Shown: positions 1 to 64,000 of the stretch, in pieces
Numbering within the stretch: position 1 is the first letter of the stretch
Layout: the number at the start of each line of letters is the position of its first letter
Notes under the pieces: generated by a model
The model's database searches: none
The model's input: only the letters and a program-made list of their open reading frames with translations
Told to the model about the DNA's origin: nothing
Program-made: the position numbers and the translations under genes
From: Bacteroidota bacterium
Lineage (GTDB): Bacteria > Bacteroidota > Bacteroidia > Chitinophagales > Chitinophagaceae
Assembly (NCBI GenBank): GCA_026391455.1
Contig: JAPLEH010000061.1
Location: 1 to 64,000 of the forward strand
Reading direction: 5' to 3'
DNA length: 64,000 nt

Positions 1-2
1 AT

Positions 3-98
3 ACCTTGTTTGCCGGCGAACACCTGGCCGATTGGCAGGGCTTTATGGAAGGGGCTATTAACACCGGCGAAGAAGCAGCGGAAGCCATTGCCGGATGA
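3..98 (+). CDS. Flavin amine oxidase family protein, C-terminal fragment
   Basis: Only the last 31 codons lie in the window; the gene begins before base 1. The fragment reads through FAGEHLADWQGFMEGAI and ends in EEAAEAIAG before TGA at 96-98. This matches the C-terminal FAD-contacting block of flavin monoamine oxidases (pattern FAGEH...G.MEGAI.SG..AA), which oxidise amines with FAD. Substrate and cellular location cannot be judged from this piece. It converges on the TonB receptor gene, with a terminator hairpin in between. Confidence 0.7.
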   Translation, partial: TLFAGEHLADWQGFMEGAINTGEEAAEAIAG

Positions 99-101
99 TA
101 T

Positions 102-132
102 AAAAAAAGGGGATGAAATTGAATTCATCCCC
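102..132 (-). terminator. Rho-independent terminator of the TonB receptor gene
   Basis: A perfect 9-bp stem (109-117 with 124-132, 6-nt loop) is followed on the minus strand by seven U residues (102-108). It lies 26 bases past the receptor stop codon. No U run follows on the plus strand, so it serves mainly the minus-strand gene. Confidence 0.8.
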
Positions 133-157
133 TGGAAAAAATAGTTCAGATAATTAC

Positions 158-3100
158 TTACAATGTTACGTTGAGTCGCAGGAACAGAAAACGTCCGTTG
201 AACCCGAATTGAGAAACGTTACGGGAATATTCAAACTGGTTGTTGTTGCTGAGATCAATGGTAGCAGGCGCACTATAGCCGCCGGCTAATAAAGGTCTTG
301 CAGCCGTCTGCGTTTTAAAATTCCTGTCCGGATAAATATCAAAGATATTATTGGCACCCAGGGTCACTCTCCAGTTTTTGCAAAGTTCGTAACCCACCGA
401 AAAATCCGTAATGGTACGGGCTCCCCATACCGGATGTTCTACCGCAATAAACTGACCATTGATAAATGCACCTTCTTCAATACCATCTCCATTGATATCG
501 GTGGTATTTGGATCGGTTACCTTACCAAAATAAGTCTGACGGATAAAGAAATCCAGTTTGCGAATGGTCAATGTATTCATCAATGATAATTTGGAACGGG
601 GTACGGCTGATTCCAGATAGATACGGCTGGCCTCATTGAAATAGTTGTTGAGGTTGCCGGTATTCTTCAAAATATCGGAAGCTTTGATATCGCCAATACG
701 CTGGGTAAATGATACCGTTCCGGCGAGATCCGTTTTCAACCGAACGTCTTTTTCAAAACGGAACTGATGTGTTACGATATAGTCGATTCCTTTTGATTCG
801 GTGTTAATAGCATTGGTAAAGAAAGTGGCGGCACTGGCATTGGCTGCGTCAAACGCTTGCTGCAATACAAGTTGATTGCCGGTTACAATACCCGAAGGGC
901 GGGAAAACTGTCCGGTAAGCACAATACGATCTTTGATTTTTACATAATAACCATCTACGGTAATCGTGAGTGCAGTGCCCGGTAATTTATAGGTGAATCC
1001 GGCACTGGCACTGAATGATTCTTCCTGTTTCAATTTGGGAATGCCCAATACTTCTGCTGCTTTGGATGTATTGGGGAATGTACCCACTTCAAAAGGTACA
1101 CCACCGATGAATTGCGTAGCAGTGGCATTGAAGTATTTCTGTTGCTGGGAAGGAGCACGGAATCCTGTAGCTACAGCAGCACGAAGGTTCAGTCCTTTAG
1201 CAGCTTTGATACGGGTAGCGAATTTATAATTGAAAGTAGAACCGAAGTCGGAATAGTTTTCAAAACGTATGGCACCTTCTGCCAGCCATGCATTGGTGAT
1301 ATTCAGTTCGAGATCAGCATAAGCGGCAAAATTGCTGCGCGTTTCACTGAGTTCATTCTCCGGACGAAATCCCGGGAATACCTGTGCACCACCTGGTCTT
1401 GCACTGCCAAAGAAATCAGTGGGAAGCAAATTAGCCGGCGTGGTGGGTGTGGCAGGATTGCCGAAAATATCATAGCGCTCATAGGAGTCTTGTGTACCGG
1501 CATCGATCTGGTAATTTTCTAATCGAAATTCAGCACCCAGCCCGATATTACCCCCTGCGAGTACTTTCAGCGGCTTTGATACATCGAGGTTGATCGTATT
1601 TTGCAGGAAGGACAAACCGCCCGCATCAAATTCGGTTGGCGATTTTACACCGAGCGTAGTGTTCACCGTATTCTTAATGGTATACTGGAATTTATTCTGT
1701 CCGAGTGTATTGCTGAAATCGATATTCCAGCCGCCTTTTGTTTTTCCTTTTATACCTGCAGCAATGGATCCATCGGTGATATCAGAAGAGATTTCCGGTA
1801 AGAAACCATCAAGGTAAAGTTCGGTGGATGTTCTGTTTTGATTGGGTCTGCGGTAAAAGCCGGCTGCATTACCGTTGCGGTAGCTGAAGCCCCCGAAGGC
1901 ATAAACCTTCCAAGATTTCGTTAATGGAAATTCAGCATTGGCAAATAATTGGCCGCTTCCCAATCTGGACTGCCCAATACGCATATTAAAATCGCGGCGG
2001 GTGAGGCCCCGGTAATTCAGTTCATCATTGGTAACATTGGTACCCAGTAATCCCTGCATGGCCGCGATAGTGGCTGCATTTTGAATATTGGTTTGTTGTG
2101 CAGCAGTCAGGTAGGTTACCTGCGGAGCATATTGTTTGATGGTATTGATGATCTGGGTGGTGTTGGGCGTATTATTGATATTGCTGAACAATGCACTCAG
2201 GTTCACGCCACCATTGGCCGCTCTTTTTTCAATAGCGTTATAAATATTGTAGATAGCGCCATTGAAATCAGTAGCCCGGTTTGTTTCATCACGAATGATA
2301 CCGCTGGCTGTAATATTTACGAAGCCGCCTTTGCGACCGGCTTTTAAACCGTAATTCAGATCAAGTTGTATTTGTCCGCCATCCAGTCCGCCGCGGTGAT
2401 CATTGGCACCTGCAGAAACATATCCGCCGGTGTACAAGGAAGCCGCGAGTTTGTTCGTGCCTTTTTTCATCACTACGTTGATCACACCGGCAATGGCGTC
2501 TGACCCATATTGTGCAGCAGCGCCGTCGCGCAATACTTCAATACGGTCTATGGCAAAAGCAGGAATGGCATTGAGGTCGGTACCTACAGAACCGCGTCCC
2601 GGTGTACCATTTACATTCACGAGTGATGAGGTATGTCTTCTTTTGCTGTTGAGCAGCACCAATACCTGATCGGGGCCCAGGCCTCTCAGTTGTGCCGGAT
2701 CGATATGGTCGGTACCGTCTGCCACCGTCATGGTGTTGGAGGTAAAGGAAGGAGCCACATAGTTTAGAATCTGGTTCAGGTTGGCCTGTGGAGCAGATTT
2801 GGTGAGGTCCTTAATACTCAATACGTCTACGGGCACAGGTGTTTGTGTGGATACCCTGCCTGCAGCGCGGGTACCGGTGATCACTACTTCCTGTTGTTCG
2901 CCACCTGCCTTCAATTGAATTTCATATTCATTGACCGATGGATCCAGTGACAGGGTTTGTGATTCATATCCGGTATAACTGATGATCAGTTCTTTTACTA
3001 CAGCATCGAGCCGGATGGAAAATTTTCCCTCTTTGTCGGTACTTGCTCCTTTACGGTTGGCGGTGGATACTACGGAAGCGCCCTGCAGGGGTTGTTTGTC

Positions 3101-3190
3101 TGCCCCGTCCACTACTCTTCCGGTTACCACGCGCTGGCTCATTCCCAGGAATGGGATCAGCAGCAGCAATAATAATAATGGTTTTCTCAT
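158..3190 (-). CDS. TonB-dependent outer membrane receptor
   Basis: The start at 3190 gives a 1010-residue protein with signal peptide MRKPLLLLLLLIPFLGMSQ; a longer reading from 3250 adds 20 residues with no signal. Residues about 20-100 form a carboxypeptidase-regulatory-like beta-sandwich (VTGRVVDG...LQGASV). A plug domain at about 105-235 contains RGLGPDQVLVLLNSKRR and the IDRIEVLRDGAAAQYGSDAIAG block. The rest is a 22-strand-type barrel ending in a hydrophobic terminal strand. It should import a ligand across the outer membrane using TonB/ExbBD energy. It lacks a neighbouring SusD gene, so it is not a classic polysaccharide SusC; the substrate is unknown. Confidence 0.9.
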   Translation of the reverse strand: MRKPLLLLLLLIPFLGMSQRVVTGRVVDGADKQPLQGASVVSTANRKGASTDKEGKFSIRLDAVVKELIISYTGYESQTLSLDPSVNEYEIQLKAGGEQQEVVITGTRAAGRVSTQTPVPVDVLSIKDLTKSAPQANLNQILNYVAPSFTSNTMTVADGTDHIDPAQLRGLGPDQVLVLLNSKRRHTSSLVNVNGTPGRGSVGTDLNAIPAFAIDRIEVLRDGAAAQYGSDAIAGVINVVMKKGTNKLAASLYTGGYVSAGANDHRGGLDGGQIQLDLNYGLKAGRKGGFVNITASGIIRDETNRATDFNGAIYNIYNAIEKRAANGGVNLSALFSNINNTPNTTQIINTIKQYAPQVTYLTAAQQTNIQNAATIAAMQGLLGTNVTNDELNYRGLTRRDFNMRIGQSRLGSGQLFANAEFPLTKSWKVYAFGGFSYRNGNAAGFYRRPNQNRTSTELYLDGFLPEISSDITDGSIAAGIKGKTKGGWNIDFSNTLGQNKFQYTIKNTVNTTLGVKSPTEFDAGGLSFLQNTINLDVSKPLKVLAGGNIGLGAEFRLENYQIDAGTQDSYERYDIFGNPATPTTPANLLPTDFFGSARPGGAQVFPGFRPENELSETRSNFAAYADLELNITNAWLAEGAIRFENYSDFGSTFNYKFATRIKAAKGLNLRAAVATGFRAPSQQQKYFNATATQFIGGVPFEVGTFPNTSKAAEVLGIPKLKQEESFSASAGFTYKLPGTALTITVDGYYVKIKDRIVLTGQFSRPSGIVTGNQLVLQQAFDAANASAATFFTNAINTESKGIDYIVTHQFRFEKDVRLKTDLAGTVSFTQRIGDIKASDILKNTGNLNNYFNEASRIYLESAVPRSKLSLMNTLTIRKLDFFIRQTYFGKVTDPNTTDINGDGIEEGAFINGQFIAVEHPVWGARTITDFSVGYELCKNWRVTLGANNIFDIYPDRNFKTQTAARPLLAGGYSAPATIDLSNNNQFEYSRNVSQFGFNGRFLFLRLNVTL

Positions 3191-3314
3191 GTTATCTGTT
3201 TTAGTGAAAAAAAATAGTAATCCCTCCGCATGATCACATGCAGTCATCAAATGAATGATTAAGTGGAAGTGATGGAAAATGCCTGAATGAAATCTCAGGC
3301 AAGCGTTAGAAATA

Positions 3315-3322
3315 CAAATTTA
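3315..3322 (-). promoter_or_regulatory. TAnnTTTG -7 element for the TonB receptor
   Basis: On the minus strand the sequence reads TAAATTTG, matching the Bacteroidota sigma-70 -7 consensus, about 125 bases upstream of the chosen start. No clear -33 TTTG is visible. A GCCTGA/TCAGGC hairpin (3281-3300) lies in the presumed leader. Confidence 0.45.
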
Positions 3323-3477
3323 CAGAATAAAAAAGTAAGACGCGGGGTAGAATTGAACACTAATAAGTGTTTCTAATTACACAATTCGGAATATTTTTTT
3401 GAATAGCATTCAAATAGTCGAACAGTTGTTTATTGTATAAATGCTCTTCGTGTAGGCAGCCGGGTTTTCACCATCTA

Positions 3478-4368
3478 TCAGGGTACTTGTTTTCCCGCGG
3501 AAGCTTCCCATAATCGGAACCAGTCTTCGGTTTCCAGTCGTACACCGGAAGCTTGCATGGCGCTGATGATGCGACTGGCTTTCGATGTGCCCAGTACGGG
3601 TACAATACCCGATGGATGGCGATGCAGAAAGGCCAATAGTATCAGGTCAGCTTCAATCTGGTATTTGGTGGCCAGGGGTGCGGCTGTTTGCAGAATGCGC
3701 GTACTGCGTTCATCCGGTTCGTTATTGAATAAGGCACCGCTGCCCAGCGGGGCCCATGCCATGGGGACTATCTTTTTTTCGATGCACTGATCCAGTTGTC
3801 CATTATGAAAAGGATCCATATGCACCACCGATATTTCAAGCTGGTTGATTGCCACGGGAAAATAAGTGTGCAGCATATTCACCTGAGATGGAGTAAAATT
3901 GGAAACACCTGCATGTAATATCTTACCCTGTTGCTTCAGTTGGGTAAAGGCTTCGGCTATTTCCGCCGGATCCATCAGCGGATCGGGCCGGTGAATAAGG
4001 AGTGCATCGAGATAATCTGTTTGCAGATTCCTGAGCGAACGTTCTGCGCAGGCAATGATATATGCTTTGCTGGTATTGTATGATTTGATTTGAAAGGAGG
4101 GTCTGGCTTCAACGGGCATCTGAATACCGCATTTGGTAATGAGTTGCATGGCGGCCCTTTTGCCCGGAATTTGTTTGAGTGCTGCCCCGAATTCTTCTTC
4201 CGTGGTATAATCGCCATAGATATCTGCATGATCAAAACTGGTAATACCGTGGTCGAGGCAGGTATGGATCATGTCGAGGTATGCAGCAGTGGAAAAGCGG
4301 GCACCCCATTGGCCCCATTTCATACATCCGGCTACTACCGGTGAGAAATGTAAAGGAAGCGTATTCAT
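3478..4368 (-). CDS. Aldo/keto reductase (YdhF-like)
   Basis: This 296-residue single-domain protein has the NAD(P)H-dependent aldo/keto reductase TIM-barrel pattern. The catalytic tetrad is visible as D46, Y51 (in FDHADIYG), K79 (ITKCG) and H126 (LLIHRPDP). The C-terminal cofactor region contains VPVLGTSKASRI. Length and the 'KWGQWG' opening resemble E. coli YdhF. It probably reduces small carbonyl substrates in the cytoplasm; the real substrate is unknown. It stands alone, separated from the RRM gene upstream by that gene's terminator. Confidence 0.88.
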   Translation of the reverse strand: MNTLPLHFSPVVAGCMKWGQWGARFSTAAYLDMIHTCLDHGITSFDHADIYGDYTTEEEFGAALKQIPGKRAAMQLITKCGIQMPVEARPSFQIKSYNTSKAYIIACAERSLRNLQTDYLDALLIHRPDPLMDPAEIAEAFTQLKQQGKILHAGVSNFTPSQVNMLHTYFPVAINQLEISVVHMDPFHNGQLDQCIEKKIVPMAWAPLGSGALFNNEPDERSTRILQTAAPLATKYQIEADLILLAFLHRHPSGIVPVLGTSKASRIISAMQASGVRLETEDWFRLWEASAGKQVP

Positions 4369-4380
4369 ACCTGCAAAGAA

Positions 4381-4414
4381 ATAAAAAAAGTCCGGCTCTT
4401 TCGAACCAGACTTT
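4381..4414 (-). terminator. Terminator of the RRM gene
   Basis: The minus-strand RNA folds as a 9-bp stem (4387-4395 with 4406-4414, one G-U pair) followed by a run of U (4383-4389). It begins 25 bases past the RRM stop codon. Confidence 0.75.
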
Positions 4415-4438
4415 TAAAGCTACATATATCTGTGAAGA

Positions 4439-4852
4439 TTAATAGTCGTTGTTATAACCACCGCGGTCACGGTTATATCCGCCGCCGCCGCCTTTGTTAC
4501 CACCGCCTTTGTAGCCGCCACCGCCGCCACCACCTTTGTAGCCGCCGCCACCGCCGCCGCTGCCAAAGCTTCTTTTCTTGTAGCCACCGCCACCACCACC
4601 ACTGCCTTCAGGCTTGGGACGGCTTTCGTTAACTACAATGTTACGGCCGTCAACTTCGGTGCCGTTTAATGCTGCAATAGCTGCTTGTGCCTGGTCGTCA
4701 TTGGGCATTTCCACAAAACCGAATCCTTTGCTGCGGTTAGTGAATTTGTCGGTAACGATTTTAGCAGAAGATACTTCACCATGGGTGGCAAAGAGGTTGG
4801 ACAAGTCCTGATCTTTCAGATTCCAACTGAGGTTTCCTACGTAAATGTTCAT
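4439..4852 (-). CDS. Glycine-rich RRM RNA-binding protein
   Basis: The start at 4852 (MNIYVGNLSW) gives 137 residues. One RRM fold spans about residues 1-80, with RNP2 (IYVGNLSW, residues 3-10) and RNP1 (KGFGFVEM, 42-49). The tail from about residue 85 is almost pure glycine with interspersed Tyr-Lys, ending in YNRDRGGYNNDY. This architecture is that of the bacterial and plant glycine-rich RNA-binding proteins, often cold-induced RNA chaperones. It probably binds single-stranded RNA in the cytoplasm. About 250 noncoding bases lie upstream before the rplI terminator, leaving room for a long regulatory leader, but no motif is obvious there. Confidence 0.9.
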   Translation of the reverse strand: MNIYVGNLSWNLKDQDLSNLFATHGEVSSAKIVTDKFTNRSKGFGFVEMPNDDQAQAAIAALNGTEVDGRNIVVNESRPKPEGSGGGGGGYKKRSFGSGGGGGGYKGGGGGGGYKGGGNKGGGGGYNRDRGGYNNDY

Positions 4853-5105
4853 TTTGAGATGTTTTAAAAAAATAAAAGTGTCAACAGTAGCAGTACCCAA
4901 TGAACATTCAACGGTTTTTCGAGACGTTCAGGACTTACGAAACTGAAAGAGCACCAAATGCAAGACAAAATAACGGATTTTTTTTCCACATTTCCGCATT
5001 TTTTCGCCCCTGTGTTTAGAAAAAACACCTTTTTTTATTCAACTAATTGATTTAAAATCATTTATGTAAAAACCTGCCGGTCAGCCACCTTTGGTTAGCA
5101 GGCAT

Positions 5106-5135
5106 AAAAAAAAGCTCCCGAAAATGGGAGCTTTT
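5106..5135 (-). terminator. Terminator of the rpsF-rpsR-rplI operon
   Basis: A 10-bp perfect stem (5110-5119 with 5126-5135) with a 6-base loop is followed by eight U on the minus strand, 19 bases past the rplI stop codon. Confidence 0.85.
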
Positions 5136-5154
5136 AAAATAAAGTTTTGCAGAA

Positions 5155-5601
5155 TTATTCAGCTACTACTTCAAACTCAACTTCAGTACTCTTACTGTTG
5201 CCAAAATCGATAGTGGCTTTGTATGTGCCGAGTTCTTTTACATCTTCAGGAATAGTAATTTTCTTCCTGTCGATTTCATAGCCTCTTTGCTCACGGATAC
5301 CGCGGCTCAATTGAAGAGAAGTGATGCTGCCGAAGATTTTACCGCTGGTTCCAGTTTTAGCGCCCAGTTTAATGGGAGCCTCATTCAGTTTAGCAATAAC
5401 GCTGTTGATTTCCGCCAGCATTTTTTCTTCTTTCTTACGCACCTGCTTCAGCCGCTCTTCGAGTTGCTTTCTGTTGCTGGAGCTGTTTTCTACGGCCAGT
5501 TGACGGGGCAGTAAGTAGTTACGGGCATACCCGTTCTTTACTTTTACCACTTCGTTTTTTGCACCGAGATTATCTACGTCTTGAATTAATATAATTTCCA
5601 T
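5155..5601 (-). CDS. rplI: 50S ribosomal protein L9
   Basis: This 148-residue protein starts MEIILIQDVDNLG. The N-terminal rRNA-binding domain carries the L9 signature (VKVKNGYARNYLLP, about residues 22-35), a long charged connecting helix follows (about 45-75), and the C-terminal domain contains GSITSLQL. It binds 23S rRNA near the L1 stalk and helps keep the reading frame. It is the last gene of the rpsF-rpsR-rplI operon and is followed by the operon terminator. An upstream in-frame ATG adds seven residues that the family lacks, so the shorter start is preferred. Confidence 0.96.
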   Translation of the reverse strand: MEIILIQDVDNLGAKNEVVKVKNGYARNYLLPRQLAVENSSSNRKQLEERLKQVRKKEEKMLAEINSVIAKLNEAPIKLGAKTGTSGKIFGSITSLQLSRGIREQRGYEIDRKKITIPEDVKELGTYKATIDFGNSKSTEVEFEVVAE

Positions 5602-5678
5602 TGTTCGCTTTTTGTTCACCAACCCAGTTTTGCAATCGCAATACTGTCTTCCCGTTTTATCCGGGAGTTAGGGTGAGG

Positions 5679-5942
5679 TTATTTTAAAAGGTCTGTTACG
5701 TAAGGCAATAATGCCATCTGACGTGCTTTTTTCACCGCATCAGAAACTTTGCGCTGATACTTCAGGCTGTTTCCGGATAAGCGGCGGGGTAATAATTTAC
5801 CTTGCTCGTTCAGAAATTTTTTGAGGAACTCCACATCTTTATAATCGATGTAGCGGATGCCATATTTTTTGAAACGACAGAATTTCTTTTCTCTCTTGTC
5901 GTTTTTAATGGCGGTCAGGTATTTTATTTCATTTTTTGCCAT
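5679..5942 (-). CDS. rpsR: 30S ribosomal protein S18
   Basis: This 87-residue protein has the S18 core ([23 protein letters not shown] and [16 protein letters not shown] parts). It pairs with S6 in the small-subunit platform. Three bases separate it from the rpsF stop, which implies coupled translation. The family zinc ligands are mostly absent (a single Cys), as in many non-zinc S18 variants. Confidence 0.96.
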
Positions 5943-5945
5943 GTC

Positions 5946-6302
5946 TTAAGCCTCCACTGCTTTTTCGGTTCCTGCCTTAACGCCACTTCTCTTTTTTGCA
6001 TTGTACTCGACGGCGTATTTATCGAGTTTGGTACACAGGTGACGCAGTACTGTTTCGTCACGCAAGAGCTGAATTTTCAGCTTTTCATTGAATTCAGATG
6101 CTGCCGTGTATTCGAGCACCCAGTACAAACCCGTTGTTTTTTTCTGGATCGGGTAAGCCAGTGATTTCAGTCCCCAGGGGTTTTCAGCAACGATAGAGCC
6201 ACCGGCATCGGTAACCAGCTTCGCATATTTTTTTTGCTCAGCTTTAAATTCATCATCGCTCAAAACAGGGGTGAAGATCACCATCAATTCGTAATTGTTC
6301 AT
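5946..6302 (-). CDS. rpsF: 30S ribosomal protein S6
   Basis: This 118-residue protein has the S6 ferredoxin-like fold, recognisable by MNNYELMVIFTPVLSD and the central NPWGLKSLAYPIQKKTTG block. It binds 16S rRNA together with S18. It is the first gene of the operon. It has a structured leader of about 100 bases and a TAnnTTTG promoter box upstream. Confidence 0.96.
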   Translation of the reverse strand: MNNYELMVIFTPVLSDDEFKAEQKKYAKLVTDAGGSIVAENPWGLKSLAYPIQKKTTGLYWVLEYTAASEFNEKLKIQLLRDETVLRHLCTKLDKYAVEYNAKKRSGVKAGTEKAVEA

Positions 6303-6411
6303 TTTTCCTGTTTTACCCTGACGTTTCCGTCAGGATGGTTAAATAATTCGATTTATCCCATTGGACAATCCGCCGTGGCGGAAAGAATCTGCGAATACAG
6401 ATTTGGGGGTG
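6303..6411 (-). promoter_or_regulatory. Structured rpsF leader, candidate S6:S18 autoregulatory RNA
   Basis: Between promoter and start codon the minus-strand RNA can form three hairpins. One has a 7-bp stem capped by a GAAA tetraloop (6317-6334), one is a GC-rich CCGC/GCGG stem (6370-6381), and one has AATCTG/CAGATT arms (6386-6403). S6 operons of many phyla carry an S6:S18-binding leader containing CCG motifs. The CCG-rich hairpin fits this, but the match to the known motif is inferred and not demonstrated. Confidence 0.45.
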
Positions 6412-6419
6412 CAAAGATA
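6412..6419 (-). promoter_or_regulatory. rpsF: TAnnTTTG -7 element of the S6 operon
   Basis: The minus strand reads TATCTTTG about 110 bases upstream of rpsF, just before the leader hairpins. The -33 region is only a weak match. Confidence 0.55.
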
Positions 6420-6901
6420 AGGGTTTGAGGCTAAAAAACGAAGGGAAATCAGGGGCTTGTTTCCCTGGCAGGTTTTGTTACGCAAATATATGATATGCAG
6501 CGGTTTGTGATCAGGTGATTTGCCGGAAAAACCCGTTGGGGAGTTTGCACGCCGGGGTTTAACTCTCCACGAATCAACAAACCGCACTTACACCATTTTT
6601 TATTTTTCACTCAGAAGCTCAACGTTCTTTTCCGTTATTTCATAATTACCAAAAGAATATTAATAAACTTGGGATCAGCAGCCAGTTTGTGCTGTTCAGC
6701 GGGGGATTTTTTTTCCAAAGGGTGAGCAATTTTGGGTTAACGGGTTGATGTTCATAAATAGTTTAAATCCGGATTCCAGGCACCAGCCCTTGCTACGCTT
6801 GGGTAAGATAAGATTCACAGAGACCGGAACTCCGGCATCTCGCTATTCACATAGTTCTAATTGCAGATACACCAAGGCAGAAACTCGTTTTTCTTCCCGG
6901 T
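6420..6901. other. Gene-free spacer
   Basis: No convincing gene, RNA gene or repeat is visible between the rpsF promoter and the convergent side of the VOC gene. Open frames here are short, have no family features and lack signal or promoter sequences. Confidence 0.5.
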
Positions 6902-7375
6902 CTAGTTATCCTGCGGTGTGTACTTTACTATGTCAATGCCAATTCCGTTTGGGTCCTGAATAGCAAAATGCCTGTCGCCCCAGGGTTCGTTGCGAATGTC
7001 AATTTTGATTTCTATTCCTTTCTTTTTTATTTCCTTGTAAACTTTGTCCACATCTTCCACTTCAATTGTCAGATACATTCCTTGTCCTGCAAAAGGCTTT
7101 TGAAATAATGGTTGTTGGCTGGGGTGGTTTGGGAGTAAAAAACTGATTTCAGCTTCTTTGCCAGGTGTATGCAACAAAAGATAGAACTCGTTTTCAAATG
7201 TTATTTCAAAGTTTAAAACTTTGGTATAGAAAGATTTTGTCTCGGCTAATTTTTCCGTTACGATCCCCGCATTTAATTTCATTTTGAATTGATTTTTAAA
7301 TGATGAATTAGTTTGTGAAAATGCGTTTACTGCAAGGCAAACTACAGTAAATGCTGTCAGGAAATAGTTCGTCAT
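6902..7375 (-). CDS. VOC (glyoxalase/bleomycin-resistance fold) protein with signal peptide
   Basis: From the start at 7375 the protein is 157 residues: a signal peptide (MTNYFLTAFTVVCLAVNAFS) followed by one VOC domain (MKLNAGIVTEKLAETKSFY to IQDPNGIGIDIVKY). The paired beta-alpha-beta units and the terminal DPNGIGIDIV are typical of the family, which includes metal-dependent lyases, dioxygenases and drug-binding proteins. Most VOC proteins are cytoplasmic, and an internal ATG at 7282 would give that form, so either start may be used. It sits just downstream of an AraC-type regulator on the same strand and may be its target. Function unknown. Confidence 0.72.
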   Translation of the reverse strand: MTNYFLTAFTVVCLAVNAFSQTNSSFKNQFKMKLNAGIVTEKLAETKSFYTKVLNFEITFENEFYLLLHTPGKEAEISFLLPNHPSQQPLFQKPFAGQGMYLTIEVEDVDKVYKEIKKKGIEIKIDIRNEPWGDRHFAIQDPNGIGIDIVKYTPQDN

Positions 7376-7445
7376 TTTGATTTTTGAATTGAAGAACAAA
7401 AATCCGGAATATCCCAGGTCAATCATTGTAAAAACCGGACATATT

Positions 7446-8261
7446 TTATCTGTGAAACGCTTTGCAGGGGGTTACTCCATAAAAGTTTTTAAACTCCTTC
7501 ACAAAATGAGCCTGGTCGTAATAGCCAGCATCAAAAAATAATTTATTTTCTCTTAAACTTTGTACAGAGGGCTTAGCCCTTAATATATTCTGAAAGCGAA
7601 CCACTTTGCTAAAAGTTTTTGCCGTGTCGCCAACATAAAATTGAAAAAGTCTGCGCAATTGTCTTGGACTGATGCCTGTGTTTAAATCAGTTTCAATATT
7701 AAGCACGCCAAAATTTTTAAGTATGATATTGATGGATTCGTAAAGCCTGTTATCCTGGTTAAATTTGATTCCAGCAATCAGTTCTGAAAAGTAATTGTCA
7801 AACAACGCTTTGATTTGCCTTGTGGTTTGTTGTGGTTCAAAATTAGCTGAAATGAAAGAAGCTGTTTTGGGAGAAACTAACTTTAAATGTTCAAACCGGT
7901 TACTCAATTCGGATGCATTGGTGTTGAAAAATTGCGGAAACATTGTAGGAAAGAACCGTACACCAATATAATGAAACGAATTAGCAAGAGGGAATTCTGT
8001 GTATTTTTTGCAAAACCCCATTACAAAATTATCCTGTGGGTTATTGAGTTCAAAGAAAATATCAATGCAGCCGTCAGCCACTACTTTATAGTTGAATGGC
8101 TCTTTAAGTGCTTGGTTTGTTTTAAGCTCCCAATAGCAATAAATATAAGGTTGGAGTTTTAAATCCGGCAAAAATTCAGCGTAGGTTACATTATCAGCCG
8201 ATTGTTTTATTGTCGGTTGAATAGGATTGTAAAGTTGTCTTATGTCTGCTGAAAGTTTCAC
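7446..8261 (-). CDS. AraC family transcriptional regulator
   Basis: This 271-residue protein has an N-terminal beta-rich sensor region (YIYCYWELKT...ADGCIDIFFEL), like the DUF6597 domain often found in such regulators. A C-terminal double helix-turn-helix spans about residues 185-271 (GISPRQLRRLFQFYVG, FDAGYYDQAHFVKEFKNFYGVTP). The motif AGYYDQAHF...FYGVTP is the AraC hallmark. It probably controls the downstream VOC gene and itself; an inverted repeat lies just upstream of the start. The ligand is unknown. Confidence 0.88.
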   Translation of the reverse strand: MKLSADIRQLYNPIQPTIKQSADNVTYAEFLPDLKLQPYIYCYWELKTNQALKEPFNYKVVADGCIDIFFELNNPQDNFVMGFCKKYTEFPLANSFHYIGVRFFPTMFPQFFNTNASELSNRFEHLKLVSPKTASFISANFEPQQTTRQIKALFDNYFSELIAGIKFNQDNRLYESINIILKNFGVLNIETDLNTGISPRQLRRLFQFYVGDTAKTFSKVVRFQNILRAKPSVQSLRENKLFFDAGYYDQAHFVKEFKNFYGVTPCKAFHR

Positions 8262-8277
8262 TAGTTGCAGCGTGTTG

Positions 8278-8297
8278 CATTAGTATGAGCGCTAATG
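8278..8297 (-). promoter_or_regulatory. Inverted repeat upstream of the AraC gene
   Basis: CATTAG and CTAATG arms with an 8-base spacer lie 17 bases upstream of the regulator start. This is a plausible autoregulatory operator, but there is no other support. The rest of the spacer (8262-8670) shows nothing recognisable. Confidence 0.3.
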
Positions 8298-8670
8298 TAT
8301 GTAATGTCGGGTATCCGAACATATTTTTTCTTAGCACTTTAACTATTACTGACCTGATTTTTAATTTCTTTACGAGCCAAAGACAAAAAACTAACGTCTT
8401 CCTTTACTGATGTGGCAATACGCCGGAAATTTATAAAAATTAGCAGGTAAATGCTGGTGATATTCGTTATCGGCCTTTTTTCCCAACTCTATGTTTGTTA
8501 TATACTGGTGCCGGAGTTTCGTTTTCAAATAATTGCAACCCAATAGCTTCTACATGCACACCATATCTGTTCCCTTGTTAACCGGTGAATAGTTAAGGGC
8601 TAAGTGAAAATAGTGCGGACACCAGCGACCGCAACGCTGTATCTTTTATCTTTTCTCTGTTATCTTTTAT

Positions 8671-8710
8671 AAAAAAAAAGCCCGTCTGCAATCACAAACG
8701 GGCTTTTTTT
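8671..8710 (-). terminator. Strong terminator, bidirectional form
   Basis: A 13-bp stem (8673-8685 with 8698-8710) has a 12-base loop, and long U runs on both strands. It ends the transcript of the T9SS nuclease gene, whose stop is 15 bases away. No plus-strand gene reaches it. Confidence 0.85.
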
Positions 8711-8724
8711 GATTTGTCTATCTT

Positions 8725-9897
8725 TTATGGTTGATTCACCACGATCCGTTTGGCGGCCAGTTCGGCGCCGGTTCCGTTCATGATCTTCACGATGTATACT
8801 CCTGCAGGTACATTACCCAGATTAACGGTGATGTTGCTGTACGCCACACCCAGCGGCAGGCTTTGGGTATTTACCACCTGGCCCAGTCCGTTGAATACTT
8901 TCAGCGTTACCTGTTCACCGGTCTGGTTGAAGAACCGTACGTTGAATGTTCCGGTGTTCGGGTTCGGATATACCCACAGATTGTTAGACGGCTGTGCTCC
9001 GATGGCAATTGTTGCCGCTGCAGATACGCAACCATTCAGGTCGGTATATACTGCCCGGTAGAGGCCAATTCCATTGATGTTCACAGGGGCAGTCAGTGCG
9101 ATCGACGGCACCGGATTCACTGTCAGTGTAGCCGCATTTGAATTAACTACAGTACACAGACCCGTTACTACTACACGGAATGTATTGGTGTTCATGCTGA
9201 GGGTCACATTGCTCACCGTAAATGTTGTTGCAGTAGCACCAGCCACATTCACCCAGGCTGATCCGTTCCATTGCTGCCACTGATAGCTCAGCGGACCACC
9301 TGCACTTGGTGCTGTTACAGCCGATACGCTGAACGTAGCATTCTGGCCTACGCACACCGCTCTGTTCTGCGGCTGTGCCGTAATCACAGGTGCCTGTGCA
9401 TCCAGCACGGTTACGGTAAACGTACAGGTGCTGCTGTTGCCGCACGCATCGGTAGCTGTAGAGGTAACCGTAGTGGTACCGATCGGGAAGGCCGTACCGG
9501 AAGCAGGACTGCTTACGATGGTTACTGCACCACAGTTGTCGGTAGCGGTTACGGTAAAGTTCACCACCGCAGTACAAGATCCCACCGGTGTGGTTACGGT
9601 TATATTAGCCGGACAAGTGATCACCGGCGCGGTTTGGTCATTTACAGTTATCACCTGTGTACACTCACTGAAGTTGCCGCACACATCGGTAGCACGGTAA
9701 GTTCTGGTGAGGGTAAACCGGTTGGGACAGGTCTGGTTGGTGATCACATCACCGATATGGGTAATGGTGATTACACCACCACAGTTATCCGTAGCCGTTA
9801 CCAGCGCAGTGTTCGGTGCAGGTACCGCAGATGCACAACTTACAGTCAGTGCAGCCGGACAAGTAATCACCGGCGGCGTCTGCACAGGTTTGTGCAC
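8725..9897 (-). CDS. T9SS cargo nuclease, C-terminal part (frameshifted from the 9785-13591 gene)
   Basis: This frame continues the upstream nuclease gene after a shift near 9881-9885. It encodes two HYR-like repeats (ITCPA...TALVTATDNCGG, with TRTYRATDVCGN), then an Ig/PKD-like segment (about residues 170-265). It ends in a type IX secretion sorting domain of about 85 residues (LWVYPNPNTGTFNVRF to AAKRIVVNQP). The frame has no signal peptide and its first ATG falls inside repeat sequence, so it is not an independent gene. The intact ancestor would be a surface-delivered nuclease of about 1620 residues. As read, the sorting signal is separated from the enzyme. Confidence 0.85.
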   Translation of the reverse strand: MHKPVQTPPVITCPAALTVSCASAVPAPNTALVTATDNCGGVITITHIGDVITNQTCPNRFTLTRTYRATDVCGNFSECTQVITVNDQTAPVITCPANITVTTPVGSCTAVVNFTVTATDNCGAVTIVSSPASGTAFPIGTTTVTSTATDACGNSSTCTFTVTVLDAQAPVITAQPQNRAVCVGQNATFSVSAVTAPSAGGPLSYQWQQWNGSAWVNVAGATATTFTVSNVTLSMNTNTFRVVVTGLCTVVNSNAATLTVNPVPSIALTAPVNINGIGLYRAVYTDLNGCVSAAATIAIGAQPSNNLWVYPNPNTGTFNVRFFNQTGEQVTLKVFNGLGQVVNTQSLPLGVAYSNITVNLGNVPAGVYIVKIMNGTGAELAAKRIVVNQP

Positions 9898-12800
9898 TGA
9901 TCACATCACTGATATGGGTGATGGTGATCACACCGGCACAGTTATCGGTGGCAGTTACCAGCGCTGTATTCGGAGCCGGTACAGCAGAAGCACAACTTAC
10001 GGTCACCGGTGCAGGACAAGTTACCACCGGCGGTGTCTGATCATTTACGGTAATGATCTGTGTACAAGTGGCAGTATTACCGCACACATCGGTAGCACGG
10101 TATGTTCTTGTTACTGTAAAGCGGTTAGCACAGGTTTGTGCGCTGATCACATCACTTACAAATGTAACTACCACTCCGCATCCGGCATTTACTGTTACGA
10201 GTGCTGTGTTTGGTGCAGGCACTGATGCAGCACAACTTAGAGTAAGTGCTGAAGGGCAGGTAATAGAAATAGTTGGCGGTGCAGACACAGTAAATGTTGC
10301 AGTACAGGTGTTGGTTGGTGCGCAACTGCTGCTATAGCTAAATATTACGGTGGTGGACCCGCCACAGGCCGCAGGAGCACCGGTATTATTATTGGTAAGC
10401 ACACCATTGCAGCCACCGGAAGCGCTAACCGTATTGAGCCATGCAGCAAACTGTGTGTTCACCGCGGCTTGTGTCTGGCAGGATGCGACCGTTGTATTGA
10501 TAGGGCATGTTAGTACCACAGTTGCCGGGGGCGTTACAGTGAATGTGGCGGTACAGGTCTGTGTAGTTGGGCTGCAATCATTAGTATAGGTAAATGTCAC
10601 CGTAGTGGAACCACCACAGGCAGAAGGGGCGCCGGTATTATTGTTGGTCAGTACCCCGTTTATTCCACCGGAGCCGGATGCAGTGGCCAGCCAGTTGGCG
10701 AACGCTGTATTGACTGCACTCTGTGTTTGACAAGCCGCAACAGTTGTATTAAGGGGGCAGGTGAGTACCGGAGGCGTGGTAGCCGGGAATGAGAAATAGG
10801 CAACGGCGGCATCGTGATCAGAGATACGTTCCGGCCGGTTGGCATCATTGCGGAACACCTCCGGGAAATCTGCATTAAGCCGGGCGATGGCAAAGCGGCT
10901 AACCCGGGAGCTCATATTGCTATTGACCAGAATATGGTCAAGTGTTTGCGCACTTCCATTGAAATTGTATGAATATTTCAGAACGGGAATGTAGGAATCA
11001 ATCAGGTTTACCAGATTGGGGTTCACCAGGTCAGCAGAAGCCAGTATAACATTGGCTGCGGGAGTGGGTGTGCCTTTGACCGTACCAACCACATCTACAT
11101 ACCCATCATTAAATTCAAATGCATTGTAATCACCAACGGATACGATTTTCACAGTTGGGTCAGCAGTCTGAAAACCCTGTATCAGGTTCGCCAGAAATTC
11201 TGCCTGTTGCTGTTTTTTGGTGCGTATGCGGTTTCCGTCTATCGGATCATCTACGCCGCTCAGGGAGCGAAGATGGTTCACGATCACTTTGAAATTATTA
11301 TTGGTAAGGCAACTAACACCGGTGAATGTGCCATCCAATACCAATGGCGGACGGTCGTTGAGTGTTTCGGGTAACCCGTTATTGGGGTTGATATAAGTGG
11401 TTAATGCGCCAAATTGTGTTACGGAATTGACAGTTACCCGTCCTGATTTAACCAGAAATCCCACATCGATCAATCCCACATCATTCCCTTCGATCAGATA
11501 GGGAGTATAGTTGGGATTTGGATCGCCGGCAGCCACCGCATCTGTATTGATCTTATTGGCAAGTGTTCCTAACACCGCCAGGTTTTCCACTTCAATCACC
11601 CCCAGTACGTCTGGAGTATTTAGTGCATTACGAATGGCCAATGATGCTTTGTTGAGGCGATTGTTATAGGCAGTAGCCGTCAGCACCGCATCACCACCGG
11701 GATCATCCACATTATCATAAAAGCGCTGAAGATTGAATGAACCCACGGTAAGCTCATTGCTATTGGGGGTGGGCACTGCTGAATAGCTAAGGGAATTATT
11801 GTTTACCACAGCAGGTACGGTAGGGTCGATATCGATCGTATATATGCGGTTGCGGAAGTCGAGCGGGCCGACTAAGTTGTTGACCGTTGCTCCGGAATTA
11901 ACATCCAATACAGGTGCTCCGAGTGCATTACTTGCCACCGCCACTATTTCGGGATTACCATCCCACCGGGTTACAGTGGCGGGCGCTCCGGATGGCAAAG
12001 GATCCTGAATATTGATACCGGGTTCGCGGAAGGGGCGTGGCAGAGAAATAACACCATAGAATAATCCATTGGAAGTAGAAGTGGCGCTCGACTCTGTCAG
12101 AAAACCTCCGGTTGGTGCGATTACATTAAATCCATTTACCAGCACGCGCATATTTTCAAATGGCTCCAGTTGTGACGCATTTCCCGCCGGATTTGTATTG
12201 GCAGCTGTAAGGGTAACAGGGATAGGTAAAGGGTTGCCGGTGGTCAGCAGTAATACTGAGGGGCTGGTTATTTCAGTTTGCGGAGGGCTGTTGGGATCTG
12301 ACCCGGGAATGAATTCTGTTACAGTACCGGTTACTTGTACCAGGTTTCCAATTGCAGCGGCAGCAGGCGGTGCGCTGCTGGTAAATACAAAGATCCCTTC
12401 AGACGTCATCGGATCGGCATCCACACCGAGATCAGTTTCCTGAATAAAAAATCCATTGGAACGTCTGCCGATAACGATACCTGATGTGGTTACCGTGGCA
12501 CCTACGATCGGAGAGCTTAATCCGGGGCCTTGTATATCATGAATAGGGGTAAGTGAAACATCATCATTGATAATGGTACCGATTCCCTGACCATCCGCTA
12601 CGGTAGCTCCGGTAACGTTGGTGACATTCACAAAAAAAGTTTCGTTGGCCTCGGGTATGGTTTCACCCACCACCTGTACCGTAAAAGTATAGCTGGTATT
12701 GCCTGCACTGATGGTTGCTCCGGTGGTGGATCTGCCCGAGTAATCATTCCCGATAATGGTAGCCGTATTATCTGCCGTAGCAATATCAAACGTTACTCCG

Positions 12801-13591
12801 CCGGGACCTGCTGGCGAAGAAAGGCTTACTGTAAATACAAAGTCGGTAAGGCCGCTGTTGCCTTCTGCTTGTGATACATCATTTATGGATAAAACAGGGG
12901 TAACTGCACCTGAGCCCGGAGTGATACTGAAATCATCCACAGATAATCCATCATCAGCACCCGTTGCATCATAGTCTGTCCAGCGGATATAAAAAGTAGC
13001 GCCATTCGGAATATTTAATCCCGTGATGGTATGGTTACGCGCCGTACGATTGGCTGCCGCATTTCCATCCTTGGCGCCGGTAGTGGCGGTAGTGGGTGTA
13101 CTAAATGTTAAGGCCGTAACGGTAGTCCATGTACCCGTAGTTAAGCTGGTGGCGGTGGTACTATATTCAAATCCGATCGAGTCCTGTCTGCCGGCTGTTC
13201 CTAAACGCCATTGTTCACCGGTAAAAGCTATATCGAGGGATGTAATGGTACTGCCGGTGTTATTGGTAAAAAAAGCACCAATCTGGGGAATAAGCGTACC
13301 TGAACGCAGGCCCCCGAATGCCCGATCGGTGGACGCTGCACTGCCATAACTGTAGGTATCGCCCGTATTTGAGCCTCCCGGATCTACGGCATACAGTTCA
13401 TTGTCGCGGGCACCACCACCGGTTTCATTCATCAGCCACCCGGGGATGGTAAGTGCATTGTTGGTACTGGCTGCGGTATTCGACAGCGTATTGAAATCCT
13501 GTGTATAGGATCCGCCGGTAAGTGAAATTTGTGCCATTACACCCGTACAACAAAGCAGGAGTAACAGGCCAAACAGGAAGTGTTTTCTCAT
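9785..13591 (-). CDS. ExeM/NucH-type extracellular nuclease, N-terminal part (frameshifted)
   Basis: The frame encodes 1268 residues. It starts with a signal peptide (1-20). A carbohydrate-binding-like module follows (21-230; YTQDFNTL...DRAFGGLRSG...VDDFS), then a Calx-beta domain (about 233-345) and an OB-like segment (350-470). Next is an endonuclease/exonuclease/phosphatase domain (about 613-932) with GVIEVEN, VNHLRS, GDYNAFEFNDG and the catalytic SDHDAAVAYF. Near-identical HYR repeats follow. After QTCA the frame shifts into about 30 nonsense residues and stops at 9785. Homologues are secreted DNases that act on extracellular DNA. The repeats continue in the other frame (8725-9897), so this is one gene with a -1/+1 shift, a pseudogene or an assembly collapse. 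Confidence 0.85.
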   Translation of the reverse strand: MRKHFLFGLLLLLCCTGVMAQISLTGGSYTQDFNTLSNTAASTNNALTIPGWLMNETGGGARDNELYAVDPGGSNTGDTYSYGSAASTDRAFGGLRSGTLIPQIGAFFTNNTGSTITSLDIAFTGEQWRLGTAGRQDSIGFEYSTTATSLTTGTWTTVTALTFSTPTTATTGAKDGNAAANRTARNHTITGLNIPNGATFYIRWTDYDATGADDGLSVDDFSITPGSGAVTPVLSINDVSQAEGNSGLTDFVFTVSLSSPAGPGGVTFDIATADNTATIIGNDYSGRSTTGATISAGNTSYTFTVQVVGETIPEANETFFVNVTNVTGATVADGQGIGTIINDDVSLTPIHDIQGPGLSSPIVGATVTTSGIVIGRRSNGFFIQETDLGVDADPMTSEGIFVFTSSAPPAAAAIGNLVQVTGTVTEFIPGSDPNSPPQTEITSPSVLLLTTGNPLPIPVTLTAANTNPAGNASQLEPFENMRVLVNGFNVIAPTGGFLTESSATSTSNGLFYGVISLPRPFREPGINIQDPLPSGAPATVTRWDGNPEIVAVASNALGAPVLDVNSGATVNNLVGPLDFRNRIYTIDIDPTVPAVVNNNSLSYSAVPTPNSNELTVGSFNLQRFYDNVDDPGGDAVLTATAYNNRLNKASLAIRNALNTPDVLGVIEVENLAVLGTLANKINTDAVAAGDPNPNYTPYLIEGNDVGLIDVGFLVKSGRVTVNSVTQFGALTTYINPNNGLPETLNDRPPLVLDGTFTGVSCLTNNNFKVIVNHLRSLSGVDDPIDGNRIRTKKQQQAEFLANLIQGFQTADPTVKIVSVGDYNAFEFNDGYVDVVGTVKGTPTPAANVILASADLVNPNLVNLIDSYIPVLKYSYNFNGSAQTLDHILVNSNMSSRVSRFAIARLNADFPEVFRNDANRPERISDHDAAVAYFSFPATTPPVLTCPLNTTVAACQTQSAVNTAFANWLATASGSGGINGVLTNNNTGAPSACGGSTTVTFTYTNDCSPTTQTCTATFTVTPPATVVLTCPINTTVASCQTQAAVNTQFAAWLNTVSASGGCNGVLTNNNTGAPAACGGSTTVIFSYSSSCAPTNTCTATFTVSAPPTISITCPSALTLSCAASVPAPNTALVTVNAGCGVVVTFVSDVISAQTCANRFTVTRTYRATDVCGNTATCTQIITVNDQTPPVVTCPAPVTVSCASAVPAPNTALVTATDNCAGVITITHISDVISAQTCADAAGDYLSGCTDCKLCICGTCTEHCAGNGYG

Positions 13592-13649
13592 GGTAAAAAA
13601 TTGAAGAGAAGGGTTGGAAATAGTTTGGTTAAAAGGTTGATTCCGGCCG

Positions 13650-13657
13650 CAAAAGTA
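13650..13657 (-). promoter_or_regulatory. TAnnTTTG -7 element of the nuclease gene
   Basis: The minus strand reads TACTTTTG, 59 bases upstream of the nuclease start codon. No good -33 box is seen. Confidence 0.45.
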
Positions 13658-13750
13658 AGTAAAAAGCGGCTTCTGTATTTTCGTAATTATACAGCAAAAA
13701 ACGAGTGTACAGCCAACTCTTTTTTATCCCGTTAACCCGAATTGGCTGCA

Positions 13751-13789
13751 AAAAATAAGCTGCAGGAATTGTTTCCTGCAGCTTATTTT
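13751..13789 (-). terminator. Terminator of the PHP-domain gene
   Basis: A perfect 17-bp stem (13752-13768 with 13773-13789) with a 4-base loop, ending in a U-rich tail on the minus strand. It separates the two giant secreted-protein genes. Confidence 0.85.
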
Positions 13790-13823
13790 ATACAAGTGAA
13801 ATAATCGTATAAGCCGTGTGCCT

Positions 13824-16800
13824 TTAACGCTGTACCACCAATTTTTGCGTGGTAACGATATCGGCAGAAATGATCTTTACAAAGTAGATACCGGCTTTCA
13901 CCTCCGGTAATTCATATTTCACCGGTGAATTTCCATTGAAAGTAAGATTGGTCGCTTTCACCGTTTTGCCTGATACATCGGTCAGCAAAATAGTGGCATT
14001 GCCAGATACACTATTCATGGAAGGGTAGATATATGTATATCCACCGGATACCGGATTGGGGTACAGGGAGAAATAGTCAACCTGCCCCTTATCGGCAACT
14101 GTTACAGAAGCAATTCTGGAATAATCAAATGAATTGTCAGTATTGATCTGCTGCAACCGGTAAAGGTTCCGTCCTTTCATCGGATGGAAATCAGTGAACT
14201 GATAATTGCGTGCACTGGTGGTAGTACCCCCGGCCGCTACCGTGCCGATTGTGGTAAAGGTCGCGCCAAAATCATTGGATCGCTGAATAGCAAAAGTTTT
14301 TGAATCAAATTCCTGGGCCGTTGTCCATTTCAGCAATACCGATTCATTAGCAGGGATATACATCGCATTGAAACTGACCAGCGTTACAGGCAGCGTAATA
14401 TCACTGCGCGTGTACCAGATCGGAGAGGTAACGATTTTGTTACCATCTGTCTGCGTAATGATCGCAAAATAATAATACGTGGTTAGGTCCGCTTGTATGT
14501 TTTCCGCATTACCGCTGTTGAAACTGATACTGTTCAGTGCAGCATAGGATTTTAGCGGTGCTGCCGGAACAGCCGCATTAACTTGTCCGCCCCAGATTTC
14601 AATAGTGGCTGCATCTTCTGCATCCAGATCAGTTACACTTAAAGTTATGGATGGTACTCCACTGGCAGTAACAGAACTTCCCATTACATTGCCATTCAGT
14701 TTATAATCCACGCGGGCATTACAATCATTCGAAGCATAGAAACGCATACTGCGCATGGCATTCATCAGTTCTGACCGTGTTTTGGCGGCAGTCAGCACCA
14801 CCAGCCTGTTTCCGTTGGCAGTACCAAAGGTCATGTTATGATTATCCTGGTCCATACTTGCTCCGATTCGATATCCTTTTGCCAGCATGGTTTTATAATA
14901 ACCAAGGTATGCAAGTTGAGAGGGGAAATCATTATACGGGAATGTACCGTTTGTTGAAAAGGCAGGCCCGCTTTCCACCGCTGTGGCTACGATCGCGTTG
15001 TCTTTCGCTGCATCATAGGCTGTTCCGGCGATATTGTTATAGTCTGATGTATTAGGATGTGCTAAAGAACCAAAAGCACCCGGTTGCCCGTTGATGGTTG
15101 AAAAAAGGGCAGTATAATCACTCTTAGGAACAAGTATATTATAATTGCCTGCCTCCCAGCCAAGCAACTGGTCATCAAATCCATATACTAATACGTGACC
15201 GCCACCGCTGATAGTTCCCCATTCCATGCCCCATAAGGTTACGATGGAATTACCATTAACACCTCCCACTACTCCGTTGATGGCATTGGCCTGATTATAG
15301 CCCAATGCATAATTGCTCAATGCCATACCTGCACCAGCATGGTTATGTTCCGACAATCCAAGAAAATCCATACAAAGTGCATCTCTGGCAAACGCATAAT
15401 TATCAGCAGGAATTTTGGTGAGATTATCCTTATTGCCATCAGAATAACTGGAATGCGCATGCAGATTGCCAAAAAGATATAAATAACCAGATGCGGGATC
15501 AAAGGGTGTTCCGGTAGTTTGTACACCACTGGAATAATTGCCGCCCAGTCTGGTAAACACACGGAAGAAATAAGTGGTACCATTGGTGAGGCCTGTTACG
15601 GTTACATTAGTACCTGTGCCCCGATATACCACCTGATTGGGCCCTGCATAGGTCGCATTGGCAGGGGCGGGGTAATCCCCTCCCACGCCTGGTACCGATG
15701 CGTTTGATGCCACTACAATGATCTCGTCGTAGCAGGATGCATTGGGCAATGTCCAGGTTACCTGTACATTGGCATTGCCGGGTGTGGTACTGAGTGCATT
15801 TACATTTACCGGATTTACACAAGCCGTATTAAAATTGCCGGTAAGTGCTGCTGCATTGTAACAGAAATCAACACTGTTGTATTCATATAAAGCAAAATAA
15901 TAGGTTGTGTTCGGGGTAAGACCGGAATACGTAAATGTATTCGCTGTGCCATTGTAGATCACAAAATTGCCTGTACCGATCTGGCTGCTTACCGGATAGT
16001 TGATACTGTTGATCGGGTTACTGTTAACCGGGCTGCCCGTTCTTGCCACGATCAGAATGTTGGAGCCACCACCTCTGTTATAGGTAAGCTCTATAGATGT
16101 ACCGGTAATAGTATTGGTCGAAAGTAGGGTGGCCTGGGGCGTGGGTGCAGTACAGGGCGGCGGACTGAGTGTAGCAATATTTCCCGTAAGCGGATTTGTG
16201 ATATTATAACAATTGCTGGCAGCAATATTTGAAAACACAAAGAAGTAGTACGTGGTGGAAGGTGCAAGCCCGTTCACGGTGAATGAAGTGCTGTTGCCAA
16301 TAGAAACCACGGTGCCATTACCAATCGCATCATCGATCGCATACGCTGTACCACTGGAAGGAGAAGCTCCTAATGATGCAGAGGTACTCATTACGACGAG
16401 GTATGCATCTGCCGGATTGGTGCCGGGTAATGCAGCGGTGAATGAACCACTGATGGATGTTAATGCCGGTGTAAGTAATAAAGCGGTAGGCTGATTAGTG
16501 GGAGGGGTACAGCCGGGTGCTAAGGAGAAATCATCAACACCCAAACCATCATCTGCACCGGAAGCATCGAAATCAATCCATCGGAAGAAGAAAGTTGCTC
16601 CTGCAGGAATGGAGATACCATTCAGCGTAAACACTTTTAGCGTGCGGTTACCTGCCAGATTACCATCGAGTGCACCTGTAGCAGCATTGTTAACCGAAGT
16701 AAAGTCAAGCGCATCTACATCGGTCCAGGTGCCATTGGCCAAAGTAGTGGCATCGGTACTGAATTGGAAATCCAGTTTGTCTACACGGCCTGTAGCACCC

Positions 16801-18638
16801 GAGCGCCATTGTTCACCGGTATAGGATACAATCAGTGAACTGATACTGGCACCGGTATTATTTATGAATTTACCGCCGACGATCGGAACCAAACTTCCTG
16901 AACGTAATCCGCCAAATGCACGGTCGGCATTGGTACCGGTACCAAAACTGTAAGTATTGCCGGAGTTGGCGGAGCCATCCGTGGCTACATAAGAGAAATT
17001 GGTATTGGTGCCGGATTCGGATAAACCCCATCCGGATACATTGCTGGTGGAAGTACCGCTGTTGGCAAGTGTATTAAAATCCTGTGTATAGGTAACGCCT
17101 GTATATGAGATCGCATTGATATCACCATCATCGGTATGATTGATGGAAGCAGTTGCAGTAGCAATTACATACGATGCATTGACTGTATTCAGGGTTATAT
17201 TGATTGTCTCATCATTTTCCTGAACCTGGTCATTGATCGTTGTTAGCGTAATGGTACCCGTGCTTTGCCCTTGCGGAATAGTGATGGAGCCACTGAGCGC
17301 ATCGGTAAAATCTGAACCGAGGGAAGCCGTACCACTGAATGAATAGGTAACAGTTACGCCACCTGCAGGAGCAGGTGCAGAAAGATTTAATGTGAATGTT
17401 CCATTGGTAGACGGCTCTGCACTTGCTGTGCCGGCTGCAACAGAAACAGTATTGGGTGTTTCATCATCTGAAATAGAAATACTGGCAGCAGGTGTGCCGA
17501 TGGAATAGCCACCGCCGGGGTTTGATAAAGTAAGCGTAACTGTTTCTGCTCCCTCCAGGGTCGCATCGTCAATAGGCGTTATGGTAACGGTAACAGATGA
17601 AACAGATGAAGGAACCGTTATGGTGCCGCTTGCTGTGGTTAAAGGGGAGGGGGAGGCTCCTGCCGACAGTGTAACAGTATAGTCGGTGTTGAACGTGCCT
17701 GTACCGGTAAATGCATAATCGAATGTGGTAATACCGGTGGTGGCAGGTGTAAAGTTCACCGTGAACGAACCAGCAGTGGCAGGTTCGCCAGCATTCGTAC
17801 CCGCTGCCACAGCAATGGAGTTACTTGCAGATGCGTTCACAATAACAGAAATATTATCAAAGAAAGATGTTTGGTTGGCAGCAGTAGAGCCGTTCCAGAA
17901 AGCACCCATGATACCAAGCGCTGTGCCGGTACCAGTAGAATGTACGACTGTGCCCTGCGAAACTAAAGTACCGGATGCGGGATCTGCGAAGGCTGTAGCA
18001 CCATCGTTTCGCAACAGTAATTCCCATGTATTGGTAGATGGCGTATATACAACTCTTGCGCTGATATAATCAGCGCCAAAATCGGTAAGCCCTGCAGTAT
18101 TCGAAACAAGAATATTGGTGGACGTGTATATTCCCGCAGTATAATAGATAAGGCGGATAGCATCGGTGGCACCGGATTGACCCAATGCAATTGCATAACC
18201 AGAACCTGTATTATTATTGGTGTTGGACGTACCGGCAAGAATATAAGCAACGCCATAACTGCCGGACGCGAGACCCGCCGGATCCGGACGAATCTGCCGC
18301 ATGTTGAGATTCCAGGTTACAGCACCCGTATTGGAACTAAGGGTAGTGTTGTAAGGACTCAAAAAAGAGGCGGTATTGGTACTGGCTAGTACCCATCCAT
18401 TGGCATTAGCAGTAGCACTTGCATCATTGGAGAGTTCCAATTGAGCAGGACTCGTGTTTCGGCGTGCCCCCCAGTCAGCATTGGGCACCAGCACATTCCA
18501 GGCACTGGCACCGATAGCACCAGACGTGGTGAATGTGGCACTGCTGTTGGTGCTGAAATCATCGCTGAATACCGTGGTTTGAGAGTGGGAAATAAAATAG
18601 CATAGGGAAGCTGTCAAAAACAGGTAAAGTTTTCTCAT
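13824..18638 (-). CDS. Giant T9SS-secreted PHP-domain phosphoesterase-like protein
   Basis: This 1604-residue protein starts with a signal peptide (MRKLYLFLTASLCYFISHS). A lectin-like beta region follows (about 20-265), then two Calx-beta domains (275-505). The YTQDFNTL/DRAFGGLRSG module shared with the neighbouring nuclease is at about 509-712, and fibronectin-III-like repeats at 715-1040. A PHP-type metal hydrolase domain (about 1050-1320) shows NLHAHSSYSDG, LSEHNH, MEWG and the later SLAHPN and DQDNH motifs. The last 85 residues are a T9SS sorting domain (FSLYPNPVSGGYTYIYP to TTQKLVVQR). PHP domains cleave phosphoester bonds with clustered metals. With the nuclease next door it suggests extracellular phosphate or nucleic-acid scavenging, which is inference. 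Confidence 0.88.
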   Translation of the reverse strand: MRKLYLFLTASLCYFISHSQTTVFSDDFSTNSSATFTTSGAIGASAWNVLVPNADWGARRNTSPAQLELSNDASATANANGWVLASTNTASFLSPYNTTLSSNTGAVTWNLNMRQIRPDPAGLASGSYGVAYILAGTSNTNNNTGSGYAIALGQSGATDAIRLIYYTAGIYTSTNILVSNTAGLTDFGADYISARVVYTPSTNTWELLLRNDGATAFADPASGTLVSQGTVVHSTGTGTALGIMGAFWNGSTAANQTSFFDNISVIVNASASNSIAVAAGTNAGEPATAGSFTVNFTPATTGITTFDYAFTGTGTFNTDYTVTLSAGASPSPLTTASGTITVPSSVSSVTVTITPIDDATLEGAETVTLTLSNPGGGYSIGTPAASISISDDETPNTVSVAAGTASAEPSTNGTFTLNLSAPAPAGGVTVTYSFSGTASLGSDFTDALSGSITIPQGQSTGTITLTTINDQVQENDETINITLNTVNASYVIATATASINHTDDGDINAISYTGVTYTQDFNTLANSGTSTSNVSGWGLSESGTNTNFSYVATDGSANSGNTYSFGTGTNADRAFGGLRSGSLVPIVGGKFINNTGASISSLIVSYTGEQWRSGATGRVDKLDFQFSTDATTLANGTWTDVDALDFTSVNNAATGALDGNLAGNRTLKVFTLNGISIPAGATFFFRWIDFDASGADDGLGVDDFSLAPGCTPPTNQPTALLLTPALTSISGSFTAALPGTNPADAYLVVMSTSASLGASPSSGTAYAIDDAIGNGTVVSIGNSTSFTVNGLAPSTTYYFFVFSNIAASNCYNITNPLTGNIATLSPPPCTAPTPQATLLSTNTITGTSIELTYNRGGGSNILIVARTGSPVNSNPINSINYPVSSQIGTGNFVIYNGTANTFTYSGLTPNTTYYFALYEYNSVDFCYNAAALTGNFNTACVNPVNVNALSTTPGNANVQVTWTLPNASCYDEIIVVASNASVPGVGGDYPAPANATYAGPNQVVYRGTGTNVTVTGLTNGTTYFFRVFTRLGGNYSSGVQTTGTPFDPASGYLYLFGNLHAHSSYSDGNKDNLTKIPADNYAFARDALCMDFLGLSEHNHAGAGMALSNYALGYNQANAINGVVGGVNGNSIVTLWGMEWGTISGGGHVLVYGFDDQLLGWEAGNYNILVPKSDYTALFSTINGQPGAFGSLAHPNTSDYNNIAGTAYDAAKDNAIVATAVESGPAFSTNGTFPYNDFPSQLAYLGYYKTMLAKGYRIGASMDQDNHNMTFGTANGNRLVVLTAAKTRSELMNAMRSMRFYASNDCNARVDYKLNGNVMGSSVTASGVPSITLSVTDLDAEDAATIEIWGGQVNAAVPAAPLKSYAALNSISFNSGNAENIQADLTTYYYFAIITQTDGNKIVTSPIWYTRSDITLPVTLVSFNAMYIPANESVLLKWTTAQEFDSKTFAIQRSNDFGATFTTIGTVAAGGTTTSARNYQFTDFHPMKGRNLYRLQQINTDNSFDYSRIASVTVADKGQVDYFSLYPNPVSGGYTYIYPSMNSVSGNATILLTDVSGKTVKATNLTFNGNSPVKYELPEVKAGIYFVKIISADIVTTQKLVVQR

Positions 18639-18660
18639 GTCGCTCTTTTAGGTTGAAGAA

Positions 18661-18668
18661 CAAAAGTA
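18661..18668 (-). promoter_or_regulatory. TAnnTTTG -7 element of the PHP-domain gene
   Basis: TACTTTTG on the minus strand lies 22 bases upstream of the start codon. It is the same octamer as that before the neighbouring nuclease gene, which hints at shared promoter logic. Confidence 0.5.
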
Positions 18669-18756
18669 AACACGTATGCCCTTCCGCCTGATAAGTGCGG
18701 ATAAATTATTTATTAACAATCAGCCGTTAATGGTAAATGCTATGTAAGGGTAAGGG

Positions 18757-20463
18757 TCAAAGAGTTGAATCAACTGTTCTGCAATCCAATACCCTCAATT
18801 GCAACGAATTCTCTCCGTTCCATTGGTTTTCATTAATGGTACAAATGATATCCACCGGTTGTTTTCGTTGTAACAAATGTATTTTTTCTGCCATACCAAA
18901 TCCAATACCGGAAATGGTCATATGTTCCTGGCGCAATGAAAAACGCAGGTGTTCTTCTTTCACCACTTTCGACCAGCCGGTATCGGTCACATTCCGGAGA
19001 AGGAATACCGGACGAAGGTTTTCCGGGCCGTAAGGTTCCATCTGGCAAAGAATATCATAAAAGGATTGTTTAATATCCTTCAGGCTTATTTCAGCGTCGA
19101 TCACAATTTCTGGTATGAGCAATTGCGGGTCGATCGTGGAGGCCACCACCGCTTCAAATTTTTCACGAAAAGCATCCACCTGATCCAGTTCGAGTGTCAT
19201 GCCGGCTGCAGCAAAGTGTCCACCATATCCCAGTAAATGTTCTTTACAGGCATGAATGGCTTCATAGAGATTGAAACCGGGCACACTGCGGGCGCTGCCG
19301 GCTGCATAGTCGCCCGATTTTGTAAGTACAATAGTTGGACGGTAATAATGGTCAATAATCCGTGATGCCACGATACCCACTACTCCTTTATGCCAATGCG
19401 ATTGAAAAACAACCGTTGATTTTCTTTCTTTCCAGTCAGCATGCTCACTGATAAGTGCCAACGCTTCTGCTGTTATTGACTTGTCTGCTTCTTTGCGATC
19501 TGAATTATCACTGTGCAGCATTTCTGCATAGTGCATGGCTTCTTCTTCAGATTCGGATACAAAAAGCTGAACAGCTTTGCGCGCATCATCCATTCGTCCC
19601 GCTGCATTCACCCGTGGCGCGATCATGAATACGAGATTGGTGATATGCAGTTCGCCTGTAAATGCACTCAGTTTCGACAGTGCTTTTATACCATGATTGG
19701 GTTTTGCATTTGCTTTTTTTATACCATGAAAGGCAAGTATCCTGTTTTCTCCTGTTACGGGTACAATGTCTGCGGCAATGGCCGTGGCTACCAGGTCAAG
19801 GTATTCATACACAGTTTCGGGATGCATATCCATTTTTTCTGCCAGCGCAGAAATGAGCTTGAAACCAACTCCGCAACCGCACAATTCTTTATACGGATAG
19901 GGGCAATCCGTTTGCTTCGGATTTAAGATCGCCATTGCGGGAGGCAATACTTCATCGGGAAGATGGTGGTCACATACAATGAAATCAATGCCGAGTTCTT
20001 TTGCATAGGCAATAAGATCGGCTGATTTGATACCGCAATCCAGCGAGATAATGAGTGTAAAACCATTATCCCGGGCAAACTCAATCCCGGCCTTGCTAAC
20101 CCCGTATCCTTCGCGATAGCGGTGCGGAATATAAAAATCGAGGGGTGAATGGATACGCTTTAAAAACTGGTATACCGTAGCTACGGCGGTGGTGCCATCC
20201 ACATCATAATCGCCGAAGACCAGCACTTTTTCAGCTTTGTCAATAGCAACGAGTATACGGTCAACCGCCTTATCCATATCTTTCATGAGCCATGGGCTGT
20301 GCAGGGAAGATAATTGCGGACGAAAAAAATCTTTGGCCTGTTCAAATGATTCAATGCCCCGTTGTGCCAGTATTTTGCACAATACAGGGTGTATCTTCAA
20401 CGACTGTTGCAGCGACGTTTGTTTTACTGCATCAGCAGTCAGCATGTTCCATCTTCTTTGCAT
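18757..20463 (-). CDS. recJ: Single-stranded-DNA-specific exonuclease RecJ
   Basis: The protein of 568 residues starts at ATG 20463 (MQRRWNML); a TTG four codons upstream is the alternative. DHH-family motifs are intact: DYDVDG at about 85-90, DCG at 142 and DHH at 165-167, with the DHHA1 motif GGHFAAAGMTL later. An OB-fold domain follows at the C-terminus. RecJ degrades single-stranded DNA 5' to 3' with Mn2+ or Mg2+ in recombination and repair. It lies 15 bases downstream of the polyprenyl synthase gene, so the two are probably co-transcribed. Confidence 0.95.
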   Translation of the reverse strand: MQRRWNMLTADAVKQTSLQQSLKIHPVLCKILAQRGIESFEQAKDFFRPQLSSLHSPWLMKDMDKAVDRILVAIDKAEKVLVFGDYDVDGTTAVATVYQFLKRIHSPLDFYIPHRYREGYGVSKAGIEFARDNGFTLIISLDCGIKSADLIAYAKELGIDFIVCDHHLPDEVLPPAMAILNPKQTDCPYPYKELCGCGVGFKLISALAEKMDMHPETVYEYLDLVATAIAADIVPVTGENRILAFHGIKKANAKPNHGIKALSKLSAFTGELHITNLVFMIAPRVNAAGRMDDARKAVQLFVSESEEEAMHYAEMLHSDNSDRKEADKSITAEALALISEHADWKERKSTVVFQSHWHKGVVGIVASRIIDHYYRPTIVLTKSGDYAAGSARSVPGFNLYEAIHACKEHLLGYGGHFAAAGMTLELDQVDAFREKFEAVVASTIDPQLLIPEIVIDAEISLKDIKQSFYDILCQMEPYGPENLRPVFLLRNVTDTGWSKVVKEEHLRFSLRQEHMTISGIGFGMAEKIHLLQRKQPVDIICTINENQWNGENSLQLRVLDCRTVDSTL

Positions 20464-20478
20464 AGGGGTAATCAAAAA

Positions 20479-21441
20479 TTAATACTTCCTGTCTGTAACA
20501 AATAATACAAGATCTTCCAATCCCTGCCGGTAAGGCCCTTCGGGAAATTGACGCAGTACAGCCAGTGCTTCCTCCTTGAATGCATTCATTTTTTGGGTGG
20601 CATAGTCAATGCCTCCGGCTTCCACTACCTGGTCAATGACCCATTTTACTTTGTCTTTGTCGTTGTTATTGTTTTTTACAATGTAAATGATCTTCCGGCG
20701 TATTTCTTTGCTGGTGTTGTTAAGTGTATAAATGAGTGGAAGTGTTAGTTTTTTTTCTTTTATGTCATTTCCGGTGGGTTTGCCCACATTTTCGCTGGCA
20801 TAATCAAACAGATCATCCTTAATCTGGAAGGCCATTCCGGTCTTTTCGCCGAATAATCTCATTTTTTCGGTTATTTCTTCGTCCTGGCTGGTACTCCAGG
20901 CACCGGCAGAACAGGCGGAGGCGAGGAGGGAGGCCGTCTTATTACGAATAATCTCGTAATAGACCTCTTCTTTCAGATTCAGGCTCCGGGCTTTCTCCAG
21001 TTGGAGCAATTCACCCTCACTCATTTTCCGTACGGCGTCGGATAAAATGTGAAGGATCCGGTAGTCATTATTGTCCAGGGAAAGCAGCAGTCCTTTGGCC
21101 AAAAGGTAATCTCCGATGAGTACGTTGGCTTTGGCTTTCCAGAGGGCGTAGGTCGAAAAAAAGCCTCTTCTTTCCATGGAATCGTCCACCACGTCATCAT
21201 GCACAAGTGTCGCAGTATGAAGCAGTTCCACGAGGGAAGCCGCCCGGTAAGCCTGTTCAGACACGGGGCCGCAAAGCTTGGCCGAAAGCAGCACAAACAT
21301 AGGCCGGAGCTGTTTCCCTTTTCGCTTTACCACATAGCGCATGATGCGGTCGAGCAGGGGGGCATTGCTGCGCATGGCATCCCTAAACCGGGCTTCAAAT
21401 GTTTGAAGTTCGGCGCTGATCAGATGAGTGGGTAGTTGCAT
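20479..21441 (-). CDS. Long-chain polyprenyl diphosphate synthase
   Basis: This 320-residue trans-isoprenyl synthase has both aspartate-rich motifs: DDVVD at 82-86 (LVHDDVVDDSMERRG) and DDLFD at 209-213 (AFQIKDDLFDY). KGKQLRPM near residue 41 binds diphosphate. Such enzymes condense isopentenyl diphosphate to the side chain of quinones. As the window also carries futalosine-pathway genes, the product is likely the menaquinone tail; chain length cannot be told from sequence alone. It forms an apparent operon with recJ. Confidence 0.92.
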   Translation of the reverse strand: MQLPTHLISAELQTFEARFRDAMRSNAPLLDRIMRYVVKRKGKQLRPMFVLLSAKLCGPVSEQAYRAASLVELLHTATLVHDDVVDDSMERRGFFSTYALWKAKANVLIGDYLLAKGLLLSLDNNDYRILHILSDAVRKMSEGELLQLEKARSLNLKEEVYYEIIRNKTASLLASACSAGAWSTSQDEEITEKMRLFGEKTGMAFQIKDDLFDYASENVGKPTGNDIKEKKLTLPLIYTLNNTSKEIRRKIIYIVKNNNNDKDKVKWVIDQVVEAGGIDYATQKMNAFKEEALAVLRQFPEGPYRQGLEDLVLFVTDRKY

Positions 21442-21565
21442 TTTTTAAAACGGGGCAATTTACGGTCAAAAAAATAATTCAAAGCCAATGCAACAAAATA
21501 GACTCAAAAATTGACTAAGTAATTGAAAAATAGCAAGCAACGGAATAAATTAATTATCCTAAAAA

Positions 21566-21596
21566 TTTGGTAATTAATCCTCAATTTCTATTTTTG
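21566..21596 (+). promoter_or_regulatory. Full Bacteroidota promoter of the OmpA-like gene
   Basis: TTTG at 21566-21569 is separated by exactly 19 bases from TATTTTTG at 21589-21596, which is the consensus TTTG-N19-TAnnTTTG. It gives a leader of about 35 bases before the ATG at 21639. It is the best promoter match in the window and fits a highly expressed membrane protein. Confidence 0.8.
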
Positions 21597-21638
21597 CATA
21601 TTATTTAGGACATTGTTCACAAATCTTAATCCTTAGTT

Positions 21639-23372
21639 ATGGCAAGCAAAAAGTACATTTTACTGGCAGGCATGTTATGTCTGTTAGCGTCTTACGGGTA
21701 CTCTCAGAGAGTAGGGTCCAGTTATGACGTAAAAGATTCTTCTCTTATTACGAAAAAAAGAATGCCTCAGCATTCAGAGTTTTTGAACGGAACTTACAAT
21801 TTCCCCGCAAAACCCCGTAACCAATGGGAAATTGGTATCAAAGGTGGATTATTTCAAGTAAGTGGTGATATCCCTGCGGTATTCCTTTCTCCTGGTTTCG
21901 GTGCACACGTTAGAAAATCCTTTGGTTACATCTTCTCCATGCGCTTGGAGTATATGTATGGTATTGGCAGAGGACAGGCCTGGAGAACTACAAGCAACTA
22001 TGCAAAAAACACTGCATGGAACAACAACGGCTTAGGAGCCAGTCAGTCTTATTCTGCTCCTCTTGCTGTAAATGGTCCTGGTAATGTTCGTCAGATCGTT
22101 TCTTCTAAAACCGGTTTGACCACCACTCCGTTTGAGAATATTTATTACAACTACAAAACAAAAGTACAGGACCTCTCACTGGAAGGTGTGATCACCCTGA
22201 ACAACATCCGTTTCCACAAATCCAAAACCGGATTTAATGTGTACGGATTTGCCGGTATCGGTGGTTCTGTATATGATACAAAAGTGAACGCCCTGAACGG
22301 TGCCACTAAGTATGATTTTAACTCTATCCCCCAGTCATCTTATGACAACAGGAAGTCTAAAATCAAAGAGTTGAAGAACCTGATGGATGATTCTTACGAG
22401 ACTCCTGCTGAAAATCAGGGAGAGCGTCGTCCAAAACTGTTCGACAAAACATTCAAACCTTCCGGTACAATCGGTATGGGTATCGCGTTCAAACTGAACA
22501 ACCGCCTCAATATCGCACTGGAAGATCGCTGGACATTCATCAAAGATGACCTGCTCGATGGTCAAAGATGGCAGGAACAAGCATGGGGTGATGCCGTGCT
22601 GACCCGCGATTTCGATTCTTATAATTTCCTCAGCCTTGGTCTGAATATCAATCTGGGTGCTAAATCTGTTGAACCCCTCTGGTGGCTCAACCCGCTGGAT
22701 TACGCTTACAGCGAAATCCGCAACCCCCGCCTGATGCGTCTGCCCAAACCCGTACTGCCTGATAGCGATGGCGACGGTGTTACAGACCAGTTCGACCAGG
22801 AGCAAACACCCGCAGGTTGCCCTGTTGACAGCCATGGTGTATCTAAAGATACTGATGGTGATGGTGTACCTGATTGTAAGGATAAAGAGCTCATTACACC
22901 TACTACTTGTCAGCCTGTTGATGCTGATGGTGTTGGTACATGTCCTCCTCCTCCTTGCCCCGATCCTGAAAAATGCCCCTGCTGCAAAGGTGGCGGTAAA
23001 GACAATTCCTGCGCTGCTAATCTGGGTGCATTACCCAGCGTAGCTTTCAAAGCCAACTCTAACAAGCTGAGCGATGATGCTAAAGCAGTTCTTGCAACCG
23101 TTGCTGCCAAACTGCGCAACAACCCCGGTTGTAAAGTAGTGGTGATCGGATATTGCTCCTCTGATAAGAAGCAACAACAATTGAGCTGGGATCACGTAAA
23201 CGCTGTTATCAACCACATGGTTGATAAAGAAGGCGTAAGTGCTGACCGCTTTATCTTCAACTATGGTCAGGAAGGTGGCGACTGCAATACTGTTGACCTC
23301 CGCCCTGCTGCTGAAGGCGAAGACGGACCCAACACCGTAGAACCCCCGCACCCCAACCTGCGTAAGAATTAA
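21639..23372 (+). CDS. OmpA family outer membrane protein with thrombospondin-type-3 repeats
   Basis: This 577-residue protein has a signal peptide (to about residue 22) and a beta-barrel of about 340 residues. Two calcium-binding type-3 repeats follow (DSDGDGVTDQFD, DTDGDGVPDCKD), then a proline/cysteine-rich linker and a C-terminal OmpA-like domain (VAFKANSNKLSDDAKAVL...). The OmpA domain probably binds peptidoglycan. However, the usual arginine/aspartate contact motif is altered (GYCSSDKKQQQLSW), and a tail rich in Glu and Pro follows. It is likely a major envelope-anchoring porin, similar in plan to P60-type OmpA proteins of T9SS bacteria. It is monocistronic, with a consensus promoter and terminator. 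Confidence 0.88.
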   Translation: MASKKYILLAGMLCLLASYGYSQRVGSSYDVKDSSLITKKRMPQHSEFLNGTYNFPAKPRNQWEIGIKGGLFQVSGDIPAVFLSPGFGAHVRKSFGYIFSMRLEYMYGIGRGQAWRTTSNYAKNTAWNNNGLGASQSYSAPLAVNGPGNVRQIVSSKTGLTTTPFENIYYNYKTKVQDLSLEGVITLNNIRFHKSKTGFNVYGFAGIGGSVYDTKVNALNGATKYDFNSIPQSSYDNRKSKIKELKNLMDDSYETPAENQGERRPKLFDKTFKPSGTIGMGIAFKLNNRLNIALEDRWTFIKDDLLDGQRWQEQAWGDAVLTRDFDSYNFLSLGLNINLGAKSVEPLWWLNPLDYAYSEIRNPRLMRLPKPVLPDSDGDGVTDQFDQEQTPAGCPVDSHGVSKDTDGDGVPDCKDKELITPTTCQPVDADGVGTCPPPPCPDPEKCPCCKGGGKDNSCAANLGALPSVAFKANSNKLSDDAKAVLATVAAKLRNNPGCKVVVIGYCSSDKKQQQLSWDHVNAVINHMVDKEGVSADRFIFNYGQEGGDCNTVDLRPAAEGEDGPNTVEPPHPNLRKN

Positions 23373-23392
23373 GATTTATACTTTTTGCTTAT

Positions 23393-23423
23393 AACCCTCC
23401 CGATTCATCGGGAGGGTTTTTTT
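23393..23423 (+). terminator. Terminator of the OmpA-like gene
   Basis: Stem of 10-12 bp (23393-23404 with 23407-23418) followed by seven U (23417-23423), 20 bases after the stop codon. Confidence 0.88.
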
Positions 23424-23616
23424 ATTGATAAACACCTTAGGCTGGGGAAGGGGTGTAATCGAAAACCCCAAATCTAAAACCTAAAATTGCCGGGGAGAAT
23501 ATACCTTTCAATGACCCGCCCCGCCCCTTACCTCTTATAACCCAGCCCTTTATCAAAACCTTAACGACCTTATTTTGGCCACCTATCTTTTTTGCGCAAG
23601 ATTTGCCGGTATCAGT

Positions 23617-23624
23617 TAACTTTG
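23617..23624 (+). promoter_or_regulatory. TAnnTTTG -7 element of the bamD operon
   Basis: TAACTTTG lies nine bases before the chosen bamD ATG, implying a very short leader. A TTTG at 23591-23594 is 22 bases upstream, slightly wider than consensus. Confidence 0.5.
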
Positions 23625-23633
23625 CAAACCTTT

Positions 23634-24479
23634 ATGAACAGTACAGCCCTTGCGGTAAAAAATAATGGTATCAGCCTGGCGCGCAGGTTCGGATGGATAT
23701 TACTCATTGCCGTGCTTATCACAGGCTGCAAAAGCAGCCGAAGCCTCAGTAAGATCCTGAAGAACCCCGACCCGGATTTTAAACTACGCATTGCGGAACA
23801 GTATTTTGTAAAGAAGAAATATTCCAAGGCGCAGCAGATCTACGAGGATATCATGCCTTATTATAAAGCCAGTAAGGAGTTTGAAGATATTTATTATAAA
23901 TACGCTTACTGTGCCTACTACCAGGGTGATTATGCAAACGCAGAAAACCTGTTCAAAAGTTTTCTGGAGATCTTTGCCAACAGTACAAAAGCAGAAGAGG
24001 TGGATTATATGAGGGCGTATTCCTTCTATAAACAATCACCCAAAGCAGAACTTGATCAGACCAATACGGCCAAAGCCATGGGTATGATGCAAACCTTCAT
24101 CAACACCCATCCGGGCTCTGCTAGAAATAAAGAAGCGACCGAGATCATTGATCAGTGCAGAGCGAAGATGGAATATAAAGATTATAAAAGCGCACTGCTC
24201 TATTTTGATCTGGGACAGTTCAGGGCCGCCGGCGTAACCTTTGCCACACTGCTCAACAACTATCCCGAGTCCGACAGGGCCGATGAATACAAACTGATGA
24301 TCATTAAGTCCTACTACCGCTTTGCAGAATTGAGTGTGGAAGAAAAACAGGCAGAACGTTTTGACCAGGTGATCAACGAATGCAACGAATTCAGCGATCG
24401 CTTCCCGGATAGTAAACTGAAGAAGCAGGCAGATGAATACCTGAGCTTATCGCAAAAAAATAAAAAAAACAGGCAATGA
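23634..24479 (+). CDS. bamD: Outer membrane assembly lipoprotein BamD
   Basis: The start at 23634 gives 281 residues with a lipoprotein signal (LITGC, acylated Cys32). An in-frame TTG at 23592 would precede the promoter box and is rejected. The mature part is built of TPR repeats (AEQYFVKKKYSKAQQIYED..., YAYCAYYQGDYANAENLF), typical of BamD/YfiO. It is part of the BAM complex that inserts beta-barrel proteins such as the TonB and OmpA proteins in this window. Its stop overlaps the rpoZ start by ATGA. Confidence 0.92.
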   Translation: MNSTALAVKNNGISLARRFGWILLIAVLITGCKSSRSLSKILKNPDPDFKLRIAEQYFVKKKYSKAQQIYEDIMPYYKASKEFEDIYYKYAYCAYYQGDYANAENLFKSFLEIFANSTKAEEVDYMRAYSFYKQSPKAELDQTNTAKAMGMMQTFINTHPGSARNKEATEIIDQCRAKMEYKDYKSALLYFDLGQFRAAGVTFATLLNNYPESDRADEYKLMIIKSYYRFAELSVEEKQAERFDQVINECNEFSDRFPDSKLKKQADEYLSLSQKNKKNRQ

Positions 24480-24817
24480 GTAAATTAAGACGCCAGCTTA
24501 GCGCCGGCATTACCAACAATGTGGAAACCCGCAACCTTGACGATATCAAGGCCAAAACGGGCAATCTCTATGAATCCATTTCTATTGTGGGTAAAAGAGC
24601 CAACCAGATCAATATTTCCCTGAAAGAGGAACTGCATAATAAACTGGAAGAATTTGCCAGCCATACCGACAGCCTCGAGGAAATTCATGAAAATAAAGAA
24701 CAGATTGAGATTTCCCGTGCCTATGAGCGTATGCCCAACCCGGCATTACTGGCTACCCAGGAATTCATGGACGATAAAGTGTATTTCCGCAAAGGAGATG
24801 ATGAGCTTTTTAGCTGA
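24476..24817 (+). CDS. rpoZ: RNA polymerase omega subunit, Bacteroidota type
   Basis: This 113-residue protein starts inside the bamD stop (ATGA overlap). Residues 17-60 hold the omega/RPB6-like segment (NLDDIKAKTGNLYESISIVGKRANQI), and the C-terminus has the Bacteroidota extension (ERMPNPALLATQEF). Omega binds the beta-prime subunit and helps polymerase assembly. Position between bamD and coaBC supports the call. Confidence 0.88.
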   Translation: MSKLRRQLSAGITNNVETRNLDDIKAKTGNLYESISIVGKRANQINISLKEELHNKLEEFASHTDSLEEIHENKEQIEISRAYERMPNPALLATQEFMDDKVYFRKGDDELFS

Positions 24818-24940
24818 TCCACATTGATTAAGTGACATCTGAACGCATTCAAGGCGGCCCGGAATCCCCGGCCGCTTTTGTTATTTCATATATCCGGCCT
24901 TCGTTAAATGAAATTGGCAAAACAAAACCGCCAGAAACTG

Positions 24941-24948
24941 TATTTTTG
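24941..24948 (+). promoter_or_regulatory. coaBC: TAnnTTTG -7 element before coaBC
   Basis: TATTTTTG ends seven bases before the coaBC ATG. It may give an almost leaderless internal transcript in addition to read-through from bamD-rpoZ. Confidence 0.4.
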
Positions 24949-24954
24949 ATAAAT

Positions 24955-26166
24955 ATGCTGCAAGGCAAAAAAATAGTATTGGGAATTACGGGCAGTATTG
25001 CTGCTTATAAATCAATCTTCCTGGTACGTCTGCTCGTAAAGGCTGGCGCATCGGTAAAGGTGATCATGACGCCCTCTGCAAGCGATTTTGTTACCCCGCT
25101 TACCCTGAGCACTCTCAGCAAAAATGAAGTGCTCATGGATATTTCCAATGGAGTAAGCTGGGCTAATCATGTGCAATTGGGCCGTTGGGCCGATATCATG
25201 CTGATAGCACCCCTGAGCTGCAATACACTCGCTAAGATGGCACATGGGCAATGCGAAAACCTGCTCCTCGCCGTATACCTCTCCGCTACCTGCCCGGTAG
25301 TGGTAGCACCGGCCATGGATGAAGATATGTGGCACCATCCCACTACAAAGGCGAACCTTGATAAACTGCAATCGTTCGGCAATCATGTTATCCCGGTAGA
25401 AAAGGGAGAACTCGCCAGCGGTTTATTTGGCGACGGCCGTATGGCAGAACCTGAGCAGATAATGGACTATCTCCGGGAACATTTTTTTTTGAAAAGCCCC
25501 CTGTCGGGTAAAAAGGCGATTATTACCGCAGGGCCCACATACGAACCCATCGACCCGGTTCGTTTTATCGGCAATCATTCATCCGGTAAAATGGGACTGG
25601 CCATAGCTACTGAATTGTATAAACGGGGTGTGGACGTAACACTGATCATGGGACCGGGTAATCTGGAAATGCCTGCCACAGGCATTGCCGTACGCAGGGT
25701 GAATACCGCAGCGGAAATGTATACAACCTGCCATGAACTGTTTCCGGCTGCTGATATCGCTGTAATGGCGGCAGCAGTGGCCGATTATACACCGGTACAC
25801 ACTGCTACAGAGAAAATAAAGAAAACAACGGCCGAAGGGAAAGATACCGGGATGGTGGTGGAACTCGCCCGTACCCGGGATATTCTGAAAAGCCTGGGAG
25901 AAATAAAAGGGAAGGAGCAGGTACTGGTAGGCTTTGCACTGGAAACATCGAATGAAGCAGCCTATGCAAAAGGGAAGCTGCAACAAAAGAATGCTGACCT
26001 GATTGTGCTCAATTCCCTGCGGGATGAAGGTGCCGGCTTCGGAAAGGATACCAATAAGATCACCATTTTCAGCAAATCCGGGGAAGAGATAGCCTTTGAT
26101 ACAAAAACAAAAACAGAAGTGGCAAAAGATATTGTTGATACTATAATCCGTCTGCATTATGCTTAA
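24955..26166 (+). CDS. coaBC: Bifunctional phosphopantothenoylcysteine decarboxylase/phosphopantothenate-cysteine ligase
   Basis: The start at 24955 (MLQGKKIVLGITGS) gives 403 residues; an upstream GTG adds 41 residues without family similarity. The CoaC flavoprotein domain (1-175) has catalytic H72 (ANHVQLGRW) and the PAMDEDMW block (119-126). It carries Ser in the ASGLFGDGRM motif where E. coli has a catalytic Cys, apparently common in this phylum. The CoaB ligase domain (from about 185) has ITAGPTYEPIDPVRFIGNHSSGKMG and VLVGFALET. It makes 4'-phosphopantetheine from phosphopantothenate and cysteine for coenzyme A. Confidence 0.95.
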   Translation: MLQGKKIVLGITGSIAAYKSIFLVRLLVKAGASVKVIMTPSASDFVTPLTLSTLSKNEVLMDISNGVSWANHVQLGRWADIMLIAPLSCNTLAKMAHGQCENLLLAVYLSATCPVVVAPAMDEDMWHHPTTKANLDKLQSFGNHVIPVEKGELASGLFGDGRMAEPEQIMDYLREHFFLKSPLSGKKAIITAGPTYEPIDPVRFIGNHSSGKMGLAIATELYKRGVDVTLIMGPGNLEMPATGIAVRRVNTAAEMYTTCHELFPAADIAVMAAAVADYTPVHTATEKIKKTTAEGKDTGMVVELARTRDILKSLGEIKGKEQVLVGFALETSNEAAYAKGKLQQKNADLIVLNSLRDEGAGFGKDTNKITIFSKSGEEIAFDTKTKTEVAKDIVDTIIRLHYA

Positions 26167-27076
26167 AAAATTAATTACAGGAATCGTATGTATGATCTGC
26201 CTTGCAAAAGCAGACGCCCAGGAATTGCAGGCCCGCTTTTCAGTAATCACCAGTAAGGTGAGCACGCAAATAGATAAGAAGATCTTCATGACGCTGCAAA
26301 CCGCACTTACTAATTTTCTGAACAACCGCCGCTGGACCAATGATGTATTTCAGCCATCGGAACGCATACAATGCAATTTCCTGCTCACCATCGAACAGGA
26401 CCTGGGCAACAATGTATTCAAAGGACGACTCACCGTACAGGCAGCCAGACCGGTTTACAATACCAACTACGATTCTCCCCTGCTCAATTATCTTGATGAT
26501 AATGTGGTGTTCAAATACGTGGAGTTTCAGCCGGTAGAATTCAATGAAAACAGGGTGCAGGGTAATGATCCGCTGGTAGCTAATATTACGGCCTTGCTCG
26601 CCTATTACGCCAACATCATCATCGGACTCGATTATGATTCATTCAGCCTGCGGGGCGGCGACAACTACTTTCAAAAAGCCTGGAACATCGTGAACAATGC
26701 ACCGGAGAATAAAGACATCACCGGATGGAAGTCCTTCGAAAGCCTCCGCAACCGGTATTGGCTGGCTGAGAACCTGAACAATAACCGGTTTAATCTCATA
26801 CACGATGCCATTTATTCCTACTACCGTTCGGGTATGGATATATTTTACGAGAATGAAGAGGCCGGCAGAGCGGGACTGCTCAACGGACTCAATTACCTGA
26901 ATACCGTTAACAATGAGAATCCCAATTCGATGATCATGCAGGTATTTTTTCAGGGAAAGAGCAACGAACTCGTAAAAATATTCAGCAAAGGCTCATCCGA
27001 ACAAAAGATAAGGGCCAAAGACATGCTTACCCGATTAGACATTACCAATTCAGCCGCTTACAAAGAACTGAAATGA
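26159..27076 (+). CDS. porD: DUF4835/PorD family protein
   Basis: This 305-residue protein has a signal peptide (ending near AKADAQE). It matches the Bacteroidota DUF4835 family by its ELQARFSVITSKV opening, the RWTNDVFQPSERIQCNFLLTI-like central part, and IIGLDYDSFSLRGGDNYF. The family is named PorD in the type IX secretion literature and is periplasmic. The precise role is not settled. It overlaps coaBC by eight bases and the next gene by ATGA, in a conserved bamD-rpoZ-coaBC-porD order. The two T9SS cargo proteins in this window would depend on that machinery. Confidence 0.82.
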   Translation: MLKKLITGIVCMICLAKADAQELQARFSVITSKVSTQIDKKIFMTLQTALTNFLNNRRWTNDVFQPSERIQCNFLLTIEQDLGNNVFKGRLTVQAARPVYNTNYDSPLLNYLDDNVVFKYVEFQPVEFNENRVQGNDPLVANITALLAYYANIIIGLDYDSFSLRGGDNYFQKAWNIVNNAPENKDITGWKSFESLRNRYWLAENLNNNRFNLIHDAIYSYYRSGMDIFYENEEAGRAGLLNGLNYLNTVNNENPNSMIMQVFFQGKSNELVKIFSKGSSEQKIRAKDMLTRLDITNSAAYKELK

Positions 27077-27570
27077 CAAGATCACTTGCGGTTTTAAGTT
27101 TTATAATAATCATATTGGCGGGTTGCTCTTCCGGAGAGCGCATACCCGATGATGTATTGCCACCTCACAGGATGGAAGCGGTACTATGGGATATGATGCG
27201 GGCCGATCAGTTTCTCGCAGATTATGTATTCAGCCGGGATACGACGAAAGATAAAGACAAAGAAAGCATCCGGATCTATTCGCAGGTATTCCGGTTGCAC
27301 AGAATAGACAGGGAAGAATTCAGCCGCAGCTTCGCGTATTACCGATCCCATCCCGGTCAGTTGCAACCCCTGATGGATTCCATCAGTAAAATGAGTGTGG
27401 CTGCACCCACCGCTCCGGTATTGCCGGATACCACCCGTAAAACAGTGCTGCCTGCTGATACTACCCTCCAGACCGGTTCAGATACCCCGCAGGTAAAGCC
27501 CCGTGTGGTGCCCCGGCGTGTAATGGGTGATACCACCCGCCCTTTTTTCAAGCGCCCCAAAAACGGATAG
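27073..27570 (+). CDS. DUF4296 family lipoprotein
   Basis: This 165-residue protein has a lipoprotein signal (IIILAGCSS, Cys18). The conserved block IPDDVLPPHRMEAVLWDMMRADQF at about residues 24-47 is the DUF4296 signature. The C-terminal 60 residues are a Pro/Thr/Arg-rich low-complexity tail. Function is unknown in the family. ATGA overlap with porD suggests coupling and an envelope role. Confidence 0.75.
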   Translation: MTRSLAVLSFIIIILAGCSSGERIPDDVLPPHRMEAVLWDMMRADQFLADYVFSRDTTKDKDKESIRIYSQVFRLHRIDREEFSRSFAYYRSHPGQLQPLMDSISKMSVAAPTAPVLPDTTRKTVLPADTTLQTGSDTPQVKPRVVPRRVMGDTTRPFFKRPKNG

Positions 27571-27623
27571 GATTCTCTATCGCTGTATTTTCCCGCATTT
27601 ATTTTTCATAGGGTACCATTCAC

Positions 27624-27631
27624 TAATTTTG
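27624..27631 (+). promoter_or_regulatory. TAnnTTTG -7 element of the scoA-scoB operon
   Basis: TAATTTTG lies 17 bases before the scoA ATG. No strong -33 match. Confidence 0.5.
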
Positions 27632-27648
27632 AAGTATAATTATTGAGC

Positions 27649-28347
27649 ATGAATAAACAGGTATTGAATGCAACAGAAGCAGTAAAGGATATTCCGGATG
27701 GGGCTACGATCATGTTTGGAGGATTTGGATTATGTGGTATACCGGAGAATTGTATTGCTGCATTGGTAAAACAAGGCACCAAGGGGCTTACCTGTATTTC
27801 CAACAATGCAGGCGTGGATGATTTTGGTATCGGCCTGATGCTGCAGCAAAAACAGGTGAAGAAAATGATCTCTTCTTATGTGGGCGAGAATGCTGAGTTT
27901 GAGCGGCAGTTGCTCAGTGGCGAACTGGAAGTGGAACTGATACCGCAGGGTACACTGGCCACCCGCTGTATGGCAGCCGGATATGGCATGCCGGCCATCT
28001 ATACACCTGCCGGTGTGGGCACCGAGGTGGCTGCGGGTAAGGAAGTACGAAATTTCGATGGCAAAGATTACCTGATGGAATATGCATTTGATGCAGACTT
28101 TGCCATTGTAAAAGCCTGGAAGGGGGATACCGATGGCAACCTGGTGTATAAAGCCACGGCCCGTAATTTTAATCCGCTGATGGCGATGGCGGGAAAGATC
28201 ACCATTGCGGAAGTGGAAGAACTGGTACCGGCCGGCACCCTCGATCCGGATATGATTCATACACCCGGCATTTATATACACCGCATTTTCCAGGGAGAAA
28301 AATATGAAAAGCGCATCGAGCAACGCACTGTGCAAAAAAAAGCCTGA
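27649..28347 (+). CDS. scoA: 3-oxoacid CoA-transferase subunit A
   Basis: The ATG at 27649 gives 232 residues; a TTG two codons earlier is less likely. It has the class I CoA-transferase alpha signatures [16 protein letters not shown] (CoA-binding, about residues 23-38) and [12 protein letters not shown]. With ScoB it transfers CoA between succinyl-CoA and acetoacetate-type 3-oxoacids, used in ketone-body and short-chain acid metabolism. The scoB gene follows after an 81-base spacer containing a dispersed repeat. Confidence 0.92.
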
Positions 28348-28428
28348 GCCATTCGCCCTGTATTTAATTCTCACATTTCCACATGCTCACATTAATTATC
28401 ACATCAGCACATTAGCAAATTAGTAGTT

Positions 28429-29088
28429 ATGGCATTAACCAAAGAACAAATCGCACAGCGCATCGCAAAAGAACTGCGGGACGGGTATTATGTAAACCTG
28501 GGCATTGGTATACCTACGCTGGTAGCCAATTATATTCCGGCGGGCATCAATGTGGTATTGCAGAGTGAGAATGGATTATTGGGTATGGGGCCTTTTCCCG
28601 AAGAGGGGCAGGAAGATCCGGATCTGATCAATGCGGGTAAGCAGACCATCACCACGGTGCCGGGCTCCGTGTTCTTCGATTCGGCACTCAGCTTTGGGAT
28701 GATACGGGCTGGCAAAGTGGACCTCACGGTACTCGGTGCGATGGAAGTAAGTGACCAGGGCGATATTGCTAATTGGAAAATACCTGGAAAGATGGTGAAA
28801 GGAATGGGAGGAGCGATGGACCTGGTGGCCAGTGCCAAAAATATTATCGTGGCCATGATGCACAGTAATCCCAAAGGGGAATCGAAATTATTACCGGCTT
28901 GTACCTTACCGCTTACGGGCGTACGCTGTGTAAAGAAGATCGTATCCGACCTCGCCGTGCTCGATGTAACACCCGAAGGATTTAAACTACTCGAACGCGC
29001 TCCCGGAGTAACGGTGGAAGAAATAAAAGCAAAGACAGCAGGGAAATTGATAATCGAAGGGGAGATTCCGGAAATGGTTTTTAATTAG
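28429..29088 (+). CDS. scoB: 3-oxoacid CoA-transferase subunit B
   Basis: This 219-residue beta subunit has the catalytic glutamate E47 in the signature SENGLLGMGP, and GIGIPTLVANYIP upstream. E47 forms the glutamyl-CoA thioester intermediate. It works as a heterotetramer with ScoA. It is followed by an AT-rich tandem repeat block and no obvious terminator. Confidence 0.93.
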   Translation: MALTKEQIAQRIAKELRDGYYVNLGIGIPTLVANYIPAGINVVLQSENGLLGMGPFPEEGQEDPDLINAGKQTITTVPGSVFFDSALSFGMIRAGKVDLTVLGAMEVSDQGDIANWKIPGKMVKGMGGAMDLVASAKNIIVAMMHSNPKGESKLLPACTLPLTGVRCVKKIVSDLAVLDVTPEGFKLLERAPGVTVEEIKAKTAGKLIIEGEIPEMVFN

Positions 29089-29100
29089 AAAATATGAGAA

Positions 29101-29395
29101 TTAGAAAATGTGAAAATGAAATACGTCCAAGGCTGTTAATTCTCACATTTCCACATTTATTCATTAGAAAATATGAAAATGAAATACGCATAGGCTGTTA
29201 ATTCTCACATTCTCACATCTACATATTTCCAAATTTATTCGTTAGAAAAGTGAAAATGAAATACGCACAGCCTGTTAATTCTCACATTTCCACATCATCA
29301 CATTTCCAAATTTATTCGTTAGAAAAAGTGAAAATGAAATGCGCATAGGCTGTTAATTCTCACATTTCCACATCATCACATTTCCATATTTCCTA
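29101..29395. repeat. Four imperfect tandem repeats of 63-78 bp
   Basis: Units begin TTAGAAAA at 29101, 29164, 29242 and 29319. Each contains GTGAAAATGAAAT(A/G)CG..., then CTGTTAATTCTCACATT and an A/T-rich end. AAATGTG and CACATTT parts can pair within a unit. The TTAATTCTCACATTTCCACAT core also occurs at about 28370-28390 between scoA and scoB, so the element is dispersed. It fills the space between scoB and the convergent response-regulator gene. Confidence 0.75.
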
Positions 29396-30043
29396 ATCAA
29401 TCAGATTATTCTTCACCGCAAAGAACACCAAACCTGCCGTGTTCTTACTGCCGAAGCGTTCCATCAGACGGTCTTTGATGGCTTCTACTGTGCGGGGACT
29501 GATTTCCATTTTTTTAGCGATTTCTACCGCGGTGAACTCCATGCAAATAAAGCGGAGTACATCTTTTTCTTTATCGGTGAGGGTGATCTCGCTGTTGAGG
29601 GAGGGTACTACACGCTGGCGGGAGTGTGATTTTTTCAGCAGGATGCGGTTTACAAAATTATTGAGGTAGTAACCTTTTTCAAACACTTCCATAATGGCGC
29701 GCTTGATCTCATTGGGCTCAGCATTTTTCAACATATAGCCATTGGCACCGTTTTCCATGAGGTGGTATACAAAGCGTTCGTCTTCGTACATACTCAGTAC
29801 GAGTACTTTGATATGTGGAAATTGTTTGCTGATGGCTTTGGTGGCTTCTATACCGTCTTTGCCGGGCATACGCAGGTCCATCAGCACTACGTCGGGTTGT
29901 GCGTCGGGTATACCGTTGAGCAGTTCATCTCCGTTTTCGGCTTCGAGTACAAACTTGAGGTTGGTAAAAGGCCTCAGGGAGAGGATCACGCCTTTCCGGA
30001 AGATTTTATGATCGTCTGCTATTGCTACCTTAATGATTCCCAT
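29393..30043 (-). CDS. NarL/FixJ-type response regulator (cluster 1)
   Basis: This 216-residue protein has a receiver domain with acidic D10-D11, phosphoacceptor D56 (VLMDLRMPGKDG) and Lys in YMLKNAEP. A LuxR-type helix-turn-helix spans about 150-210 (LTDKEKDVLRFICMEFTAVEIAKKM...SPRTVEAIKDRL). Phosphorylation should drive DNA binding. The partner is probably the histidine kinase encoded 80 bases upstream. Its own -7 box directly precedes the gene. Confidence 0.93.
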   Translation of the reverse strand: MGIIKVAIADDHKIFRKGVILSLRPFTNLKFVLEAENGDELLNGIPDAQPDVVLMDLRMPGKDGIEATKAISKQFPHIKVLVLSMYEDERFVYHLMENGANGYMLKNAEPNEIKRAIMEVFEKGYYLNNFVNRILLKKSHSRQRVVPSLNSEITLTDKEKDVLRFICMEFTAVEIAKKMEISPRTVEAIKDRLMERFGSKNTAGLVFFAVKNNLID

Positions 30044-30059
30044 AGTTTCAGATATTCGG

Positions 30060-30067
30060 CAAAGTTA
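30060..30067 (-). promoter_or_regulatory. TAnnTTTG -7 element before the cluster 1 regulator
   Basis: The minus strand reads TAACTTTG 17 bases before the regulator start, inside the 80-base gap after the kinase gene. It allows regulator expression apart from the kinase. Confidence 0.5.
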
Positions 30068-30123
30068 ATGTTTACGATAGTTTGGTATGGGAGGGTTTAT
30101 GGAATCTGGTTAATTAGTATGGT

Positions 30124-30948
30124 TCAGATCGGGTCGTCGGTGGGCATTTCGATCGTTACTTTATAATAGGTCTGTGAAATATCTTTTTCAAAACTGATAT
30201 TACCCTGTACGAGCCGCATCCGGCTGGTGATATTTTTCAGGCCCAGTCCTACATTGCTCTTGTTGAGCTTTTCGAAATCGGCCTGTACGATACCGCGTCC
30301 GTCGTGATGGATGCGAAGATAGAATTTACCGGAATAAATATTCTGGGTAAGGTGAATAAAGCTCGAATTGCTGTGTTTCAGAATATTATTGATAAGCTCC
30401 TGCACCACGCGGAATACGATCAGTTCTTTTTCTTCTTTGAGGCGGGTTTTGTATTCGTGAAAGCGGCTGCTTGCGTTGATGCTGCCGGAGCCGGATATTT
30501 TCTGGAAGAGATCGTTCACGGCTGATTCCAACCCGAAATTTTTGAGGGTGGGCGGCATCAGGTTGTGGCTGATATTACGTACCAGTTGGATGGTATCATC
30601 CACGATCTGGCGGGCCTGAAAAATAGACTGGAGCTGGATGGCTTTATCGTGATTGACCAGGTTTTCGTTGAGATAGAGCCGTACGGTGGCGAGCAGGGGG
30701 CCCGCATCATCGTGGAGGTCGGCGGCCAGGCGCTGGCGTTCTTCTTCCTGCAGTTTGATGGAGGCATTGAGCAATATCTTTTGCTGGTCCTGTTCCATCT
30801 GCTGAATCTTTTTATGAAAGCGCATTACCCGGCGCTGGTGCATAATGATAAAGATGATAAGGGCCACCGTAAGCACGACCATACCCACGGTGCCTAAGAA
30901 AAGCACAAAGGATACTCCAGGTTTGTTGACGACTTGTAAAAAGAACAT
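30124..30948 (-). CDS. Sensor-less HisKA_3 histidine kinase (cluster 1)
   Basis: This 274-residue kinase has one N-terminal membrane helix (about 12-36), almost nothing outside the membrane, and a coiled linker. A HisKA_3 dimerisation domain with H79 (LAADLHDDAGPLL) follows. The HATPase domain has N box ELINNILKHS, G1 HDGRGI and VGLGLKNI. There is no PAS, GAF or periplasmic sensor domain. It should phosphorylate the downstream regulator. Input probably comes through the membrane or from the adjacent polytopic protein, which is inference from gene order. Confidence 0.92.
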   Translation of the reverse strand: MFFLQVVNKPGVSFVLFLGTVGMVVLTVALIIFIIMHQRRVMRFHKKIQQMEQDQQKILLNASIKLQEEERQRLAADLHDDAGPLLATVRLYLNENLVNHDKAIQLQSIFQARQIVDDTIQLVRNISHNLMPPTLKNFGLESAVNDLFQKISGSGSINASSRFHEYKTRLKEEKELIVFRVVQELINNILKHSNSSFIHLTQNIYSGKFYLRIHHDGRGIVQADFEKLNKSNVGLGLKNITSRMRLVQGNISFEKDISQTYYKVTIEMPTDDPI

Positions 30949-30974
30949 GGTGACAATTTAGTAGAAAATTTCTA

Positions 30975-31649
30975 TTATTCCATATCCAGAAATGGGATGT
31001 TTTCAAGTTTTCGTTCAGATTCATTTTCTTTTTGATAGGCAACTAGAATAAATGCCAAAGCAAAAAATAATGTTTTGATACTGTCTGCGATATAATTAAA
31101 AAACCAATATTTCTGAAATTCTTCAGATGAGAGTGTGCTACCTAAAATATTCAGGAAAAAAGACCCGCCAAGATAAAAAAGTAAACCAACTGCAATCCAG
31201 AAACAATGATTAGTGTAGATAAACATTCCTTTTGTGGAATTAATACTTTCTATAAAAAAGAAAATAATGAAAAGAAATATTAAGATGGACTCAATTCCTA
31301 TTGGGATTGAATCTAATCTTTTCTTTTCGATGAATAAAATATAGCAAAATTGAAAGATTATAAAGAGAGATGAGAAAATGAGTATTGCTTTTTTATATCT
31401 TTTGGTTTCAAGATTAAGGTAAAAAAGCGATGCAAAAAAAAGATACTCTACGGTTGTATAAAACGGTTGATATGCGATACTAATTATTGACTTTGGAATG
31501 TCGTAATAAAAAAACAATAGTAAAAAAAATACTATTCCATAAGTGGTTAGAATCCAATTGTCTCTTTTTCTTGACTTAACAATTAAAAAAAGAAAGGGGA
31601 GGAGAAGGTAAAGGTATGTGTTAATATGCTCAAAAAGCTTTTCTAACAT
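30975..31649 (-). CDS. Polytopic membrane protein, putative sensor partner (cluster 1)
   Basis: This 224-residue protein has about seven hydrophobic helices and short loops. It is a divergent relative of the three proteins at 33991-36214: similar length and helix layout, with a TN-containing start to a late helix (YTNHCFWIAVGLLFYLGG) and an aromatic-rich last helix ending in a charged tail. No known domain is recognised. It lies 26 bases upstream of a sensor-less kinase on the same strand. The composition is very AT-rich. Function unknown; a signal-receiving role is inferred from context. Confidence 0.75.
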   Translation of the reverse strand: MLEKLFEHINTYLYLLLPFLFLIVKSRKRDNWILTTYGIVFFLLLFFYYDIPKSIISIAYQPFYTTVEYLFFASLFYLNLETKRYKKAILIFSSLFIIFQFCYILFIEKKRLDSIPIGIESILIFLFIIFFFIESINSTKGMFIYTNHCFWIAVGLLFYLGGSFFLNILGSTLSSEEFQKYWFFNYIADSIKTLFFALAFILVAYQKENESERKLENIPFLDME

Positions 31650-31662
31650 TTTGGATTTTGTC

Positions 31663-31670
31663 CAAAAGTA
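31663..31670 (-). promoter_or_regulatory. TAnnTTTG -7 element of signalling cluster 1
   Basis: TACTTTTG on the minus strand ends 14 bases before the start of the membrane protein gene, so it probably drives membrane protein-kinase-regulator. Confidence 0.5.
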
Positions 31671-31924
31671 GAAAAGCTTTTTGACTTTTTTAAATTTTTG
31701 ATTCTTTTGTTAAATTTCTGACCAAGTCAGAATTGAATCATTTTCTAACACAACAATGCGTGCAATCTTTTTCATAACAGTAACATTTTTAAGCCTTTCA
31801 AATTCGAATCTGAGGGGTAAAAATTGCGAATGATGGGGTTTTTAACAACCGGCACATTCAGTAAAAACTAAGTAGTAATCGGTTTAAATAATTGTAAATG
31901 AGCTTATTAATTAGAAAATTAATA

Positions 31925-32002
31925 GTAAACTTACCAGCCAAATTCGAGTAAATCTCCCAAGTATTATTGGTAAATTTACGTAAGTAAAGATAGTAAACTT
32001 AC
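31925..32002. promoter_or_regulatory. Three GTAAnnTTAC palindromes, operator-like
   Basis: GTAAACTTAC (31925-31934), GTAAATTTAC (31970-31979) and GTAAACTTAC (31993-32002) lie within 78 bases. The first and third are embedded in the same 14-mer ATAGTAAACTTACC. They are about 275-350 bases upstream of cluster 1 and could be sites for a NarL-type dimer. Binding is inference. Confidence 0.5.
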
Positions 32003-32107
32003 CGGGAAAATTTCCGGTTGTTAACAGGTGTGGATAAACTTTTTTAGGCTCGTCTAAGCGTAGGTTCGGAGCAGCCAGTTTGTAAGAAAAGACTGCCGGT
32101 TGGTGTT

Positions 32108-32158
32108 GCAACAACCATTTTTTATGGTGGGTGGGCTTTAAGGTTGTTGCCGTATTTT
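32108..32158 (+). terminator. Possible plus-strand terminator in gene-free region
   Basis: GCAACAACC (32108-32116) pairs with GGTTGTTGC (32142-32150), enclosing a smaller ACCA/TGGT hairpin, and is followed by TATTTTTT. No plus-strand protein gene precedes it, so it would end an unseen noncoding transcript from 31700-32100, or be fortuitous. Confidence 0.3.
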
Positions 32159-32228
32159 TTAGTAAGAACTAAAGGAAAAGGAAGTTGACTGACATTGGAT
32201 TTCGCTATGGCAATTCAAAGGATCTGGA

Positions 32229-32400
32229 ATTATATTCAGGACGGTTTCAACTGGGACATTGGATGATACAGGGGGCTCCATCTTTTGTCAATCAACTTAT
32301 AACAAAAGTATATGCACACCCGGGTGTGTACAAGAGCAATATCACGGCATTTTAACACATCGGTATTTACCGTTCGGCTCGTAGGTTTCCGATACGTAGA
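32229..32400 (+). repeat. Noncoding element copy B (homologous to 58141-58305)
   Basis: It shares GGACATTGGATGA, TCAATCAACTT, GTATAT, ACAAGAG and CGTAnnTTTCCG in the same order with the region upstream of the regulator at 58453. Centred at 32321-32322 is the 14-bp perfect palindrome CACACCCGGGTGTG. A second palindrome, CGGTATTTACCG (near-perfect), is at 32361-32372. No gene follows it on the plus strand. The rest of 31671-32568 shows no coding potential. Confidence 0.65.
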
Positions 32401-32568
32401 TGTTTTTTTACGGTGATACGTATAGGGGTTTTACTTTTTAGGGTGGAAATGGCCAAAATCAAGGCTTTTGCATAATCCATGTTGTGGAAAAAGCCAGGTA
32501 TTGGGTGGTGGGTTTGCTGCCGTTTTAGGGAGTCCACCTCATTCTATTTATATCGGACTGTTTCGTGT

Positions 32569-33228
32569 TTATAAAATAGCGATCCCATGCCGCATGGCCA
32601 CCATTGCCAGGCCTACACGGCTTTTTACATCCAGCTTTACAAAGAGCTGATCGCGCAGGTTGTCTACCGAGCGGGGGTTGAGCCCCATTTGCTGGGCGAT
32701 CTCTTTATAAGTAAGGTCGGAGCAGGCCAGCTTCAGAAATTCCAGTTCCTGGTCGGTGAGCATGGCTTTTTGCAGGCCGGTGGCACCATCGGGCCCGCTA
32801 CGGAAGAGGTTTACCAGTTTGCCTGTGGTATGGTTGGAATAATAATAGCCGGATTGCACCACCGATTGAATCGCAAACTTCAGCTCATCTGGGTGGATAT
32901 CTTTTTTCAAAAATCCCTTTACCCCGGCCTGCAGCAGGCGTATCAGCGACAGTTCGGAATCGTACATGGTCAGCATGAGCACGTTTACCCCTGGATGGTG
33001 CTGCTGCAGCCAATTGGCCGCTTCATAACCATCCATATCGGGCATATTGAGGTCCAGGATCACCACATCGGGTATATGGCCTGCGTCAATATGGGCTACC
33101 AGTTCGCGGCCGGTGCCGCATTGGTGTATGACTTCGCAGTTGCCAAATGTATTGATCAGGGAAGCGAGCGCATTGCGCAGGAGTACATGATCGTCTGCCA
33201 ATGCTATTTTAATTGACGGTGTTTGCAT
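32569..33228 (-). CDS. NarL/FixJ-type response regulator (cluster 2)
   Basis: The start at 33228 (MQTPSIKIALADDH) gives 219 residues; the longer reading to 33315 lies inside the kinase gene. The receiver domain has D12-D13, phosphoacceptor D59 (VILDLNMPDMDG) and the conserved Lys (FLKKDIHP). The LuxR helix-turn-helix is at about 150-215 (LTDQELEFLKLACSDLTYKEIAQQM, NPRSVDNLRDQL). The gene overlaps the kinase end by 20 bases, indicating coupled translation and direct partnership. Confidence 0.93.
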   Translation of the reverse strand: MQTPSIKIALADDHVLLRNALASLINTFGNCEVIHQCGTGRELVAHIDAGHIPDVVILDLNMPDMDGYEAANWLQQHHPGVNVLMLTMYDSELSLIRLLQAGVKGFLKKDIHPDELKFAIQSVVQSGYYYSNHTTGKLVNLFRSGPDGATGLQKAMLTDQELEFLKLACSDLTYKEIAQQMGLNPRSVDNLRDQLFVKLDVKSRVGLAMVAMRHGIAIL

Positions 33229-34015
33229 GGTGTATAATGGGAATGGTAAAGATAAGCGTAGTGCCCTGTGCTGGTGCTGTTTGTATTTGTAATGTGCCGT
33301 TGAGAATACGCACACGGGTTTCCATATTTTTTAATCCGGCCCGGGTGCTTTGCTTTGCCATCCCGGTATCGAAGCCCCGCCCGTTGTCCTGGATGCTGAT
33401 CACCAGTTCCTGCGGATGGTAATGCATCAACAACCGGGCATGGGTGGCACCGGCATGTTTGATGATATTATTGAATGATTCCTGAATAATGCGGAAGATG
33501 ATCAGCTCCTGCTGGTTGTCCATATATACAGGAGTGCCCTCCACCTCAAATGCAAGTGTGAACAAACCGGTTTGCCGGATGCGCTGTATTTCTTCTTCCA
33601 GGGCTTTCAGCAGGCCGTGCTGTATGATCACATCGGCATTAAGCCCTTTGGAGATATCGCTCAGTTCGGTGATGGATTTGGTGAGCAGTTCGATGGAGGT
33701 ATGTACTTTTTCTGCGGCTGCATCCGGATCTTTCGGATCCAGGGTATGCAGGTGCAGCTTGGCCAGGGTAAGGGAGAGGGTGATATTATCATGTATTTCG
33801 CGGGAGATATTTTGAAAGGTTTGTTCCTGGATTTCGAGTTGGGTACTGAGGAGTATCCGTTCGTTATCCAGCTTTACTTTTTCCAGTTGTTGCTCAAATG
33901 TTTGTTGTTTTCGCCGGTACAGGAAAAGTATAAACACGATAAAAGCCACCATACCAAGGATGACGGCTGAAATAACTACAAGAAAAATAATTATATCGTA
34001 AGTGGTTTTTTGCAT
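33209..34015 (-). CDS. Sensor-less HisKA_3 histidine kinase (cluster 2)
   Basis: This 268-residue kinase has one N-terminal membrane helix (about 8-33), a coiled linker, and the HisKA_3 motif with H75 (ISREIHDNITLSLTL). The HATPase domain has IIQESFNNIIKHA, DNGRGF and AGLKNMETRV. No sensor domain is present. Its first 25 bases overlap the end of the membrane protein gene upstream and its end overlaps the regulator start, so membrane protein, kinase and regulator are translationally linked. Confidence 0.93.
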   Translation of the reverse strand: MQKTTYDIIIFLVVISAVILGMVAFIVFILFLYRRKQQTFEQQLEKVKLDNERILLSTQLEIQEQTFQNISREIHDNITLSLTLAKLHLHTLDPKDPDAAAEKVHTSIELLTKSITELSDISKGLNADVIIQHGLLKALEEEIQRIRQTGLFTLAFEVEGTPVYMDNQQELIIFRIIQESFNNIIKHAGATHARLLMHYHPQELVISIQDNGRGFDTGMAKQSTRAGLKNMETRVRILNGTLQIQTAPAQGTTLIFTIPIIHHANTVN

Positions 34016-34701
34016 AGAAAAGCTCTGCCAATACAGGCGAAGTTAATAGCAAGTGGTAAGTAAAAGAAAAGTGTGCCTATTATTGCGTAGTGTTTTTCCG
34101 AGTTCACTAACAATCCTAAAAGATTTACCGGAATTGAAATACTTGAGTAAAAGAATAAGCCAGCTACTAACCAAAATGATGGCTTTTCGAACAGGTTATC
34201 AAATGGACGTTCTTTAAGTAATTTAATAAAGTAAATAAAACAAAAAGGTATAAGCATGATCAGTTCAAGGGTGTAAATCAATCTGGCCATGTAAACACTT
34301 CGGGCTGAAATGAAGCTGAATTTTGTTGCAAGAAAAAATATTGTAACAACTAAATATAAAATGGAGTTTATAAAAATCATTTTTTTGATCACTAGCCCTT
34401 TTAGAATTCTACTAAAATAATAATTGTATACAAGAAGCTCGAATGCTGAGATGATGCAATTTGTGTAAAGTAAAAATTGATTATAACGAAAGGTTTTAAA
34501 TCCACTAATCGATAAGATCATTAGATCTGAAGTGTAGATTAATATATCAAGTAAAACAAACAGAGTGAAAAGTAATTCGATTCTGGTTTTTCTTTTTTTC
34601 CCCAGTATAATGAGTAGTGCAAAAATCTCTATAAGGAACATTAAAGGCGGACTATAATAAAAATTATGCCATTCTTCTAGAATCTTATTTATGTCGAACA
34701 T
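33991..34701 (-). CDS. Polytopic membrane protein, sensor candidate C (cluster 2)
   Basis: This 236-residue protein has about seven membrane helices. It shares with the two upstream genes an N-terminal FYYSPPLMFLIEIFAL block, a YTN...ELL.Y.YYF segment near residue 85, PFCFIYF near 160, KPSFWLVAG near 180 and a final helix rich in Asn/Phe. These repeated motifs define a paralogue family that I cannot match to a named domain. It overlaps the kinase gene by 25 bases, the strongest hint that it feeds the kinase. AT-rich. Confidence 0.8.
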   Translation of the reverse strand: MFDINKILEEWHNFYYSPPLMFLIEIFALLIILGKKRKTRIELLFTLFVLLDILIYTSDLMILSISGFKTFRYNQFLLYTNCIISAFELLVYNYYFSRILKGLVIKKMIFINSILYLVVTIFFLATKFSFISARSVYMARLIYTLELIMLIPFCFIYFIKLLKERPFDNLFEKPSFWLVAGLFFYSSISIPVNLLGLLVNSEKHYAIIGTLFFYLPLAINFACIGRAFLCKKPLTI

Positions 34702-34750
34702 GTGAGTTTTTTTGGATGCTTTTTAATTGCTGACGAATCATGTGTATTCT

Positions 34751-35461
34751 TTATTCAAAAAGTCGCTTTTTTAAACTCATGGCCTTGCTGATAAAAAGGA
34801 AATTAATAGTAAGCGGTAAAAAATAAAGAACTGCTCCGAATAAAAAATAATAATAATTGTATTGAATAATAAGCAGTGAAGCAAGAAGATAAAAGCAAAT
34901 GGAGCTTGTCGAACAAATTAATATACCTGTGCTCAGCCAGAACGAAGGCCTTTCAGGCAAATTTACCTTTGATGGGCTGTTAATCAGTTTTTTATAATAA
35001 AGAAGGCAAAATGGAATGATGAAAACATATTCTATTGAATTTAGCAAGAATGTCATATAGTAATAATTATTTGAGATGAATTTCAGTTTAGTAATAAGAA
35101 ATACTGTGCAAAATGTTAGGTATAAAAAATTGACTAAAACTAATGATTTGCTGATCTTTCTTTCGTTGAAAACTTTTGAGAAAAAATATGAGTATGTGCC
35201 CAATTCTAAAATAGAAATTAAAGTATTCGTTTTGTTCACAAAGTCAATTAGTTTTTTTTGAGGTAAATGATAGAAGATCCAATAATCGAACAGGAAAATG
35301 ATAATGTCAAATATGAGCAATGATATGAATAGTTTGACTATTAAATCTTTTTGTTTATACAAAATACTAATGATCAATGCAACTATTTCAGTAATAAACA
35401 TCAATAAAGGTGCATAGTAAAATACTTCAAATCTTTTCAATATATCTAAGGTATTATTCAT
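34751..35461 (-). CDS. Polytopic membrane protein, sensor candidate B (cluster 2)
   Basis: This 236-residue paralogue of its neighbours has FYYAPLLMFITEIVAL at the N-terminus, NKTN...ELGTYSYFF in the middle, IPFCLLYYKKL, RPSFWLSTG and INFLFISKAMSLKK at the end. About seven helices with short loops. It lies 49 bases upstream of protein C on the same strand. No signal peptide beyond the first helix. Function unknown. Confidence 0.78.
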   Translation of the reverse strand: MNNTLDILKRFEVFYYAPLLMFITEIVALIISILYKQKDLIVKLFISLLIFDIIIFLFDYWIFYHLPQKKLIDFVNKTNTLISILELGTYSYFFSKVFNERKISKSLVLVNFLYLTFCTVFLITKLKFISNNYYYMTFLLNSIEYVFIIPFCLLYYKKLINSPSKVNLPERPSFWLSTGILICSTSSICFYLLASLLIIQYNYYYFLFGAVLYFLPLTINFLFISKAMSLKKRLFE

Positions 35462-35488
35462 TGCAGGTTATTGTCATTGGTTAGGATT

Positions 35489-36214
35489 CTATATTTCTAA
35501 GGAAGTAAACTTTCTTTTTAACAAAAAAGCTTTTGATATAAATATAAAGTTTGCGATTATTGGAACAAAGTAAAAAGCGGTCAGAAATATTCTGAGGAAT
35601 GAAGAATGATTGGTTCTGATGTGGTCAGATAGCAAGTACCCTGGTATGGAGAAGATAGCGAATAGGAAAATTCCACAAACCAGCCAGAATGAAGGGGAAT
35701 TTTGGATCTGCTCTGCGCGTTTGCTCATGAGAATATTTCGAAAATAGAAAAGGCAAAATGGGATCAGAAAAAGGAATTTAATTGTTTCGAATAAAAATGT
35801 AAAATACCGTAATCTTTCAGATAAGAAACTAAAACTGCCGATAATATAGGTAATTGAGAAAAACCCAAATAATAAACTCAGCCGTAAAATAGTGCGCCGG
35901 GTTTTCACATCAGTGAAAAGGTGGTAAAAGAAATAATAGTATGAGAAAAGCTCCAATATCGCAATTGAGGCATTTGTATAAAGTAGAAAATTTGAATAAA
36001 AGGTATCGGGTATGCTGGTAATTGCCCGCACGCAAAGGTCTGAAACCAGTATCGAGAAATCTATAATAATATAGATAAGGAATACTTTCTGCGTTTTTTC
36101 TTTTTGTAGGCAGGTAATCGCAATAATTAAAGTAACCAATTCAGCAAAAAACATAAGCATACTTACGTAGTAAGTAACCTGAAATTCGTACCATATGCGG
36201 TTAAAGTCAAACAT
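35489..36214 (-). CDS. Polytopic membrane protein, sensor candidate A (cluster 2)
   Basis: The start at 36214 (MFDFNRIWYEFQ) is chosen because it aligns with MFDINKILEEW of protein C; an upstream TTG adds 12 residues. The 241-residue protein keeps the family motifs TYYVSMLMFFAELVTL, LLYTNASIAILELFSYYYFF, IPFCLFYF, SPSFWLVCG and ANFIFISKAFLLKR. It is the first gene of a five-gene minus-strand run (A, B, C, kinase, regulator). A 38-bp repeat lies 54 bases upstream. Confidence 0.78.
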   Translation of the reverse strand: MFDFNRIWYEFQVTYYVSMLMFFAELVTLIIAITCLQKEKTQKVFLIYIIIDFSILVSDLCVRAITSIPDTFYSNFLLYTNASIAILELFSYYYFFYHLFTDVKTRRTILRLSLLFGFFSITYIIGSFSFLSERLRYFTFLFETIKFLFLIPFCLFYFRNILMSKRAEQIQNSPSFWLVCGIFLFAIFSIPGYLLSDHIRTNHSSFLRIFLTAFYFVPIIANFIFISKAFLLKRKFTSLEI

Positions 36215-36267
36215 TTTTGGATGCCCCCGAAAGTACACTATGAATGTCAATGTGCAGACTTTAAGGC

Positions 36268-36305
36268 TGCCGAAAAAAACGTTTTAAAATCGTTTTTTTC
36301 CCATT
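36268..36305. repeat. 38-bp repeat with hairpin, copy 1
   Basis: This sequence is identical over 38 bases to 39345-39382. It contains GAAAAAAACG and CGTTTTTTTC arms (10 bp) around a 9-base loop that includes TTTTAAAA. It lies upstream of the cluster 2 operon. The adjoining 36306-36553 shows only a -7 box. It could act as a terminator, protein site or recombination site. Confidence 0.85.
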
Positions 36306-36454
36306 CCCTTCCCCCATTACTACAGCATTTTTGTTATTATTAGTTAAAGTGGTAGATGATTTAAGTGGGGAATAGTGGTATAAAGCCCAGAAAATAACCA
36401 AAAAGTACATTTTGCATTTGATGTTTTTCACATGGTGAGGCAACTTTCACAGTT

Positions 36455-36462
36455 TAGTTTTG
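36455..36462 (+). promoter_or_regulatory. TAnnTTTG -7 element of the secreted-protein island
   Basis: TAGTTTTG lies 92 bases before the ATG at 36554, with no clear -33 box. Confidence 0.35.
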
Positions 36463-36553
36463 ACCCGTCAACCGACAGCCAGCCGGCAGCCGGTTCGGGA
36501 GATACGGGAAATGCTGAAAACCGGTGAAAGAGAGTAGGCGTGAAAATTATTGT

Positions 36554-37150
36554 ATGAAAAAAATAGTTATAATTTTAGTTGCAGGGTTATTTATCACAGT
36601 TAATTCAAAAGCCCAATTAGCTGATAAAATGAAACCATTTACATTTAGTGGTTTTGGAATCACTGTGACAGGGACTTATTCAGAAGGATTTTTGAATCAA
36701 ACAGTAGTAAATGGCACCAGCATTCTTTGGGGACTTATTTCATGGGGTGGAAGCACGCAAACGACATGTAGTCCTGGTAGTGCCGTATGTCGTATCGAAC
36801 AGATATTTTCGGTTCAGGTAAATCGTACTATAACTAGCCCCGAAAATGGCCTGAAGAGTTTTGATATGGGGGCAAATAATGACCTTTACAACCCAGTGGT
36901 AATTGGAGAGAAAGACGGTAACCTTACTTTTGCGGTGGATTTGACAAAAGTAAGTGCATCAAGTCGCAGCCGCTACGAATCGGATGAATGGGTATTGGAA
37001 CGTTCCTTTGTTCTTACCCCGGATGTAGTAAAATCGCTGGGGCTATATACAGGAAAGGAAGAAATGGGTTTTATTATTCCAGCGGGGCGTTACCCCTTAT
37101 CTAAAGATGGGAATATTGCATTCTGGACATTTAATAAGCCAATTCAATAA
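36554..37150 (+). CDS. Secreted protein of unknown function
   Basis: The start at 36554 gives 198 residues with a signal peptide (MKKIVIILVAGLFITVNSKA); a GTG at 36524 adds ten charged residues in front and is rejected. The mature part is beta-rich, with two cysteines spaced as in TTCSPGSAVCRIEQ. It ends in GFIIPAGRYPLSKDGNIAFWTF, reminiscent of a small beta-barrel. I do not recognise a family. It is followed immediately by a terminator, so it is transcribed alone, first in the island between the 38-bp repeats. Confidence 0.7.
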   Translation: MKKIVIILVAGLFITVNSKAQLADKMKPFTFSGFGITVTGTYSEGFLNQTVVNGTSILWGLISWGGSTQTTCSPGSAVCRIEQIFSVQVNRTITSPENGLKSFDMGANNDLYNPVVIGEKDGNLTFAVDLTKVSASSRSRYESDEWVLERSFVLTPDVVKSLGLYTGKEEMGFIIPAGRYPLSKDGNIAFWTFNKPIQ

Positions 37151-37156
37151 TCATTA

Positions 37157-37198
37157 AGGAGCATTTGATACTGCTTCAAATGCTCCTCCTTTTATTTT
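37157..37198 (+). terminator. Terminator overlapping the next gene's leader
   Basis: A 12-bp stem (37157-37168 with 37176-37187) is followed by CCTTTTATTTTA. The start codon of the lipoprotein gene follows at once at 37199, so read-through past this hairpin may set expression of that gene. Confidence 0.65.
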
Positions 37199-37747
37199 AT
37201 GCGAACATTAGTGCTTTTCTTCTGGGTGATAGTTTTAGGGTTTACAGCATGTAAACAAAAGGATAGAAAATTATCTGCTTCTTATTCAGAAATCAGTGGA
37301 TTTCTGAAACAAAGTGGTATTACTGATCCAGAACTGATTTTTTTCTATGTTGATAAGCCCAGAATGCCACTTCCCAATGTAACATGCTTTGATCGTTTTG
37401 GTGTTCAATTAAGAACACCTCCTCAGTGTTTTGGGTATATTAAGGAGTATATCAGTTTTCTCTGTGACAGCATTATGCCCAGAGCTTTACCCAATCAGGC
37501 GTTGATACAATATCTGGATAGTGTGAAAATAATGAGTGCTTACGATTTGATTGTTGATGCCAGTCAAGTGGGAGAGTATGACTATTTTCTGTTTATTGAT
37601 TTTCTGGCAATTCCATCAGAAGAGCTTCAAAAGACGTTACGGGAGTCTGTCGATACAGTTAATAAATCAAAGAAAAAAATACGACTTTTTCTGGTACATG
37701 CATTATCTGAAAAAAATGCAGTTTATTTTAAAAATACACCTCAGTAA
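37199..37747 (+). CDS. Lipoprotein of unknown function
   Basis: This 182-residue protein has a lipoprotein signal (VLGFTACKQK, Cys18). The rest is mixed alpha/beta with VTCFDRFGVQLRTPPQCFGY in the middle and a basic SKKKIRLFLVHAL near the end. No family recognised. The ATG directly follows the terminator tail. One base separates its stop from the next small membrane protein gene, suggesting coupled translation. Confidence 0.68.
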   Translation: MRTLVLFFWVIVLGFTACKQKDRKLSASYSEISGFLKQSGITDPELIFFYVDKPRMPLPNVTCFDRFGVQLRTPPQCFGYIKEYISFLCDSIMPRALPNQALIQYLDSVKIMSAYDLIVDASQVGEYDYFLFIDFLAIPSEELQKTLRESVDTVNKSKKKIRLFLVHALSEKNAVYFKNTPQ

Positions 37748-37748
37748 T

Positions 37749-37943
37749 ATGAAAATTAATAACATCGCTGTTTATATATCCGCTACACTTTGCTTTTTTC
37801 TTTCGTTGGTTGCTGTGGTGCATTTCAGAAACAGCCCCGAACCCTGGCGATTTTATTTTTCTCTTGCTGGCTATATTTTTTTCTTTTTAATCCTGATGAT
37901 GCAGATTTTAGCTGGCTGGCTTAATAGGAAGAATAAAAAGTAA
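37749..37943 (+). CDS. Small two-helix membrane protein
   Basis: This 64-residue protein starts at ATG 37749. It has two membrane helices (about residues 6-24 and 36-56) separated by FRNSPEPWRFYFS and ends in a basic NRKNKK tail, which predicts the C-terminus inside. It follows the lipoprotein gene after one base. No family recognised. Confidence 0.55.
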   Translation: MKINNIAVYISATLCFFLSLVAVVHFRNSPEPWRFYFSLAGYIFFFLILMMQILAGWLNRKNKK

Positions 37944-38076
37944 CAGATACCTGCAATGCAGATAAAATAACTATGCTTGCCGATTTTATGGGAAGAAGTT
38001 TTTATGATTTTATGGCGCCTCCTCTGCCGGTTTTTTATTGTACCAATTAGCAGTGTACTTAAAATGTAACAGTAGT

Positions 38077-38262
38077 ATGAGCAAAACAATTTTTCTAAAA
38101 CTATTATTACTCGTTTTTATAGTAACAGGGTATTCGTTGATGATGGTTTACGTATTTCATTCGGCATTAAATTTTTCAACGGTTACAGCTGGTGTTGCTT
38201 CAGCAGTCATACTGGTATGGCTAATCAGGTTTCCGGATAAAAAGGCCAGCAAGCTTGATTGA
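38077..38262 (+). CDS. Small membrane protein
   Basis: The ATG at 38077 gives 61 residues with two hydrophobic helices (about 8-27 and 33-50) and a basic end (RFPDKKASKLD). An upstream GTG or ATG-like start at 38038 adds 13 residues without hydrophobic character. Unknown function; size and layout resemble the 64-residue protein before it. Confidence 0.5.
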   Translation: MSKTIFLKLLLLVFIVTGYSLMMVYVFHSALNFSTVTAGVASAVILVWLIRFPDKKASKLD

Positions 38263-38374
38263 CCGAATTGGGTTTATTGCTGTTACATTGCTGATTCTTC
38301 TTTCGCATGTCATCTTCGTGCCGTTTTATATTGGAACAGATGCAGCTATAAACTATTTTCCTCTAAAGCCATGA
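38255..38374 (+). CDS. Possible membrane microprotein
   Basis: A 39-codon frame from TTG 38255 overlaps the previous gene by eight bases and the next by ATGA. It encodes one hydrophobic helix (FIAVTLLILLSHVIFVPF) and a short polar tail. The double overlap is typical of coupled genes, but the TTG start and small size make it uncertain. Confidence 0.35.
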   Translation: MIDRIGFIAVTLLILLSHVIFVPFYIGTDAAINYFPLKP

Positions 38375-39162
38375 AAATAACATTCGCACTGGTTTGGCTT
38401 ACAGCCTGCCTGCAATTGTATGCACAGAAAAAAGATACTTTGCCGCCACCGAAACCGGCAGCAGCTACACCTGTAAAGCCGGAGATTCTCACGTCCGGGT
38501 TTATCGATGTTGTTAACAATGGACAGGTGAATGCTTCAGCACGCTTCATCCGTTTGCAGTTGGGCGAACCCGGTAAATTTTCAATTCCTCTTTCCCTCTA
38601 CTCGGGTGTAAGTAATAATAATTTTCAGTCGCAAACTACATCGTCCGGAAGCCGAACTAATGAGCACTTAGTCAATCAATACATCAATCCATTGAGCGGA
38701 TTGGTAAATATCTCTGTAGAAGATGTTTTATTTTTTAAGCGCAATAAGGAGTGCATCACCCGGCTTGGGATGTTATATCATACCGGTTTGCGGGTTCTAA
38801 CGGGGTATGCACCTGGCGCAGCGGGTGGCCTTTCTATCCGACCATTAAATTTTCTCAACAGTTTTGGTTCAGCCGGTTTGTATTTTCAGACCGGAGCATG
38901 GGAGCGAAGTAATTCGAAGAATATAGGAGTATGCTGGATAGCTGCAAGGTATATAGTTACTAAAACTGCTGCAACACAACTACGCCAGATATTACCCGGA
39001 CTTTCTTCCAATGGATTGTATCATGGCTGGTCTGCCGCATGGGGTGTGGAGATCAATAATCTGGTCAATATCAAAGTGATTTACTATAAGTATGTAAAGA
39101 AGCCGGAAATTGAATACAGCTTGCCTATCTATCAGTTTTCTTTTCAGTATTCGCTCCGTTGA
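38371..39162 (+). CDS. Secreted or outer-membrane beta-barrel-like protein
   Basis: This 263-residue protein has a signal peptide (cleaved after LQLYAQ), a Pro/Lys-rich linker (about 20-36) and then alternating amphipathic strands (FIRLQLGEPGKFSIPLSLYSG..., GVEINNLVNIKVIYYKYVKK) ending in FQYSLR. A terminal aromatic strand suggests an outer membrane barrel. No named family. It is the last gene in the island. Confidence 0.6.
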   Translation: MKITFALVWLTACLQLYAQKKDTLPPPKPAAATPVKPEILTSGFIDVVNNGQVNASARFIRLQLGEPGKFSIPLSLYSGVSNNNFQSQTTSSGSRTNEHLVNQYINPLSGLVNISVEDVLFFKRNKECITRLGMLYHTGLRVLTGYAPGAAGGLSIRPLNFLNSFGSAGLYFQTGAWERSNSKNIGVCWIAARYIVTKTAATQLRQILPGLSSNGLYHGWSAAWGVEINNLVNIKVIYYKYVKKPEIEYSLPIYQFSFQYSLR

Positions 39163-40023
39163 ATCCAGATATTAGAATGATGTCTTTCAAACCTGGACTG
39201 AAGTGAGTGAACAAATATGTAGTGATTTTTTACTCCGGTTTTTTTTGCGCAATTGTGACTTTATGTTGGGGAGTAATAATTTTCTGAAAAATTTCTATCC
39301 TTTGTGTGATTTCGTAAGCACAGACTCAGCAGATATTTATCCTTTGCCGAAAAAAACGTTTTAAAATCGTTTTTTTCCCATTGCGCCTAGATCAGGTGAT
39401 ATGAAATTTGTAACTGTATTAGTAAGTTAACAAAAATCAGCGATCGGTGGATTAACTGAAGTTCACCATTCGTTGTTCAGCCCTTACGGGTAGTACATTG
39501 TTTCTTATATTTTGTATAGTAACAAAAATTTATTTGGAGGGAATCTGAAAATTATTGTAGACTTGCATACTGATTTATCTGCAAGAAGAAAAGAGTAAGC
39601 CATGAAAAAATATTGATCGTAGCTCATCTTCCATTTCGCTGATAAATTTCAGTTTACATCACACAAGCACTTCCTTTGAGCATGAAACCTTAACACAGTT
39701 GTGTAGCTAACAGCTATTGGCATGTCTTTGTCATTAGGCGAAGCTGACAATTTTTTGCAGGATGTTCCTGCGAAACAGGTAAACATTTGTGTAAACGGAG
39801 CGATAAGAATTATATGTATAGGAATGATTTAGCGGATGGATTTTTTGTGGTAGTGACAATAGAGAAGCAAGTTTGTATAGCAATAAAAACAATAATAGGA
39901 GTTTACCCTTATTGATAAAAGGTCAATCAATAGTCGGAAAATATTTTTTAAAAAATTCAACATAAAAGAAGCAGCCTATCGTTAAGTTGTTTGTCTATTA
40001 TTAACTGAACCAATACCAGCACC
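39163..40023. other. Gene-free region with second 38-bp repeat (39345-39382)
   Basis: The only recognisable item is the identical second copy of the hairpin-forming 38-bp repeat. No frame longer than a few dozen codons has gene-like features. The sequence is AT-rich and must hold the promoter of the coiled-coil gene at 40024, but I see no consensus -7/-33 pair. Confidence 0.6.
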
Positions 40024-41481
40024 ATGAAATGCAAAACTCTCCTTACGGGGTTCGTGACATTGCTATGCCTTTCCTTATCTGCGCAGCAGATAAGTGAAAA
40101 GGCAGACAGTTCGCTGGCGCAGTTGTCGAAGCTTTCCACTAAGTATGTACAGGCTATTTCTTCCAAAACAGATAAGTATTATAAAGCGCTAACGGCTAAA
40201 ACTGAAAAGACCCTGGAGCGTCTGGCCAAATGGGAAGCCAAAATTAAAACCATATTGGAGAAAGCGAGTCCGGAAACAGCGCAGCGCTTGTTTGCCAATC
40301 CGGAACTCACATTTGCCGGCATGCTGCAGAAATACAGGGAAGGGAAGCTTGTTGTAAATAACTATGCAGCACAATACAATGAATACCGGGATAAACTGTC
40401 CACCACATTAAAATACCTGGATAATAAAAAAGATCAACTGAATAGTTCGGTAACCAAACCGTTGCAGGCTGCCAAAGCCAAAGCCGATACGCTGGAAGCA
40501 AAACTGAAAGAGACGGAGGCAATTAAGCAATTCATCAAAGAAAGGAAGAAGCAATTACTCGATTTTGGTATGCAGTATCTGGGCAAGAGTAAGTACATGG
40601 AAAAGATATCCAAAGAGAATTGGTATTACTTAGAGACCCTGAAAAATTACAAACAGATCTTCTCCGATCCGCGCAAGACAGAAGAGTTGGCCATGAAATT
40701 ACTGGAAAAAGTGCCTGGCTTTACGGGTTTCCTTCAACGCAATTCCATGCTCGCATCCTTATTCCGAACACCCGATGCCGGAGGTGGGTCCGCTTCGCTC
40801 GCAGGATTACAAACCCGTTCACAGGTGAATAACTTAATTCAGAATCAGCTGGCTGCGGGTGGGCCCAATGCGCAGGAACAATTCCGCCAAAATTTAAGCG
40901 CGGCTCAAAGTCAGTTGAGTGAATTGAAGAATAAAATACTGAAAGCAGGTGGGGGTTCGTCCAATGACGAGCAAGCTGAAGGATTTAAGAAAAACGAACA
41001 ACGAGGCAAACCCCTGAAAAAGAAAATAGAGTTTTCAGTAAACGCACAAACAAACCGGGGCAGTGCAGTTTTCCCTGTGAGCTCTGACCTTGGCCTCTCC
41101 GCCGGCTTCCGTCCACACCAGAATTTTGTTGCGGGTGTTGGACTCGCCGGTCGTATTGGCTGGGGAAGGGATATCCGCCATATTTCGCTCAGCTATTCTG
41201 GTATCAGTGCGCGAAGCTTCGCGGAGTATAAGCTCCGGAGGAGTTTTCATGTTGCCTTTGGCTTTGAAATGAATTACCGGCCGGAGATCAGAAACTTAGA
41301 TCTTTTGAAAGACTATGCTGCATGGCAACGTAGCGGTCTTGTGGGTGTGAGCAAGGTTGTATCCGTTAAAAGTAAATTTTTCAAAAAGGCAAGCGCAAAA
41401 TTAATGTGGGACTTTTTAAGTTATCACCAGGTTCCTGTGACCCAGCCGATTATTTTCCGTTTGGCATATTCAATAAAGTAA
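40024..41481 (+). CDS. Coiled-coil periplasmic protein with C-terminal beta domain, RHS-associated
   Basis: This 485-residue protein has a signal peptide (MKCKTLLTGFVTLLCLSLSA). A long Lys/Glu-rich helical region (about 22-200) is probably coiled coil (KYYKALTAKTEKTLERLAKWEAKIKTIL in parts), followed by a Gln/Gly-rich linker. A C-terminal beta-strand domain (about 340-485) has strands ending in IIFRLAYSIK, like an outer membrane barrel. Eleven bases separate it from the YD-repeat gene, so it is probably in the same operon and may help export or anchor that product. Function unknown. Confidence 0.68.
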   Translation: MKCKTLLTGFVTLLCLSLSAQQISEKADSSLAQLSKLSTKYVQAISSKTDKYYKALTAKTEKTLERLAKWEAKIKTILEKASPETAQRLFANPELTFAGMLQKYREGKLVVNNYAAQYNEYRDKLSTTLKYLDNKKDQLNSSVTKPLQAAKAKADTLEAKLKETEAIKQFIKERKKQLLDFGMQYLGKSKYMEKISKENWYYLETLKNYKQIFSDPRKTEELAMKLLEKVPGFTGFLQRNSMLASLFRTPDAGGGSASLAGLQTRSQVNNLIQNQLAAGGPNAQEQFRQNLSAAQSQLSELKNKILKAGGGSSNDEQAEGFKKNEQRGKPLKKKIEFSVNAQTNRGSAVFPVSSDLGLSAGFRPHQNFVAGVGLAGRIGWGRDIRHISLSYSGISARSFAEYKLRRSFHVAFGFEMNYRPEIRNLDLLKDYAAWQRSGLVGVSKVVSVKSKFFKKASAKLMWDFLSYHQVPVTQPIIFRLAYSIK

Positions 41482-41492
41482 AATTGAGGATT

Positions 41493-44400
41493 ATGAGAAT
41501 GATTTTTTTATTATTTGGCTTTTTTTCATTCAATGTTTTAAAAAGTCAAGTGAGCCTTCAAAATGGAAGTGCTGGTTATGAAATCCCATTATTTTCGTAT
41601 AGTGATGCAAAAAGTGGGCTCGGTACAGGTGTCTCTCTTAGTTACTCTTCCGGAAACGGGTTAGTAGTAAGTAGTAAAGCTTCAAATACAGGACAAAACT
41701 GGAGCCTTCTTGCCGGTGGTGCCATTTTCAGGAAGCAAAATGGCGAACCCGACGATCAGAACTCAACTGCTGCATTTCCAGTGATTCCTAATGGTAATGG
41801 TCGTGGATTTAACCAGGAAATTGCTGTATATGATCAGGATTATCAATCTGTAAATTGGGCTGGCGACCCTTATTCAAGAAATTATATAGATAATTATTAC
41901 CCCAATGGGTATATGTACTCAGAGTTCCCCTTAGATATGGTAGAACAAACTCCCACTAACTGGCCGTTGTATCATTTAGCTCCCAGAGAGCTGGCATTGA
42001 GCCTCCGGTTTAAAACTAATATGGATACAAAATGGAAAATGAGCAGAAGAGCATTGGCAGACAGACAACAGGACGTTTTTCTTTTTCAGTGCAATGGTAT
42101 GTCCGGCCAATTTGTGATTGGCAGAGATGGTAATATCATGCCTTTAGGTGACTCTAAATTAATAATCACGAAAACCACAGCAGACCTTACTGCTCAGAAT
42201 ATACGAACCAGAATAAATGGATTTACTATTACCGACGAAAACGGAATAATTTATAACTTTTCAGCGTATGAGCTTTCCGAGGTCATGAAGTATGTTGACA
42301 TTTCAAGTGAAGGCTCAGGATCTTTTAGAAAGTATGTATCTAGCAGTGAGCCGACAGGTAAATATACAATCCAAAAATGGGTGCTTACAGAAATCCTTAA
42401 CCCCCTCACACAGGAAAGAATAATTTTCGAATACGAAAATTATTCATTAGACCTGATTACCGATAAAACACCAAGTTATCAGTCAACCGTAGGGCAGGCA
42501 TCGGAGGCCGTTCAGGTATATGAGCAAAGGGCGAGGGGACAACTTAAACGATTAAAAAATATCCAATTGCCAGACGGTCACAAAGTTGTATTGATTTATA
42601 ACTCAAATTTCAACAGATGGGATGTTCCAGATGATTATGCATTGGCACAGGTAAAAGTGCTATATAACAACGAAGAGATAAACGCTTATACACTGGGCTA
42701 TGGCTACATGGTTAAAAAAGAAATTAAAAACTATACAGATATAATTCCAGAGGCAGACAAACGTTTTGCGAGACTATGTCTCACAACTGTTCAGCGAACT
42801 GGAACAGGACAGAACGAACCTCCTTATAAAATCAGTTATTACACAGGTAGTGAAACAACTGACCCGAAAGATATTGTACCCCCTTTCGATTGCATGGCTC
42901 AAGACCATTGGGGATACTATAATAAATCGACCGTAGTAAATAATGACGACGCAAACCCTTCAAAGGAAGTATTAAAGGATCTGATGCTGAATAATGCCTT
43001 ATACCGCCAGCCATCATCCGGGGCTGCGAGGTTTGGGCTATTGAAAACTGTGGAGAATCCTTTGGGAGGTAAACTGACATTTGTGTATGAACAAAATGAT
43101 TCAAAAGATGCTGACAACCCTACCTTAACAAAAATAGCTGGCGGTGTAAGGGTGTCTAAGACAATTGTTTCTGATGGAGTGGATGCAGCAAATGATATTG
43201 TTACCGAGTATAAATATAAATTGGCTGACGGAAGTACTTCAGGATGGGGTTATGAAACTCCGGTATATACCAGTAACCGAGAGATTAAAATATGGAATGC
43301 AAGCAATAATCAAGGATATACGAAGGAAGGGATATTAAAGTATGACTTAGCTTCAGCTATTGCTAAGTTTGGAGTTAATACAATAGCATCTGTTGGCTTC
43401 AAAATTGCAGTTAAAGCCAGCTTCAAGGCGGCAAAATCTGCTGCTATGTTGGGAAAGCTTACATGCGAAGAGATTGCAAAAATAAACCCGTTAAAAGACC
43501 CTGCCAGTCTTTATGCTTCTTATGTAATCGGCAAAATGATTGATGGTTTATTTTTATTATTCAATCAGACAGATTATGTAAATTCAACATCATATTCTTT
43601 TTTACCTTATCAGGCGCAAAACCCGATTGGAATCAATTATTCCAGAGTGGAAGTAATAAATACATCTGTTCCGGGTGGTACTGGCAAGGTAGTAAACGAA
43701 TTTTCAGCACCTGCCAATGTAAGGTCTGAAATACCTGCTTATGGTATGCCGTATAGCCCCAAACAACGTTATGCAAGCTGGAAATATGGATTGCCGGCAC
43801 GCACAGCGATCTATTCTCAAAGCGGGGTTTTGCAATCTGAACAAATTAATACGTATAATATTGTTGTTAGCCCCGTAACTGGTAACAACCATAAATCTTG
43901 CAAAGTAGAGGCTACAAGACCCGAATCAGTATGGTGCTGGGTGGGTTCACAGTCAAATGCAATTCCATTAACTGATTTTAATTGGGAGTATTATTATCCT
44001 GTTACTGGAAGGGTTGAACTGGTAAACAGCATTGAAAAAAATTACAGCCCTTCTGGCATAATTTCACAGGCTGAAGTCAACAGTACGACTAACAGCGATT
44101 ACCTGAACAGAACTTCTACAACAACCCGGAGTAACGGAGATGTTATTAAGGTGATTAACTATTATCCAAATGATTATAATAATATCAGCACAGCGATACA
44201 GGAAATGAAAAACAGAAATATGCTGGCGGTACCAATCTCAACGGAAACTTGGCTGATTAAACCTGGAGGGGGTGAATTTCTTGTGGATGCCACTATTAAT
44301 GAATTTGATAAGTTGGTAAACGGACAAGTTAAAATCAAACGGATTTATAAGTTGGAAACTAAATTACCGCTGTTAAAATCTATTATAGGGGAACAAAATC

Positions 44401-45671
44401 CGGGTATATTGGTGAGAAATAATACCTATTTTAAAGAACAACTCAGTTTCAATTATGATAATAACGGATTGTTGCTTGAAACAGTAACTCCGGAGCAGAA
44501 AGTCAGTACTAAAATTTACGATTACAATGACAGGGTTGTTACAGCAGACATAATGAATGCTTCAAAATTTGAGGTTGCTTATACCTCTTTCGAAACCAAC
44601 CAAAAGGGTGGATGGGACTATGATCAGGCAAATTGTATTGCAGCGGAATCTGTAACGGGTAAAAAAGTATTCCACTTCCCTGCTTCTGCTATTTCATTGA
44701 CTAGAGCAGTTGTTTCTGCAAAGGCAAACAGGTTGTCCCTTTGGATAAAAGGAAATATTCCATATGTGTCACATAACGGGCTTACACTCAGTGTACTGAA
44801 GTCGGTTAATAACCCGGTGACCGGCTGGACTTATAAAGAATATATGTTTACAGGATCAGGCACCATATCCATTACTAATGCCGGCACAGGGGAAGCAGAT
44901 ATTGATGAACTGAGGCTCTGCCCAATAGATGCAAGAATGAGCACGGTAGCATATGACCCCAAAGTAGGAAAGATAACGGAATGTGATGTTAATAACAGGC
45001 TTGTTTATTATGAGTATGATGGATTGGGCAGACTGAAGCATCTACGGGATGACCGGAGGAATATTCTCAGGAAAATTTGTTATAACTACGCAGGAGAGCC
45101 TGAGAATTGTGTAGATGTAAGTGATAATGCCCCGCAATGGAGGCCAACGGGAATTACCCAATGTCAGCGTTGCCCTTTCAATGGCCTTTATTTTACAGGT
45201 GTAAAAGAGCGTTATGAACAAGATATGAATCCGGCCAGTCCAACATTCAATACATACCGTTGGGCAACAGACCCTACCGGTACTTGTGACAACCCTGCTG
45301 TTTGGGTTACAACTAATACATACTGCCAACAGGCTAATACAGCTCCTTATGGCAATACGGGATATGTGATAACAGAAAAAACGGATATAAATCCCTGTAG
45401 CCCAACTTATAACCAGGTTCAGCAATCGTATGAATATAATACGACTTCCTGCCCTCTTCCGGCGGTTTGTAATCCTGCATGTACTAGCCCGCAATATAAA
45501 TGTATTAATGGGGTTTGTGTGGCTGGTACATGGAGTGTACTCAGGGTAAGAAAGCTAACTAGATCAGGCCCTTGGGAATGTACTTATGTGTGGTGTTATC
45601 CAGATGGAACGTATAGTGATTACTACCAAATAATAACATCGTCAACAGCATGTAATGTAACTTGTTTTTAA
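41493..45671 (+). CDS. Large secreted YD-repeat protein, TcB-like half of a split RHS system
   Basis: The start at 41493 gives 1392 residues with a signal peptide (MRMIFLLFGFFSFNVLKSQ). The opening GTGVSLSYSSGNGLVVSS...GQNWSLLAGG resembles the N-terminus of SpvB/TcB and Bacteroidota RHS proteins. Later parts have YD-type strands (NRLVYYEYDGLGRLKHLRD near 1180). The C-terminal 170 residues are Cys-rich and repetitive (D.NP.SPT.N units). There is no RHS core or obvious toxin domain. It likely forms half of a beta cocoon with the RHS-core protein downstream, as TcB does with TcC; this is inference. Confidence 0.75.
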   Translation: MRMIFLLFGFFSFNVLKSQVSLQNGSAGYEIPLFSYSDAKSGLGTGVSLSYSSGNGLVVSSKASNTGQNWSLLAGGAIFRKQNGEPDDQNSTAAFPVIPNGNGRGFNQEIAVYDQDYQSVNWAGDPYSRNYIDNYYPNGYMYSEFPLDMVEQTPTNWPLYHLAPRELALSLRFKTNMDTKWKMSRRALADRQQDVFLFQCNGMSGQFVIGRDGNIMPLGDSKLIITKTTADLTAQNIRTRINGFTITDENGIIYNFSAYELSEVMKYVDISSEGSGSFRKYVSSSEPTGKYTIQKWVLTEILNPLTQERIIFEYENYSLDLITDKTPSYQSTVGQASEAVQVYEQRARGQLKRLKNIQLPDGHKVVLIYNSNFNRWDVPDDYALAQVKVLYNNEEINAYTLGYGYMVKKEIKNYTDIIPEADKRFARLCLTTVQRTGTGQNEPPYKISYYTGSETTDPKDIVPPFDCMAQDHWGYYNKSTVVNNDDANPSKEVLKDLMLNNALYRQPSSGAARFGLLKTVENPLGGKLTFVYEQNDSKDADNPTLTKIAGGVRVSKTIVSDGVDAANDIVTEYKYKLADGSTSGWGYETPVYTSNREIKIWNASNNQGYTKEGILKYDLASAIAKFGVNTIASVGFKIAVKASFKAAKSAAMLGKLTCEEIAKINPLKDPASLYASYVIGKMIDGLFLLFNQTDYVNSTSYSFLPYQAQNPIGINYSRVEVINTSVPGGTGKVVNEFSAPANVRSEIPAYGMPYSPKQRYASWKYGLPARTAIYSQSGVLQSEQINTYNIVVSPVTGNNHKSCKVEATRPESVWCWVGSQSNAIPLTDFNWEYYYPVTGRVELVNSIEKNYSPSGIISQAEVNSTTNSDYLNRTSTTTRSNGDVIKVINYYPNDYNNISTAIQEMKNRNMLAVPISTETWLIKPGGGEFLVDATINEFDKLVNGQVKIKRIYKLETKLPLLKSIIGEQNPGILVRNNTYFKEQLSFNYDNNGLLLETVTPEQKVSTKIYDYNDRVVTADIMNASKFEVAYTSFETNQKGGWDYDQANCIAAESVTGKKVFHFPASAISLTRAVVSAKANRLSLWIKGNIPYVSHNGLTLSVLKSVNNPVTGWTYKEYMFTGSGTISITNAGTGEADIDELRLCPIDARMSTVAYDPKVGKITECDVNNRLVYYEYDGLGRLKHLRDDRRNILRKICYNYAGEPENCVDVSDNAPQWRPTGITQCQRCPFNGLYFTGVKERYEQDMNPASPTFNTYRWATDPTGTCDNPAVWVTTNTYCQQANTAPYGNTGYVITEKTDINPCSPTYNQVQQSYEYNTTSCPLPAVCNPACTSPQYKCINGVCVAGTWSVLRVRKLTRSGPWECTYVWCYPDGTYSDYYQIITSSTACNVTCF

Positions 45672-45682
45672 AATAGTAAAAT

Positions 45683-46198
45683 ATGATATACTCTTTAGTA
45701 AATGGAATACTCCCATGGCTTATCAGCTTCTACAGCCTCAGTTTTCAGAATAGTGAGGGTAGCAATATTAATATGAGTAGCTACCAGGGAAAAAAGGTTT
45801 TGTTGGTAAATATCGCTACGGGCAGTGACAAGGTTAGCCAGCTTGCAGGGTTGAAACAACTGCAACAGCAATATGCTGACAGCCTCGTTGTAATTGTCTT
45901 TCCAAGCAATAGCTTCGGACACGAAACCAGAACAGATGCGGAAATCAGGCAGTTTTGCCAGAGTACTTATAATACTAATTTTATTATCGCATCAAAATCA
46001 AATGTAACGGGTACGGGAGTTAACCCGGTGTTTGCTTGGCTGGCCGATAAGTTGAAGAACGGTGAAATGAATGCTGTAGCCGGAGGAGATTTTCAAAAGT
46101 TCCTGATAGATAAAGATGGAATGCTCGTTGGCGTATTTGCACCAAAAGTAGTTCCGCTGGACAGTGAAATCATTGATGCGATAACCACAACGCTGTGA
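45683..46198 (+). CDS. Glutathione-peroxidase-fold protein lacking the catalytic tetrad
   Basis: This 171-residue protein aligns along its whole length with GPx/thioredoxin-fold peroxidases: YQGKKVLLVNIAT, VIVFPSNSFGHE, EIRQFCQ.TYNTNF, NPVFAWL and KFLIDKDGMLVGVFAP. The catalytic Cys/Sec position is Ser48, Gln is Ser77, and the Trp-Asn pair is Gly135-Asp136, so peroxidase activity is not expected. A hydrophobic N-terminus (about 1-18) may be a signal or anchor. It sits between the two YD/RHS genes on the same strand, suggesting a structural or chaperone role in that system. Confidence 0.78.
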   Translation: MIYSLVNGILPWLISFYSLSFQNSEGSNINMSSYQGKKVLLVNIATGSDKVSQLAGLKQLQQQYADSLVVIVFPSNSFGHETRTDAEIRQFCQSTYNTNFIIASKSNVTGTGVNPVFAWLADKLKNGEMNAVAGGDFQKFLIDKDGMLVGVFAPKVVPLDSEIIDAITTTL

Positions 46199-46298
46199 CC
46201 GTTTTTTGCCTGGTACAGGTTATTGATTCATGACGGTGCAACCAGTCATAAACCAGCCGGGCCCATGATGATATTTTTTTAAGCTGCAAAAATGTGAT

Positions 46299-49200
46299 AT
46301 GAAAGTAAAGCAACTAATTTTATCTATGATGCCGGTAATATTACTGGGTGCATCAGTCTTTCTCAATAAAGAAGCAAGTGCACAGGTAGCATTACCCGAC
46401 CCCTATCAGCCTGGCAGTAAGATCAATTATGTCAGAGTATGGGAATCCAGTGTTCCGGAAACAAACAGTAATGTTTTACTGGCAAGGCCAATGGGCGAGG
46501 TTACTCAGGCCACCGAGTACTTTGATGGCCTGGGAAGAACGCTTGAAACAAGTATAAAGAATGGCTCATTGATTAAAAACCCCAATGGAGCGGGTTATTT
46601 AAATGCCGACCTTGTAAGCGCAAAGCGTTATGACCAGATGGGAAGAGAACAATATCAGTATTTACCTTTTGCAACTCCCTATCCAATGAATGGAGAACTT
46701 GTAACACTCCCATTTCATTTGCAAGCGAATTATATGCAGACAAAATTTCCGGATGAACACTTTTATTATTCTAAAACAGAATATGAATTGTCGCCTGGCA
46801 GCAGAGTAATTAAAACAATGGCGGCGGGGGATAGTTGGGTGGGAAATAATAATGGCATTGTCATTAATCATGAATTAAATACAGCTACGGAGGGAATACG
46901 GATATGGAACATTGATTTTGCAGCGGGGGCTTTACCTTACTCTACACAGGCTTATCAAGCAGGGAAACTTGCAAAAGGAATAATGATTGATGAAAAAGGA
47001 AAAAAAGTATATACCTATTCCGATCTTGATGGCCGGGTGATATTAAAGAAGGTACAGGAAAAAGAAACAGGGTCCGGATTGGATGAAAACAGCCACACTG
47101 GCTGGCTTTGTACTTATTATGTTTATGATGATCTGGGCCAGTTAAGAAGCACTATAACCCCTAAAGCCGTAAAATATTTAGAAAATAATGGTTGGAGTTT
47201 TTCCAATCCGGATGTCTATCAGGAACTCTGTTTTTGGTACGAATTTGATGCAAGGGGAAGGGCTATTGTGAAACATACACCCGGTGCTGGGCTTATATAT
47301 CTTGTATACGATAAAAAAGACAGGCTGGTACTTTCACAGGATGAAAATCAGCGGAACAGACCGGTAAAGCAATGGTCTTTCTTTTTGTATGACAATCTGG
47401 ATCGAACGGTAGCTACTGGTCTCTATGATATTAATGCCACGCGGGAAGCAATGCAATCTTATGTGGAAGCCTTAAATAATGGCATAGTTTACATTACTAT
47501 TTTTACCGGAATCAATGAGACTGTTAAGGTGGATAACCCCGTGGCGGGGGGAGCAACTTATTGTAACTCCTGCTCAAATACGGTAATTAATAGTGTAAAT
47601 TATTACGACGACTATAACTACCCGGGCGTAAAGCCATTCAATGCGGATTTTTCATTTTCATCGCATAATACCAATTCAAACGCAGGCCCTGTCCCGGTTA
47701 TTGAGGCTGTAGTAACATCACAAAGAACAGTTGGTTTTTCTACAGGTTCTAAAACCAGGGTAATAAACGAGAGCCATGATGATGGTAATCCTGCGAATGA
47801 TATCTTTCTCACAGCCACGAGCTACTATGACGATAAAGGAAGAAGTGTGCAGACCCTTTCTGATAACGTAAAGAATGCAGTGGATTACGCCACCACCCAA
47901 TATGATTTTTCCGGAAAGGTTTTGAGTGTATGCGAAAAACACACAATGCCCGGCACAAGCATTTCAAATTTGGCCATTATCAGTAAATATGAATACGACT
48001 GGCTGCAACGGATAAAGTTGCTTTCAAAGAAATTTGGGAATGGTGAATATAAAAAACTGGCTCAATACGATTACGACGAAATGGGCCGTGTAAAAAATAA
48101 AAAACTTTCGCCTGATTATAATGGCGGCGCTGGTATTGAGTCTTTCAGGTATGATTACAATATCAGGGGCTGGCTGAACGGCATCAATAAAGATTATGCA
48201 CTGACCTCCACCTCATTGAATCAGTGGGAGCATTATTTCGGTATGTATTTGGGTTATGACAACCGTGACAACAGGTTTACAGCAGCCCAGTACAATGGTA
48301 ATTTAACCGGTGCTATATGGAAAACCCAGGGAGATAATATGCCGCGCAGGTACGACTACCAGTATGATAATGCCGGACGTTTTACCCAGGCGCTCTTTTT
48401 GCAAAAAGAAAAACCAACAGATGCTGGCTGGAATAACCTGAAAATGGATTTCTCCGTAACCAATATACAATATGACGAGAATAACAATCTGCTGCAGATG
48501 TACCAGAAAGGGGTATTGCCAGGCAATAATACTCCGGTTATTATTGACAAATTACTATATGAATACAAGCAGGTGGCTGGTGCATCGTGGAGCAACCAAT
48601 TACGGAGGGTATTTGACCAAACCACAGACCTTACTTCGGCGAATAACGGGTTATTGGGGGATTTTAAAGATGAAAATTATGGTATAAACACGGACGACTA
48701 TCAATATGACGGAAATGGTAACCTTGTAAGAGATAATAATAAGAAAATTCGTGTCGGCACCAGCAATGGAGTGGTATATAATTTTATGGATAAGCCGCAA
48801 AGGATCACAGTTGAGGGTAAAAGCATCATTGATTTTACCTATGATGCGGATGGTATAAAGCTGGCAAAAAAAGTGACTAATACATCCACTGGCACCTGGA
48901 AAACCACCTGGTATATGGGAGGTTTCATTTATGAGGAAACGGGCACAGGCGGGCTAAAACTTACCATGATTTTGCATGAGGAAGGGAGAATAAGAATAGT
49001 GCAACCAAGTAGCAACCCACGCATTTCGCAAAGTGGTTATTTTGATTTGGTTAATAGCAGTGATCTGAACAAAGGAATATTTGATTTCTTTATAAAAGAT
49101 AATCTGGAGAACACCCGGATGATTGTTACGGAAGAAATGCATTCAGAGTTTCATAACGCCACGATGGAGGATGCAATGGCCGGATATGAGGAAAGAATGT

Positions 49201-51056
49201 TTGGACAGGTGGATGCGAACGGCAACCCGATACCTGGGAGCAATGAATTGTTATTATCAAGGGCCGATAAATCGGAGGCAAACGGATGGAATGCCAATAC
49301 CAGCCAGAAAATTAGCAAGCTATCGCAGTATGGAAGAAAGATAGGCCCCAATATGGTGCTGAAAGTAATGGCGGGGGATAATATTGCAGCGAAAACAGAT
49401 TATTACTACACAGGTAGCCCCTCAAATCCCGGAGGAAGCAATATTCTGAACAATGTGGTAAGCAGTTTGCTGAACGTATTGACAACGGGTGCACCAACGG
49501 GCGGCCTGCATGGCTCGGCCACTAACATAGCCAATAATATTACAGCAAACCCTGGTGATCTTGGCACTTTTTTAAACAACCAGAATAACACCAGTAGTAC
49601 AACCCCGCAGGCCTATATGAACGTCCTTTTCTTTGATGAGAATTTTAATTTTGTACCCTACGATCCTATAACCGGGCTGGGTAGCAATGCCTGGCGTGTA
49701 GGTGACGGCGGCGATAATAAGTATATACCCTTACAAATAAGTAAGGCACCAAAGAACGGTTATGCATTTGTATATCTGAGCAACGAAAGCCAGACTGTTG
49801 TATTTTTCGATAACTTTGAAGTAACACATATACGCGGGCAGCTTACAGAAGAAAATGCCTATTATCCGTATGGATTGAAGATAAAGGGGCTGAGTGCAAA
49901 ATCATTTGACAAAGGCGATAATAAATATGGCTATCAAGGCAGCTTTAGCGAAGAGGAAGAAGAAACTGGTTGGGATGAATTTGCTTTAAGAATGTATGAC
50001 CCGCAAATTGGTAGATGGACGGGTGTGGATCCGTATGATGAATTTGCGAGCCCGTATGTGGGGATGGGGGCAAATCCGGCGAATAATGTGGATCCGGATG
50101 GGGGAAGTATATTTGAAGGGATGTCATTATTTTCGAGAGTTGCTGTTGGAGCAGTCGGAGGCGCAATAGCTGGAACAATAGTAGGTACACTTTCTAATAA
50201 AGAAAACTGGAGTAAGTACGCAATTGGTGGAGCGATTTTGGGAGGGTTCACAACATATTTATTATCCTCTCCTATTAATGTTAATGTTCAATTTGTTCCG
50301 ACTTGGGCTCAAGTTGCTGCCGATGCAAAAAGCCATAATGGACTTTTTAGTTCTGCATATTTTGGCGGAAAAGTCAGATCTATACTCAACGAAATATTTA
50401 GTTTGGGTAAAATTGTAACAATTACAGGAGATGGATTTAAGAGTGGCGAGGTTTACACTGACAAAGATGGTAAAAGTCACACAAGTAATGGCGGATTAAC
50501 GAGTAACCTAGAAAATTATTTTCGTAGACATAGCCTTGCCAAAGCAGTAAGAAACGCATTTACTGAGTTTCATAGCAGCAGTATGGGCAATTGCTACAAT
50601 TCTGGCCCGGGTCAATTTAGCGGAATTTCAAAATACTTTAATAGTAGCTCTACTTTTTTGTATGGGAATTGCTTTCAGGCATCTGTTACAGATGCCACAT
50701 CCTCTGCCTTAAATGGTGCTAAAGTAATAGGGTCTTATAATCAACAATTGGATTTGCCATTTTTACTTACTGGTAGACTATCGGGTAACCCTCAGTTGGT
50801 GAGAGAAAACTCTGTAGTAGCCCCTAGCACACCATCTTCGCCTACAACATTAGATCCAGATTTTTTGAAACACCGAGTTTCTCAAAACGGAGTAACTATT
50901 TATGACGGGAGGGCAATGACTAAAGTTTCCTTTTCAGGGCGAGTATCATATAGGAAAATAGGAGAAGCTTGGGCAAGGAGAATAAATGATAAATATTATA
51001 AACTTGGCAGAAGTACTCTAAGAAATATATTTTCCTTAATTTCAGCAGGATATTAA
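46299..51056 (+). CDS. RHS repeat protein with C-terminal polymorphic toxin-like domain
   Basis: This 1585-residue protein has a signal peptide (cleaved near KEASAQ). The N-terminal region carries the YFDGLGRTLE motif (DUF6443-like), followed by many YD strands (YDYDEMGRVKNK, YDYQYDNAGRFTQA). The RHS core is at about 1184-1269 (YYPYGLKIKG...RMYDPQIGRW...VDPYDE...NVDPDGG). Beyond the core are about 316 variable residues: a glycine-zipper hydrophobic segment (VAVGAVGGAIAGTIVGTL) and an unrecognised domain with cysteines (GNCYNSGPGQF, GNCFQASV). This plan is that of contact toxins delivered after cleavage at the core. Activity of the tail is unknown. Confidence 0.88.
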   Translation: MKVKQLILSMMPVILLGASVFLNKEASAQVALPDPYQPGSKINYVRVWESSVPETNSNVLLARPMGEVTQATEYFDGLGRTLETSIKNGSLIKNPNGAGYLNADLVSAKRYDQMGREQYQYLPFATPYPMNGELVTLPFHLQANYMQTKFPDEHFYYSKTEYELSPGSRVIKTMAAGDSWVGNNNGIVINHELNTATEGIRIWNIDFAAGALPYSTQAYQAGKLAKGIMIDEKGKKVYTYSDLDGRVILKKVQEKETGSGLDENSHTGWLCTYYVYDDLGQLRSTITPKAVKYLENNGWSFSNPDVYQELCFWYEFDARGRAIVKHTPGAGLIYLVYDKKDRLVLSQDENQRNRPVKQWSFFLYDNLDRTVATGLYDINATREAMQSYVEALNNGIVYITIFTGINETVKVDNPVAGGATYCNSCSNTVINSVNYYDDYNYPGVKPFNADFSFSSHNTNSNAGPVPVIEAVVTSQRTVGFSTGSKTRVINESHDDGNPANDIFLTATSYYDDKGRSVQTLSDNVKNAVDYATTQYDFSGKVLSVCEKHTMPGTSISNLAIISKYEYDWLQRIKLLSKKFGNGEYKKLAQYDYDEMGRVKNKKLSPDYNGGAGIESFRYDYNIRGWLNGINKDYALTSTSLNQWEHYFGMYLGYDNRDNRFTAAQYNGNLTGAIWKTQGDNMPRRYDYQYDNAGRFTQALFLQKEKPTDAGWNNLKMDFSVTNIQYDENNNLLQMYQKGVLPGNNTPVIIDKLLYEYKQVAGASWSNQLRRVFDQTTDLTSANNGLLGDFKDENYGINTDDYQYDGNGNLVRDNNKKIRVGTSNGVVYNFMDKPQRITVEGKSIIDFTYDADGIKLAKKVTNTSTGTWKTTWYMGGFIYEETGTGGLKLTMILHEEGRIRIVQPSSNPRISQSGYFDLVNSSDLNKGIFDFFIKDNLENTRMIVTEEMHSEFHNATMEDAMAGYEERMFGQVDANGNPIPGSNELLLSRADKSEANGWNANTSQKISKLSQYGRKIGPNMVLKVMAGDNIAAKTDYYYTGSPSNPGGSNILNNVVSSLLNVLTTGAPTGGLHGSATNIANNITANPGDLGTFLNNQNNTSSTTPQAYMNVLFFDENFNFVPYDPITGLGSNAWRVGDGGDNKYIPLQISKAPKNGYAFVYLSNESQTVVFFDNFEVTHIRGQLTEENAYYPYGLKIKGLSAKSFDKGDNKYGYQGSFSEEEEETGWDEFALRMYDPQIGRWTGVDPYDEFASPYVGMGANPANNVDPDGGSIFEGMSLFSRVAVGAVGGAIAGTIVGTLSNKENWSKYAIGGAILGGFTTYLLSSPINVNVQFVPTWAQVAADAKSHNGLFSSAYFGGKVRSILNEIFSLGKIVTITGDGFKSGEVYTDKDGKSHTSNGGLTSNLENYFRRHSLAKAVRNAFTEFHSSSMGNCYNSGPGQFSGISKYFNSSSTFLYGNCFQASVTDATSSALNGAKVIGSYNQQLDLPFLLTGRLSGNPQLVRENSVVAPSTPSSPTTLDPDFLKHRVSQNGVTIYDGRAMTKVSFSGRVSYRKIGEAWARRINDKYYKLGRSTLRNIFSLISAGY

Positions 51057-51067
51057 TTTAGTAAGTA

Positions 51068-51703
51068 ATGAAAAATTTAATAGTTTTTATTTTTTTGATT
51101 TCATCGGGTGCTTGTATGGTTCGTAAAACTGTAACAACAACTAACTACGATGGTCAAAAAGTATTAATGGTAAATAATGTAAGTTTATTTGGTGGGATTT
51201 CACTTGATTCAAGTGAATCAAAAAACAAAAAGGGGGTTGTTAAGCTTATTTATAAGCAGGATACACTGTATTCGATAATTTCTTCTTACAATAACGAGAA
51301 AAAGCAGTCTGTTTACAATGTGTCTTTCAATAGCAAAAAAATCTCTCTTTCAAGTGAAAGTAAATACCCTAGATATGTGAATGTAGATACAATTATCTTT
51401 TTAGCAGGGCAATGTTATTGGAAGAGGATATATTATGATTACAATTTAATGAACTCGAATAGACAGTGGGCAGGGAAAACAACCTTTTCTCATTACTTTT
51501 ATAAAGATAATGCCCTACTTCGGAAGGATGATAACTTCTTTAGAGAAGATAGTGTTATTGCATTAATGCCACTTTCTCGCTATGTTAATATTAAAGCTCA
51601 AACCGAGCCCGCTAAAGTTGCAGATTATCATACTCTTGAATCAGGGATAACTCAAAAAAACTCTGAATTATTATTTTTTCGAAAATATATCATGCAAAAA
51701 TAA
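51068..51703 (+). CDS. Lipoprotein, candidate immunity protein for the RHS tail
   Basis: This 211-residue protein has a lipoprotein signal (LISSGACMV, Cys17) and a beta-rich body (KKGVVKLIYKQDTLYSIISSY..., YWKRIYYDYN). The gene starts 11 bases after the RHS stop and is AT-rich. Position directly after a polymorphic toxin C-terminus is where immunity genes lie, and an envelope lipoprotein would suit a membrane or periplasm-acting toxin. No family match; immunity is inference. Confidence 0.6.
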   Translation: MKNLIVFIFLISSGACMVRKTVTTTNYDGQKVLMVNNVSLFGGISLDSSESKNKKGVVKLIYKQDTLYSIISSYNNEKKQSVYNVSFNSKKISLSSESKYPRYVNVDTIIFLAGQCYWKRIYYDYNLMNSNRQWAGKTTFSHYFYKDNALLRKDDNFFREDSVIALMPLSRYVNIKAQTEPAKVADYHTLESGITQKNSELLFFRKYIMQK

Positions 51704-51837
51704 GTTTAGTCTCCTCGTGTTTTATGCAAATTGCTTTTTTGAGTTTTCGGCGTTTCTGGCCTTAAGGATTATTTTTTCCTGCCCGTTGTCTCACTCCCCA
51801 AACATTTCAGCCTACCGGACGTGGCTTAATCGGAGCT

Positions 51838-52278
51838 TTGCTTAAACCAAGCCCTCATGCATATTCATTTCCAGGGAATGATGAAATGTATTGGAAAAAT
51901 CATCCTGAAGAACTTCCTTCGCTGGTTATAAAACCTGTTGAACGTTTTCCTGGACATGGAAATAGAAAAGATAATACAAATCCGCATATTGTTTATACAT
52001 TTACTTTTATACCGCCACCAGGAGATACAAGAACACCAGTATTAAAATATGGTATTGCGGATGAACTGACAGGAGGAATGAGTAGACCTCAAAGTCAGTT
52101 GGAAGGATTGCGATCCAAATATGGCATTACAGTAACTTATACTTTTATGCGAGTTCTTAACAGGGCAACAGCCTTGGCAATGGAACAACAATTAACAGAT
52201 AGGCACTATGATAATTATAAAGAGAATCCGCGAGCTCAAATTTTACCGAAACCCACACAAATAAAGAAAGGTTTTTAG
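51838..52278 (+). CDS. Orphan toxin tail, possible GIY-YIG/URI-type nuclease
   Basis: This frame of 146 codons has no ATG at its head (TTG 51838; open from 51766), as expected for a displaced RHS C-terminus. Residues about 45-140 (VYTFTFIPP, LKYGIADE, SRPQSQLEGL, ALAMEQQLTD, NPRAQILPKP) resemble URI/GIY-YIG toxin domains: aromatic-rich first strand, YGI strand, an Arg and a later Glu. The fold assignment is by eye. It has no signal peptide and lies one base before a candidate immunity gene. Confidence 0.5.
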   Translation: MLKPSPHAYSFPGNDEMYWKNHPEELPSLVIKPVERFPGHGNRKDNTNPHIVYTFTFIPPPGDTRTPVLKYGIADELTGGMSRPQSQLEGLRSKYGITVTYTFMRVLNRATALAMEQQLTDRHYDNYKENPRAQILPKPTQIKKGF

Positions 52279-52279
52279 C

Positions 52280-53080
52280 ATGAAGTCATATATTTTTCGA
52301 TTAGGATCGGTGGGGGCACATATGGTTGGGGGGCCTGAGACAGGGGCTTTGGACTTAATATATAGTTATCTTCTTCAAGAATTTAAACAAGATATTTATT
52401 CGCATATTCACATAAATCAAATAGGGGAAGATTTAAATGAAGTAATTTTAAAAGAAGGTAAAAAAATTCATGTTAATATTCGCTATCCGGCTTATGATAA
52501 TTTTGAACAGAAATCTATCTATGAAAGGAATAAAATTCGTCTTGATGTTATTCATGCAGGGTTACTAAGAATAGCGGAATACGATAAAAAGTTAAGTATA
52601 GAAAAGCTTGAAGCTATCAGAAATAAGATAGTGAACCAAAATTTTGATTTTAAATTTCATATAAAAGACTATCCGGGTAAAAAGAAGTCGAATATTATTG
52701 CTAAGGTTATCGTTCATCCATTAATAGACAGGTTTGATTATTATGTAATAATTGAGAAAGAAAATAAAGTCAAATGTGAAGTGTTAATCTATAGTGCCGG
52801 GACAAATCTTTTTTATTTTCCTTATTTTTTTAAAACAGGCAAATGGTTGAACGAAAACCAATTAGTTCTTACGGGTTCGATGGGTGAATTGGAAACTCAT
52901 ATTTTTATTGACGAATGCAGGGTGGTAACAAAAAACCTGACCCAGTATAAGAACCCTCCATATTATACTTTAATAAAATTTGGGATCACCGAACTGGAAA
53001 AGGAAGCAGCAAGAAAAGACTGGCAACATTCTTTACCTCCATCAATCTCAGGTATAATAAGGCCAGATATTAACAACTAA
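52280..53080 (+). CDS. Unknown protein, candidate immunity to the orphan tail
   Basis: This 266-residue cytoplasmic-type protein has no signal or membrane helix. Its N-terminal 130 residues are helical and charged; the C-terminal part is beta-rich (NIIAKVIVHPLIDRFDYYVIIEKENK..., ELETHIFIDECRVV). The start codon comes one base after the toxin-tail stop, the classic toxin-immunity arrangement. Composition is AT-rich, unlike the housekeeping genes. No family recognised. Confidence 0.6.
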   Translation: MKSYIFRLGSVGAHMVGGPETGALDLIYSYLLQEFKQDIYSHIHINQIGEDLNEVILKEGKKIHVNIRYPAYDNFEQKSIYERNKIRLDVIHAGLLRIAEYDKKLSIEKLEAIRNKIVNQNFDFKFHIKDYPGKKKSNIIAKVIVHPLIDRFDYYVIIEKENKVKCEVLIYSAGTNLFYFPYFFKTGKWLNENQLVLTGSMGELETHIFIDECRVVTKNLTQYKNPPYYTLIKFGITELEKEAARKDWQHSLPPSISGIIRPDINN

Positions 53081-53185
53081 TGTAAAAGAAAATAATACAC
53101 TCGTGAAAATTGCCGATCAATAATTTTACGTTTCGTCAAAATCATGAGAACACAGCATAACGTCAATGAGAAGTAAACCCATTTC

Positions 53186-53234
53186 CGCATGGCGTCTGGC
53201 CACCTAGCTATAGCAAAAGGGCCGACGCCGTGCG
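53186..53234. repeat. Hairpin element with bulged base (border element R2)
   Basis: The 16-base left arm (53186-53201) pairs with a 15-base right arm (53220-53234), leaving one bulged T at 53197 and one G-T pair; the loop is 18 bases. The core CATTTCC...GCGTCTG is also found at 54779-54797. No gene is seen in 53081-53331. Confidence 0.55.
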
Positions 53235-53331
53235 TGCTACGGAGCGAAATGCAAGTTGTCTAATGATTTCGTCTAGCGATTATAGATTCTTTATTTATTC
53301 CTTCTGACAATGAATGATTTCTCCGTTATTT

Positions 53332-53380
53332 CCCAGCGTCCCTTCTGCACACAGGGCTGGGAGAGGAGACGCCGGGCAGG
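53332..53380. repeat. 49-bp border element R3
   Basis: It aligns without gaps to 54964-55012 at about 35 of 49 positions. The outer parts CCCAGCGTC and GAGACGCCGGG form an imperfect inverted repeat. It ends exactly where the truncated DUF922 fragment begins. Confidence 0.65.
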
Positions 53381-53382
53381 AA

Positions 53383-53637
53383 AAACAGGGACACTTTGAT
53401 ATAGGTGAAGTTGTTGCAAGGCAATTAAGAAAGGCAATTCTGGAAAGAAAAAGTAAAATCAATAAGAATAATGTTTATATAATAGATTCTCTTTATTATG
53501 CTTTTGGGACTAAGCTTAAGAATTTACAAAGTGATTATGATAAGTGGACCACAATTCCTGTGAGAGATCGAGAGCAACAAGTAATTTGGAACAGAAAAAT
53601 ATCATTGCAGTTAGATTCTTTGTCGAATTATAGATGA
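53383..53637 (+). pseudogene. 5'-truncated copy of the DUF922 gene
   Basis: From QGHFDIGEVVARQLRKAI onward the frame is homologous to the C-terminal half of the intact gene at 54061-54642 (QGHFDIGEIFARRLRKAI), including the SLDSL-type end. The first half, with signal and the first His of the metal site, is missing. The copy is joined to border element R3. An open frame extends back to 53314 but only through the repeat. Probably non-functional. Confidence 0.7.
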
Positions 53638-53850
53638 AGCGAGTTTGAAGACAGAAGTTGGAAGAAAAAAATCAAGACAAGCAATTGATGTTAGCTAAAG
53701 AAGTATTGTGTTATTAAAATGAGTGGAGTGATTTTCCCTTCTCGGTGTTTTTATTCAGGAAACTATTTGAATCCGATGGAGGGTAGCCTGGCTATCAATC
53801 ATCTGATTCCATAGCAGAGAGTCTTAGGTATTTTTTTGCTCATTGAGAAA

Positions 53851-54047
53851 ATGGTGAGTAAGGAAACAATAAAAACAAGACGCAATAGACGAAAACTTAG
53901 TAAAGAAACCATTGCTGAACTTCTCTAGGAATAAGATGGCAGGGCAAATCAGTACTGGCAATTATGAATATCGAATCCGGAAGTTTCAATAAAGGCAGAC
54001 CCGGAACAGGAAGCATACGCACATTGTGATTTGTCTATTATCCGTCA
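53851..54047 (+). pseudogene. Possible decayed helix-turn-helix gene
   Basis: A 25-codon frame from ATG 53851 reads MVSKETIKTRRNRRKLSKET and on to IAELL before a stop. Removing two bases restores LLGI and then a frame with NIESGSF. This resembles the start of an XRE-type DNA-binding domain. The rest of 53638-54060 holds nothing I can name. Confidence 0.25.
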
Positions 54048-54060
54048 AATGTAATTGTTT

Positions 54061-54642
54061 ATGAAAATAATCTATTGTTTGCCTGTTATTTTTACTGCTT
54101 TTCAGTTTAGCTTTCTGAATTCTTGTAACAATCATACCAACAACATTGAGTGGTCTGAAAATAGAAAGTTAAATTGGGATGACTTTAAGGGTGATTATTC
54201 CATTTCGGAATCATCGGCAGCAGAGGTTGCAATCAATCTTAAATTATTTTATGTTTTTGATGGATCACTAAAGTATGACGTTGTTTGCTACATGATTAAA
54301 AATCAGTCATGGACAGAAGAGAGATCTGATTATGCTTTAAATCATGAACAAGGGCATTTTGATATAGGTGAAATTTTTGCGAGAAGACTTAGAAAAGCAA
54401 TTCATGAAAAATCGAGATTTACCAGTTATTCAAACGTGAGAAAATTAGACTCGCTTGAATTAATGTACCATAAGTTGTTACAGAAAGAGGAAGAAACTTA
54501 TGACCTAGAAACTACAAAGCCATTCAGAAATCAGGCTAGCCAAAAAATGTGGGATCAAAAAATTAAAAAGTCACTTGACTCTCTAAAAGCCTTCACACGG
54601 AATCCAGATGTAAAACTGCATTGGAAGAGGAAATTAAGATGA
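54061..54642 (+). CDS. DUF922-like putative metalloprotease lipoprotein
   Basis: The ATG at 54061 gives 193 residues with a lipoprotein signal (SFLNSCNN). The body matches DUF922: RKLNWDDFKG near residue 37, a beta stretch, then NHEQGHFDIGEIFARRLRKAI. In the latter, HEQ.H with a downstream acidic residue looks like a gluzincin-type zinc site. The C-terminal 70 residues are charged helices. Its role near RHS modules is unclear: it may be an effector, an immunity factor or a passenger. A truncated duplicate lies 425 bases upstream. Confidence 0.68.
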   Translation: MKIIYCLPVIFTAFQFSFLNSCNNHTNNIEWSENRKLNWDDFKGDYSISESSAAEVAINLKLFYVFDGSLKYDVVCYMIKNQSWTEERSDYALNHEQGHFDIGEIFARRLRKAIHEKSRFTSYSNVRKLDSLELMYHKLLQKEEETYDLETTKPFRNQASQKMWDQKIKKSLDSLKAFTRNPDVKLHWKRKLR

Positions 54643-54751
54643 AGTATTTCTTTTTGCAACAAAAGGTTTTTTTCATTTACGTCGGATTTCTTACCCTGAC
54701 TTTTTCAGAAGGTATTTCAAAAAGTGTGTCAGTTTGAAGTTTAGTAACCTT

Positions 54752-54835
54752 TTCCTGACCGTCGACCTACTTCTCAAACATTTCCATCTAGCGTCTGACC
54801 TCCCGACTCCGGCAAAGAGGCCACCCCCGATCGGT
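54752..54835. repeat. Border element R4
   Basis: TTTTCCTG.CCGT..AC..ACT.C.CAAACATTTC is shared with 51773-51809 (R1), and CATTTCC...GCGTCTG.CC...GGCAAA..GGCC with R2 at 53180-53223. It joins the two element types and lies between the DUF922 gene and the lipoprotein gene. No gene is seen in 54643-55026. Confidence 0.5.
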
Positions 54836-54963
54836 ATTAGATTAGCGTGCTAAGAAACGAGAATATAAGCCGCCAGATATTAACTTTGGCCCGTACCAGT
54901 ATACCTTATAATTGCGATCTTTATAATATAATAGTTAGGCGTTATAACTGTTGCCAATATATG

Positions 54964-55012
54964 CCCAGCGTCTCTGCCGCGCGCAAGACCGGTATAGGAG
55001 ACACAGGGCGGA
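54964..55012. repeat. 49-bp border element R5
   Basis: Ungapped homologue of R3 (CCCAGCGTC at one end, GGAGAC..AGGGC at the other), again ending 15 bases before a gene start. Confidence 0.65.
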
Positions 55013-55026
55013 ATAAAACTCGAGCT

Positions 55027-55713
55027 ATGAAAAAAGCAATCCTATTTTTTCTATTACTCACCTGCATTGAATCTTGCATGACTTCTGAAAATCCCATTGA
55101 TCGAATTAATAAAAAATTGAAGATTAATGATACGGGAGCGTTACGAAAGGATATTCCTGCGGCCTATAACGATTCCAGTGCTTCCTGGCAGTATGTAAGG
55201 AGGGAAACAAGCAGGGTTCGATTACAATCAATAGAGAATGGCAATGATTGGCCCGAAATAAGGATTTGGGAGGATTATGACTGGGGCAGAATGGTTTTTG
55301 TCATCCGGTACAAAGATGGCACCTGGAAAGCGGAAGATTATATTTATCGAATGCTTGCCAGTCCTGCTGGCAGCGAAGATGATGTTGATCTGATCGTTGT
55401 GGATACAGTCCGTCTTGGGAAGCCAAAAGCCGGATGGAACAAGTTTATGAATAAGCTGATTGATAAAGGAATCCTGGAGCTTAGGGATAAATTGTCTATC
55501 CCTGGATATTATGTAGAAAGCGAATTCTCATATATAGCGGTTGAAGTAGCGGCAAAAAATTACTACAGGTATTATTCATTGCCCAATGCGAGAGAAATTA
55601 CCACTCAAGTAAAAGAAGACAAGGCTATGTTAGAAATTCTTGAATTAATAGCGCATGAATTTCCCGATATAACATCTGCGATTGACAAGTATTCAAAAGC
55701 GGGTTTAAATTAG
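55027..55713 (+). CDS. Lipoprotein of unknown function at the end of the RHS locus
   Basis: The ATG at 55027 gives 228 residues with a lipoprotein signal (LLLTCIESCMTS). The protein is mixed alpha/beta, with WPEIRIWEDYDWGRMVFVIRY in the middle and acidic helices at the end. A longer open frame begins at 54847 but runs through border element R5 and is not gene-like. No family recognised. Its place after a border element suggests another immunity-type cassette. Confidence 0.62.
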   Translation: MKKAILFFLLLTCIESCMTSENPIDRINKKLKINDTGALRKDIPAAYNDSSASWQYVRRETSRVRLQSIENGNDWPEIRIWEDYDWGRMVFVIRYKDGTWKAEDYIYRMLASPAGSEDDVDLIVVDTVRLGKPKAGWNKFMNKLIDKGILELRDKLSIPGYYVESEFSYIAVEVAAKNYYRYYSLPNAREITTQVKEDKAMLEILELIAHEFPDITSAIDKYSKAGLN

Positions 55714-56021
55714 TGAACGAAATGGCTGTATGCTCTTTCTGACTTTTACTTTTTTCAACAGGTAATTCGCTACCGCACCACCTTCAGCAGTTTAACAATA
55801 TCCTTCCTCCCCCTATGGCTCATTCGTTTACCGGCCAAAAAGGGTAAAGCAAACTGACCTCAGGGGCTCATTGTATAAAGGCTTGTATTTCAAAGCAAAG
55901 TAGCGCTACGTACCTACGCTCCCGCCAACTACGTACCCCGAAGAAACTTTGCAGCTTTTACAAAAAAAGAGTACTTTTACGTTATCACGTTCCCATTTAG
56001 AACAGGCTCAAACCAATAACT
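55714..56021. other. Spacer with CTACGTACC direct repeats
   Basis: CTACGTACC occurs at 55906-55914 and 55929-55937 (23 bases apart), about 85-115 bases upstream of the response-regulator gene; GTAGCGCTAC (55900-55909) is a perfect palindrome touching the first copy. Nothing else recognisable. Confidence 0.45.
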
Positions 56022-56678
56022 ATGACTGCTCAGGATATAAAAGTAGCAATTGCAGATGATCATAAAATCTTCAGAGACGGGATACGTATGGCCCTGAAGG
56101 ATAAAGAATTCCTCAAAATCATTTGGGAAGCCGAAGACGGCAAAGACCTGCAGCATAAACTCAAACTCAAATTGCCCGATGTAATTCTGATGGATATCCG
56201 TATGCCCGAAGTAGACGGTATCAACGCCATCAGTCTGATCCGAAAAGAATACGAAGCCCTCAAGATCATCATCCTCACCATGTACGACGACCAGGAAATG
56301 ATCACCAAAATGATGGAAATGGGCGCCAACGCCTACCTCACCAAAACCACCGATCCCGAAGAGATTTACCAGGCCATACTTACCTGCGTAAACGAAGATT
56401 TCTATTTCAACGACCTCGTGAATAAAGCAGTTTTGCTGAAACTGCAGCATAAAAAAACGGTCCGCCAGTTTTACCCCAACCCGGTAAAATTCTCTGAAAA
56501 AGAACTCAAGATCCTCCGCCTCATCGCCGATGATAAAACCACGGAAGATATTTCCAAAGAAGTATTTCTGAGCCCGCGTACCATCGAGACCATCCGGCAG
56601 AATATGAAACAGAAAGTAGGGGCCAAAACCATTGCCGGTCTCGTGATGTATGCCACCCGCAATAAATTGCTCGAATAA
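56022..56678 (+). CDS. Orphan NarL/FixJ-type response regulator
   Basis: This 218-residue protein has a receiver domain with D12-D13 (IADDHKIF), phosphoacceptor D58 (VILMDIRMPEVDG), Thr in ILTMYDD and Lys in YLTKTTDP. The LuxR helix-turn-helix is at about 150-210 (FSEKELKILRLIADDKTTEDISKEV, SPRTIETIRQNM). No kinase is adjacent. It is more like the regulator at 58453 (MMEMGANAYLTK versus MMEIGANSYLTK) than those of clusters 1 and 2. Confidence 0.93.
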   Translation: MTAQDIKVAIADDHKIFRDGIRMALKDKEFLKIIWEAEDGKDLQHKLKLKLPDVILMDIRMPEVDGINAISLIRKEYEALKIIILTMYDDQEMITKMMEMGANAYLTKTTDPEEIYQAILTCVNEDFYFNDLVNKAVLLKLQHKKTVRQFYPNPVKFSEKELKILRLIADDKTTEDISKEVFLSPRTIETIRQNMKQKVGAKTIAGLVMYATRNKLLE

Positions 56679-56759
56679 ACAAGACCTTTTATTGCAGGAG
56701 CCTATCAACAACGGATACTGATCACCGATACATATTCATTCACCCGCTATTGTACCCCC

Positions 56760-57506
56760 ATGTCTAATATCAACGACAGCTATTTCGACGGCTATTATAA
56801 AGATATCTGGAAGACCATTATACCCGCCGAACTTACCGGGAAAGAAACGGATTTCATGATTCCCTACTTTCAGTTATCAGAAAGCAGTCGCGTACTCGAC
56901 CTCATGTGCGGATACGGACGACATACCCTGGCCCTGGCCCGCAAAGGCATATCCGTTACGGCGGTGGACAATCTCCATGATTATACCAAAGAAATAAAGG
57001 CCGCCGTTGAAACCGAACAACTACCCGTCACCGTTTCCACCCAGCATGTACTGGACTTTACAAGCACCGAACCATTCGACCTCGCCCTGTGCATGGGCAA
57101 TAGCCTTAATTTTTTCAATGCGGATGATACACTCACGATACTAAAAAATATTTCCGCCTGCCTCAAACCCGGCGGACAGGTATTAATTAATACCTGGTCC
57201 ATTGCAGAAATTGCTATTCCCACCTTCAAACCCAAAAGCTGGAGCGAGATCAACGGCATGAAATTCCTCACCAGCAGCCAATACCTTTTTCAACCGGCCC
57301 GGATCGTGACCGAACATATCATCATCGCACCCGATGGCTCCACCGAAACCAAAACCGGGATTGACTATATCCTCTCCCTCAATGAAATGGAATCCCTCTT
57401 CCACGCTGCCGGCCTTTCCCTGAAAGAAGTATACAGCATCCCCGGACGCAAAAAATTCACGATTGGTGAACCGAGAGCCTACCTCGTGGGGGAGAAGGTT
57501 GCATAG
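56760..57506 (+). CDS. Class I SAM-dependent methyltransferase
   Basis: This 248-residue protein has motif I VLDLMCGYGRHTLALA at about residues 45-60, an acidic residue after the second strand (VTAVDNLHDYT), motif II FDLALCMGNSLNFF, and LKPGGQVLINTW. These are the Rossmann-fold methyltransferase motifs, with the methyl donor S-adenosylmethionine. The acceptor is unknown. The gene stands alone, followed by low-complexity repeats. Confidence 0.9.
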   Translation: MSNINDSYFDGYYKDIWKTIIPAELTGKETDFMIPYFQLSESSRVLDLMCGYGRHTLALARKGISVTAVDNLHDYTKEIKAAVETEQLPVTVSTQHVLDFTSTEPFDLALCMGNSLNFFNADDTLTILKNISACLKPGGQVLINTWSIAEIAIPTFKPKSWSEINGMKFLTSSQYLFQPARIVTEHIIIAPDGSTETKTGIDYILSLNEMESLFHAAGLSLKEVYSIPGRKKFTIGEPRAYLVGEKVA

Positions 57507-57600
57507 GTTGCATAGGTTACATAGGTTTCATAGGTTGCATAGGTTTCATAGGTTCAAGAGGTTCAACAGGTTCAAGAGGTTGAATAAGTTGAATACAGTT
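57496..57600. repeat. Tandem 9-10-mer repeats (GGTTNCATA family)
   Basis: GGTTGCATA, GGTTACATA, GGTTTCATA, GGTTCAAGA and relatives repeat about ten times. The first unit starts in the last codons of the methyltransferase gene, so the C-terminus may vary with repeat number. Confidence 0.8.
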
Positions 57601-57625
57601 AGCGGTTGCTGGCTGTTCAAAGCTC

Positions 57626-57826
57626 GCTACTCGCAGCAGGTTAGCTGGCTGTTTAATACTTGAAGCTTATTGCTTGTGGCTTGCAGCTGGCTGTTGATCG
57701 CTTGCTGTTCAAAGCTCGCAACTCGCAGCTCGCTACTCGCAGCTGGTTAGCTGGCTGTTTAATACTTGAAGCTTATAGCTTGTGGCTTGCCGCTGGCTGT
57801 TGATTGCTGGCCGTTCAAAGCTCAAA
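57626..57826. repeat. Two near-identical 106-bp tandem repeats, GCT-rich
   Basis: Copies start at 57626 and 57732 (GCTACTCGCAGC.GGTTAG...) and consist of AGCT-rich words (AGCTCGC, GCTTGTGGCTTGC). They belong to the low-complexity block 57600-57870. No coding role. In the rest of 57507-58452 only a hairpin and element A are recognised. Confidence 0.8.
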
Positions 57827-57874
57827 GCTCGCGGCTCGCAGCTCATAGCTCGCAGCTCGTTGCTTTCAGCAACG

Positions 57875-57903
57875 AAAAAACCCCGGCGTTATGAGGACCG
57901 GGG
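57875..57903 (-). terminator. Orphan minus-strand terminator
   Basis: CCCCGG (57881-57886) pairs with CCGGGG (57898-57903), and the minus-strand RNA continues with six U (57875-57880). No minus-strand protein gene lies upstream of it in the next kilobase, so it may end a noncoding transcript. Confidence 0.45.
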
Positions 57904-58140
57904 CTGTTGATGTTACTGTTATGAAAAGAGAAAGTTCAGACGATGTTGTGCTTCATAAGGACAGTGTTTAATGGTTTTTGGTTTTTGGGTTTTGATAGTT
58001 TTTTCATAAGGGTTGGACTTAAAAAAACGGGACCATGTTCAAAAACTCATTCTTACTTTATGAGCAAAAGAGAAAGTTGATTGCCGGCGAAACGTTTATC
58101 CGGTATATACCGGTTTGGTTTTTCTTTGGATAATTGGAAA

Positions 58141-58305
58141 TTCTTTCTGGACGGTTTTGGACATTGGATGAGAGAGTCAACATTTCATCCGCGTCAATCA
58201 ACTTTCTGATACAAATGTATATCCACATTTAAATGTTAACAAGAGGGTAACTGCCCTATTTAAAACATTCGGTAAATACGCCTGCTATCGTAAATTTCCG
58301 TCAGG
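58141..58305 (+). repeat. Noncoding element copy A, upstream of the orphan regulator
   Basis: It is homologous to copy B at 32229-32400 (see findings). At the place of CACACCCGGGTGTG in copy B it has ACATTTAAATGT (58225-58236), a perfect palindrome of different sequence. A further 14-bp palindrome, CCGGTATATACCGG, lies just outside at 58100-58113. It ends about 150 bases before the regulator gene, so it may be a regulatory region or a small RNA. Confidence 0.65.
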
Positions 58306-58452
58306 ACGCTGGTAAATGTTCGAATGCCTCCTTGCTTGGTATATTCCGCAATTTTCAAATTAGGTACTTTCACTATGGTATATGTTGCAGGAATTTTCCA
58401 TCTTGCACCTGCGAATAAACACTAAACCGATTTTTTACTAATAATCCTAAAG

Positions 58453-59127
58453 ATGAAAAACCACGATTCCAACACCGTTATTAAAGTAGCGATTGCCGAC
58501 GATCATGCGCTGTTCCGCACCGGCGTTAAAACTTCGCTGCAAAGCCGCAAAGACATCCAGATGGTTGCCGAAGCTGAAAATGGTATGCAGTTATTGAACC
58601 TGCTGCGTCATATTCAACCTGACGTGGTTTTGCTCGATATACAGATGCCCATCATGGATGGACTGACCACACTTCCCGAGATCAAAAAACTGTATCCCAA
58701 CGTAAAAGTGATCATGCTCTCCATGCACAACGATCATTCCGTGATCTCTAAAATGATGGAGATTGGCGCCAACTCTTATCTCACGAAAGAGTCAGGCTCC
58801 GAAATGATCTATGAAGCGGTGAAGCAGGTGTATGAAAATGATTTCTTCTTCAACGATCTTACCAATAAAGCATTACTGAGCGGTCTGCGTACCAAACGTA
58901 CGGCTGAATCATCCATGCCGCAGGATGTACAACTCACCGACAAGGAAGTGACCATTCTGAAACTGATGTGCGATGAGAAAAGCACCAAAGAGATCGCTGA
59001 TATCGTTGACCTCAGCCCCCGTACCGTAGAAGCGATCCGCGATAAACTCAAAACAAAGACCGGTACCAAATCCATGGCCGGTCTGGTAATGTACGCGGTG
59101 AAAGCCGGTTTGGTGGAACAGGCATAA
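58453..59127 (+). CDS. Orphan NarL/FixJ-type response regulator
   Basis: This 224-residue protein has D16-D17, phosphoacceptor D62 (VLLDIQMPIMDG), Ser in MLSMHND and Lys in YLTKESGSEM. The C-terminal LuxR helix-turn-helix (LTDKEVTILKLMCDEKSTKEIADIV, SPRTVEAIRDKLKTKTG) binds DNA. There is no neighbouring kinase, so it must receive phosphate from elsewhere, possibly from one of the short kinases of clusters 1 and 2. Its upstream region contains the conserved element A. Confidence 0.93.
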   Translation: MKNHDSNTVIKVAIADDHALFRTGVKTSLQSRKDIQMVAEAENGMQLLNLLRHIQPDVVLLDIQMPIMDGLTTLPEIKKLYPNVKVIMLSMHNDHSVISKMMEIGANSYLTKESGSEMIYEAVKQVYENDFFFNDLTNKALLSGLRTKRTAESSMPQDVQLTDKEVTILKLMCDEKSTKEIADIVDLSPRTVEAIRDKLKTKTGTKSMAGLVMYAVKAGLVEQA

Positions 59128-59233
59128 TATACTACGAGAACCCCTTACATGTATATGGCCATCCTGCATTCGTTGCGGGGTGGCATTTTTTATGTGTACA
59201 AATGCCGGTTGCACCCACCTTCACGGCAATACC

Positions 59234-59241
59234 TACCTTTG
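59234..59241 (+). promoter_or_regulatory. TAnnTTTG -7 element of the aminotransferase gene
   Basis: TACCTTTG lies 24 bases before ATG 59266; TTG at 59209-59211 is a weak -33 match. The box decides against longer upstream starts, which would precede it. Confidence 0.5.
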
Positions 59242-59265
59242 CGCTTCATTGTAATGTATGAACAC

Positions 59266-60105
59266 ATGGCTACCCTTTGTTTGAATGGTAAATTTCTTCC
59301 TGCCGATGAACCGGTATTACTGGCCTCCAACAGAGGCTACCGCTATGGCGATGGCTTATTTGAAACCATGCGTATGATAAAGGGACAACTACCCTGGTGG
59401 GATGCACATTGGGCCCGCCTGCAAAAAGGGCTTCAACTATTGCAATATGAATTACCGGGATTATTCAATGCCGAAAAATTGAAGCAGGATATTATTACGC
59501 TGTGCCGGAAAAACAAATGCGAACAACTGGCGCGCATACGCCTTTCTGTATTTCGCGGAAATGGCGGACTATACGATGGAGACCAAACTGCTCAATACCT
59601 GGTGGAATGCTGGCCATTGCCAGCATCACGTCTCCAATTGAATATAAACGGACTGGTGGTGGGGGTATATCCTCATTCCCGAAAAAGCTGCGACCTGTTT
59701 TCGCCACTCAAAACCGCCAACTTTCTTCCTTATACCATGGCAGCACAATTTGCCAAACAGGAAAAAATGAACGATTGCCTGGTGCTGAATAATTACGGAA
59801 GGATTGCTGATTCCACGATTGCCAACTTGTTTATTATTAAAAACAACAACATCATCACCCCGGCACTCACCGAAGGCGGAGTAGAAGGTACCGCGCGGAA
59901 TTACCTGCTGCGCGTTCTTCCCGAAGCGGGTTATTCCGTACAGGAAGGGGTGGTTACGCCCGATGATCTGTTGCAGGCGGAGGAAGTGTTTCTCACCAAT
60001 GCCATTCACGGTATCCGTTGGGTGGGACGCTACGGCGACCGTCATTATACCAATACAATGGTCAGTGAAATTTATGCCCGTTTCTTTCAAACTATTCCGG
60101 GCTGA
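59266..60105 (+). CDS. Aminotransferase class IV (branched-chain/4-amino-4-deoxychorismate lyase type)
   Basis: The start at 59266 (MATLCLNGKFLP) gives 279 residues; ATG 59254 is equally in frame. Fold type IV PLP enzyme motifs are present: GYRYGDGLFETMR, RIRLSVFRGNGG, the PLP lysine in PLKTANFLPY, the phosphate-binding ADSTIANLF, and GGVEGTARNYLL. It is shorter than most branched-chain transaminases and close to PabC or D-amino-acid aminotransferase in layout. Substrate is therefore open. It lies 17 bases upstream of the photolyase gene, likely the same operon. Confidence 0.87.
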   Translation: MATLCLNGKFLPADEPVLLASNRGYRYGDGLFETMRMIKGQLPWWDAHWARLQKGLQLLQYELPGLFNAEKLKQDIITLCRKNKCEQLARIRLSVFRGNGGLYDGDQTAQYLVECWPLPASRLQLNINGLVVGVYPHSRKSCDLFSPLKTANFLPYTMAAQFAKQEKMNDCLVLNNYGRIADSTIANLFIIKNNNIITPALTEGGVEGTARNYLLRVLPEAGYSVQEGVVTPDDLLQAEEVFLTNAIHGIRWVGRYGDRHYTNTMVSEIYARFFQTIPG

Positions 60106-60122
60106 AATTGTTTTAACAACCC

Positions 60123-61442
60123 ATGAAGCCCATTATTCATATCTACTGGTTTCGCCGCGATCTTCGTCTGCATGATAATGCTGCCTTGTACCATGCCCTC
60201 AAGGCAGGTAAACCTGTTCTCCCGCTTTTTATTTTTGATCGCAACATACTCGACGAATTACATACGGTTGATGAAAAGCTAACCACCGACCGGCGTGTGG
60301 AATTCATTCACCTGGCTTTGCAGGATATGCAACGGCAACTGGTAAAACTCGGCAGTTCCCTCGTAGTGCGGTATGGCAAACCGGCCGATGTGTTTACTGA
60401 TTTGCTGAATGAATACCAGGTGGAACAGGTATTTACCAACCACGATTATGAACCCTATGCCAAACAAAGGGATCAGCAGATCGCGGAATTATTGGAAAAA
60501 AACGGTGCAGCCTTTCATACCTTCAAAGACCAGGTGATACTGGAAAAGAATGAAGTGCTGAAAGACGATGGTAAACCGTATACTGTATTCACGCCTTACT
60601 CGCGTAAATGGAAAGCCACACTCACCGATTTCCATTTGCAGCCCTATTCCAATAGAAAATATTTTAGTCATTTTTATAAGCAACCCGAACAGCCTATTAT
60701 TTCGCTGGAAGAAATGGGTTTTCGTGCGGCAGGTCTTCCCTTTCCGGATAAAGAATGGAAAGGCCAGGTAATCCGCAATTACAAAGAACAACGCGATATT
60801 CCTTCCTTGCCGGGTACATCGCGGCTCAGCGTACACCTTCGCTTTGGTACGATCAGTATCCGTTCACTTGCTGCTGAAGCCGGTGCATTGAACGAAACGT
60901 TTTTGAATGAACTCATCTGGCGTGATTTTTACCATATGATACTCTGGCACTTCCCCCATGTGGCCGGACGTGCATTTAAACCGGACTATGATAAAATAAA
61001 ATGGAGAAATAATAAATCAGAATTTGATGCCTGGTGCAAAGGGCAAACCGGCTATCCCATTGTGGATGCAGGTATGCGGGAACTGAATGAAACCGGTTTT
61101 ATGCACAACCGCGTACGGATGATAGTGGCTTCCTTTCTCACTAAACATCTGCTGATCGACTGGCGCTGGGGCGAAGCCTGGTTTGCCAAACAATTACTCG
61201 ATTTCGATCTGGCAGCCAATAATGGCGGATGGCAATGGGCCGCGGGCAGTGGTTGTGATGCGGCACCCTATTTCCGGGTATTTAACCCATATCTGCAAAC
61301 CCAAAAATTCGATCCCGAATTAAAATACGTCCGGCACTGGGTACCCGAATTCGAGGAGCTTACCTATGTACGACCCATCGTGGTACATGAGATCGCCCGC
61401 AAAAGATGCCTGGAGACCTATGCGGTAGCATTAAAGAAATAA
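60123..61442 (+). CDS. phr: Deoxyribodipyrimidine photo-lyase (cryptochrome/photolyase family)
   Basis: This 439-residue protein has an N-terminal photolyase alpha/beta domain (IYWFRRDLRLHDNAAL) for the antenna cofactor and a C-terminal FAD domain. The latter has GTSRLSVHLRFGTIS, ELIWRDFYHMILWHFP, RMIVASFLTKHLLIDWRWGE in parts and the hallmark NNGGWQWAAGSGCDAAPYF. The Trp and Asn residues of CPD photolyases are kept. It repairs UV-induced cyclobutane dimers using blue light. Its end overlaps the convergent mqnD end by 12 bases. Confidence 0.93.
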   Translation: MKPIIHIYWFRRDLRLHDNAALYHALKAGKPVLPLFIFDRNILDELHTVDEKLTTDRRVEFIHLALQDMQRQLVKLGSSLVVRYGKPADVFTDLLNEYQVEQVFTNHDYEPYAKQRDQQIAELLEKNGAAFHTFKDQVILEKNEVLKDDGKPYTVFTPYSRKWKATLTDFHLQPYSNRKYFSHFYKQPEQPIISLEEMGFRAAGLPFPDKEWKGQVIRNYKEQRDIPSLPGTSRLSVHLRFGTISIRSLAAEAGALNETFLNELIWRDFYHMILWHFPHVAGRAFKPDYDKIKWRNNKSEFDAWCKGQTGYPIVDAGMRELNETGFMHNRVRMIVASFLTKHLLIDWRWGEAWFAKQLLDFDLAANNGGWQWAAGSGCDAAPYFRVFNPYLQTQKFDPELKYVRHWVPEFEELTYVRPIVVHEIARKRCLETYAVALKK

Positions 61443-62267
61443 GGGTGCATTGGAAGCCGGCATCGCATGCATACGGCCGAATACTTCATATAATAATCGG
61501 ATCGCCTGCTCACCAGCCGCACCCAATTGCAGGCTGAAATCATTTACATACAGATCAATATGCTGACGCATCACGTCTTCACTCATTTCCTGTGAATGCT
61601 CCCGAACATAACCGGTAATATGCGGATAATGCTGAAAGGCATATTCAAGACTTTGCCGGATCAGCGAATTGATGATAATCGCTTTTTCATTGTCAATGGA
61701 CCGTTTGATTGCAATGCCGCCTAACGGAATAGGCGACCCAGTCTTTTCCTCCCAATATTCTCCGAGGTCTTTTATTTTATGCAATCCTTTTTGCTGATAC
61801 GTGAATCTGTTCTCATGTATAATCACCCCACCCGATACTTCAGCCGACAGCACTGCATCTTCTATGTTTGAGAAGACCATGAATTGTTTATTAACTGCAT
61901 CAGGATAGGCATACGAAAAAAGTAAATGCGCAGTGGTATTAAGTCCCGGAAGCGCGACGGATTCGAGGGTGATATGTCCGGATAATGCATCTGCATTTTC
62001 ATTGCGGCAAATAAAGAGTGGGCCCACGCCTTTACCGAGCGCAGATCCGGCATGCAGGAGTATATAATTTTCCAGGGAACGAAAGAAAGCCGGAAAACTC
62101 AGTTTGGTAATATCCAGTTTTCCTTCGAGCGCCCATTGATTGAGTGTTTCCACATCCGCCAATACGGTATCGAATTCGAAGCCCTGTGTATCTATTTTTT
62201 TATTCACGAGCGCATCGAAAATAAAGGTGTCGTTGGGGCAGGGAGAAAAGCCGAGGGTGAATTTCAT
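61431..62267 (-). CDS. mqnD: 1,4-dihydroxy-6-naphthoate synthase
   Basis: This 278-residue protein opens with FSPCPNDTFIFDAL, the MqnD signature, and has a periplasmic-binding-protein-like fold (TKLSFPAFF, GGVIIHENRFTYQQKGL, PLGGIAIKR). It converts cyclic dehypoxanthine futalosine to dihydroxynaphthoate in menaquinone synthesis. Its start overlaps the mqnB stop by ATGA, so the two are translated together. Confidence 0.93.
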   Translation of the reverse strand: MKFTLGFSPCPNDTFIFDALVNKKIDTQGFEFDTVLADVETLNQWALEGKLDITKLSFPAFFRSLENYILLHAGSALGKGVGPLFICRNENADALSGHITLESVALPGLNTTAHLLFSYAYPDAVNKQFMVFSNIEDAVLSAEVSGGVIIHENRFTYQQKGLHKIKDLGEYWEEKTGSPIPLGGIAIKRSIDNEKAIIINSLIRQSLEYAFQHYPHITGYVREHSQEMSEDVMRQHIDLYVNDFSLQLGAAGEQAIRLLYEVFGRMHAMPASNAPLFL

Positions 62268-62905
62268 AATGCGTTCAGCAGTTTAAACAGTTCAGCATTC
62301 AGTTGATGAATGGAACCCTTCAGGTCCCATTTTTTCTTATTGCGCTCCGTTACATAATTTGAAACGGCCCTGATCTGCATGAAAGGAATTTTTTCCATCA
62401 GGCATACATAATGCAGCGCGGCCCCTTCCATGGATTCCACTACGGGATCATATTTTTCCTGGTATTGTTTCAACTTTTGTTTGGATGTGGTGATTTCATT
62501 GACCGACACACCCGTTACTTTTTTCAGCGATAGTTTAGTTAAGGCTTCTGATTTGTTGACCAGCCATCCGCGGGTAAAGGGATATTGGTTGGGCGATGCG
62601 AGGCGCAAGTCAAACAGGGTTTTCAATTCTTTTTTTTCCACTACCGCCTGATCGGCAAAAGCTTCTTTTTTAATGGCAAGCACGGTGCCTAAGGGGATAG
62701 AAGGATCAAAGCATCCGCCCACGCCGGCTTGAATGATGATATCGGGCCGTTTGATCCGCAACTGTCGGCAAAGGGCATAGGTGGTGGCCGTAAGTCCGAT
62801 GCCGGTAATGAGTATATCAGTGCCGGGCATGGCATTACCACGTTGTAATTGCTGTACCAATGGTGCAATTTCATAATGGGTGGCTGCGACGACTAAACAA
62901 TTCAT
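62264..62905 (-). CDS. mqnB: Futalosine hydrolase
   Basis: This 213-residue nucleoside phosphorylase-like protein has ITGIGLTATTYAL, QAGVGGCFDPSIPLG and the ESMEGAALHYVC motif that positions the purine. Paired with mqnD, the call is futalosine hydrolase, which removes hypoxanthine in the futalosine menaquinone route. Other members of the family are MTA/SAH nucleosidases, but the operon decides. Confidence 0.92.
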   Translation of the reverse strand: MNCLVVAATHYEIAPLVQQLQRGNAMPGTDILITGIGLTATTYALCRQLRIKRPDIIIQAGVGGCFDPSIPLGTVLAIKKEAFADQAVVEKKELKTLFDLRLASPNQYPFTRGWLVNKSEALTKLSLKKVTGVSVNEITTSKQKLKQYQEKYDPVVESMEGAALHYVCLMEKIPFMQIRAVSNYVTERNKKKWDLKGSIHQLNAELFKLLNAL

Positions 62906-62985
62906 TCGTAAATAAATATAAATGATCCTGCTGCTGCAAGGTAGTACAAAGTTCAGTTTTTAGGCCCACTATACAACGAATTGTT

Positions 62986-62993
62986 TACCTTTG
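62986..62993 (+). promoter_or_regulatory. TAnnTTTG -7 element upstream of the first PTPS gene
   Basis: TACCTTTG lies 84 bases before the ATG at 63078 in the divergent spacer with mqnB. No -33 match; leader about 75 bases. Confidence 0.4.
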
Positions 62994-63077
62994 CGCCAGC
63001 CGGAAATAACCCAATTAACCGTTGCCGGTATCATTCATTTCTCCGCCCAACGCTGTGAGAAATTAAAAAAGTAAAGC

Positions 63078-63485
63078 ATGGTTTACTTAACAAGATCAGA
63101 ACATTTTAACGCCGCTCACAAACTGTACAATCCTTCCTGGACACATGAGAAAAACGAGGAAGTATTTGGCAAATGTGCCAACGAAAACTGGCATGGGCAT
63201 AATTATGAATTGCTGGTAACAGTAAAAGGCGAACCCGATCCCGGTACCGGCTTTGTATTTGATGTAAAGAAACTCAGTACCATCATTCGTGATCATATCA
63301 TTGAGCATATTGATCACCGCAATCTGAATATGGATGTGCCGTTCATGCAGGGGAAAATGTGCAGCACCGAAAACCTGGCGATCGCGATATGGGAACAACT
63401 CACCCCGCATCTACCCGGAGGCGTACAATTGCATTGTATCAAATTGTATGAAACGCCCCGCATTTATGTTGAATATTTTGGCTGA
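63078..63485 (+). CDS. 6-pyruvoyl-tetrahydropterin/6-carboxytetrahydropterin synthase family protein (copy 1)
   Basis: This 135-residue enzyme has zinc ligands H14 (FNAAH), H39 and H41 (HGHNY), catalytic C33 (FGKC), D79-H80 (IDHRNLN) and E125 (YETPR). Members turn dihydroneopterin triphosphate into a pterin product in queuosine or pterin pathways. The FGKC....HGHNY spacing is closer to eukaryotic-type PTPS than to E. coli QueD. A close homologue follows after 70 bases. Confidence 0.88.
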   Translation: MVYLTRSEHFNAAHKLYNPSWTHEKNEEVFGKCANENWHGHNYELLVTVKGEPDPGTGFVFDVKKLSTIIRDHIIEHIDHRNLNMDVPFMQGKMCSTENLAIAIWEQLTPHLPGGVQLHCIKLYETPRIYVEYFG

Positions 63486-63555
63486 TTAACTGGCAGGAAA
63501 CAAACCTTTTCAATTCTCCCGCGTTAATACAGTTTATCTTTTGTAAATTGATGGC

Positions 63556-63969
63556 ATGAGCAGGAAAGTAGCTGTATTCAGAAGGGAGCATTTCAACGCC
63601 GCACACCGGTTATTCAACCCATCCTGGGATGATGCCACCAATGATAAAGTATTTGGCAAATGTGCATGGCCCCATTATCACGGACATAATTATGAACTGG
63701 AAGTAAAAGTAGTCGGCTTACCTGATCCGGATACGGGTTATGTGATGGACATGAAAGTATTGAGCGACCTCATAAAACGGGAGATCCATTCCCGGTTCGA
63801 TCATAAGAACCTGAACCTCGATACGGTTGAATTCAAAAACCTGAATCCGACGGCAGAGAATATTGTATTGGTGATCTATGACTTGCTGCGTCCGCATATT
63901 CCGGAGCAGATGGACCTGCAGGTACGTTTATATGAAACACCAAGGAATTTTGTGGAATACCCGGTATAA
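63556..63969 (+). CDS. 6-pyruvoyl-tetrahydropterin/6-carboxytetrahydropterin synthase family protein (copy 2)
   Basis: This 137-residue protein keeps all active-site residues (H17, C36, H42, H44, D82-H83, E127 in LYETPR) and the FGKC block. It is clearly a paralogue of copy 1 but diverged over most of the rest, so the two probably have different substrates or oligomerise together. The few bases to the window end show nothing further. Confidence 0.87.
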   Translation: MSRKVAVFRREHFNAAHRLFNPSWDDATNDKVFGKCAWPHYHGHNYELEVKVVGLPDPDTGYVMDMKVLSDLIKREIHSRFDHKNLNLDTVEFKNLNPTAENIVLVIYDLLRPHIPEQMDLQVRLYETPRNFVEYPV

Positions 63970-64000
63970 TTAGATAATTGGGTAATGTGATAATTTGATA

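Follow-up and report, generated by a model that had tools for sequence, protein, structure and literature searches.

Two clusters of signalling genes occupy part of the window, by which we mean the whole 64,000-nucleotide stretch analysed here, from a Bacteroidota bacterium of the Chitinophagaceae (contig JAPLEH010000061.1 of assembly GCA_026391455.1). All eight open reading frames (ORFs) are on the minus strand and, as a preliminary description of this DNA had said, they run as membrane proteins A, B and C, a kinase and a regulator in one cluster and as membrane protein D, a kinase and a regulator in the other (Table 1). The overlaps given there for C/HK2 and HK2/RR2 (25 and 20 nt) are exact; the gaps between the other genes are 27 nt (A-B), 49 nt (B-C), 26 nt (D-HK1) and 80 nt (HK1-RR1), with 919 nt separating RR2 from D. 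Two starts in Table 1 differ from those of the ORF list: A is begun at an ATG, where the list has a TTG at 36250, and RR2 at an ATG (33228) read from the sequence, where the list has a GTG at 33315, the Pfam search having been run on the longer ORF (32569-33315).

Table 1. Genes of the two signalling clusters.
Gene	Coordinates	Strand	Product	Basis
A	35489..36214	-	Membrane protein, 241 aa, seven-helix family; first of three tandem copies	ORF; 34% identical to C; profile match in own genome
B	34751..35461	-	Membrane protein, 236 aa; second tandem copy	ORF; 37% identical to C
C	33991..34701	-	Membrane protein, 236 aa; third tandem copy; overlaps HK2 gene by 25 nt	ORF; AlphaFold2
HK2	33209..34015	-	Histidine kinase, 268 aa; one transmembrane helix, HisKA_3 and HATPase_c, no sensor domain	Helix count; Pfam
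RR2	32569..33228	-	Response regulator, receiver and LuxR-type DNA-binding domain; overlaps HK2 by 20 nt	
D	30975..31649	-	Membrane protein, 224 aa, seven-helix family; divergent, in a conserved subfamily of its own	ORF; AlphaFold2; profile comparison
HK1	30124..30948	-	Histidine kinase, 274 aa; one transmembrane helix, HisKA_3 and HATPase_c	Helix count; Pfam
RR1	29393..30043	-	Response regulator, receiver and LuxR-type DNA-binding domain	Pfam

Both clusters contain two-component systems of the NarL/HisKA_3 type, with HisKA_3/HATPase_c kinases and receiver/LuxR-type helix-turn-helix regulators. Above the Pfam cut-offs HK1 and HK2 match only HisKA_3 and HATPase_c, which together with the helix count agrees with their earlier portrayal as kinases with one membrane helix and no sensor domain, and RR1 and RR2 match Response_reg and GerE (the LuxR-type helix-turn-helix). 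The phospho-acceptor histidine is present in 114 of 115 aligned kinases; in the G1 box of HK1 a histidine replaces the usual aspartate. No RNA element reached the Rfam cut-offs in 29000-37500, and promoter-like sites in 29200-36600 (23, as against 22.2 in shuffled sequence) show no excess; terminator-like sites in the same interval number 11, as against 6.0 in shuffles (sd 2.9).

The membrane proteins each have seven predicted helices, according to a crude hydropathy count for all of them and to structure models for C and D. AlphaFold2 models C with a pLDDT of 93.6 and a pTM of 0.90 (helices at 17-33, 40-64, 70-99, 103-126, 135-163, 174-198 and 202-229) and D with values of 90.1 and 0.86, and charge bias places the N-terminus outside and the C-terminus inside in 117 of 119 aligned rows, one of them a repeat of C. 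G protein-coupled receptors (GPCRs) and rhodopsins are the top Foldseek matches of both models, the best E-values against the PDB being 0.028 (C) and 0.093 (D), although helix bundles can score high through their common arrangement; adiponectin receptor 2 (6ks1) is also among the matches, so that the likeness extends to seven-helix bundles beyond GPCRs and rhodopsins. A to D are predicted to form a GPCR- or rhodopsin-like helix bundle with its N-terminus outside.

Identity between D and C is no more than 27% when the four proteins are aligned, but a profile of A/B/C matches a 34-member profile of D-type proteins with 98.4% probability (E 4e-15), and by this comparison D is homologous to A/B/C. 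The motifs that had been listed as common to the membrane proteins need small corrections, A having TYY in place of FYY and B having KTN in place of YTN. None of the window's membrane proteins has a family match at cut-off, and a sequence search for solved relatives returned a single match at E 0.54, which is not meaningful. A scan of named genome records with A/B/C gave 127 candidate stretches and no relative; the same records scanned with D-type proteins gave 42 loci, and Flavisolibacter ginsengisoli, Terrimonas pollutisoli and Terrimonas ginsenosidimutans are cultured species with such a locus.

The triplication in cluster 2 looks lineage-specific, because A, B and C group together in a single clade (support 0.80); two or three copies in tandem ahead of one kinase are nonetheless found repeatedly at other loci. 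That single clade, and the single copy that stands before HK2 in the cluster 2 of named relatives, would also be expected if A, B and C were recent spare copies of which one is functional. We consider this quite improbable, given that the three frames are intact, that A and B have diverged to 34-37% identity with C with 50 invariant columns in common among the three, and that tandem sets recur elsewhere. A, B and C may give different inputs to the kinase, as the preliminary description had suggested.

Such family genes are closely tied to kinases. In the window's own genome all seven short single-helix HisKA_3 kinases (a soluble receiver-kinase at C40 is not counted) are directly preceded by a family gene and followed by a regulator resembling RR1/RR2, and in 11 other genomes of relatives 23 of 23 family genes directly precede a single-helix kinase, including one (L038) whose family frame contains a stop and whose kinase is truncated where the contig ends. 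Of the 296 genomes that were sampled across the class, our own included, 89 carry at least one family member. A kinase-like ORF lies downstream at 29 of 30 loci of the class sample (one of them from our own genome), counting L070 with no helix found, L060 with a weak match of 351 aa and L068 with its kinase in two frames; at the 30th a second family copy comes next, and then the edge of the contig. The pairing is likewise seen at 41 of the 42 D-type loci in named records, the last of which stops at a contig edge.

When the loci fetched by family sequence are pooled, with duplicates removed solely by comparing the last 150 residues for identity (named records and other relatives share some contigs), a family gene is followed by a kinase in 118 of 130 cases, by another family gene in 5 and by neither in 7, and exactly one helix is predicted for 115 of these 118 kinases. 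Inclusion of loci that had been fetched by position or by kinase gives 125 of 140, 8 and 7, and the two genes overlap in 74 of the 125 pairs. The seven with neither neighbour comprise the window's own C cut at a locus edge (L009, L027), two that run off the end (L128, L071), one whose downstream neighbour is a different type of single-helix kinase, in which a PAS-like region was recognised by eye (L165), and two truly lacking a kinase directly downstream (L120, L122); the first copy at L139, a locus fetched by place, also has none. The neighbour count that had been proposed as a check finds the homologues beside HisKA_3 kinases with few exceptions, an outcome in favour of the sensor idea. No receptor-kinase fusion appears among the matches listed, in which the longest frame is 304 aa; obligate partners would be expected to fuse occasionally, and this counts against the receptor reading.

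The linkage is also visible from the kinase side. A search by kinase similarity supplied 48 short kinases (hand-picked from the matches listed as open frames of 240-365 aa outside our own genome), of which 42 have a family member upstream, the neighbours having been matched by eye to family-match coordinates for 31 and by reading the loci for 17. The other six are two at contig edges (L195, L218), one with two helices (L222) and three that lack a family gene (L207, L220, L224); these three loci, like L132, hold a single-helix kinase that no family gene precedes, which speaks against the receptor reading. Tree distances of family proteins and kinases are correlated (Spearman 0.56 over 115 pairs, against at most 0.10 in 500 shuffles), and for the seven pairs of our own genome the coefficient is again 0.56, reached by 2.1% of permutations, though correlated trees follow equally from inheritance as one operon. 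Mean identity is 0.19 within the membrane family and 0.32 within the kinases, so the putative receptors diverge more.

A small protein is encoded upstream of the receptor at about one third of loci. Its family was built up from 11 seeds picked by eye, and the signal regions kept in the model may have drawn in some members. Once, the small domain is fused to the receptor's N-terminus, which fits an N-terminus outside.

Bacterial 7TM receptor families were reportedly defined in a paper of 2003. The 7TMR-DISM proteins (PF07695) are described in PMC6107284 as bacterial seven-helix receptors whose output goes to histidine kinases and other signalling modules. They carry helices and signalling module in one fused protein, whereas A to D are separate proteins of 224-241 aa. 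With no fusion found and a negative profile comparison (hhalign 0.9% against 15 members from our own genome and relatives), we reject membership in that family; one of 30 family relatives matches PF07695 at E 0.0096 and C itself does not. BtsS, a LytS-type kinase of the 5TMR-LYT class, is described in PMC10653868 as having seven helices and an outside N-terminus that drive the kinase, an N-terminal reporter fusion being described there for testing that topology, and it resembles the present system in linking that topology to a kinase; it differs in being fused and in pairing a LytS-type kinase with a LytTR regulator, the window kinases being HisKA_3, and neither the window proteins nor the 30 relatives have a 5TMR-LYT Pfam match. 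HisKA_7TM (PF16927) is also a seven-helix input region for kinases; its matches lie in frames of 591-1039 aa, and membership was rejected at an hhalign probability of 0.3-0.4% (reversed control 0.3%).

Another comparable arrangement is that of sensory rhodopsin with its Htr transducer, a stand-alone seven-helix receptor on a separate membrane partner leading to a histidine kinase. The predicted fold is similar; retinal is not expected here, and the partner would be the one-helix kinase itself. That D-type members are themselves retinal-binding sensory rhodopsins would accord with the Foldseek matches to rhodopsins and with a lysine, K192, kept in at least 90% of 34 D-type rows within the seventh helix, at about the place of the retinal lysine (judged from alignment ranges only). 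A mid-helix-seven lysine is lacking in A, B and C and present in 55 of 119 family rows, many of them D-type, and no rhodopsin family in Pfam matches the window proteins or the 30 relatives. The retinal synthase family PF15461 has no match in our own genome or in six of the seven relatives that carry a D-type gene (G014 is the exception, with one match), for which reason a retinal photoreceptor was judged unlikely; we give the rhodopsin reading almost no weight.

The window's membrane proteins fall into no enzyme, transporter or sensor family that was searched, and here too the refuting condition set in the preliminary description came out in favour of the sensor idea. One of the 30 relatives matches Pyr4-TMTC (PF25129) at 5e-6, and the sizes are similar; a rescan of ten of the 30 did not include that member. 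Enzymes or transporters, such as Pyr4-like membrane terpene cyclases, could in principle be controlled by the two-component system or feed it. The PF25129 match is absent, however, from our own genome, the window's four membrane proteins included, and six TMTC proteins from Bacteroidia, compared with the family by profile, gave 0.1% probability, the same as the reversed control. On that comparison terpene cyclase membership was judged improbable, the one match at 5e-6 notwithstanding, and an enzyme or transporter role in general seems very unlikely.

A further alternative takes the seven-helix proteins as accessory regulators that serve their kinase, as LiaF does LiaS, as inhibitor, stabiliser or chaperone, while the kinase itself senses the membrane by its one helix. 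LiaF is described in PMC3543457 as a negative regulator of LiaRS. The gene set resembles liaF-liaS-liaR, in which membrane protein, kinase and regulator are also encoded together, and a single-helix kinase could sense membrane state. The present family differs from LiaF in its seven helices and in having no family match at cut-off, and no LiaF model was among the library matches of the window proteins or the 30 relatives. Faster divergence than that of the kinases, tandem duplication before one kinase and the receptor-like predicted fold suit an input role better, and we regard accessory regulation as rather unlikely.

We favour the reading, which we consider probable, that A to D are stand-alone seven-helix receptor subunits acting in the membrane on the single-helix kinases encoded downstream. 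In hand are the gene structure, membership in one family, linkage conserved in both directions, topology from charge bias, the predicted fold and correlated trees. The receptor in each relay would be a protein separate from the kinase, A/B/C associating with HK2 and D with HK1 within the membrane; a change in the receptor, in response to a ligand or to the state of the membrane, would displace the one helix of the kinase, altering its autophosphorylation or phosphatase activity and, through the phosphorylation level of the LuxR-type regulator, transcription. The linkage from both sides, the lack of a known enzyme, transporter or sensor family and the receptor-like predicted fold support part of the original proposal that the membrane proteins are sensors plugging into the kinases, while signal binding and physical contact with the kinase are parts of it that we still infer. 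The nature of the ligand or signal, the direction of control, the separate inputs of A, B and C and the target genes are likewise inferred.

A literature search largely confined to papers outside subscription brought up none that we recognised as treating the membrane family or the gene arrangement, and the receptor/kinase pairing seems to lack a name. Since it recurs in many related bacteria and seems unnamed, it looks like an unrecognised receptor system. More tentatively, and with the odds somewhat against us, we suggest that the Bacteroidota may hold a large unnamed class of stand-alone GPCR-like receptors docked on one-helix kinases, often with a small ligand or ectodomain protein, in which tandem sets such as A/B/C would form mixed complexes that integrate several signals on one kinase, a bacterial counterpart of the separation of receptor and effector in GPCR signalling. 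Sensorless kinases are common in these genomes, and a candidate receptor encoded next door is now available for them. If the reading is true, a family of separate seven-helix receptors would be added to bacterial signalling, opening the questions of how a receptor with a GPCR-like predicted fold might control a histidine kinase by way of one helix and of which signals these mostly environmental bacteria sense.

In each of the two clusters, one or three membrane-protein genes precede a gene for a histidine kinase (HK1 in cluster 1, HK2 in cluster 2) and one for a response regulator (RR1, RR2). The preliminary description had given the kinases as devoid of a sensor domain and the cluster 2 overlaps, at the C/HK2 and HK2/RR2 borders, as 25 and 20 nt; both lengths are correct, and Pfam assigns HisKA_3 and HATPase_c to HK1 and HK2, with no further domain, and a receiver and a LuxR-type HTH to RR1 and RR2. 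The four membrane-protein genes are 27–34% G+C, against 46–52% in the adjoining kinase and regulator genes, and in 100 of 125 pairs of a family gene with its kinase gene, third-position G+C is lower in the family gene. Two plus-strand genes diverge from cluster 2 within 36524–37747 and are possible targets of RR2.

Features and their positions, in the window or in fetched loci (L numbers); the small upstream proteins are examples among others
Feature	Locus	Positions	Strand	Remark
Cluster 2	window		minus	A-B-C-HK2-RR2
Cluster 1	window		minus	D-HK1-RR1
Four membrane-protein genes	window	30975–31649, 33991–36214	minus	
HK1	window	30124–30948	minus	
Exported-looking protein gene	window	36524–37150	plus	divergent from cluster 2
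Lipoprotein-like protein gene	window	37199–37747	plus	divergent from cluster 2
Small upstream protein	L013	2193–2669		
Small upstream protein	L014	1010–1453		
Small upstream protein	L024	5779–6480		
Small upstream protein	L071	1015–1323		
Fusion protein	L229	3465–5015		genome G067
Kinase-like protein	L020	8019–8696		own genome, contig C31
Pyr4-TMTC gene before a 7TMR-DISM-like gene	L231	1414–2082		
Pyr4-TMTC gene before a 7TMR-DISM-like gene	L232	905–1576		

The seven-helix proteins A, B, C and D (helix counts are hydropathy predictions) match nothing at the curated cut-offs of Pfam or NCBIfam; PADLOC gives no meaningful match for them (best E 0.078), and solved structures searched by sequence with a 30-member family profile return a sole match, not a meaningful one, at E 0.54. 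A and B are 34–37% identical to C. D is divergent, and is placed in one family with them on the match of the A/B/C profile to a profile of 34 proteins of its own subfamily (98.4%, E 4e-15). Across 119 aligned rows conservation is highest, in C numbering, at F176 (110), G181 (95), W177 (94) and E88 (82). HisKA_7TM and 7TMR-DISM, considered as homologues, are unrelated by profile comparison. In two Bacteroidia genomes a gene of the Pyr4-TMTC membrane terpene cyclase family lies 9 nt before one for a protein that by eye is 7TMR-DISM-like.

Gene order links these proteins to kinases: among 130 distinct family genes at loci fetched by family sequence, a kinase gene comes next in 118, with one predicted helix in 115 of the products, another family gene in 5 and neither in 7, four of these seven being truncated where the locus or contig ends. 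When loci chosen by place or by kinase are included (140 genes), the figures become 125, 8 and 7, and the family gene–kinase pairs have a median gap of -17 nt and overlap in 74 of 125. Profile A3 of the family, run on 28 genomes (the window's own and 27 relatives), gave 32 matches, 9 in the own genome and 23 across 11 others; a single-helix kinase directly follows all 23, including L038, where the family frame holds a stop and the kinase is truncated by the contig end. Matches at E 1e-5 or better occur in 89 of 296 genomes (58 of 164 genera) in a sample of the class, and a sample of the phylum has matches in 60 of 296, seven of them outside the class. The class search supplied 30 loci, one of them own; at 29 a kinase-like ORF lies downstream, and the other stops at a contig edge, as does the single exception among 42 named D-type loci (from Terrimonas, Segetibacter, Flavisolibacter and MAGs of Chitinophagaceae and other Bacteroidota), the remaining 41 of which adjoin an HK1-type kinase. 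Cluster 2 genes lie upstream, within the fetched stretch, in 14 of these 42, so the two clusters have long stood in this order.

The association also appears from the kinase side. Among the matches listed for HK2, 48 kinases outside the own genome have frames of 240–365 aa, and 42 of them directly follow a family gene (31 judged by coordinates relative to the class-sample family matches, 11 by reading loci); the remaining six comprise two at a contig edge, one with two helices and three lacking a family gene. Among relatives' short kinases without an A3 match, L129, L130 and L131 turned out to have a divergent family gene, and L132 has none at its locus. The own genome has 22 kinases matching PF07730, 14 in frames of 506–1176 aa and eight in frames of 262–363 aa. 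Leaving out a soluble receiver-kinase on contig C40, each of the seven remaining short kinases, two of them in the window, has a single predicted helix, and its gene directly follows a family gene and is itself followed by one for an RR1/RR2-like regulator; at the five loci outside the window the family proteins were found via the A–D profile (three) or first by position (two, on C49 and C31). Beside the C31 cluster is a 225-aa kinase-like protein with no predicted helix and, by eye, an apparent Tyr at the phospho-accepting His site (VREVYENIGQ); its own regulator gene is next. The G1 (DxGxG) box starts with the usual Asp in 68 of 115 aligned kinases and with His in 45, those of the HK1 type (HK1 and 44 others), a replacement that might affect how nucleotide is bound or shift the balance of kinase and phosphatase activity.

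Tree distances of family proteins and kinases are correlated (Spearman 0.56 over 115 pairs; maximum of 500 shuffles 0.10), as they are for the seven own-genome pairs (0.56, equalled in 2.1% of permutations); joint inheritance explains this without any need for contact. The family is the more divergent partner (mean identity 0.19 versus 0.32). In the tree A, B and C group together as a single clade (support 0.80), so their triplication looks recent in this lineage. Tandem sets elsewhere comprise three copies in L138 and L181, the latter ahead of a 412-aa weak kinase match, and two in L139, L140 and L142.

A same-strand ORF ends within 250 nt upstream of 85 of 145 distinct family genes, and 72 of these ORFs are neither family, kinase nor regulator. 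By iterated HMM search one small-protein family takes in 51 of the 72 (51 of the 145 family genes); its members have about 100–330 aa, a core around W[FY]S...G[IL]R.Y.G.Y and commonly a CPP.C C-terminal tail. For nine members or relatives, Pfam returned no match at cut-off. Such a gene is directly upstream of neither window cluster; in L139 the small gene and receptor pair is present twice. In genome G067 the small-protein domain (E 2e-10) occurs as an N-terminal fusion in a 516-aa family protein, perhaps behind a second copy that does not itself score, and a kinase and then a regulator follow. The N-terminal place and signal-peptide-like start of this fusion put the domain outside in that case. 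Many small upstream proteins seem to have no export signal: a crude rule finds a signal or anchor in only 19 of the 51, although L005 is truncated where its locus ends and L030 may have been overlooked.

Sensory rhodopsin acts with a separate transducer, and the family protein and its kinase might work in a comparable way, or as LiaF does with LiaS; the tests made do not place the family with either sensory rhodopsins or LiaF. No treatment of such an arrangement was recognised in the literature searched, most subscription papers lying outside its reach. The bacterial seven-helix receptors that passages of PMC6107284 and PMC10653868 treat carry their output in the same protein; here the putative receptor is separate from the kinase. 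The family protein is best read as a putative receptor subunit with a gene distinct from that of its kinase.
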